A program made the position numbers and the translations under genes. This document shows, piece after piece, positions 1-23,958 of a stretch of DNA of 23,958 nt (its first letter is position 1; every line of letters starts with the position of its first letter). Source of the DNA: a virus; the IMG/VR virus record IMGVR_UViG_3300033149_001222, positions 1 through 23,958 of that record; one strand, 5' to 3'. Below the pieces are notes generated by a model that worked only from the letters and a program-made list of their open reading frames with translations, made no database searches and was not told the DNA's origin.

Positions 1-108
1 GAAGATTGTGACGATTTCGGAACGCTTTCTATCTTTATTCCCTCAAGGCAAGTAATAGTCTGGGTATCTGGCAGAAAAGTCAAATTGCTAGAGGCTAAAA
101 GGAACTAA
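1..108 (+). CDS. C-terminal fragment of an unidentified protein
   Basis: An open frame runs from the first base of the window to a TAA at 106-108 and gives 35 residues ending VWVSGRKVKLLEAKRN. The start lies upstream of the window. The frame is followed 17 nt later by a strong ribosome site for the next gene, so it looks like the end of a gene in the same tightly packed operon. The visible part is too short to assign to a family. The mixed beta-like hydrophobic stretch and basic tail give no function. Confidence 0.5.
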   Translation, partial: EDCDDFGTLSIFIPSRQVIVWVSGRKVKLLEAKRN

Positions 109-135
109 ATAACCTAACAAGTAAGGAGGAGTAAA

Positions 136-348
136 GTGAGACCCTTTAGAGCAACCTATAGGCCTGAGGTGTATGACGAGGGTGGGGGCTTCATAGGCTA
201 TGATGAGGACAAGGTTGAACAAGTAGTTATAGTTCATATAGAAGCCCACGACTGGGAGCGAAATCCTAACATAGTGTTTGTTCACTCTGATGGTAGATTG
301 GATTCCGCCCCTATGACCTGTTTCTCTGAATGTAAAGTAGACTGGTAA
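136..348 (+). CDS. small hypothetical phage protein, GTG start
   Basis: A 70-residue protein that starts at GTG 136, with AAGGAGGA at the right distance upstream. It is acidic, with a Gly/Asp-rich patch near the N-terminus, a VVIVHIEAHDW strand-like segment in the middle, and two Cys close to the C-terminus (CFSECKVDW). I do not recognise a family. Its position in the small-gene early operon suggests a host-takeover or accessory role, but that is inference from location only. Confidence 0.7.
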   Translation: MRPFRATYRPEVYDEGGGFIGYDEDKVEQVVIVHIEAHDWERNPNIVFVHSDGRLDSAPMTCFSECKVDW

Positions 349-374
349 ATAAGTGAGTTTTAAGGAGGGGTGAA

Positions 375-587
375 ATGAAAATACAATGGGCTCCAGGCAG
401 CATAGAGCAGGGCAACCTAGTTGACACTATCCTTACAGACAATGACAAGGCAATAGCCCTGAGTACTATACGGGCGCTACGAAAAGCTAATATGATGGGG
501 GACGCACTGGGGGTTCTATCTTGCAGACTCGGGCTTTCAATAGATGCAGTTGCAAGCTGGTACTATACAAAACACTACAAGCTGTAG
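375..587 (+). CDS. small hypothetical phage protein with helical C-terminal half
   Basis: A 70-residue protein with ATG at 375 behind TAAGGAGGGGTGAA. The second half (ALSTIRALRKANMMGDALGVL, then LGLSIDAVASWYY) reads as two or three helices. The segment LSCRLGLSIDAVASWY resembles the start of a helix-turn-helix, so DNA binding is possible but not shown. No family recognised. It follows the GTG-start gene by 26 nt, in the same orientation. Confidence 0.7.
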   Translation: MKIQWAPGSIEQGNLVDTILTDNDKAIALSTIRALRKANMMGDALGVLSCRLGLSIDAVASWYYTKHYKL

Positions 588-593
588 CATTAT

Positions 594-613
594 ATAAGTG
601 AGTTATAAGGAGG
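594..613 (+). repeat. duplicated 20-bp leader segment containing a ribosome site
   Basis: The 20 bases at 594-613 match 349-368 at 19 of 20 positions (ATAAGTGAGTT, then T or A, then TAAGGAGG). Both copies begin at or just after a stop codon and end in a Shine-Dalgarno sequence. At 349-368 the copy serves the gene at 375. At 594-613 the copy lies 38 bases before the true start at 652, which has its own second TTATAAGGAGG site. The copy at 594 may be a relic of a displaced gene start or a deliberate tandem ribosome site. Confidence 0.6.
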
Positions 614-651
614 TATCTAATACCAGTATATCAACTTATAAGGAGGAAACA

Positions 652-819
652 ATGAGCAAAGACATAGTTCTTGAAGGGGATACTTGCCCAGAGTGCGGGG
701 ATTGCAAAGTAGAGGTTGAATCTTGGAATCCGTTTTATCTACATTGTCCTAATTGTGGGGCAAGGTGGGATGGCAGGGGCGAAAGAGTCCCTTGTAAAAA
801 CGCAAGCACAACATATTAG
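652..819 (+). CDS. zinc-ribbon miniprotein
   Basis: A 55-residue protein. I place the start at ATG 652, 7 nt behind AAGGAGG, rather than at an in-frame GTG at 598 that lacks a ribosome site. C12-P-E-C15 and C32-P-N-C35-G form the two knuckles of a treble-clef/zinc-ribbon fold. C18 is an extra Cys. Such small ribbons in phage often bind nucleic acid or host RNA polymerase, but nothing here fixes the target. It belongs to a run of eight zinc-type miniproteins in the first 3.9 kb. Confidence 0.75.
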   Translation: MSKDIVLEGDTCPECGDCKVEVESWNPFYLHCPNCGARWDGRGERVPCKNASTTY

Positions 820-828
820 GGAGGAACT

Positions 829-1029
829 ATGAACACAGTAGAGGATTTAATCAAGCATTGTACAGACAAGGGATTTACTAGAGGACAAGCCTTACGAGTT
901 ATCAAGCAAGTCGTAGACCGAGCTTATAAAGGGGTTATCTTGAAAGGAAACGAGGATAAGGTTATAGTTGACAATACGAGAGACTACTGGGCTAACCTAA
1001 ATACTGGCTCAGCAGATTGGAGGGGGTGA
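829..1029 (+). CDS. small hypothetical phage protein
   Basis: A 66-residue protein with ATG at 829, behind AGGGAGGAACT. The N-terminal half (EDLIKHCTDKGFTRGQALRVIKQVVDRAY) is predicted helical, and the GFTRGQALRVI segment resembles a small recognition-helix motif. The C-terminal half is polar. No family recognised. It is separated by 1 nt from the next gene, so the two are probably translated together. Confidence 0.7.
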   Translation: MNTVEDLIKHCTDKGFTRGQALRVIKQVVDRAYKGVILKGNEDKVIVDNTRDYWANLNTGSADWRG

Positions 1030-1030
1030 A

Positions 1031-1285
1031 ATGAATTATTCTAAAGGGGACTGGAAGACCCATAAAAACGCACTGGGGCAATGGATTGTATTTACCGACA
1101 ACGAGCTTATCGCACAAGTTGAAAGACACTACAATACCAAACTCATAACAGCAGCACCTGATTTGTATGAGGCTTTGAAGGAAATAACCGAGCAATTCGG
1201 GTTGGTGGATAATCTCTATACCAAAGACCATAGAATAATCTCTAGGGCGGAGCAAGCACTAGCTAAAGCGGAGGGGGTAAAATGA
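1031..1285 (+). CDS. hypothetical phage protein of the 'APDLYEALKE' type
   Basis: An 84-residue protein with ATG at 1031, behind GGAGGGGGTGAA. It has the layout of a common but uncharacterised phage early protein: an N-terminal beta region (HKNALGQWIVFTDNELIAQV), then NTKLITAAPDLYEALKEI, then a helical end AEQALAKAEGVK. The segment APDLYEAL is a recurrent signature in phage hypothetical proteins, by recollection. No enzymatic motif is visible. Its TGA overlaps the ATG of the next gene (ATGA at 1282-1285). Confidence 0.75.
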   Translation: MNYSKGDWKTHKNALGQWIVFTDNELIAQVERHYNTKLITAAPDLYEALKEITEQFGLVDNLYTKDHRIISRAEQALAKAEGVK

Positions 1286-1398
1286 ACAAAGGTATGGTAT
1301 ACTGTAGGGAATGTGGTAAGTGGTTTTTCAACAAAAAGAAGCTCAACTTACATCTAATTATCAAACACGGGTACGAGATATCACTGGAGGAGAAATGA
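1282..1398 (+). CDS. 38-residue single C2H2 zinc-finger protein
   Basis: ATG at 1282 overlaps the preceding stop (ATGA) and sits behind GGAGGGGGTAA. The protein is almost entirely one classical finger: C8-x2-C11, W14/F15, L23, H24-x4-H29 (YCRECGKWFFNKKKLNLHL, then IIKHG). The spacing C-x2-C-x12-H-x4-H and the hydrophobic core positions fit a C2H2 finger. A single finger usually needs a partner for DNA binding, so a protein- or RNA-binding adaptor is equally possible. Its TGA overlaps the next ATG. Confidence 0.75.
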   Translation: MNKGMVYCRECGKWFFNKKKLNLHLIIKHGYEISLEEK

Positions 1399-1562
1399 CC
1401 AGAGAAGATTGGATTTGGGAAGAAGCCCAAAGACTAGCTATAGAAAAGCACGATATTGAATTGGAGAATATGCCCCAAGATTTAAGGGAAGCTATGTATA
1501 GGATGGCTGAAAGCAACTACCAAGCTTTAGAATATGATAAATTAGTGGAGTTGTGGGAATGA
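1395..1562 (+). CDS. small acidic helical hypothetical protein
   Basis: A 55-residue protein. ATG 1395 is chosen because it overlaps the stop of the zinc-finger gene (ATGA) and follows GGAGGAGAA. An upstream in-frame ATG at 1320 lies inside the finger gene and has no ribosome site. The sequence is one long acidic helix-rich chain (WIWEEAQRLAIEKHDIELE, then REAMYRMAESNYQALEYDKL). No family recognised. Coupling with the zinc-finger gene suggests the two products are made together. Confidence 0.7.
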   Translation: MTREDWIWEEAQRLAIEKHDIELENMPQDLREAMYRMAESNYQALEYDKLVELWE

Positions 1563-1626
1563 AACATCGGTAGAAAGCTATATAGAGCTTTAATAAGGAA
1601 TCGGGTTATTAAAGGAGGATTTAATA

Positions 1627-1797
1627 ATGAAAGCTTATGTTTATAAAGATGAGGCTTACCCTGTTTATGGAGTTGTTACAGGCGTTTTGGGGGTGAAGGA
1701 GGTGGAAATTCCCGATGAATTATATGAACGATACAAGAGAGTTTCGAAAGAATATGATGAGGTTCAAGCTGAGTTGGAAAAGTATAGTTGTGAGTGA
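1627..1797 (+). CDS. small hypothetical phage protein with coiled-coil end
   Basis: A 56-residue protein with ATG at 1627 and AAAGGAGG 9 nt upstream. It begins with a short beta segment (MKAYVYKDEAYPVYGVV), then EIPDELYERYKRVSKEYDEV and a charged heptad-like helix QAELEKY. The pattern 'IPDELYERY..V..EYDEVQ.EL' is common among small phage proteins of unknown role. The 64 nt before it hold an AAAGCT/AGCTTT inverted repeat (about 1574-1591) and an AT-rich segment related to the stretch at 1799-1829. Confidence 0.75.
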   Translation: MKAYVYKDEAYPVYGVVTGVLGVKEVEIPDELYERYKRVSKEYDEVQAELEKYSCE

Positions 1798-1827
1798 TAT
1801 AAAGCTTTTATAAGGGATTAAGTTATT

Positions 1828-1862
1828 AATAGTAACAAAACTTTAATATATGCTGAAAGGAG
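1828..1862 (+). repeat. 35-bp leader repeat, copy 1
   Basis: The 35 bases 1828-1862 are identical to 9121-9155. The element runs from AATAGTAACA through CTTTAATATATGCTG to AAAGGAG, so it ends in the ribosome site of the next gene. Degenerate copies lie at 9480-9506 and 9811-9840. The TTTAATAT core could be a -10 box giving a very short leader, but no TTGACA-like -35 is at the right distance. An activator-dependent promoter or a translational element is equally possible. Confidence 0.8.
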
Positions 1863-1870
1863 AAGGAAGG

Positions 1871-2080
1871 ATGATATTGAAACCTAAATGCGATAAATGT
1901 GGAGGCGTTGACTTTGATATCAAATCAACTGACCCTAACCCGCCAATAACCTATGTTGGTGCCAGTAAATACTTTAAGGGACTTAGGCGGTCACAGATTG
2001 TAACGCTAGAGATGCATTATTATCACTATCGAGCAACTTGTAAGAACTGTGGTGCAGAGTATAACTATACTACACTATAG
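1871..2080 (+). CDS. zinc-ribbon protein
   Basis: A 69-residue protein started at ATG 1871, 8 nt behind GAAAGGAGAAGG. An in-frame ATG at 1850 falls inside the repeat element and has no ribosome site. C7-D-K-C10-G-G and C57-K-N-C60-G are the two knuckles of a zinc ribbon, with an aromatic and basic loop between them (KYFKGLRRSQIV, then MHYYHYRAT). Nucleic-acid binding is likely for this architecture but unproven. It is the first gene served by copy 1 of the 35-bp leader repeat. Confidence 0.75.
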   Translation: MILKPKCDKCGGVDFDIKSTDPNPPITYVGASKYFKGLRRSQIVTLEMHYYHYRATCKNCGAEYNYTTL

Positions 2081-2090
2081 TGGTTGGGCA

Positions 2091-2207
2091 ATGAAGTGGA
2101 GAACTATGAACTTTCCGTGGAGAAGCAAATTTAAGTCTCATATAAAGTGGCAAAGAGCCTTAAGGAAATGGCGTAAATTACACCCACCACCAAAACTTGA
2201 CTATTAA
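2091..2207 (+). CDS. 38-residue very basic peptide, tentative
   Basis: An ORF from ATG 2091 gives a strongly basic, Trp-rich peptide (RSKFKSHIKWQRALRKWRKL) ending PPPKLDY. The ribosome site is weak (GGTTGGG). Its last codons overlap the -35 box of the promoter at 2197. The lack of a good ribosome site makes this uncertain. The composition suggests nucleic-acid or membrane association if it is expressed. The first codons (ATGAAGTGGAG) recur at 8857 inside another reading frame. Confidence 0.4.
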   Translation: MKWRTMNFPWRSKFKSHIKWQRALRKWRKLHPPPKLDY

Positions 2208-2225
2208 TATTAAATATGGTATAAT
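2197..2225 (+). promoter_or_regulatory. sigma-70 promoter with extended -10
   Basis: TTGACT at 2197-2202, a 17-nt spacer, then TATAAT at 2220-2225. TGG comes immediately before the -10 hexamer, giving an extended -10 (TGN). The predicted start, 6-8 nt downstream, falls at about G2232, the first base of the stem of the structured leader. The promoter would drive the miniprotein run from 2314 onward. Confidence 0.85.
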
Positions 2226-2231
2226 ACAGAT

Positions 2232-2302
2232 GCTGGGGTGAAGGATGGTTCGTGTAGGACTAGGCGCCGATAAGAGTAATCGAAGCGGAAAGTAGCCCCA
2301 GC
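2232..2302 (+). promoter_or_regulatory. three-way-junction leader RNA (riboswitch-like)
   Basis: The leader folds by eye into three helices. P1 is GCTGGGG 2232-2238 with CCCCAGC 2296-2302. P2 is TGGTTC 2246-2251 with GGACTA 2257-2262 and a GTGTA loop. P3 is CGCCGAT 2265-2271 with ATCG 2279-2282 and GCG 2285-2287, with AA bulged. The joining strands TGAAGGA and GGAAAGTAG are purine-rich, as in ligand-binding junctions. The 5' strand of P1 begins at the predicted transcription start and the 3' strand is followed at once by the ribosome site TAGGAGGA. I cannot match it to a named class. Confidence 0.6.
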
Positions 2303-2313
2303 TAGGAGGATAG

Positions 2314-2502
2314 ATGAAGGAGAAGAAGGAACGCAACAAAGCACTGAGGAGACTTCGGAAACTAGGGTGCTCATATAAAGACTTAGGCTTTGCTTATGGT
2401 ATATCCCCTCAAAGATGTTGGCAAATAGACCACAAGCCTGGGTTTTGGAGGAAATTATGGCGAAGAATCTGGATTTATTTCACTGCTCTAGGTGTAAGGT
2501 AG
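2314..2502 (+). CDS. small HTH (sigma region 4-like) protein
   Basis: A 62-residue basic protein with ATG at 2314, 5 nt behind AGGAGGAT. Residues about 8-35 (ALRRLRKLGCSYKDLGFAYG, then ISPQRCWQI) have the layout of a helix-turn-helix of the sigma-70 region 4 / Trp-repressor type: a helix, SYKDLGFAYGIS as helix and turn, and PQRCWQI as recognition helix. The C-terminus is Trp/Arg-rich (KLWRRIWIYF). It could be a transcription regulator, and it is the first gene behind the structured leader. Its end overlaps the next gene by 46 nt. Confidence 0.7.
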   Translation: MKEKKERNKALRRLRKLGCSYKDLGFAYGISPQRCWQIDHKPGFWRKLWRRIWIYFTALGVR

Positions 2503-2579
2503 AATTATTAGTACCTTATATGTACAGACGGAAACCTTATTGTAAGAAATGCTTTGAAATCAAAAAGGAGAAGAAATGA
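2457..2579 (+). CDS. 40-residue zinc-binding miniprotein
   Basis: ATG at 2457 lies 5 nt behind TTTGGAGG inside the end of the HTH gene, in another frame. The product has H9-C10-S-R-C13 and C29-K-K-C32 and ends in a Lys/Glu-rich helix (EIKKEKK). The two CxxC knuckles 15 residues apart fit a small treble-clef. The strong internal ribosome site and the ATGA overlap with the next gene (2576-2579) support real translation despite the long overlap upstream. Confidence 0.7.
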   Translation: MAKNLDLFHCSRCKVELLVPYMYRRKPYCKKCFEIKKEKK

Positions 2580-2716
2580 TACTAAAATGTACCTGTAAAA
2601 ATGAGTGGATGGACAAGAGGTATGGTATAGGTAATAGAGTCCACAATCCGTGCAAACCCAAAGAGCCTGGTAATCACTACAGGTGTGTAGTATGCCTAAA
2701 GGAAAAAAGCTTATGA
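2576..2716 (+). CDS. 46-residue Cys-rich miniprotein
   Basis: ATG 2576 overlaps the previous stop (ATGA) and follows AAAAAGGAGAAGAA. Cys residues are C5-T-C7, C26, C37-V-V-C40, with H23 and H34 nearby, enough ligands for one or two zinc ions. Basic residues are spread through the chain (KNEWMDKRYGIGNRVH). No family recognised. It is the middle member of a chain of three overlapping Cys-rich genes (2457, 2576, 2713). Confidence 0.65.
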   Translation: MILKCTCKNEWMDKRYGIGNRVHNPCKPKEPGNHYRCVVCLKEKSL

Positions 2717-2871
2717 TGTCTAAGGATAAGGAAATGAAAAAGGATAATGAAGTAATACAAACCGAATCAATGAAGGGTCAGTGGTGTCCATTTGCCAAAA
2801 ATGTTATCTGCCAGGAGGGTTGGTGTAATGAGTGCTGGTTATATAAAACATATAAGGAGGCGAAGAAATGA
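2713..2871 (+). CDS. 52-residue Cys-rich miniprotein
   Basis: I choose ATG 2713, whose sequence TTATGATG overlaps the previous stop. ATG 2716 is a possible alternative. An in-frame GTG at 2683 lacks a ribosome site. The N-terminal 20 residues are charged and probably disordered. The C-terminal half carries C25-P-F, C33, C38-N-E-C41-W, a compact metal-binding knot (VICQEGWCNECWLY). The stop overlaps the next ATG (ATGA at 2868-2871). Function unknown. Confidence 0.7.
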   Translation: MMSKDKEMKKDNEVIQTESMKGQWCPFAKNVICQEGWCNECWLYKTYKEAKK

Positions 2872-3299
2872 TTGACCGACTACAGGAACAAATCAAGGTG
2901 GTGGCGGAGGCTAGGCAAAGGCTACAAGAGGCAACCGAATGTAAAACTTCAGCTTATCAGAGATGGCTTGAAACTAATCAAGTTCTTTTTGATAATGAGG
3001 CTAATGTTAAAGAAACCTGCTCAGAAGCTGAGAATAAATTAAGAGAGCTTACACTCCAAGCTTATGCTGAGACAGATAACAAAGCGCCAGCAGTTGGGGT
3101 GGGTATCAGAGAACGAACAATCCTGACCTATGATGGCAAGATTGCCCTTGACTGGGCTAAGGCTCACAAGATGGCACTTCAGCTAGATAAGAAAGCCTTT
3201 GAAAAAATAGCAAAGGCAGACCCCCCAGACTTTGTTAAGATTACCACCGAACCACAGGTTACAATCGCAACTAATTTAGATGATAAGATTAAGGGGTAA
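2868..3299 (+). CDS. phage protein with N-terminal coiled coil, near recombination genes
   Basis: A 143-residue protein with ATG at 2868 (ATGA overlap, AAGGAGGCGAAGAA upstream). Residues 1-70 form a long coiled coil (IDRLQEQIKVVAEARQRLQE and onward). The second half has VGIRERTILTYDGKIALDWA, then KKAFEKIAKADPPDF and PQVTIATNL. That C-terminal arrangement ('YD...A..WAK....L.LD...FEK.AK') recurs in uncharacterised phage proteins found next to erf/ssb-type recombination genes, by recollection. It may act with the annealing system, but no catalytic motif is seen. Confidence 0.75.
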   Translation: MIDRLQEQIKVVAEARQRLQEATECKTSAYQRWLETNQVLFDNEANVKETCSEAENKLRELTLQAYAETDNKAPAVGVGIRERTILTYDGKIALDWAKAHKMALQLDKKAFEKIAKADPPDFVKITTEPQVTIATNLDDKIKG

Positions 3300-3310
3300 G
3301 GAGAAGGGAA

Positions 3311-3532
3311 ATGACAAAAACAATTCTTAGAATCATTGGAGTTTTAGTTGGAATGGGGATGATTCTCCCAGTATTGGCACCACATATCGGGTGGGTTACT
3401 GATTGGGAAGTAGCTAGTGAATCAGCTCGTTTAGTGTTCAGTGTAATAAGCGGAGCAAGTGCTGGGCTGGGGCTATTCCTAATTGGATTATTAAGCGGTT
3501 TGTGGGAGTGGATTTATAATAAAGTGTCATAA
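3311..3532 (+). CDS. two-helix membrane protein
   Basis: A 73-residue protein with ATG at 3311, behind AAGGAGAAGGGAA. It has two clear hydrophobic segments, residues about 5-25 (ILRIIGVLVGMGMILPVLA) and about 42-66 (VFSVISGASAGLGLFLIGLL), with a short polar loop between them and a WEWIYNK end. It belongs in the inner membrane. A holin or superinfection-exclusion role is possible for a two-helix phage protein, but its place among early genes argues against lysis. Confidence 0.7.
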   Translation: MTKTILRIIGVLVGMGMILPVLAPHIGWVTDWEVASESARLVFSVISGASAGLGLFLIGLLSGLWEWIYNKVS

Positions 3533-3544
3533 GGAGGAGAAGTA

Positions 3545-3763
3545 ATGAGTAAGACACCTGCTAGTATTACAGCAAAGGAATGGGGCAAGGCTATTGCGGA
3601 GGATAGGGTAGATGAAGTGGAGGGTTATTGTGCCCTGTGTGGCAAGAAGGTCAATGGGCTTATGTGGTGCTTTGGATGTGAGGCTTTTATCTGCGAAGAA
3701 TGTGATGAAACAAAGGTCTGTGGCTATGACCACATTCCCAAAGACCATAAGGAGGAGAAATGA
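3545..3763 (+). CDS. double zinc-finger (B-box/ZZ-like) protein
   Basis: A 72-residue protein with ATG at 3545, 7 nt behind AAGGAGGA. Metal ligands are unusually many: C29-x2-C32, C42-x2-C45, C50-x2-C53, C59, H63 and H68. The alternating pairs suggest a cross-brace binding two zinc ions, as in B-box, ZZ or RING-type folds. It has no basic patch, so a protein-binding role is more likely than DNA binding. Its stop overlaps the start of the next zinc-ribbon gene (ATGA 3760-3763). Confidence 0.75.
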   Translation: MSKTPASITAKEWGKAIAEDRVDEVEGYCALCGKKVNGLMWCFGCEAFICEECDETKVCGYDHIPKDHKEEK

Positions 3764-3897
3764 AAAAGGAAATGATATGTCCTATATGTGGGGCAGACCT
3801 AGGGATATTACCCCTAGTTGTAAAGAGTGATACTATGTCTTGCCCTAAATGTGGTAGGGAAATAATTCCACTAGCTACTCCGTGGGAGGTAAAATAA
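3760..3897 (+). CDS. 45-residue zinc-ribbon protein
   Basis: ATG 3760 overlaps the previous stop and sits behind AAGGAGGAGAA. The chain is a textbook minimal ribbon: C7-P-I-C10-G and C28-P-K-C31-G, 17 residues apart. It ends in TPWEVK, nearly the same tail as the unrelated protein ending at 4289 (TPWGVK), because both ends lie in a duplicated 25-bp segment. The TAA overlaps an ATG that opens only an 8-codon frame. Confidence 0.75.
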   Translation: MKKEMICPICGADLGILPLVVKSDTMSCPKCGREIIPLATPWEVK

Positions 3898-3916
3898 TGA
3901 AGGACGGAGACATAAT

Positions 3917-3945
3917 TTGACATTGTCGTTTCTCTGTGGTATAAT
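3917..3945 (+). promoter_or_regulatory. perfect consensus sigma-70 promoter
   Basis: TTGACA at 3917-3922, exactly 17 nt of spacer, TATAAT at 3940-3945, with TGTGG directly before the -10 (extended -10). The predicted start, near 3952, is within a few bases of the ribosome site AGGAGGG at 3955-3961, so the leader is very short. This promoter would feed the 3969 gene, the 4170 gene, ssb and erf. Confidence 0.9.
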
Positions 3946-3968
3946 TAGTATCAGGAGGGATAAATTAA

Positions 3969-4151
3969 ATGACTATAGACGAAGCAATCGAAAGACTTAT
4001 TATTGCTCAAGGGGGGCTTAAAGACTATCACACTCAGGAGTTTATAGATGCCATCAAGCTAGGTATTGAAGCTCTGAAGGGATTGGAGTGGTGCAGGCGG
4101 AACACTAATTGTCCATTTACCAAACTACTACCAGGGGAGACCAAAGACTAA
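3969..4151 (+). CDS. small hypothetical phage protein
   Basis: A 60-residue protein with ATG at 3969, behind AGGAGGGATAAATTAA. The first 40 residues form a helix-rich domain (TIDEAIERLIIAQGG, then EFIDAIKLGIEALKGLEWCR) that recurs widely in Gram-positive and metagenomic phage as a protein of unknown function, by recollection. C42, C48 and the PF motif near the end are of unclear significance. It is the first gene of the consensus promoter at 3917, ahead of ssb and erf. Confidence 0.8.
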   Translation: MTIDEAIERLIIAQGGLKDYHTQEFIDAIKLGIEALKGLEWCRRNTNCPFTKLLPGETKD

Positions 4152-4169
4152 TAAAAAGAGGTAAATTGA

Positions 4170-4289
4170 ATGAGCATACTCGATAATCAAGCATTAAAAA
4201 GATTACAAGAAAACTTACTACTAAAAGCAGACCAGAACAAGATACTAACCAAACGACTAGGCTTATCTACTCCGTGGGGGGTAAAATAA
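4170..4289 (+). CDS. 39-residue helical peptide coupled to ssb
   Basis: ATG at 4170 follows AAAGAGGTAAATTGA. The peptide is one amphipathic, basic helix (LDNQALKRLQENLLLKADQN, then KILTKRLGL) ending STPWGVK. Its TAA overlaps the ATG of ssb (TAATG, 4287-4291), so translation of ssb is probably coupled to it. The last 22 coding bases belong to the 25-bp segment duplicated from 3875-3899. It may be a real small protein or mainly a leader peptide. Confidence 0.6.
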   Translation: MSILDNQALKRLQENLLLKADQNKILTKRLGLSTPWGVK

Positions 4290-4291
4290 TG
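4267..4291 (+). repeat. duplicated 25-bp stop/ribosome-site/start cassette
   Basis: Bases 4267-4291 match 3875-3899 at 24 of 25 positions (CTACTCCGTGGG, A or G, GGTAAAATAATG). Each copy holds the last codons of one gene, its TAA, a ribosome site and the ATG of the next frame. At 4289 the ATG opens ssb. At 3897 it opens only MKDGDII before a stop, next to the consensus promoter. This looks like a recombination or duplication scar. Confidence 0.7.
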
Positions 4292-4675
4292 GCTAGTCTA
4301 AATAAGGTTTTAATAATAGGGAATGTGGGGACTGACCCCGAGATGAGATTTTCGCCTAACGGTAATCCTGTGGTCAATTTCTCAGTAGCAAGCAATGAAA
4401 AGTTTGGGGAAACCGAACACACGGAATGGTTCAAAGTTACTGCCTGGAATAAATTAGCTGAAACCTGTAACCAATTCTTATCTAAAGGGCGTCAAGTCTA
4501 TGTTGAGGGCAGGTTACAAACCCGCAAGTGGGAAGATAACGATGGCAATACTCGCTACTCAACAGATGTAATTGCTAATAGAGTTTTGTTTTTAGGCAAG
4601 CGGGAAGAGGAACAAAGTAAGCCTGAGGAGAGGGAAGAACGGAATGAATTAGAGCCAGAAGATATACCATTTTAA
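4289..4675 (+). CDS. ssb: single-stranded DNA-binding protein (SSB)
   Basis: A 128-residue bacterial-type SSB. The OB fold is plain: residues 3-14 (LNKVLIIGNVGTDPEMRFSP), then NFSVASNEKF, EWFKVTAWNKLAETC, KGRQVYVEGRLQTRKWEDND and NRVLFLGKR. A Glu-rich linker leads to the acidic tail EPEDIPF, the usual docking peptide for partner proteins. It coats single-stranded phage DNA and recruits partners during replication and annealing. ATG 4289 is chosen because it overlaps the previous TAA and matches the SSB family start; an upstream ATG at 4274 would only add MGGKI. The erf gene follows 9 nt downstream. Confidence 0.97.
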   Translation: MASLNKVLIIGNVGTDPEMRFSPNGNPVVNFSVASNEKFGETEHTEWFKVTAWNKLAETCNQFLSKGRQVYVEGRLQTRKWEDNDGNTRYSTDVIANRVLFLGKREEEQSKPEEREERNELEPEDIPF

Positions 4676-4684
4676 GGAGGGACG

Positions 4685-5350
4685 ATGAATCAATCAGAAC
4701 AAATAAACGAACTAGCAGTAGCACTATCAAAATTTCAGGGGGAGATGACATCGGTAAAGAAGGATGCTGTTAATCCATTCTTCAAGTCCAAGTACGCCAC
4801 GCTTGACACAATTTGGGAAGCTATCAGAAAACCCCTATCAGATAACGGTTTGAGTGTAATACAAACACTGGGTATTGGGGAAGGGTTCACGACATTGGGA
4901 ACCAAGCTGCTCCACACTAGTGGTCAGTGGGTTGAGGGTTCAATGCCACTCAATCCTGAAAAGGACACACCACAAGGATTAGGCTCGGCAATAACTTATG
5001 CTAGACGTTATTCTTTAAGTGCCATACTTGGTATAGTAGTAGATGAGGATGATGACGCTGAATCTACTAAGAGGAAGGGTGAAAAGGCTAAACCAGTGGT
5101 CAAACAGACTAAAACTAATAAACGACAGAAAAAAGTAGAGTTCGATACGACCACACTCCCAGGGGCACTAGCCTTTCTAGAAAACAAAAACCCCAAGAAA
5201 TGGGGACATCTTGTAGTAGCCACTAGACTATCAGACAAATATGGTGTAACAGGAGATACTATAGAAGAGCTTGTCGAGTTGTTAAATCCTGAACAGAAGA
5301 GGGAGTTTATTGACATTGTATCCCAAGCTGTGGTAAAATTGAATACTTAA
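4685..5350 (+). CDS. erf: Erf-family single-strand annealing protein
   Basis: A 221-residue protein, ATG at 4685 behind AAGGAGGGACG. The N-terminal 125 residues match the ERF superfamily: ELAVALSKFQGEMTSVKKDA, NPFFKSKYATLDTIWEAIRK, LSDNGLSVIQT, a TTLGTKLLHTSG segment, then TPQGLGSAITYARRYSLSAI and LGIVVDEDDDAE. Such proteins form rings and anneal complementary single strands in phage recombination. The C-terminal third (Lys-rich linker and a small helical domain, LPGALAFLENKNPKKWGHL onward) may bind SSB or DNA. Its last 40 bases contain the promoter of the structured leader. Confidence 0.93.
   Translation: MNQSEQINELAVALSKFQGEMTSVKKDAVNPFFKSKYATLDTIWEAIRKPLSDNGLSVIQTLGIGEGFTTLGTKLLHTSGQWVEGSMPLNPEKDTPQGLGSAITYARRYSLSAILGIVVDEDDDAESTKRKGEKAKPVVKQTKTNKRQKKVEFDTTTLPGALAFLENKNPKKWGHLVVATRLSDKYGVTGDTIEELVELLNPEQKREFIDIVSQAVVKLNT
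5310..5339 (+). promoter_or_regulatory. promoter for the structured leader
   Basis: TTGACA at 5310-5315, an 18-nt spacer, TAAAAT at 5334-5339, again with TGTGG directly before the -10. The first ten bases (TTGACATTGT) and the TGTGGTA block match the consensus promoter at 3917. The predicted start is about 5346, just before the first helix of the leader. The promoter lies inside the end of erf. Confidence 0.7.
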
Positions 5351-5601
5351 TAACTTGCCGGTTACACTCACTAGTTTTGGTCGGTCTAATAAGACTGTAG
5401 GATGTGGGTGATTAAAATGAGCTAGCAAGAGGTGCCAGCTACTACTGAGTGGCTCACATAAGAGCTAGTTGGTACAGCCTGAACCGAGTAAGAACCCGCC
5501 GTGCACAATACCCTAAGCGGGGGCAGGGAACGGAAAGGTTCAGGTAGGGACTCAAAGTACACACCTTCACGTGGTGAGTTCTGTTTAATGCTGAGTGTAC
5601 T
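5346..5601 (+). ncRNA. about 255-nt multi-domain structured leader RNA
   Basis: There is no credible gene between erf and the ATG at 5615, but base pairing is dense. Domain 1: CTTGC 5354-5358/GCAAG 5425-5429, CACTCAC 5365-5371/GTGGGTG 5404-5410 and hairpin 5382-5397. Domain 2: 5432-5441/5466-5475 (10 bp, two G-U) with inner TGAG/CTCA. Domain 3: CCTGAACC 5478-5485/GGTTCAGG 5537-5544 enclosing CCCGC 5495-5499/GCGGG 5517-5521, with a possible pseudoknot CCCT 5511-5514/AGGG 5525-5528. Domain 4: AGTACAC 5556-5562/GTGTACT 5595-5601, abutting AAAGGAGG. It has its own promoter and no terminator before the gene, so a cis-acting leader is likeliest. I cannot match it to a named RNA. Confidence 0.6.
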
Positions 5602-5614
5602 AAAGGAGGAAAAG

Positions 5615-5881
5615 ATGGATAAAGATAGTGCTGAATATAAAAGGGTAAGGGAGGAAACAGCTAAGGCTTTTTATGATGCTGTGTTTCCTAGTGCTGACTG
5701 GGATGAGCCGTCAGATTACGAGAAACAACCCTTTTATAACAAGGCTGACCAAATCCTCTCCATTAAAGGGTTAGCTATATTAGCTGACGACCAGAGTTGT
5801 AAGATACAACGCCTTGGAAGCCAAGAATATGAGGATACGGACTTCCCAACTGTCTATTGTGATGTAAGGAGGACAATCTAA
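5615..5881 (+). CDS. hypothetical protein behind the structured leader
   Basis: An 88-residue acidic protein. ATG 5615 follows TAAAGGAGGAAAAG. The frame is open upstream to 5501, but that part lies in the paired leader and is not a plausible protein. It reads SAEYKRVREETAKAFYDAVF, PFYNKADQILSIKGLAI, then an end with DFPTVYCDVRRTI. 'ADQILSIKGLAIL' resembles small phage proteins of unknown role. Its TAA overlaps the next ATG (TAATG). If the leader RNA is a regulator, this is the first gene it controls. Confidence 0.75.
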   Translation: MDKDSAEYKRVREETAKAFYDAVFPSADWDEPSDYEKQPFYNKADQILSIKGLAILADDQSCKIQRLGSQEYEDTDFPTVYCDVRRTI

Positions 5882-6180
5882 TGACAGAACAGATTGATAA
5901 GGTAAGGGAGAAGATAGGTGGGGAATTGAGCCAATTAAGTAGCTCGTTGTTAGCTTGGAGGTCTTGGGGTACAGTTGCCCCAGATAAAATCCACGAACTT
6001 AAAGAAACTAGCACCGACGAAATCATTTCTCTAATCCGACCCCTGATAGAACAAGCCAAGCAGGAAGTGGCTAGAGAGATATTTGAGGAACTGGAGACAA
6101 GTACTACTAGATATATTTGCGATGATGAATGGAACAAAATCAAGTCCCGCTATCTAGGTAATAAAGGGGGCGGAGAATGA
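5881..6180 (+). CDS. helical hypothetical phage protein
   Basis: A 99-residue protein, ATG 5881 overlapping the previous stop. It is mostly helical and amphipathic (TEQIDKVREKIGGELSQLSS, DEIISLIRPLIEQAKQEVAR, then EIFEELETSTTRY). A short segment, 'LIRPLIEQAKQEVAREIFEE', resembles the helices of many phage early proteins and also occurs in similar form in the next gene. The C-terminus is Gly-rich. No catalytic motif. It is coupled on both sides (ATGA overlap at 6177). Confidence 0.75.
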   Translation: MTEQIDKVREKIGGELSQLSSSLLAWRSWGTVAPDKIHELKETSTDEIISLIRPLIEQAKQEVAREIFEELETSTTRYICDDEWNKIKSRYLGNKGGGE

Positions 6181-6662
6181 GTAAACAGGATGAGTTATGG
6201 GAGAAGGCTAAACAACATTTCAAACAGGAGGTAGCAAAACACCTATTTGAATATGTGGAGGGCAATTACTCAACCGCACTAATGGCTAAGGAGTTAGGCT
6301 TATCGCTTATAGATTTCCACCAGGTGTGTCTCGGGATTGCTAAACTTTGGGGTTCAAAGCAGGAGAATCTGGACAGGTTTGAGTTAGGAGAGAGCATCAA
6401 GAACTATGCTGCTAAGTGGTTTGATAGGGGCAGAGAATATGGACAGACTAAAATCACCAAGGACATGCTAACTGAATTGGAAGAAGAAGGCAACCAAATC
6501 CTAGACATCATTCCTGGTGTAGAACAAGCCAGGAAGCGGGAGAGACTTGCTGTTGTAGAGGAAATCAAAGAATTGTGTATTCCGCTAGAACTGATAAGCT
6601 CCAATAACAAGGGGGTTGTCTTAACATTCCAAGACATAGAGCTTCTAAAGGAAGAGAAATGA
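6177..6662 (+). CDS. helical hypothetical phage protein
   Basis: A 161-residue protein with ATG at 6177 (ATGA overlap, GGGCGGAGA upstream). Predicted fully helical: DELWEKAKQHFKQEVAKHLF, a possible HTH-like stretch TALMAKELGLSLIDFHQVC, and a C-terminal region EQARKRERLAVVEEIKELCI followed by VVLTFQDIELLKEEK. The N-terminal helix resembles part of the preceding protein, so the two may be related or interact. No enzyme motif. The stop overlaps the next ATG (ATGA). Confidence 0.75.
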   Translation: MSKQDELWEKAKQHFKQEVAKHLFEYVEGNYSTALMAKELGLSLIDFHQVCLGIAKLWGSKQENLDRFELGESIKNYAAKWFDRGREYGQTKITKDMLTELEEEGNQILDIIPGVEQARKRERLAVVEEIKELCIPLELISSNNKGVVLTFQDIELLKEEK

Positions 6663-6952
6663 AGCATAGCTCTTGGTACTATCACAACAAAGCATTAAGG
6701 GAACACCCCGAGTATCAAATGGAGGGAATGCTAGATTGTCTCAGGGAAGAGATGATGCTGAATATGCCTTACCCAAAAGAGGTATTCGAATACCCGAAAA
6801 GGGTAACACAAAAAGAACCTTGGACTAAAAAGCAATGGGATGTGGTAAATCAATTACGCCTAGACCAAGTAAACCTTAGAAATACCCTTTATAGAACCCT
6901 AAAAGAAATAAAAGCAGCGTCTGCCTCTAAACGTAGACCTAAGTATATATAA
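6659..6952 (+). CDS. hypothetical phage protein
   Basis: A 97-residue basic protein with ATG at 6659 (ATGA overlap). The N-terminus is His/Tyr/Trp-rich (KHSSWYYHNKALREHPEY). The C-terminal helix (WTKKQWDVVNQLRLDQVNLR, then NTLYRTLKEIKAA) is heptad-like, and the end KRRPKYI is basic. It is the last of four coupled genes that begin at 5615. No family recognised. The iterated CCTTAC segment follows 39 nt after its stop. Confidence 0.75.
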   Translation: MKHSSWYYHNKALREHPEYQMEGMLDCLREEMMLNMPYPKEVFEYPKRVTQKEPWTKKQWDVVNQLRLDQVNLRNTLYRTLKEIKAASASKRRPKYI

Positions 6953-6990
6953 TAAACTATATATAAGGGATAAGGAATCGTAGCTGTGTT

Positions 6991-7063
6991 CCTTACCATC
7001 CTTACAAGCTAGGCGTGAGTTCCTTACGGGAGCTTACATTCCTTACAAACTTACAATCCTTAC
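6991..7063 (+). repeat. five iterated CCTTAC motifs (operator or iteron-like)
   Basis: CCTTAC occurs five times in 73 bases, at 6991, 7000, 7022, 7041 and 7058, four of them preceded by a T and most in the context ATTCCTTAC or GTTCCTTAC. An inverted partial copy, TAAGGAA, lies at 6971-6977. The 121-nt gap 6953-7073 contains no gene, and the array ends 11 nt before the methyltransferase start. Candidate roles are protein-binding iterons (replication origin or operator) or an RNA element able to pair with ribosome-site sequences. Confidence 0.6.
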
Positions 7064-7073
7064 GGGGAGTGAA

Positions 7074-7661
7074 ATGAATAAACCATATTATCAAGACTCG
7101 TATGTTACAATATACAATGCTGACTGCCGCTTAATCTTACCTGAATTACCGAAGGTGGACTTGGTGCTAACTGACCCGCCATACGATAGCCAGCATCCTG
7201 AATACGGTGTTTTTGAACCTTCGCTACTGTTATCCTTAAAGTGTAGACAGCTTATATTCTGGTCAGCAAGGGATGACTTTCCCCTTGATTATACAGCTAT
7301 ACATATCTGGGACAAATACTGTGGGACTATTTCTGTATATGAGCGTATCTTTGAGCGGAATGGACAAACAAATTACAAGGTTTATAGGGGGCAGAAGATA
7401 CAGAATAATATAACTGCTCAAATAAATAGAGATGTGGTAACAGGGCATCCATCGCAAAAACCTAGGAAGGTGATAAATCCACTAATAGCTGAAAATAGTA
7501 AAGTGGGTGATGTGGTGCTTGACCCATATATGGGAACTGGGGTAGTGCCAGAGCAATCCAAGAAATTAAACCGCAAGTGTATAGGTATTGAGATAGAGGA
7601 AAAGTATTGTGAAATTGCTGCCAAGAGATGCTCGCAGGCGGTTATGAGGTTAGATATATAA
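7074..7661 (+). CDS. beta-class DNA N6-adenine/N4-cytosine methyltransferase
   Basis: A 195-residue protein, ATG 7074 behind ACGGGGAGTGAA. Motif IV D34-P-P-Y37 lies near the N-terminus (VDLVLTDPPYDSQ). Motif HPSQKP is at 125-130, and the SAM-binding DPYMGTG at 150-156 follows, with GIEIE at 171-175. IV before I is the beta-class order. At 195 residues it is short, with a small target-recognition region between residues 40 and 120, typical of phage orphan methyltransferases. It would protect phage DNA from host restriction or mark it for replication or packaging timing. No cognate endonuclease is adjacent. Its TAA overlaps the next ATG. Confidence 0.93.
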   Translation: MNKPYYQDSYVTIYNADCRLILPELPKVDLVLTDPPYDSQHPEYGVFEPSLLLSLKCRQLIFWSARDDFPLDYTAIHIWDKYCGTISVYERIFERNGQTNYKVYRGQKIQNNITAQINRDVVTGHPSQKPRKVINPLIAENSKVGDVVLDPYMGTGVVPEQSKKLNRKCIGIEIEEKYCEIAAKRCSQAVMRLDI

Positions 7662-8647
7662 TGACAGAGAAGCTAACACAAGAACAATTATGGGTGTGGA
7701 TTCAACTTGGGGATGAGGAGTTTGACCTTGAGAGCTTACGGAGAAGATATGGCATTAGTGCTGAAAGCTCGGTTTTCTATACTTCTATAAGCAGATTTCT
7801 CGAAGATAGGAAAATTAAGCGGCTAGGTCGTGGTAAGTATCGCAGGGTTAAAAGGGTTGAGCCTGTTGTCTGGTGGGAGGGTGACACTGAAGACCCGTTA
7901 GATTTTAGGTTTCCTCGCAGTTATGATGATGATACTGAATTCGGGATTGAGAATATGGTTGAGGTCTTTGCGGGTGATATGGTATTGCTAACAGGAAGAA
8001 CTAATGGGGGCAAGACGGCAATAGCTCTCAGCATTTTAGGTGAGAATTTAGACTTAATGAGAGGAGTTCTTATGGGGAGCGAATATACAGCAGCTAATGG
8101 GCAGGCATCTCCTAAATTTAAAAGGCGGATGAAGAGAATGTCTTGGGCTAATTGGTTAAAGGATGGCAAGCCTCGCTTAGACCTGCTACCAGTTGGTTCT
8201 GATTATGAAGATTATATAGAAGCTGATAAGCTTAATGTAATAGACTGGATTTCTTTACCAGGTGAATATTATCTAATAGACAAGGTGCTGAAAGCTATCA
8301 AGGACAGGGTAGGAAGGGGTGTAGTTGTGGCAGTTACGCAAAAGAATAAGGGTGCTGAGTTTAGTGAGGGTGGCGAAAGGTCTGAACGATATGCTGATGT
8401 TGTTTTGAAGATAGATTCATTTGGGAAGAGTGAGAGCTTATTAACTATTGGAAAGGTAAAAGCCCCCAAAGGAAAAGCTACTGGTAGAACATTTGCTTTT
8501 GAGATAATAGATTATGGCGCTAATCTATTAAATATCCGAGAGGTAGTTAAGTGTAATAACTGTCGAGGGAAAGGATATACTGGAAGAGCCGACAACTGGA
8601 AGCGGTGTACTGCCTGCCACGGCTTAAGGTATGTTGAAAAGGTTTGA
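7661..8647 (+). CDS. RecA/DnaB-like P-loop ATPase with N-terminal winged helix and DnaJ-type zinc finger
   Basis: A 328-residue protein, ATG 7661 overlapping the previous TAA; an in-frame upstream start at 7628 lies inside the methyltransferase. Residues 1-65 read as a winged helix (LESLRRRYGISAESSVFYTS, then FLEDRKIKRLGRGKY). Walker A is G112-R-T-N-G-G-K118-T119. LNVIDWISL around 191-199 is the likely Walker B, and VVVAVTQKN at 221-229 matches the sensor strand of RecA/KaiC/DnaB-type ATPases. The end has C298-x2-C301-x-G-x-G and C316-x2-C319-x-G, DnaJ-like zinc knuckles. It is probably a replicative helicase-like or recombination ATPase. Confidence 0.85.
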   Translation: MTEKLTQEQLWVWIQLGDEEFDLESLRRRYGISAESSVFYTSISRFLEDRKIKRLGRGKYRRVKRVEPVVWWEGDTEDPLDFRFPRSYDDDTEFGIENMVEVFAGDMVLLTGRTNGGKTAIALSILGENLDLMRGVLMGSEYTAANGQASPKFKRRMKRMSWANWLKDGKPRLDLLPVGSDYEDYIEADKLNVIDWISLPGEYYLIDKVLKAIKDRVGRGVVVAVTQKNKGAEFSEGGERSERYADVVLKIDSFGKSESLLTIGKVKAPKGKATGRTFAFEIIDYGANLLNIREVVKCNNCRGKGYTGRADNWKRCTACHGLRYVEKV

Positions 8648-8672
8648 CTATCTAATCTAAATGTGGTATAAT
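8644..8672 (+). promoter_or_regulatory. sigma-70 promoter with extended -10
   Basis: TTGACT at 8644-8649, a 17-nt spacer, TATAAT at 8667-8672, with TGTGG before the -10, the same design as the promoters at 2197, 3917 and 5310. It overlaps the last codon of the ATPase gene and gives a leader of about 18 nt ending in GAAAGGAGAAGGGG before GTG 8697. Confidence 0.88.
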
Positions 8673-8696
8673 GGGATATAGTGAAAGGAGAAGGGG

Positions 8697-8873
8697 GTGA
8701 AAGTATTTCCTTACTGGGGAACGCAAATAGGTTTTGGCTTTGCTATCTGGGAGACTGGAGCAGAGATATTCCTACCCTATATTATGCTTCGGCTTATGTA
8801 TCGGAGTAACAGATGGCTTCGTATATTATTGAGACCTTTACTTTGGTTTAAGGACAATGAAGTGGAGGGTTAG
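8697..8873 (+). CDS. 58-residue hydrophobic/basic peptide, GTG start
   Basis: GTG 8697 is preceded by AAAGGAGAAGGG and lies just downstream of the promoter at 8644. The product has an aromatic Gly-rich N-terminus (FPYWGTQIGFGFAIWETG), a hydrophobic middle (AEIFLPYIMLRLMYR) and a basic amphipathic stretch (RWLRILLRPLLWF), ending DNEVEG. It probably associates with membrane. No family recognised. Strong promoter and ribosome site argue for high expression early in infection. Confidence 0.65.
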   Translation: MKVFPYWGTQIGFGFAIWETGAEIFLPYIMLRLMYRSNRWLRILLRPLLWFKDNEVEG

Positions 8874-8877
8874 AGTT

Positions 8878-9084
8878 ATGAAGAAATTACTACCTGAACC
8901 AAGATTTGATGACGTGTTTTATAAAGGACTTGAAAATATGAACAGGGCGGAGGAAGAGGATGTCAAGGCTGAGAAATGGGTATCATACAAGCCTTATTTC
9001 AAGAAGTGCCTTAAATGTGCCTCCATGATTGAGTGTATGAAAAAGGGCAAGAAGTGTCTGGCAGAGAGTGATATAGAACTGTGA
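8878..9084 (+). CDS. small Cys-cluster protein ending ESDIEL
   Basis: A 68-residue protein. ATG 8878 is chosen because GGAGG lies 9 nt upstream and because the in-frame ATG at 8857 falls inside the previous gene. The C-terminal half has C44-L-K-C47, C53 and C60 within a Lys-rich stretch (YFKKCLKCASMIECMKKGKK), a likely metal site. The last six residues, ESDIEL, are the same as those of the next gene (ending 9406). Function unknown. Confidence 0.7.
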   Translation: MKKLLPEPRFDDVFYKGLENMNRAEEEDVKAEKWVSYKPYFKKCLKCASMIECMKKGKKCLAESDIEL

Positions 9085-9095
9085 TACAAAGTGTA

Positions 9096-9116
9096 GGCAT
9101 TTGTAATACAAGTGCC
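9096..9116 (+). promoter_or_regulatory. 9-bp hairpin between genes
   Basis: GGCATTTGT and ACAAGTGCC form a nine-pair stem (one G-U) with a three-base loop. It lies 12 nt after the stop at 9084 and 4 nt before copy 2 of the 35-bp leader repeat. No T-run follows, so it is not a typical intrinsic terminator on this strand. It may be a processing or mRNA-stability hairpin separating two transcripts. Confidence 0.4.
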
Positions 9117-9120
9117 GACG

Positions 9121-9155
9121 AATAGTAACAAAACTTTAATATATGCTGAAAGGAG
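9121..9155 (+). repeat. 35-bp leader repeat, copy 2
   Basis: Identical over 35 bases to 1828-1862, more than 7 kb away. It again ends in AAAGGAG, serving as the ribosome site of the gene starting at 9164. Identity stops exactly after the ribosome site; the following bases differ. Perfect identity outside coding sequence suggests a functional element or a recent duplication. Confidence 0.8.
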
Positions 9156-9163
9156 TATGTGAG

Positions 9164-9406
9164 ATGAAACTAAACTGGGATAACTTAACTAAAGAGGAAC
9201 GAGCAGAATATATGAGACTTCAAATGTCACCCTCGTATGGGGCAAACAGCTCTTACTACCCAGAAGATGTTAGTGATTGTGGAGCTTGTGGGCAACCTAC
9301 TATGAGGGCAAGTTGGTGTAAGCGTTGTCTAAACAGATACAATGAACTAGACGGTAAGCTGCGAGGTTCATGGGGCAATGAGGTAGAGTCGGATATAGAG
9401 TTATGA
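9164..9406 (+). CDS. zinc-knuckle protein ending ESDIEL
   Basis: An 80-residue protein. ATG 9164 lies 8 nt behind GGAG; the in-frame ATG at 9143 falls within the repeat element and has no ribosome site. C39-G-A-C42-G-Q-P and W51-C52-K-R-C55 form one zinc knuckle pair, a short treble-clef. The N-terminus (NLTKEERAEYMRLQM) is helical, and the end is EVESDIEL, shared with the preceding gene. No function assigned. Confidence 0.72.
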   Translation: MKLNWDNLTKEERAEYMRLQMSPSYGANSSYYPEDVSDCGACGQPTMRASWCKRCLNRYNELDGKLRGSWGNEVESDIEL

Positions 9407-9479
9407 CCTTTTATGCGATGATTGTTGCGTTAAGGCTGACTTTAATAGCAAAGAGCGTCATTAAACAAAGCGGCATTAA

Positions 9480-9506
9480 GCTTTAATATATACTAAAAGG
9501 AGAAGG
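9480..9506 (+). repeat. leader repeat, degenerate copy 3
   Basis: GCTTTAATATA, then TACTAAAAGGAGAAGG, matches the 3' half of the 35-bp element with a few changes, including ATG to ATA at the position of the element's ATG. AATAG occurs upstream at about 9444. The 104-nt gap 9407-9510 holds this element and no convincing gene. Confidence 0.65.
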
Positions 9507-9510
9507 GGAT

Positions 9511-9639
9511 ATAGATAAAGTAGTATTAACAACATGGCGGTATAAGGGTGGCTATGAAGTGAGGGAGGAACTATTATCTACTGATTTTGAGGCTATCCCA
9601 CTTGGTGAGCAAAATAGAGTAGGAGGAGATAGGAAATGA
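9511..9639 (+). CDS. 42-codon gene that seems to start at ATA
   Basis: The frame 9511-9639 reads DKVVLTTWRYKGGYEVREEL, then LSTDFEAIPLGEQNRVGG, protein-like and ending in an ATGA overlap with the next gene (9636-9639). AAAGGAGAAGGGG stands 4 nt before ATA 9511. No ATG, GTG or TTG is available near the ribosome site; the first GTG is at 9559 and would remove the first 16 codons. Either AUA is used as a weak start, or an ATG was mutated. Function unknown. Confidence 0.5.
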   Translation: MDKVVLTTWRYKGGYEVREELLSTDFEAIPLGEQNRVGGDRK

Positions 9640-9812
9640 TTGATACAACTAGCCTAGAAAAGAACTTACAAGATAAATTAGATGAGATATTGTGGAGCTA
9701 CCAAATTGATGTAAGCAAGGGTTATGATGAAGAACAGGCTAGGAAGAACGCTATTTATAGGATAATTTGCGTTGTGAAGGCCAAAATTATGAAGCCAAAA
9801 GTTAAACGATAA
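9636..9812 (+). CDS. 58-residue helical hypothetical protein
   Basis: ATG 9636 overlaps the stop of the preceding frame (ATGA) and follows AGGAGGAGATAGGAA. The chain is helical and charged (SLEKNLQDKLDEILWSYQID, then GYDEEQARKNAIYRIICVV) with a basic end KAKIMKPKVKR. No family recognised. The good ribosome site makes it independent of whether the ATA-start frame is translated. Confidence 0.7.
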   Translation: MIDTTSLEKNLQDKLDEILWSYQIDVSKGYDEEQARKNAIYRIICVVKAKIMKPKVKR

Positions 9813-9840
9813 TAGCACGAATATACTGAAAGGAGAAGGG
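9811..9840 (+). repeat. leader repeat, degenerate copy 4
   Basis: AATAG, then AATATA, CTGAAAGGAGAAGGG repeats the ends of the 35-bp element with the middle shortened. It directly precedes ATG 9842. The same CTGAAAGGAGAAGG block, without the upstream part, also follows the promoter at 8644 as GTGAAAGGAGAAGG. Confidence 0.6.
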
Positions 9841-9841
9841 A

Positions 9842-10132
9842 ATGAGACAAGTCAAGGAACATGCTGAAGCTATTTCTGCTTTAAGACAGCGAGGAGAGGA
9901 ACTAACCTTTGTTCCCGAACTGCCCCATTCAATTTTTGCCTATACTCGCCCTGATTTGATTGGTAAATACTACAAAACTTATTCGGGTGAGATAAAGATA
10001 ATTCAGGATGCCGCAGAGTTTTGTAATCCTCATTATATATTTGATGGTATAGCCCTGAAAATTGAGGGTTATTGGAGATTTGGTTGCCCTAAAGTATTTA
10101 TCTGGGGTAATGAAGGAGAGATGGGGTTATGA
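9842..10132 (+). CDS. hypothetical phage protein
   Basis: A 96-residue protein, ATG 9842 behind AAAGGAGAAGGGA. The N-terminal 20 residues are helical (MRQVKEHAEAISALRQRGEE), followed by a beta-rich part (SIFAYTRPDLIGKYYKTYSG, then PHYIFDGIALKIEGYWRFG). No catalytic motif and no family recognised. Its TGA overlaps the next ATG (ATGA 10129-10132). It is served by copy 4 of the leader repeat. Confidence 0.72.
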   Translation: MRQVKEHAEAISALRQRGEELTFVPELPHSIFAYTRPDLIGKYYKTYSGEIKIIQDAAEFCNPHYIFDGIALKIEGYWRFGCPKVFIWGNEGEMGL

Positions 10133-10305
10133 AGAAGGGTAGGGTATTACTCCCTTGGTTATTGGCAACGGCAATGGCAGAAAGTACGGCTATTGATTGG
10201 GGTTCTACTATGCTTGATATTGGTGTGGGCAGTAGAACTTATAAACGCATTCACCATAGAAGCCAGAAAAAACTCAGGCGATTAGCAAGGCAAAGAGGGT
10301 TATGA
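10129..10305 (+). CDS. 58-residue basic peptide between coupled genes
   Basis: ATG 10129 and TGA 10305 overlap the neighbouring genes on both sides (ATGA at each end), which supports expression. The N-terminus is hydrophobic (RVLLPWLLATAMA), a possible signal or membrane segment, followed by GSTMLDIGVGSRTYKRIHHR and a strongly basic end (SQKKLRRLARQRGL). The basic tail could bind nucleic acid. No family recognised. It directly precedes the HNH nuclease gene. Confidence 0.65.
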   Translation: MKKGRVLLPWLLATAMAESTAIDWGSTMLDIGVGSRTYKRIHHRSQKKLRRLARQRGL

Positions 10306-10700
10306 AGAAGGTAAGTGATAAGGTTCTTGACGATTTAGTAAGAAAATACATAAGGCTTATTTCAGGCGGGTACTGTAAGCGGTGTGGCGAATATGTAGGA
10401 GTGGAAAACATCGAGGTTGCCCATTTATACAGAAGGAGCAGAAAAACAGTTAGATGGGATTTAAGAAATGTTTATCCCCTGTGTAAGAATAACCCTGCTA
10501 CAGGCAAAAAGGGGTGCCACCAGACTATAGATGATGACCACATAAAGAAGGCATCCTTCCAATATGATGTAATGACTAAAGAGGAAGTTGCTGAATTAGA
10601 GCGAATAGCGACTATGACCTTAAAGGAATACCCTATAGACCGTGAGGCAATCAAGGCTAGTCTAAAAGAAAAAATAAGGAGGTTGGAAAGTGGAAGCTGA
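10302..10700 (+). CDS. HNH-type / NinG-like endonuclease
   Basis: A 132-residue protein, ATG 10302 in an ATGA overlap. Metal and catalytic residues have the HNH layout: C25-K-R-C28, then VAHLYRR with H41, RWDLRNVYPLC with N56 and C61, C72-H73 and DDDH80. The order of a first CxxC, a beta-strand His, a central Asn and a Cys/His pair fits an HNH beta-beta-alpha-metal nuclease; the N-V-x-P-L-C segment also recalls phage NinG/Rap recombination nucleases. It would cut branched or double-stranded DNA in recombination. General HNH identity is firmer than NinG identity. Confidence 0.78.
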   Translation: MKKVSDKVLDDLVRKYIRLISGGYCKRCGEYVGVENIEVAHLYRRSRKTVRWDLRNVYPLCKNNPATGKKGCHQTIDDDHIKKASFQYDVMTKEEVAELERIATMTLKEYPIDREAIKASLKEKIRRLESGS

Positions 10701-10836
10701 GGAAGTTGCCAAGCAAGCCAATATTATTTGTAAGAGAAGGGGGTATGTTACCGTATTCAAGGAGGCGGAAGTGAGGATTGTATTAGAGGCTATCAAGGAA
10801 TTGGAGGGCAAATGTCTAATTGGAAAGATACAGTGA
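10690..10836 (+). CDS. 48-residue hypothetical peptide, GTG start
   Basis: GTG 10690, with AGGAGG 7 nt upstream inside the end of the nuclease gene, opens a 48-residue frame (EAEEVAKQANIICKRRGYVT, then FKEAEVRIVLEAIKELEG). It overlaps the nuclease gene by 11 nt and the next gene by 25 nt. The chain is a helical, acidic small protein of unknown role. The good ribosome site supports it despite the overlaps. Confidence 0.6.
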   Translation: MEAEEVAKQANIICKRRGYVTVFKEAEVRIVLEAIKELEGKCLIGKIQ

Positions 10837-11159
10837 TGGATAGAACAGGACTACCAGCTTTTTGTGGTTCGAACACCACCAAGTTTGTGCTGGAAGCCCA
10901 AGCGGAAATATCCTTTAAGGCGGGATATAAGCAGAGAAAGGATGAGGAGCTGCCATACTATAATGAGGAAAGAGAAATAGGCAGGAAGGCAGGGATAAGG
11001 GAAGTGGTGGAACAAGCTAATGGATTAGCTAATTGTGGTAAAGAGCTTGCAATAGTTATAGATGACAAGAATTATGATGTTGATTCATTCACGACTCAAC
11101 CTATGAAGAATGCTCTTTACAAGTGGCAAGCTAAGCTAAAAGAATGGAGGTTAGAATGA
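10812..11159 (+). CDS. hypothetical phage protein
   Basis: A 115-residue protein. ATG 10812 follows TTGGAGGGCAA; the alternative ATG at 10836 has no comparable ribosome site. The middle (EAQAEISFKAGYKQRKDEEL, then EREIGRKAGIREVVEQANGL) resembles helical segments of other phage early proteins. The end KWQAKLKEWRLE is basic and amphipathic. No motif for catalysis. The stop overlaps the next ATG (ATGA 11156-11159). Confidence 0.72.
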   Translation: MSNWKDTVMDRTGLPAFCGSNTTKFVLEAQAEISFKAGYKQRKDEELPYYNEEREIGRKAGIREVVEQANGLANCGKELAIVIDDKNYDVDSFTTQPMKNALYKWQAKLKEWRLE

Positions 11160-11257
11160 AAAAGGAAATTGTTTGGATATGGCATAGGGTAGGTGAAGGG
11201 GTAAATTGGGTTACATTTGCCTTGTATCCAACAGAGATTACATATACAGGGATATAA
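11156..11257 (+). CDS. 33-residue hypothetical peptide
   Basis: ATG 11156 overlaps the previous stop and follows AATGGAGGTTAGA. The peptide is aromatic and beta-like (KKEIVWIWHRVGEGVNWVTF, then ALYPTEITYTG). It is separated by no bases from the next ATG (TAA, then ATG at 11258). Its small size limits any assignment; translational coupling on both sides is the main support. Confidence 0.55.
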   Translation: MKKEIVWIWHRVGEGVNWVTFALYPTEITYTGI

Positions 11258-11356
11258 ATGATTGAGGCAATCAGTATCTATGTTGTTGGGATATTGATAG
11301 GGGCAGTCGTTGTTATCCTAGTTGCCCTTTGGTGGATACGTAGAGTACTGTTATAG
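11258..11356 (+). CDS. 32-residue single-span membrane peptide
   Basis: ATG 11258 directly follows the previous stop. One hydrophobic segment spans almost the whole chain (ISIYVVGILIGAVVVILVAL), then a WW-I-RR positive end, so it would insert with the C-terminus in the cytoplasm. It has the shape of small phage membrane peptides (spanin- or holin-accessory-like, or host-modulating), but no relative is recognised. There is no ribosome site of its own, so coupling is needed. Confidence 0.55.
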   Translation: MIEAISIYVVGILIGAVVVILVALWWIRRVLL

Positions 11357-11365
11357 GAGGGATAG

Positions 11366-12469
11366 ATGCCATTACCGAAATTAGGAACAATGGAATGGAG
11401 CGAGGAAGTCAGATTTTACATCAACTCCACTGAAACAGACAGGATTAAGCGTGCCAAGAAATATGGGATTAAAGTGTCATCCTATGAAAGGATGATGCGA
11501 AAGCGTGGTATAGGTGCTACGGAGAAGGAAGCGAATGTAGTAATTGAAAACCTTGCCCCGCCAGAGAGAATACCATATCCTGACCTAAATATTATACCCT
11601 TCTCACCACCGAAATCAAATAGGGATGAAGAGGACTTGGGCGTTGTAATAGCAGACATTCACACTGGAAAGAAAACAGAAAGCTACAGTATTGATATTAT
11701 GCGACAAAGGTTTGCTTCACTTACCAAGAGCATAATGACAATTATCAACCTACACCGACCGATACGCAAAGTGTGGGTATTTGATGCTGGAGACAATGTC
11801 CAGGGGGAAAATCCATACCAAGGTTCTAAGCTAGGTGAGACTGAGTGTGGGGCTTATGAGCAAATCTACAGCTATGCCATCCCTATATTCTCCGACTTTT
11901 TGGTGTCTCTATCGCAAGGCGTGTCTGAGATAGAAGTGATAGGTGTTGACGGCAATCACGGGATATATGATAAGGTGTCTCCTAGAAAGACCAACTGGGA
12001 TGGTTTCTTTTACTCTGGCTTAAAGTCAGCATTACAAAACCAGAAGAATATCCACATTCACCCGCCAAAGACTTTCTATCAATTAGTTAATATCAGGGGG
12101 TTTAGGTTTTTCTTGATACACGGAAACCAAGTGTATGCCACGCAGGGTATTCCGTTATTTGCGATGAGGAGAAAGATGCAGGAATGGTATGCCTATGTGG
12201 GTGGGTTTAATTATGGCTACGCAGGTCATTTTCATTCTGGTGCGTATGACCAAGTTAATTCACACGCTGACTATACCATTTGTCCGCCGTTGGTTACTGG
12301 GGATAGTTGGGCACTTGAAAAGGTGGGTAGAGCATCTGAGCCTGTTCAATTATGCTTTGGAATACATAATCATTACGGCAGGACGTTTGAATATAAATTA
12401 CGGACAGATAATAAATTTCTGCCCCAAAGATACGATGACCCTGAAGGCGTAATAACAATAGGGAGGTAA
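11366..12469 (+). CDS. calcineurin-like metallophosphoesterase (SbcD-like nuclease)
   Basis: A 367-residue protein, ATG 11366 behind AGGAGGGATAG. All metal-site motifs are present in order: D97-x-H99 (VVIADIHTG), G-D143-N144 (VFDAGDNVQG), G-N197-H198-G, H252-G-N, and G-H288-x-H290 (YAGHFHSG). The N-terminal 60 residues are basic and helix-rich (DRIKRAKKYGIKVSSYERMM), possibly an HTH that targets DNA. SbcD/Mre11-type phosphoesterases cut DNA ends or hairpins; phage copies usually sit among replication and recombination genes, as here. Substrate is inferred, not shown. Confidence 0.9.
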   Translation: MPLPKLGTMEWSEEVRFYINSTETDRIKRAKKYGIKVSSYERMMRKRGIGATEKEANVVIENLAPPERIPYPDLNIIPFSPPKSNRDEEDLGVVIADIHTGKKTESYSIDIMRQRFASLTKSIMTIINLHRPIRKVWVFDAGDNVQGENPYQGSKLGETECGAYEQIYSYAIPIFSDFLVSLSQGVSEIEVIGVDGNHGIYDKVSPRKTNWDGFFYSGLKSALQNQKNIHIHPPKTFYQLVNIRGFRFFLIHGNQVYATQGIPLFAMRRKMQEWYAYVGGFNYGYAGHFHSGAYDQVNSHADYTICPPLVTGDSWALEKVGRASEPVQLCFGIHNHYGRTFEYKLRTDNKFLPQRYDDPEGVITIGR

Positions 12470-12472
12470 TGG

Positions 12473-12637
12473 GTGATATTCAACGATGAGCACAAAGTAA
12501 TAATTGGCACAATGAATAAGGCAGAAGCGAGTGCTTTTGTGAAGTTTCTAAAGAGTGAAATTCTTAGACACCACGATGATATTAAACAAGCTAGGGAGTT
12601 GATAAAACTAATAGAAAGTGAGGAGTTCCCAGAATGA
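12473..12637 (+). CDS. 54-residue helical hypothetical protein, GTG start
   Basis: GTG 12473 follows AGGGAGGTAATGG. The competing ATG at 12469, in another frame, stops after five codons. The product is a short beta start (IFNDEHKVIIGTM) and a long charged helix (KAEASAFVKFLKSEILRHHD, then DIKQARELIKLIESEEF). Its stop overlaps the start of the PQ-loop gene (ATGA 12634-12637). Function unknown. Confidence 0.7.
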   Translation: MIFNDEHKVIIGTMNKAEASAFVKFLKSEILRHHDDIKQARELIKLIESEEFPE

Positions 12638-12870
12638 TAGGATGGTTAGGTGTCGGATTTGGACTCTTGGTAGCACCGCCCCAGTTATGGAAAATTCTTA
12701 AAACTGGTAAGACTGAGGGGATTTCGCTATGTACCTATGCGTTTCTTACACTTGCCTTAATATGTTACTTAATTCACGCTATCTGTATCAAGGACGCAGT
12801 ATTTATTACAGCCCAATCTATTAATCTTGTTACAAACTCCATTATCTTATATTTACTGGTGAAGAAGTGA
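12634..12870 (+). CDS. SemiSWEET-like PQ-loop membrane transporter
   Basis: A 78-residue, three-helix protein, ATG 12634 in an ATGA overlap. TM1 (about 2-20) contains P16-Q17 followed by LWKILKTGKTEGIS, the hallmark PQ motif and the basic loop before TM2. TM2 is about 30-52 and TM3 about 55-77, with N64 in QSINLVTN where SemiSWEETs carry a substrate-contacting Asn. Length and topology match bacterial SemiSWEETs, which work as dimers to move sugars or related small molecules by facilitated diffusion. Substrate here is unknown. A phage host-metabolism gene is the simplest reading. Confidence 0.82.
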   Translation: MIGWLGVGFGLLVAPPQLWKILKTGKTEGISLCTYAFLTLALICYLIHAICIKDAVFITAQSINLVTNSIILYLLVKK

Positions 12871-13076
12871 ACAAACCCAAAGTGATGTTCAAGGCTAATA
12901 GTGCTGTTCCTCTGATAACAGACCACTTGAGATTATATGGGCAAAGTCCTGGTGTTGATAGTGCCAATGCCCTTATACTGGAAATGATTGAATGGGCGTG
13001 GGATATGGGGCACGGAGACGAACGCCCCTGTCCTGTAAACGATAAAGAAGAGATAAAGCGGAGAATTAAGTGGTAA
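12867..13076 (+). CDS. small hypothetical protein, GTG start
   Basis: A 69-residue protein with GTG 12867 in a GTGA overlap with the transporter gene and a weak GGTGAAGAA ahead. It has AVPLITDHLRLYGQSPGVDS, then ANALILEMIEWAWDMGHGDE and a basic end EIKRRIKW. No family recognised. Coupling to the PQ-loop gene suggests co-expression. Confidence 0.65.
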   Translation: MNKPKVMFKANSAVPLITDHLRLYGQSPGVDSANALILEMIEWAWDMGHGDERPCPVNDKEEIKRRIKW

Positions 13077-13079
13077 AAA

Positions 13080-13430
13080 ATGTGGACTAAAGAGCAAGTA
13101 GAAATCTATATTGAGTATTATTATCAGCTTGAAAAGCACGAGTTGAAGTTTTGGCAGGAGACCTTTTCTTATAGAGGGGTAGATGCTATTCGTGCCAGGG
13201 GAACTCGCTATACAGCACCATTTATTCCGCAGGCTGAGAAAAATATAGAATTCGACTTTGCCCTTAAAAAATTGGGTAAATTAGGTGAGAGGGTATTTCG
13301 TTTAAGATACCTGGATGGCTACGGCTTAGATAAGATAAATGAGATGCTTGAAGAGCCTTATAAAGATATCGAAAGTGCGTATTTTACAGTCAAGAATAAG
13401 GTTATGGATTATTTGGTAAGGAGAAGATAA
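13080..13430 (+). CDS. sigma region 4 / ArpU-like transcription regulator
   Basis: A 116-residue protein, ATG 13080 with only a weak ribosome site. The C-terminal half has FDFALKKLGKLGERVFRLRY followed by LDGYGLDKINEMLEE, then SAYFTVKNKVMDYLVRR. That is the layout of sigma-70 region 4 (leading helices, acidic turn, recognition helix) found in ArpU/RinA-type late-gene regulators of phages. Such proteins switch on late transcription, and its place near the end of the early block fits that role. It might instead be an accessory DNA-binding protein; the N-terminal half is unassigned. Confidence 0.62.
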   Translation: MWTKEQVEIYIEYYYQLEKHELKFWQETFSYRGVDAIRARGTRYTAPFIPQAEKNIEFDFALKKLGKLGERVFRLRYLDGYGLDKINEMLEEPYKDIESAYFTVKNKVMDYLVRRR

Positions 13431-14086
13431 TGGGATTAAATAAGCAGAAGGGCAATATGTATGCCTTTGTTACTCATACTTGGAATCCGATTAGGGGTAA
13501 ATGCCCTCACGATTGTTCTTATTGCTATATGAGGACATACCCACAAGGCGATTTTAGGTTCGTTGAGAAGGAAATGGAAACTAATCTGGGTGAAGGTAAT
13601 TTTATCTTTGTGGGCAGTTCAACTGATATGTGGGTAGGGGAAACTCTTGGGGATTGGGTACTTAATACTTTGAGGCATTGCTGTAAATATCCACTTAACC
13701 GCTACCTTTTTCAAAGTAAAAACCCCGCCAGATTCCTACCGTTTATTGATTTTATGCCTGCTGATTTTATTCTTGGCACAACCATAGAAACTAACAGGGA
13801 TTATGAGGTGTCCCAAGCTCCCACGCCAGAGGCTAGAGCATTAGCAATGTATGATTTACCTATGCCCAAGATGATAAGCATAGAGCCGATTATGAACTTT
13901 GATATGGAAGTGATGATGCGTTGGATTAGTGATATTAAACCTGAATTCGTGAGCGTCGGGGCTGATAGTAAGGGACATAAATTGCCAGAGCCTGACCCTT
14001 TAAAAATCGCTATGCTGGTTAAAACATTAAAGGAAATAACCACAGTTAAAGTCAAGGATAATCTTAAAAGATTGTTGGAGCAATAA
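13430..14086 (+). CDS. Gp37/Gp68 (DUF5131) radical-SAM-type protein
   Basis: A 218-residue protein, ATG 13430 overlapping the previous TAA. The N-terminus has HTWNPIRGKC25-P-H-D-C29-S-Y-C32-Y: three Cys in the CxxxCxxC spacing that binds the 4Fe-4S cluster of radical SAM enzymes. The rest (FVGSSTDMWVGETLGDWVLN, FLPFIDFMPADFILGTTIET, MPKMISIEPIMNFDMEVM, FVSVGADSKGHKLPEPDP) follows the phage Gp37/Gp68 family order. The family occurs in many phages and in host genomes. Its reaction is unknown to me; nucleic-acid repair or modification is a guess from fold relatives such as spore photoproduct lyase. Confidence 0.85.
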   Translation: MGLNKQKGNMYAFVTHTWNPIRGKCPHDCSYCYMRTYPQGDFRFVEKEMETNLGEGNFIFVGSSTDMWVGETLGDWVLNTLRHCCKYPLNRYLFQSKNPARFLPFIDFMPADFILGTTIETNRDYEVSQAPTPEARALAMYDLPMPKMISIEPIMNFDMEVMMRWISDIKPEFVSVGADSKGHKLPEPDPLKIAMLVKTLKEITTVKVKDNLKRLLEQ

Positions 14087-14104
14087 GGAATGGGATGGTG
14101 AGAA

Positions 14105-14227
14105 ATGGAACTCTGTATGAAGCATCAAGGGAGACAATTAAAGAAAAAGGATTGCTGGTGGTGTAAATCTAAAGAAGAACAGAATAAGATATTAAGGAGG
14201 GTATTTAATGATAAGATTAACAGATGA
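14105..14227 (+). CDS. 40-residue Cys/His miniprotein
   Basis: ATG 14105 follows GGTGAGAA. C4-x2-H7 and C17-W-W-C20 give four possible metal ligands in a 40-residue, Lys-rich chain (HQGRQLKKKDCWWCKSKEEQ). It overlaps the start of the next gene by 20 nt, and that gene's ribosome site AAGGAGGG lies inside it. The moderate ribosome site and small size leave some doubt. Confidence 0.55.
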   Translation: MELCMKHQGRQLKKKDCWWCKSKEEQNKILRRVFNDKINR

Positions 14228-14447
14228 AGAGATAGAAGCCATAATCCGTAAAAGGTTCTGCCTCTTTGAGTTGGATGAGGAGGGGGAAGAAGACAGAAGG
14301 GAGTGTCTCTACAGCTTACTCAAAGCCCAGTTAAAAAAGGTGGTGGAGTTGATTAAGGAAGACCACGATAAACCTAAAAGAATAGGCGTTGGGTTAAATC
14401 TAAGCCTTGATTTCTGGCGGGCTTTATTAGAAGAGGTAAAAGAATGA
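14208..14447 (+). CDS. small acidic hypothetical protein
   Basis: A 79-residue protein, ATG 14208 behind AAGGAGGGTATTTA. Two helices dominate: residues 5-20 (TDEEIEAIIRKRFCLFELDE) and the middle (CLYSLLKAQLKKVVELIKED). The end is SLDFWRALLEEVKE. No family recognised. The stop overlaps the next ATG (ATGA 14444-14447). Confidence 0.72.
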   Translation: MIRLTDEEIEAIIRKRFCLFELDEEGEEDRRECLYSLLKAQLKKVVELIKEDHDKPKRIGVGLNLSLDFWRALLEEVKE

Positions 14448-14710
14448 ACAAAATAGAAAAGGGATTGTCTCGGATAATAGGTAGAGCTATCAGGAAAAAT
14501 GATGCGGGTAGAAAGGATATAGGGATTTACTCCTTAGTAGAAGATACAGTTAAAGAAGCCATAGAATTTCTTGACTCTGAGGATGTAGTGAGAAAGGATA
14601 GGCGTTATGGTATGGATATGGATACTAGGGGCGGTTATAACTGGAAAGAGGTATTTTTTGTAACCCCATTAATAAAGGAGGAATCAGATGACAATAATGA
14701 AGTGTCCTAA
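14444..14710 (+). CDS. hypothetical phage protein
   Basis: An 88-residue protein, ATG 14444 in an ATGA overlap. The N-terminus is basic and helical (IEKGLSRIIGRAIRKNDAGR), the middle acidic (YSLVEDTVKEAIEFLDSEDV), and the end GGYNWKEVFFVTPLIKEESD is partly beta. No motif recognised. It overlaps the next gene by 23 nt, and that gene's ribosome site AAGGAGGAATCAG lies inside it. Confidence 0.7.
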   Translation: MNKIEKGLSRIIGRAIRKNDAGRKDIGIYSLVEDTVKEAIEFLDSEDVVRKDRRYGMDMDTRGGYNWKEVFFVTPLIKEESDDNNEVS

Positions 14711-15143
14711 ATGCAGTGGTTTAGGGAAGATAGTTTACTATGAGACTTCGTCTGCTGCTGGAAACTACGAGGAAACTTGCTCTAGTTGTGGTGGTAAAGG
14801 CTATGTTGCTGGTAAAGGAGAAGGAGTGAAAGTTAGGATACCAAGAGAGATTAAGGTTGGGGCACATACTTACTCAATAGGGTTTTCCCCACACCTACAT
14901 TGCGATGAGGCTAGGTATGGGAACTGTAATCACCGCACGCAGGAAATTCAGCTTTGGGCAGAGTCCCCACCCAGTTTGAGGGATGAGAGTTTGATACACG
15001 AAGTAATCCATATAGGAGAATTGTGTTATAGGATTGATGTATCCGATTCAGATATTGATAGAATCGCCCACCTTATACTTGAATTTTTGGTACGGAATCT
15101 CGGGATTGAATTTGACTGGTCTGAGATTTCAAAAGAGCCTTAA
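14688..15143 (+). CDS. DnaJ-type zinc finger fused to HExxH metallopeptidase-like domain
   Basis: A 151-residue protein, ATG 14688, 7 nt behind AAGGAGG. Residues 6-38 have C6-x2-C9-x-G-x-G and C31-x2-C34-x-G-x-G, the repeats of the DnaJ zinc domain. Residues about 47-140 form the second domain: an N-terminal beta part (KVRIPREIKVGAHTYSIGFS), a strand EIQLWAES, then LIH104-E105-V-I-H108, the zinc site of HExxH metallopeptidases, and a C-terminal helix (IDRIAHLILEFLVRNLG). Similar small HExxH proteins occur in phages near replication or lysis genes; whether they cut protein is not established. It is the last gene of the plus-strand block. Confidence 0.75.
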   Translation: MTIMKCPKCSGLGKIVYYETSSAAGNYEETCSSCGGKGYVAGKGEGVKVRIPREIKVGAHTYSIGFSPHLHCDEARYGNCNHRTQEIQLWAESPPSLRDESLIHEVIHIGELCYRIDVSDSDIDRIAHLILEFLVRNLGIEFDWSEISKEP

Positions 15144-15149
15144 CTACCA

Positions 15150-15174
15150 CAAGAACCACTTCTTGATTTTCTTT
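15150..15174 (+). terminator. possible weak intrinsic terminator
   Basis: CAAGAA 15150-15155 and TTCTTG 15160-15165 form a 6-bp stem with a CCAC loop, followed by ATTTTCTTT. It stands 6 nt after the last stop of the plus-strand block, in the 66-nt gap between the convergent blocks. The stem is short, so strength is uncertain. On the minus strand no T-run follows. Confidence 0.45.
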
Positions 15175-15209
15175 GCTTAGTTGCTTGCTTAGATAATAAA
15201 TTTTCCAAC

Positions 15210-15473
15210 CTAACCTAGCCAATTTATCAACCCTGTAGCAGTACCACCAACTATCCCAGCAGCAGAGATGACTCGGATAATCCACTTGATGCTCGTTTTG
15301 TTAGATGATATTTGTTTCCACTGTTCTACGACAGAGCCATTAAGGTCGGTTAGATGCTTCTCTTGCTTTTCAGTTAGCTTGTAGATGTTGCGAGTTCTCT
15401 CATCGATTCTACCAAAGCCTTCCTTTAATTCATTAACAGCGTCTAATATCTTTTGGGTATTATTTGTTCGCAT
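15210..15473 (-). CDS. XhlA-type holin/hemolysin-like protein
   Basis: An 87-residue protein. ATG 15473, with AAAGGAAG 6 nt upstream, is preferred to an in-frame TTG at 15491. Residues about 1-60 form a coiled coil (QKILDAVNELKEGFGRIDER, then KQEKHLTDLNGSVVEQWKQI). The end (IKWIIRVISAAGIVGGTATG, then LINWLG) is a single transmembrane helix. That order matches the XhlA/hemolysin family, which sits in the membrane and assists lysis. It is the last gene of the minus-strand block, as a lysis gene often is. No endolysin is seen beside it. Confidence 0.7.
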   Translation of the reverse strand: MRTNNTQKILDAVNELKEGFGRIDERTRNIYKLTEKQEKHLTDLNGSVVEQWKQISSNKTSIKWIIRVISAAGIVGGTATGLINWLG

Positions 15474-15579
15474 TGATACTTCCTTTACCAATAAATACTG
15501 CTACAATAGCACTGAGAACGCACCAGATGGATGAGAGGGCAGTGTAATGTCCTGTTGAGTATAAAATATCACCACTCAA
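15460..15579 (-). CDS. membrane-segment frame upstream of the holin-like gene, TTG start
   Basis: The frame from TTG 15579 gives 39 residues with a hydrophobic stretch TALSSIWCVLSAIVAVFIGK. It ends inside the holin-like gene (14-nt overlap), as lysis genes often do. No ribosome site precedes the TTG. The frame joins well in sense with the strongly ribosome-sited frame just upstream (15569-15673), so this may be the second half of a frameshifted gene. Confidence 0.4.
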   Translation of the reverse strand: MSGDILYSTGHYTALSSIWCVLSAIVAVFIGKGSINANK

Positions 15580-15673
15580 TTGTAATACCGCATTTTAGAT
15601 TCCTGTCCGAGGGGTCAATGTCGAATATGTTTATTATAATTATAAACATCCATAACTTTATTTGAAATTTCAT
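15569..15673 (-). CDS. 34-residue membrane-like frame, possible first half of a broken gene
   Basis: ATG 15673 has AGGAGGAAGAGAA directly upstream, a strong ribosome site. The product KFQIKLWMFIIIINIFDIDP, then SDRNLKCGITIEW is hydrophobic at the N-terminus and stops at TGA 15569. The next frame (15460-15579) continues with a second hydrophobic segment. A ribosomal frameshift, a mutation or an assembly error could each explain the split; alternatively this is simply a small peptide. The gap 15474-15685 has no other gene. Confidence 0.45.
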   Translation of the reverse strand: MKFQIKLWMFIIIINIFDIDPSDRNLKCGITIEW

Positions 15674-15685
15674 TTTCTCTTCCTC

Positions 15686-16108
15686 CTAGTAGACGATGGC
15701 TATTACCAACCATTTTATATGTTCATCCCTTAAATACCATTTATCCATATCTACATTGTTATCACCACGACAGCGATAAATTCTACCTTTCTTATCTTCT
15801 TTGATTTCTACTATGCGGTGGACAATCTTTGTAGTATAGATTTGATAAATTACAATGTCGCCAACAGCTAGTTTAGCGTGGTCAAAGTTATCAGTTGCTA
15901 TAAGATTATGTGAAAAATCTAAAAGCCCATCCATTGAGTTCGTATCGGCTATGCTAAATATTGTAACATTTGGCTTTAATTTAATAGTAAGGAGTCCGCC
16001 ATCATAACTAATCTGTTCTCTCTTAATCCAGTCATTTGGACTGATTCTTTCGGCTCCGCTCTTTTTAAGATAGAAACCACGCAGAAGCCTCATTATAAAC
16101 TTTATCAT
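15686..16108 (-). CDS. S26B-type signal peptidase-like protein
   Basis: A 140-residue protein, ATG 16108 behind GAGGAAGTTGA. Motifs of the S24/S26 peptidase fold appear in order: TNS58-M-D-G with the likely nucleophile Ser, GDIVIYQI, KIVH97-R-IV where the general base of signal peptidase I (Lys) is replaced by His, and C-R-G115-D-N-N-x-D120. A Ser/His pair and the GDNN box are typical of the S26B (SipW/archaeal/ER) subfamily. No transmembrane segment precedes the Ser, unlike normal signal peptidases, so it may process a phage protein in the cytoplasm or be a non-secretory relative. It follows the tail genes. Confidence 0.75.
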   Translation of the reverse strand: MIKFIMRLLRGFYLKKSGAERISPNDWIKREQISYDGGLLTIKLKPNVTIFSIADTNSMDGLLDFSHNLIATDNFDHAKLAVGDIVIYQIYTTKIVHRIVEIKEDKKGRIYRCRGDNNVDMDKWYLRDEHIKWLVIAIVY

Positions 16109-16191
16109 TCAACTTCCTCTTTAATCATTCTTTTAAGTTCAGCCATAATTATCTTTACTTGTCGTTCCTCAAGGTTATTGATTTTCCTCAC
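16105..16191 (-). CDS. 28-codon gene coupled on both sides
   Basis: GTG 16191 overlaps the stop of the fibre-like gene (GTGA), and TGA 16105-16107 overlaps the ATG of the signal peptidase-like gene (ATGA). The peptide is one charged helix (KINNLEERQVKIIMAELKRM, then IKEEVE). The neat overlap at both ends is the main support, as no ribosome site of its own is present. It may be a coupling peptide rather than a functional protein. Confidence 0.5.
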   Translation of the reverse strand: MRKINNLEERQVKIIMAELKRMIKEEVE

Positions 16192-17063
16192 GCTAATTGA
16201 TGTGCTAGAATGTAAGAATTAGTCAATACTTTGGTATCAAATGCTGTTGCTGTTCCTTGTGCCCATTGAAGCTGGACATTACCAGCATTAGCTCCACCAA
16301 TATAGACATAACGAATCAATACTTGCTTGTCCTCCCCTCCACCATCTAACCATTGATTGGTAGTCCCATCTAGTTCACTCCTTAAGGCTGAACCTCCAAA
16401 ATCAGTGTATCTCTTTAGACTTGCCCCAGTAGGAATCGTAAAGGCATATCTGAAGTCGGCATCGGAATTAGAGAGAACACGGATAAGTAGCAGAAATTCC
16501 CACACCTCATTAGCAGCCACAGCAAATAGAAGATGGTCATCATTCTGGAGGGTGTTACTATTGTTTACCGTCTCATCAGCGGTTTTAAGAACGACTGTAG
16601 GCATAGAAGGAGTAGCCCATACCGCATCAGTGCCATCACTTTTTAGATATTGCCCATTTGAACCAAGTGCTAGTCGTTCTATGGCAGAAGCACCACGCCT
16701 GAATAAATCACCCCTAGTTGTTAAGATATTCCTTAATACATATTGAGTATGGTCATCATCACCTAATCCAGTTAGAGCTAGTCCGTGGTCAAGCTGTCCG
16801 CCTTCAGCACCAGCCGATTGATGGGTATGGTCTCCAGCCCCTGCGGTATGCTGTGCTTTGGCGGTGCCCGCTTTGTGTGCTGATACATCAACGCCATCTA
16901 CATTGCCAGCAGTAATTAGGTTATCAACAGTTAAGTCATCACCAATAACAACTGCCCCATCTAGACCTTTCAAATAGCGGAGGTTATCTTTCAAGTGAGT
17001 ATTAAGCAGAGCTGCGGTAACCACCTCACCAGTAGTCCAAGTTCTTGGTGTAGTCCATCCCAT
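16188..17063 (-). CDS. tail fibre / minor structural protein
   Basis: A 291-residue protein, ATG 17063 overlapping the previous TAA (TAATG). The N-terminus (WTTPRTWTTGEVVTAALLNT, then HLKDNLRYLKGL) is the attachment-type start of many phage fibres. The middle has His/Gly/Asp-rich stretches (GDHTHQSAGAEGGQLDHGLA, then GDDDHTQYVLR) and RGDLFRRGASAIERLALGSN, commonly seen in fibre shafts. The C-terminal half is beta-rich and could be the receptor-binding tip. It lies after the distal tail gene, the normal place for host-recognition proteins. Confidence 0.8.
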   Translation of the reverse strand: MGWTTPRTWTTGEVVTAALLNTHLKDNLRYLKGLDGAVVIGDDLTVDNLITAGNVDGVDVSAHKAGTAKAQHTAGAGDHTHQSAGAEGGQLDHGLALTGLGDDDHTQYVLRNILTTRGDLFRRGASAIERLALGSNGQYLKSDGTDAVWATPSMPTVVLKTADETVNNSNTLQNDDHLLFAVAANEVWEFLLLIRVLSNSDADFRYAFTIPTGASLKRYTDFGGSALRSELDGTTNQWLDGGGEDKQVLIRYVYIGGANAGNVQLQWAQGTATAFDTKVLTNSYILAHQLA

Positions 17064-17446
17064 TAGCTCATCTCCTTAATATGTAATTCGTTTTCCTTAG
17101 CCAAACCCCTTATTGTTTCAGGGTATTTCCAGTTACGATTAGGGATAGGGCGTGGCTCTAGTAAAGTTTCTATTTGTAGCTTGTTTCTGGGCACAATAAC
17201 CTTATAGAGTTTACCATCTATTGCTTCGTTCTTACATTCGGAGCAGAAAAACTTTTTATCGGCAAACAGGAATTCAGCGTTATTACAATGAGGACATATT
17301 ACAATATACCTTCCGTGATTTATTTCTGCCCTTAATCTCTTATCAGATATTTCCCTATTAAGGATAGCAGGTCTATCCCTTAACCGCTTGCGGGCTTCAG
17401 GTCTATTAACTTTTGTAAAGTAGGATTCGGCGGTTTCAATTGTCAT
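17063..17446 (-). CDS. zinc-ribbon protein within the tail module
   Basis: 127 residues if started at the second of two adjacent ATGs (17446, 5 nt from GAGGAG; the first, at 17449, is too close). The start is helical and very basic (NRPEARKRLRDRPAILNREI), followed by a zinc ribbon: C-P-H-C (about 51-54), then C-S-E-C (about 68-71). The end has IPNRNWKYPETIRGLAKENE. It lies between the distal tail and fibre-like genes, so a structural or assembly role is inferred. I do not recognise a named family. Confidence 0.75.
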   Translation of the reverse strand: MTIETAESYFTKVNRPEARKRLRDRPAILNREISDKRLRAEINHGRYIVICPHCNNAEFLFADKKFFCSECKNEAIDGKLYKVIVPRNKLQIETLLEPRPIPNRNWKYPETIRGLAKENELHIKEMS

Positions 17447-17455
17447 CATAACTCC

Positions 17456-19024
17456 TCAATAACAAAGTTTGCTCCCCACTCCCAGTTCCGAATAATCCAA
17501 GCACCAGAAGTCTTCATTCTCTGCCGCACCCAAATGCCAAACGCACTTATGCCTTTTTCCGCCCTTAGTTATTTCGTGCTCCATTTTGTTGATAAAGAAG
17601 TCAGCATCCAAGCCTAATTTGGTATTCTTAACTGTTATCCTATCCGATATTTCCCTTGCTAAAATTTGAGTTAGGTTCGTGCTGTCTTTGTTGATTATGG
17701 TTTTCGATATTTCAGCCTGCGGGTCTTTGAACCGTGCTATACCATAGTCGCAGAAGTCTTGAGCCTTGTCAGCGTCGGTTAGATATTTTCCGTCTAGTGT
17801 TAATGTCCTTTTCTGATACGCTGTTTGAGAAGTGCTATCTTCCGATTTCCTACTTACTTTTGTCTGGTCATCATAGTAAGTGCCTCTAGCTTGTAGCTTG
17901 GTGATATAAACGGGATGAGCAGCATTGTTGGTGACCGCTAACTTAATTGACTTGGCAAATTTGGTGGTTACTATAGAAATATTAGCTGTCTCATCATCGC
18001 CAGAGCCATCAGCTTTAGAGTTGGCAGTATAGTCGGTAGTAGCTACTGGAGTTGTCCAAGCATCTACGAATACTGGACTTCCAGCAACGGAAGCATCCCC
18101 CCACCAAGTTTTAGTCTCTCCCACAGCCAGAGATGGTATTTCTTCCAATACCCACAATGTTGTGAGTGCCTTCAATTCCCAAGGGGTAACAGTTGCTCTA
18201 ACTTCGTTATAGACATTTCTAGCACTATAATCATAAGCAATGCTTACCATAGTATCATCAAAGGTAGCCTGGCTAGTTTGATGAGTGGCTGTATATCTAT
18301 GGTGTCTGTCCTCATAGCAAAGCTCACCAGCACCATTGATATAAATAAAACCTAATTCGCTATCCGTTATGTCTTCTAACGCTGTTTTAGCTCTTACTTT
18401 ATGCCAATGAGCATAAGGCACGCTATCCTTACCAATATCAATTTTGCGGAGGCTTATTGCCCTATTAATGCCCTTCAATAAGTTTTGAGCTCCCACAGAA
18501 GATATAAAATCAGTTGTAGCTATTTCCCTTTTATAGCCCGAAGGCATTATTTCGTGCCCGCCATCTAATACGGGCCAGTTAGCATCATCTAATATTCTAT
18601 GGACAAGAAATCCTGTATAGTTATTTTTCCTTAAAATAGTATCTAATTCATGCCTTGCTAGAAAATCCAATCCATCTATTGCCGAAATATAGCAGTCTTG
18701 AGATGTCCAATCAGGGTGAGGTGTAATAGTTTCTATGTAGCCATAAAACAAATCGTAAGCTGCGGGTGATGTTGTTCTTACCCTGATAGCCCTCTTGGGT
18801 AGTAAATTCCCATATAAAGCACCACTGCTTAAACTCGGGCTGTATTTGCCATTGGCGTTATTAAGCCTGATATTCAAAGTGCCTGGGCTTGCCTTGCCTA
18901 ATTCCGCATCCTTACCCCGTGAGTATCTAATTTCCTTGACATCCTCTGTTATATCTTCATTGGTATCAAGAAAATCGCCATCATTATCCCAATCACATTC
19001 CACAACATATACCGCAGTTGCCAT
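17456..19024 (-). CDS. distal tail / tail-hub structural protein
   Basis: A 522-residue protein, ATG 19024 in a TAATG overlap with the tape measure stop. It begins with an Asp-rich, calcium-loop-like stretch (CDWDNDGDFLDTNEDITEDV) and GTLNIRLNNANGKYSP, then a beta-rich body (RVRTTSPAAYDLFYGYIETI, TPHPDWTSQDCYISAIDGLD). The C-terminal part has ISKTIINKDSTNLTQILARE and a knob-like end with KHKCVWHLGA. The position after the tape measure, plus length and composition, fits a distal tail or hub protein linking tube and fibres. Family assignment is by context more than by motif. Confidence 0.75.
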   Translation of the reverse strand: MATAVYVVECDWDNDGDFLDTNEDITEDVKEIRYSRGKDAELGKASPGTLNIRLNNANGKYSPSLSSGALYGNLLPKRAIRVRTTSPAAYDLFYGYIETITPHPDWTSQDCYISAIDGLDFLARHELDTILRKNNYTGFLVHRILDDANWPVLDGGHEIMPSGYKREIATTDFISSVGAQNLLKGINRAISLRKIDIGKDSVPYAHWHKVRAKTALEDITDSELGFIYINGAGELCYEDRHHRYTATHQTSQATFDDTMVSIAYDYSARNVYNEVRATVTPWELKALTTLWVLEEIPSLAVGETKTWWGDASVAGSPVFVDAWTTPVATTDYTANSKADGSGDDETANISIVTTKFAKSIKLAVTNNAAHPVYITKLQARGTYYDDQTKVSRKSEDSTSQTAYQKRTLTLDGKYLTDADKAQDFCDYGIARFKDPQAEISKTIINKDSTNLTQILAREISDRITVKNTKLGLDADFFINKMEHEITKGGKRHKCVWHLGAAENEDFWCLDYSELGVGSKLCY

Positions 19025-20664
19025 TAAACTACTGCCTCACCATATAAGAGTCGCCTTCTATGCCTTAATACCGTTTCTATTTTAGCAACAAAGGTATCCA
19101 TAGCTCCTTCGTTCTCCATAAATACAGGCTCAGTAAAGTTAATAATTGTATTACCCATCTTATCAAGCGGCACTATTGCTTCTGGCCCCTTTTCGCCAAC
19201 TAGTGCTACTGTAGGACTGGTTACAATACCACCCTCTTGAAACTTGGGTAAAGTTATTTTCGCAATGTTAATACCAAATGTCTTCCCGCCTATAAGAGGA
19301 ACCCAACCAGGTATATTTATTTGTATCTTATTAAGTTGCCGAATGAGCCAGTTAATCGCTGACTCAATGCCCGACCACGCTGCTCTAAAGGGAGCTAATA
19401 TAAAATCTTTGACTGGAGCAAAGGCATCACCTATCCTTTTGGGAATTCCCTTAAACCAATTAACAACTCTGTTCCAAATATCCTTGACAATACCGACAAT
19501 TTTGCCCCAGTTCCTGGCTATGAGTATTGGCAAGCCAACAGCAGGGAAGAGTACTGCTAGAATTTTATCCCAATGTTCTTGAAATATACCAGCAATCCAA
19601 TTCCAAACTTCTTGGAAGAAACCAGCAATAGTATTCCAGGTTGATATTGCTTTTTCTTTTATCTTATCCCAATTTTTCCAAACCATGACGCCAATAGCTA
19701 TCAAGGCAGCTATGGCCGCTATGGCTATTCCTATCGGGCCGGTAAGAACAGCAAGGGCTCCTCCAACAAGACCAACAGCAGTAACAATACCGGGAAGCAT
19801 TATCAGCAGCGGCCCAAGAACAACCATTAAAGCACCTATAGCTGTAACGACAATGGTAAGCACACGGGCTAATTCAGGGTTTTCCTTCATCCAGTTTTGA
19901 ACGCTAGTTACAACTTCTTTAATCTTTTCCACGAGAGGCATCAGGATAGGAATAAATGTATCGGCTATTGTCATTTTCAAACCTGAGATAGTTGCCTCTA
20001 CCCGATACATAGCATCGGTCATTTCCTCTGCCTTTTTAGCTGCTTCTTCGTCAAAGACAATTCCCAAATCGTGGGCTTCTTGTCGCATTTCAGCTAGTGC
20101 TTCACTTCCCCTATCAAACATAGGTAGTAAAGCCATACCAGCCCTACCGAAAATATCTTGAGCTGTGGCTGCCCGCAAAGTAGGGTCTTCTAAATCAGCG
20201 ATGGCTTGCCCAATCTCTAGGAATTGCTCCTCGGGGCTTAATCCAATTAACTCTTCAGCACTTAATCCAATCCTGTCAAAGGCTCTAATATAGGTTGTCA
20301 TTCCCTCAGAAGCATCTACTATAGTCTTAGACATACGCTTCGTTGCTTTATCAAGACCCATTATATCTGTCCCGCTAAGTTCCGCAGCGTGTCTTAATTC
20401 CGACAAAGCCTCTGTAGAAAAGCCAGTTTTGCGTGCCATTTTAGCCACTTCATCGCCCATTTGGGCAAAAGTTTTGACACTCAAAACGCCAACGGCAAGA
20501 ATAGCTCCGCCAGCAGCAGTCATTGCCATACCAATAGCCCTGTGGTGCTTTTGGATACCAGCAGCAAACCTACCCATTTGGCTATCAGCTTGACTAAGAC
20601 CTGTTTTGAGACCTTTAATATCTGAGCTTATCTTAACGAAAAGCTCAGCTACTGGATTAGCCAT
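19024..20664 (-). CDS. tail tape measure protein
   Basis: A 546-residue protein, ATG 20664. The N-terminal domain matches the TP901-type tape measure: VKISSDIKGLKTGLSQADSQ, then MTAAGGAILAVGVLSVKTFA, MARKTGFSTEALSELRHAAE and a repeat-like GLSAEELIGLSPEEQFLEIG. Hydrophobic segments about 265-320 (VLTIVVTAIGALMVVLGPLL and following) and Trp-rich blocks follow. The end GGIVTSPTVALVGEKGPEAI is typical. It sets tail length; by the usual rule of about 0.15 nm per residue, near 80 nm. The protein spans the tube and is ejected with the DNA. Confidence 0.93.
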   Translation of the reverse strand: MANPVAELFVKISSDIKGLKTGLSQADSQMGRFAAGIQKHHRAIGMAMTAAGGAILAVGVLSVKTFAQMGDEVAKMARKTGFSTEALSELRHAAELSGTDIMGLDKATKRMSKTIVDASEGMTTYIRAFDRIGLSAEELIGLSPEEQFLEIGQAIADLEDPTLRAATAQDIFGRAGMALLPMFDRGSEALAEMRQEAHDLGIVFDEEAAKKAEEMTDAMYRVEATISGLKMTIADTFIPILMPLVEKIKEVVTSVQNWMKENPELARVLTIVVTAIGALMVVLGPLLIMLPGIVTAVGLVGGALAVLTGPIGIAIAAIAALIAIGVMVWKNWDKIKEKAISTWNTIAGFFQEVWNWIAGIFQEHWDKILAVLFPAVGLPILIARNWGKIVGIVKDIWNRVVNWFKGIPKRIGDAFAPVKDFILAPFRAAWSGIESAINWLIRQLNKIQINIPGWVPLIGGKTFGINIAKITLPKFQEGGIVTSPTVALVGEKGPEAIVPLDKMGNTIINFTEPVFMENEGAMDTFVAKIETVLRHRRRLLYGEAVV

Positions 20665-20966
20665 TATTCTCCTGCCAAGACTTTAGCCAGTGCTTCACTG
20701 ACCTCAGCCATATTAGATAAATTAATAAGCTCACCAACTTTGGTTAATGTCATCTTAGAATACTGGTCTTTAAGAAGAATATAAACGAGTTTCCTTAATG
20801 CCGATGCTTGTCTCTTTTCCAGTTTCGGCCCCAAGTCGGCAACTCCGCAATCAAACTCCTCTTCTATATTAGCAAGGACATTCAGGTTAAGTGGAGATAA
20901 TTCATAATCCCTACCGCCTAGTTTGATTGTTTTTCTTTGCGGTGTGCCCAAAATGTTATCCGTCAT
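20664..20966 (-). CDS. tail assembly chaperone-like protein
   Basis: A 100-residue protein, ATG 20966 behind AGGGGGATATA; it overlaps the tape measure start by 1 nt. KTIKLGGRDYELSPLNLNVL followed by ANIEEEFDCGV is the N-terminal pattern of small tail assembly proteins upstream of tape measures. LRKLVYILLKDQY and GELINLSNMAEVSEALAKVL follow. It probably binds the tape measure before tube assembly. No slippery sequence for a G/GT-type frameshift was found. Confidence 0.68.
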   Translation of the reverse strand: MTDNILGTPQRKTIKLGGRDYELSPLNLNVLANIEEEFDCGVADLGPKLEKRQASALRKLVYILLKDQYSKMTLTKVGELINLSNMAEVSEALAKVLAGE

Positions 20967-21016
20967 TATATCCCCCTATACCAAACTACTTATAAACAAA
21001 ATAAAGCCCCCAATTT

Positions 21017-21367
21017 CTATCCTGTGGCTTCTGAGGATGGTTTCCTAATAGATTTACGGGGTAATTTAATCCCTTTTTCTTTAGCTAATTCTTCTAGTAA
21101 CTTTTCTTTAACTGCTTGCCGTTTCGGTTCAGCTCTCCGTAAGAAATCTTGAGGCTTGAAAACTTTACGGCTTTTAGAAGGAATAGTATTATAAATAGCA
21201 GCCAAGATAGAAGCTATATTGTAATCGTGGCAATACTGCTCTTGGGCTTCTTGAAATTGAAGCTCCTTGACCAGCTCATTAAATTGAGTGGGGGTTAATT
21301 CCCCAATCTCCTTCCTTGACCACTTTAATTTCCTAGCTATGTAAACAATCGCTTCATTGGCTGGCAT
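21017..21367 (-). CDS. second tail assembly chaperone candidate
   Basis: A 116-residue protein, ATG 21367 behind GAGGTGTATTAA, overlapping the preceding gene's end by 14 nt. It begins EAIVYIARKLKWSRKEIGEL, and the middle DYNIASILAAIYNTIPSKSR followed by KVFKPQDFLRRAEP resembles the 'R.A.I...I.N....KK....EDF' part of phage tail chaperones. The C-terminus is basic (KEKGIKLPRKSIRKPS). Together with the 20664-20966 product it fills the usual two-chaperone slot before the tape measure, though in an order unlike the lambda G-GT pair. Confidence 0.58.
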   Translation of the reverse strand: MPANEAIVYIARKLKWSRKEIGELTPTQFNELVKELQFQEAQEQYCHDYNIASILAAIYNTIPSKSRKVFKPQDFLRRAEPKRQAVKEKLLEELAKEKGIKLPRKSIRKPSSEATG

Positions 21368-21674
21368 TTAATACACCTCGCCCAATAACAATAAATTCCT
21401 CTTGGATAAGCTCCCCATAGATATTTTTAGTAGGGGAATCAATTCTGCCTTGACCTCTCCAGTAAGCCTTTGTGTTATCGGAAAACAAACGCACTTCTAC
21501 TTCGCTAACAGGTCTATCAAGCCAATAAGACCTGGCGGTTACTTGCCACCTTGATAATTTAAATCCTTTGGCTTTGTCTTCAATATGACTGGAGAGCGTA
21601 ACATCCAAATTCCAATCAAGAAAACCGCCAATCTGCTTGCCATTAAGGAATAGACCACCTAACCTACCATTCAT
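21354..21674 (-). CDS. tail-tube-region structural protein
   Basis: A 106-residue protein, ATG 21674 in a TAATG overlap. GLFLNGKQIGGFLDWNLDVT, then ARSYWLDRPVSEVEVRLFSD, and GRIDSPTKNIYGELIQEEFI suggest a beta-sandwich; the first segment resembles tail-tube-like start regions ('GKQIGGFLDW' compares with 'SEVKGIKSWTLD' of the tube paralogue). Placed between the tube genes and the chaperones, it may be a minor tube or connecting protein. I have no firm family for it. Confidence 0.6.
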   Translation of the reverse strand: MNGRLGGLFLNGKQIGGFLDWNLDVTLSSHIEDKAKGFKLSRWQVTARSYWLDRPVSEVEVRLFSDNTKAYWRGQGRIDSPTKNIYGELIQEEFIVIGRGVLNASQ

Positions 21675-22468
21675 TATGCTGTAGCAGCCTGAATCGCTCC
21701 CGTGCCCTGGAAATCGTATGAGTAAGTAACTGCTCCATCAAAGGCAACGCTTGGATGGACTGCGGTAATTATTGCCTTACCTAACCAACCTTGATAGGCT
21801 GTGCCACTTTCACCAAGCAGTAGATAGACTTCTGAACCGATAGACAGTGGGGCACCATCCTTTAAGCCTTCAAATGACCCTGACCAAGATGTCAAGCTTG
21901 GGATATAACTCCTAGCACCATCATCCGCAAAGTCTGTAGTTTCAATAACATCAGCCACAGAATCTATTGTCCAGGACTGAATACCATCAACTTCAGCTAA
22001 CGCTTGAACATCATCAATATCAAAAGTGCCATCAGCTAAATCTGTAACCTGCTTCAAGCCTACGGATATTAACGAACCGAGATTAGCTGGGGTAGACAGC
22101 AAGGCAAAACATCTCTGCCAGGTATCGGCTGTCAATGCTGGGAGATTTAAGGCTTCAAGGGGCGAGGCACACTCGGCTGTATCATCCAGCATAAGTTGCA
22201 AGTCGCCATTGGCAGTAGTAAGGCTAGTTCTAGCCCACCATACAAGAGCATCATAAGCTGTTAAATCTTTAGAAATTACCTCGGTCATAAGGCGAACATC
22301 AGCCCCAACTGTAACTGTGGTAACACGAGCCGCATATGTGCCCACCTTGCCTGTTGTAGTGCTTGATGTACACCCAGATTCCGTATGCTCATCCCAAGCA
22401 TCCTCGCAATCCTCAACTAATAATGCGGAGGTATAAACGCCCCCGCTTTTTCCAGAAATATGAGCCAT
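21674..22468 (-). CDS. tail-tube paralogue with inserted beta-sandwich domain
   Basis: A 264-residue protein, ATG 22468 behind GTAGGAGGATAAT. Residues 1-13 (MAHISGKSGGVYT) and about 159-264 (EVDGIQSWTIDSVADVIETT and onward) match the 122-residue protein of the next gene upstream, end to end. Residues about 14-158 are extra: a jelly-roll/galactose-binding-like domain (DLTAYDALVWWARTS, TADTWQRCFALLSTPANLGS, GTFDIDDVQAL). The tube fold supplies the rings of the tail; the insert would stand out on the surface as a decoration, perhaps binding sugar. Tandem paralogy suggests a minor or alternating tube subunit. Confidence 0.82.
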   Translation of the reverse strand: MAHISGKSGGVYTSALLVEDCEDAWDEHTESGCTSSTTTGKVGTYAARVTTVTVGADVRLMTEVISKDLTAYDALVWWARTSLTTANGDLQLMLDDTAECASPLEALNLPALTADTWQRCFALLSTPANLGSLISVGLKQVTDLADGTFDIDDVQALAEVDGIQSWTIDSVADVIETTDFADDGARSYIPSLTSWSGSFEGLKDGAPLSIGSEVYLLLGESGTAYQGWLGKAIITAVHPSVAFDGAVTYSYDFQGTGAIQAATA

Positions 22469-22480
22469 ATTATCCTCCTA

Positions 22481-22849
22481 CTATGCTGATGCGACCGTTA
22501 GCGACCCTGTGCCCTGGAAATCGTAGCTGTAACTAACTAATCCATCATAACCAGTTGTTGGATGAATAGCGGTTAGAATAGCTTGCCCACTCCATTGCTG
22601 GTTGGCAGTATCACTTTCCTTCAACACTAGAGCAATTTCAGTGCCGATAGCCGTTGGGGCTGCGTCTTTAGCTCCCTCAAAGGAACCAGACCAGCCACTA
22701 ATCCCTGGGATGTAGCTTCTAACGCCACCGTCCTCAAAGTCTGTAGTCTCTAATGCCTCAAAGACATAATCCAAAGTCCACGACTTTATTCCCTTGACTT
22801 CAGACCCAGCTACTGTTACTGCTCCTGCTTTTCCCGAAAGATGTGCCAT
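22481..22849 (-). CDS. major tail tube protein candidate
   Basis: A 122-residue protein, ATG 22849 behind GGAGGGAAAGAT. The chain has the tube-protein pattern: MAHLSGKAGAVTVAGSEVKG, IKSWTLDYVFEALETTDFED, GVRSYIPGISGWSGSFEGAK, then QQWSGQAILTAIHPTTGYDG and YSYDFQGTGSLTVA. The rest of the length is unusual only in being short for a tail tube. It is followed 12 nt later by its paralogue with the inserted domain, and both share the last 17-bp block GTGCCCTGGAAATCGTA (on the plus strand). It probably forms most of the tail tube. Confidence 0.8.
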   Translation of the reverse strand: MAHLSGKAGAVTVAGSEVKGIKSWTLDYVFEALETTDFEDGGVRSYIPGISGWSGSFEGAKDAAPTAIGTEIALVLKESDTANQQWSGQAILTAIHPTTGYDGLVSYSYDFQGTGSLTVASA

Positions 22850-22867
22850 ATCTTTCCCTCCTTATTT

Positions 22868-23293
22868 TTATTGCCTGGCATAAACAACGAGTTCAAACTC
22901 AGTTGATAAAAAGGTTATACCCCCAAATGTCATTACCCCATAGCCTAAATTACGATTAAGCTCACAGTCATCGGCTGAAGCGTTAAGCGTAGTATCCCCA
23001 TAAATTGCTGCTTTGATTGAATTAGTGCCTGTCGGCTCCATATAATCCATAAGTTTATTTAGTGCTGACGGTGTATCCTGTTTGCTTATTAAAACTATAA
23101 TGCGAAACCGAGAGATATATGTCCCCGTAAAGGTCTGGTCATAATTCGTCTCCCCCGGCATAATGATGGCGCAGGGGAAGGAATTATAGGTATCTCTTAA
23201 CTCATTGGGGGCATAGACACTCTTCAAGGCACTTATTGTCTGTAGCCTTGTTTTTATGCCATTGCCTATACTCTCAATGCCCATTATCGCCAC
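22868..23293 (-). CDS. tail terminator-like / minor tail protein
   Basis: A 141-residue protein. GTG 23293 has GAGG 5 nt upstream; ATG 23284, in a TAATG overlap with the previous gene, is an alternative that removes three residues. It reads IGNGIKTRLQTISALKSVYA, then SFPCAIIMPGETNYDQTFTG, SRFRIIVLISKQDTPSALNK and ends TFLSTEFELVVYA. The layout and position after the gp10-type gene fit a tail terminator or tail-completion protein that caps the tube below the head. Assigned by context plus pattern, not by a firm motif. Confidence 0.66.
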   Translation of the reverse strand: MAIMGIESIGNGIKTRLQTISALKSVYAPNELRDTYNSFPCAIIMPGETNYDQTFTGTYISRFRIIVLISKQDTPSALNKLMDYMEPTGTNSIKAAIYGDTTLNASADDCELNRNLGYGVMTFGGITFLSTEFELVVYARQ

Positions 23294-23682
23294 TTAGCCT
23301 CTATAGCCCCAGCGATACTATCTAATATACCCTTCATCTTATCCTGCATCTTGCGGAAGCCATAACTAAACATACCCTCGCCATAGACCCTCCTACCCAT
23401 CTCCATATGCCTTGCTTCCATTTTTTGTGTGCCATACTCAACAAAAGAAGCATATTCAACTCTAGTTCCAAATTTGGCATAGCCTTCCCCGAATTGTATT
23501 GGCCGTAAAATGCTACCCGCCAAGTTGCTTGTTATGCGAGGAGTTGCCGCCCCTGTCTCCCGTTGAGCTAATTGCGTCGCCTTTTTGATACCACCATCAA
23601 GGGGTTGGGTAACATTCTTTTCTTGGAGCTTTTTCTTTAGCTTATCTAATCCTATTATCTTAAGTGATACATCCATACTCAT
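23284..23682 (-). CDS. HK97 gp10-type tail protein
   Basis: A 132-residue protein, ATG 23682 in an ATGA overlap. LKIIGLDKLKKKLQEKN, then GIKKATQLAQRETGAATPRI, TSNLAGSILRPIQFGEGYAK and FGTRVEYASFVEYGTQKMEA, with ARHMEMGRRVY, follow the HK97 gp10 family order, in which a tail-completion/neck protein has 'VDTGRLR.SI' and 'YA..VEYGT..M.ARPF' blocks. The YASFVEYGTQKMEARH segment is diagnostic. It sits between head-tail connector and tail terminator genes, as expected. Confidence 0.85.
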   Translation of the reverse strand: MSMDVSLKIIGLDKLKKKLQEKNVTQPLDGGIKKATQLAQRETGAATPRITSNLAGSILRPIQFGEGYAKFGTRVEYASFVEYGTQKMEARHMEMGRRVYGEGMFSYGFRKMQDKMKGILDSIAGAIEAKWR

Positions 23683-23958
23683 AGTTTATACTTCCGATAT
23701 TGCTTTACTGTCTCAGCGACATCGGGGTCAATTCCCTTTGAGATTCTAATAGCCCCCAATTCACCACCCCCAACAACATCCTGATAAGCACTATCTTTTC
23801 TTTTCCAAGCCCTCATAGCGGTTATCAGGCAAGCCTGAACTATGGGTTTTGGATATTGATAGATATAAATATCCGCATCCTTCAAGTGGTCGGCATCGGT
23901 AGTTCCATTTAGCCCTCGCTCTATAGTCAACGCATTAGTAGAAATGGCAGTGATATAG
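23679..23958 (-). CDS. head-tail connector protein, 5' end outside window
   Basis: The frame is open through the right edge; a TTG at 23930 is not needed as a start because the codons upstream to 23957 are also open (YITAISTNALTIERGLNGTT reads as one run). The visible C-terminal part, LTIERGLNGTTDADHLKDAD, then IYIYQYPKPIVQACLITAMR, resembles the end of Gp6-like connector proteins (a 'RG.NGT.A..H..G' block, then a helix with AMRAWKRKDS). Its end overlaps the gp10-type gene (ATGA). It would join capsid portal and tail. Confidence 0.68.
   Translation of the reverse strand, partial: YITAISTNALTIERGLNGTTDADHLKDADIYIYQYPKPIVQACLITAMRAWKRKDSAYQDVVGGGELGAIRISKGIDPDVAETVKQYRKYKL

Follow-up and report, generated by a model that had tools for sequence, protein, structure and literature searches.

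Gene order and features of the gap

The window is a stretch of 23,958 nt of viral DNA (IMG/VR record IMGVR_UViG_3300033149_001222, positions 1 to 23,958). Its gap at 5351-5614 is flanked by the gene of an Erf-like annealing protein and by four small genes, for which no convincing family matches were obtained. Inspection of the reading frames of 5351-5614 confirmed a preliminary description of the gap as containing no credible ORF, and neither a tRNA nor a tmRNA was detected in the window. The promoter-like site announced inside the end of erf is present, with a -35-like TTGACA (5310-5315), an 18-nt spacer and TAAAAT (5334-5339), a preceding TG and 11 of 12 consensus matches; from its position we infer a transcription start near 5346. 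The structured gap is real, and it consists of two elements rather than the one-piece leader of about 255 nt first proposed: a structured RNA is indeed present, but the 3' part (5547-5602) is a theta-type ribozyme with a cut predicted just before it. The features are as follows.

5310..5339, + strand: promoter-like site of the sigma-70 type, TTGACA - 18 nt - TAAAAT (consensus match only)
5354..5544, + strand: non-coding structured RNA with domains PA, PB, PC and PD, its family undescribed (homologues L080, L076 and L058; alignment and folding)
5354..5363, + strand: 5' strand of helix PA, pairing with 5420-5429 (38 of 40 cells form pairs across the four phages, with few changes)
5420..5429, + strand: 3' strand of helix PA, with a conserved AAAAUG just before it (alignment of four phages)
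5365..5371, + strand: 5' strand of helix PB, pairing with 5404-5410 (4 of 5 compared pairs changed on both sides)
5404..5410, + strand: 3' strand of helix PB (alignment of four phages)
5432..5441, + strand: 5' strand of helix PC, pairing with 5466-5475, the 10-bp stem first described (4 of 10 pairs changed on both sides)
5466..5475, + strand: 3' strand of helix PC (alignment of four phages)
5478..5485, + strand: 5' strand of helix PD, pairing with 5537-5544, the 8-bp stem first described (32 of 32 cells paired, 1 pair changed on both sides)
5537..5544, + strand: 3' strand of helix PD, ending 2 nt before the predicted cut (alignment of four phages)
5495..5528, + strand: possible H-type pseudoknot within PD, 5495-5499/5517-5521 and 5511-5514/5525-5528 (sequence)
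5547..5602, + strand: minimal HDV-like ribozyme of the theta type, cut predicted at 5546^5547 (Rfam, P1 comparison, own covariance model)
5547-5553/5576-5582 and 5557-5562/5595-5600, + strand: ribozyme P1 and P2
5563-5565/5573-5575, 5566-5572 and 5591, + strand: ribozyme P3, L3 and catalytic C
5602..5609, + strand: AAAGGAGG, the ribosome-binding site for the gene that starts at 5615, first of the four; it follows P2 directly (sequence)

Two reading frames in the gap were considered as coding and rejected. A GTG frame from 5501 into the first gene merely reads through the ribozyme core. The AUG within AAAAUGAGC opens frames of 2, 5, 24 and 29 residues across the four phages that carry the upstream RNA; the length of this AUGAGC frame is not conserved, so it does not represent a conserved leader peptide. 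The gap that follows the four genes (6985-7068) contains an inverted repeat and a cluster of direct repeats of the CTTAC type, among them three copies related to CTTACCATCCTTACAAGCT; these are perhaps protein-binding sites.

Upstream RNA: architecture and homologues

The stems reported earlier are all found: 5432-5441/5466-5475 (10 bp including G.U pairs), 5478-5485/5537-5544 (8 bp), 5495-5499/5517-5521 (5 bp) and 5511-5514/5525-5528. Two more had been overlooked, namely 5354-5363/5420-5429 and, inside it, 5365-5371/5404-5410. An H-type pseudoknot inside PD is plausible, an analogous arrangement being recognizable by eye in L076 and L058, with a nested one instead in L080. The string AAAATGAGCYAGCAAG was used as a query against IMG/VR, and among the 57 stretches returned three share the architecture (contigs L013/L080, L076 and L058), so that the family is known from four members. 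PA has the consensus CUUGCYGGUU/AGCYAGCAAG and encloses PB; an extra helix, PF, is present in all three homologues and absent from the window. In all four phages the RNA lies upstream of small genes on the same strand. Only two proteins of the window have relatives in L076, both distant (24-27% identity), and the DNA of the two does not align at the RNA; since L076 has almost nothing else in common with the window, the RNA has been kept where nearly all else changed.

Compensatory changes in homologues had been suggested as a check, and they are found beyond chance. In a manual structural alignment of the four phages, which was fitted to the helices by eye and hence biases the pair counts towards them, 155 of 159 base-pair cells are paired and 12 pairs are changed on both sides. 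When partners are swapped between phages, the paired cells decrease from 20 to 10-17 of 20 in PB, from 38 to 32-37 of 40 in PC, and from 27 to 21 of 27 in PF. PA hardly varies and therefore carries little information, and PD only slightly more. Folding energy is not decisive for the whole gap (5346-5614), which surpasses its shuffles only mildly (z -1.55; 11 of 200 shuffles did as well); the piece 5346-5546 alone reaches z -2.28 (5 of 200). The homologues L080 and L076 gave z -3.0 and z -3.25. The minimum-energy fold of the isolated piece is exactly the conserved PA-PD architecture; a fold that includes the ribozyme bases, with pseudoknots disallowed, differs from it. A switch by mutually exclusive pairing of PA and PC was considered and rejected, being possible in the window and L080 and not kept in L076. 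That the gap is ordinary intergenic or coding DNA with stems arising by chance would suit the modest energy of the whole gap and the GTG frame from 5501, but this is extremely improbable in view of the compensatory changes across four phages, the varying length of the AUG frames in AAAAUGAGC, the match of the ribozyme to its own model, and the tRNA and tmRNA adjacency of its relatives (see below).

The upstream RNA of the window and its homologues gave nothing above chance against Rfam 15, including ROOL, tmRNA and riboswitches; the only trace in the homologues is a sub-threshold twister-P1 match of 17.7 bits in L058. Model searches of about 900 bacterial genomes, which offered no positive control, yielded no convincing homologue, and their single match (L182) was rejected as it is without the conserved strings. 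Neither one pattern scan of genome contigs for host prophages nor BLAST against phage records revealed a convincing relative of this RNA, and wider patterns of the 5' domain gave nothing new. No description of the RNA was found in the literature searched, a scope that leaves out most subscription journals and all preprints. These results support the assignment of the upstream RNA to an undescribed family outside Rfam 15.

Two further observations concern the family. In L058 (2150-2920, - strand) the RNA is interrupted between PA and PC by a DUF6939-like gene, and the near repeat GAGGGCAAGTTGCCA / GAGGGCAAGGTGCCA flanks this gene; the match of its product is 5e-6, just under the family cut-off. 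On a Dehalococcoidia contig (L156, near 3237-3254, - strand) GCAGGCT...GTGAAAATGAGCCTGCAAG resembles a shortened PA domain, which the PA model did not confirm.

Theta-type ribozyme and its relatives

By its sequence the segment 5547-5602 carries the core that marks theta ribozymes, the minimal HDV-like class, and it is predicted to cleave itself. The helices follow the nested double-pseudoknot order P1-P2-P3-P1'-P2', with 7 of 7 bp in P1, 7 bp in P2 and 3 bp in P3. As in the relatives, P1 opens with a G.U pair (G5547.U5582), the usual setting of the cleavage-site G (G1) in this class. L3 is UUCACGU, and C5591 is followed by UGA; a C as the first J4/2 base is catalytic in theta/HDV-like ribozymes (PMC10879173). 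L172, the copy next to a tmRNA, has the same L3 and the same GCUGA. P1.1 is formed between L3 and J1.1/4; in the window C5568 pairs there with G5583, and U5567 and U5584 do not pair (U.U), where other copies have C-G, U-A or U.G. The last stem, earlier noted as abutting the ribosome site, does exist, but it belongs to this ribozyme and is not a separate leader domain.

A permissive Rfam search (451 bases) matched 5547-5602 to RF02682 (HDV-F-prausnitzii); the score of 26.1 bits (E 0.007) falls below the curated gathering cut-off of 44 bits. Our own model, built from 12 relatives without the window and L080, scores the segment 5547-5602 at 44.6 bits (508 kb searched, E 2.2e-7) and has no other match in the window contig; the window does, however, also fit the pattern by which the training copies were collected. 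The proposed Rfam check thus gave nothing for the upstream RNA and a match below its cut-off for the 3' part, and the early difficulty in placing the element in a named RNA class persists for the former only, the latter being an HDV-like theta ribozyme.

A pattern taken from the window element led to a second copy on the related phage contig L013/L080 (RF02682, 29.5 bits), and BLAST of that copy to the gut phage MT835492.1, where the same core follows tRNA-Met. A core pattern returned 12 IMG/VR contigs including L013; these, minus L013 and plus MT835492.1, are the 12 relatives, which agree with the theta ribozymes of Kienbeck et al. 2024 (PMC10879173). Of the 98 P1 cells in the 14 copies 97 are paired; dealing the partners anew gave 59 on average and never more than 77. 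In 8 of the 12 relatives the end of an ARAGORN tRNA lies within 2 nt of the predicted cut, and three of four extra matches of our model in L170 abut tRNAs. In the tRNA-linked copies the predicted cut is one or two bases beyond the acceptor stem, and in the window (5546/5547) it is 2 nt beyond PD, the last stem of the upstream RNA; the junction reads 'GCUA|G' in several of the former and 'GGUA|G' in the window.

Other copies have different neighbours. In L172 (3654-4092, - strand) a phage tmRNA (ARAGORN; RF00023, 80.1 bits) is immediately followed, at its 3' end, by a theta-type ribozyme; tmRNA is unmentioned in the main text of the theta paper (PMC10879173). In L175 (11972-12643, + strand) one is located 8 nt before a ROOL RNA (RF03087, 270.8 bits), which puts its predicted cut just upstream of the ROOL 5' end. 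Not every copy adjoins a folded RNA: just upstream of that in L177 (2513-2567, - strand) there is no tRNA, and the sequence does not fold stably (z 0.42). The sister ribozyme in L080 (3164-3220, - strand) keeps the core, but its G1 is replaced by A and its P1 contains an A.C mismatch, and it may for this reason be inactive; it is a natural variant useful as a control.

By blastn the window and L080 are similar at 5543-5613 (87%) and then at the second gene (92%); the upstream RNA is not covered, and the gene before it also differs. Our model detects no ribozyme in L076 and L058, though both carry the RNA. The RNA without a ribozyme in these two, together with the similarity at the ribozyme alone between the window and L080, indicates that the two modules are separable; they occur joined in the window/L080 lineage. 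The ribozyme could be a decayed, inactive remnant, the functional part being the upstream RNA alone within the transcript. Its absence from two of the four family members, the damaged P1 of L080 and the U.U in P1.1 of the window would fit such decay. It is nevertheless improbable, as the helices, G1, L3 and catalytic C are all intact in the window, the L3 UUCACGU and GCUGA recur in L172, and the ribozyme was kept at 87% while the neighbouring RNA diverged.

Interpretation and known systems

The comparison of the phages establishes a conserved RNA architecture, a theta core and their juxtaposition. The locus probably encodes a stand-alone phage ncRNA of about 190-200 nt (about 5346-5546), followed directly by a theta-type ribozyme that would free it. 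Most likely the ribozyme, by its predicted cleavage, creates two ends at once: the 3' end of this free ncRNA and the 5' end at which the downstream mRNA begins. Transcription would start from the promoter at the end of erf, and the nascent RNA would fold into the HDV-type nested double pseudoknot and cut itself at 5546^5547. The upstream RNA would be freed, in the way that theta ribozymes release phage tRNAs, with its 3' end two nucleotides past PD, and the downstream mRNA would be left with a 5'-OH end, bearing first the folded ribozyme and then the open ribosome-binding site AAAGGAGG. The transcription start, the cleavage and the action of the RNA as a free molecule (in trans) are what we infer from this arrangement.

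The RNA was first described as a phage-encoded cis-regulatory RNA or ncRNA with its own promoter that controls the four genes. The structured RNA and the promoter-like site are borne out; a single leader of about 255 nt controlling the four genes is not the best reading. As a cis-acting 5' leader the RNA would sense a condition or ligand, with the ribozyme maturing or stabilizing the mRNA or taking part in the switch. This accords with the gene order of the four phages, in each of which small genes on the same strand come right after the RNA, with the ribozyme abutting the ribosome-binding site, and with L076 and L058, where the RNA lacks the ribozyme and so remains joined to the mRNA. Such a leader is possible but rather unlikely, since the predicted cut splits the RNA from the mRNA in the window, no terminator or sequestered ribosome site was seen on the + strand of the gap, and the RNA of L058 contains the DUF6939-like gene. 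Moreover, the first downstream gene of the window (P0002), for which no IMG/VR relatives were found, is absent from L080, the contig that holds the sole IMG/VR relative found for the second; a first downstream gene that differs between the two closest phages argues for the RNA as a separate unit.

The window element is best compared with the theta ribozymes described from phages (Kienbeck et al. 2024, PMC10879173). The window copy has in common with these the core ACC-UYCACGU-GGU ... UAAUGCURA, a 7-bp P1 with G1, P2, the lack of a long P4, a phage location, and a predicted cut right where a folded RNA upstream ends. It differs in the non-tRNA structured RNA upstream, the mRNA downstream and the U.U in P1.1, and no gut origin is shown for it. 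Membership in the tRNA-associated subgroup requires a cut no more than 5 nt from the 3' end of a tRNA, and the window has no tRNA. RF02682 is the best Rfam model for 5547-5602, with CACACCU..ACGUGGUGAG and GCURAG in common, but the score stays below the cut-off (26.1 versus 44 bits) and the window is without the P4 stem. ROOL (RF03087) is likewise a large structured RNA of phages, and that of L175 adjoins a theta-type ribozyme; the window RNA has no covariance-model match to it and is about 190 nt long, versus about 600 for ROOL. The ribozyme at the tmRNA end in L172 has the L3 and J4/2 variants of the window, but the window RNA lacks a tRNA-like part, a tag frame and a match to the tmRNA model (RF00023).

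Theta ribozymes were published as acting in phage tRNA maturation, with hundreds of non-tRNA copies left unexplained (PMC10879173). The window locus, L172 (tmRNA) and L175 (ROOL) offer a concrete, testable role for such copies, the formation of the ends of other phage RNAs. It is an evenly balanced question whether the upstream RNA represents a new phage ncRNA class with a theta-made 3' end, which would imply that theta ribozymes serve phages as a general end-forming device (for tRNA, tmRNA, next to ROOL, and for this RNA). With a structured RNA family defined in phages that otherwise share almost nothing, its function can now be asked. The ribozyme is a known class in a little-explained context, and the upstream RNA is not in Rfam 15.
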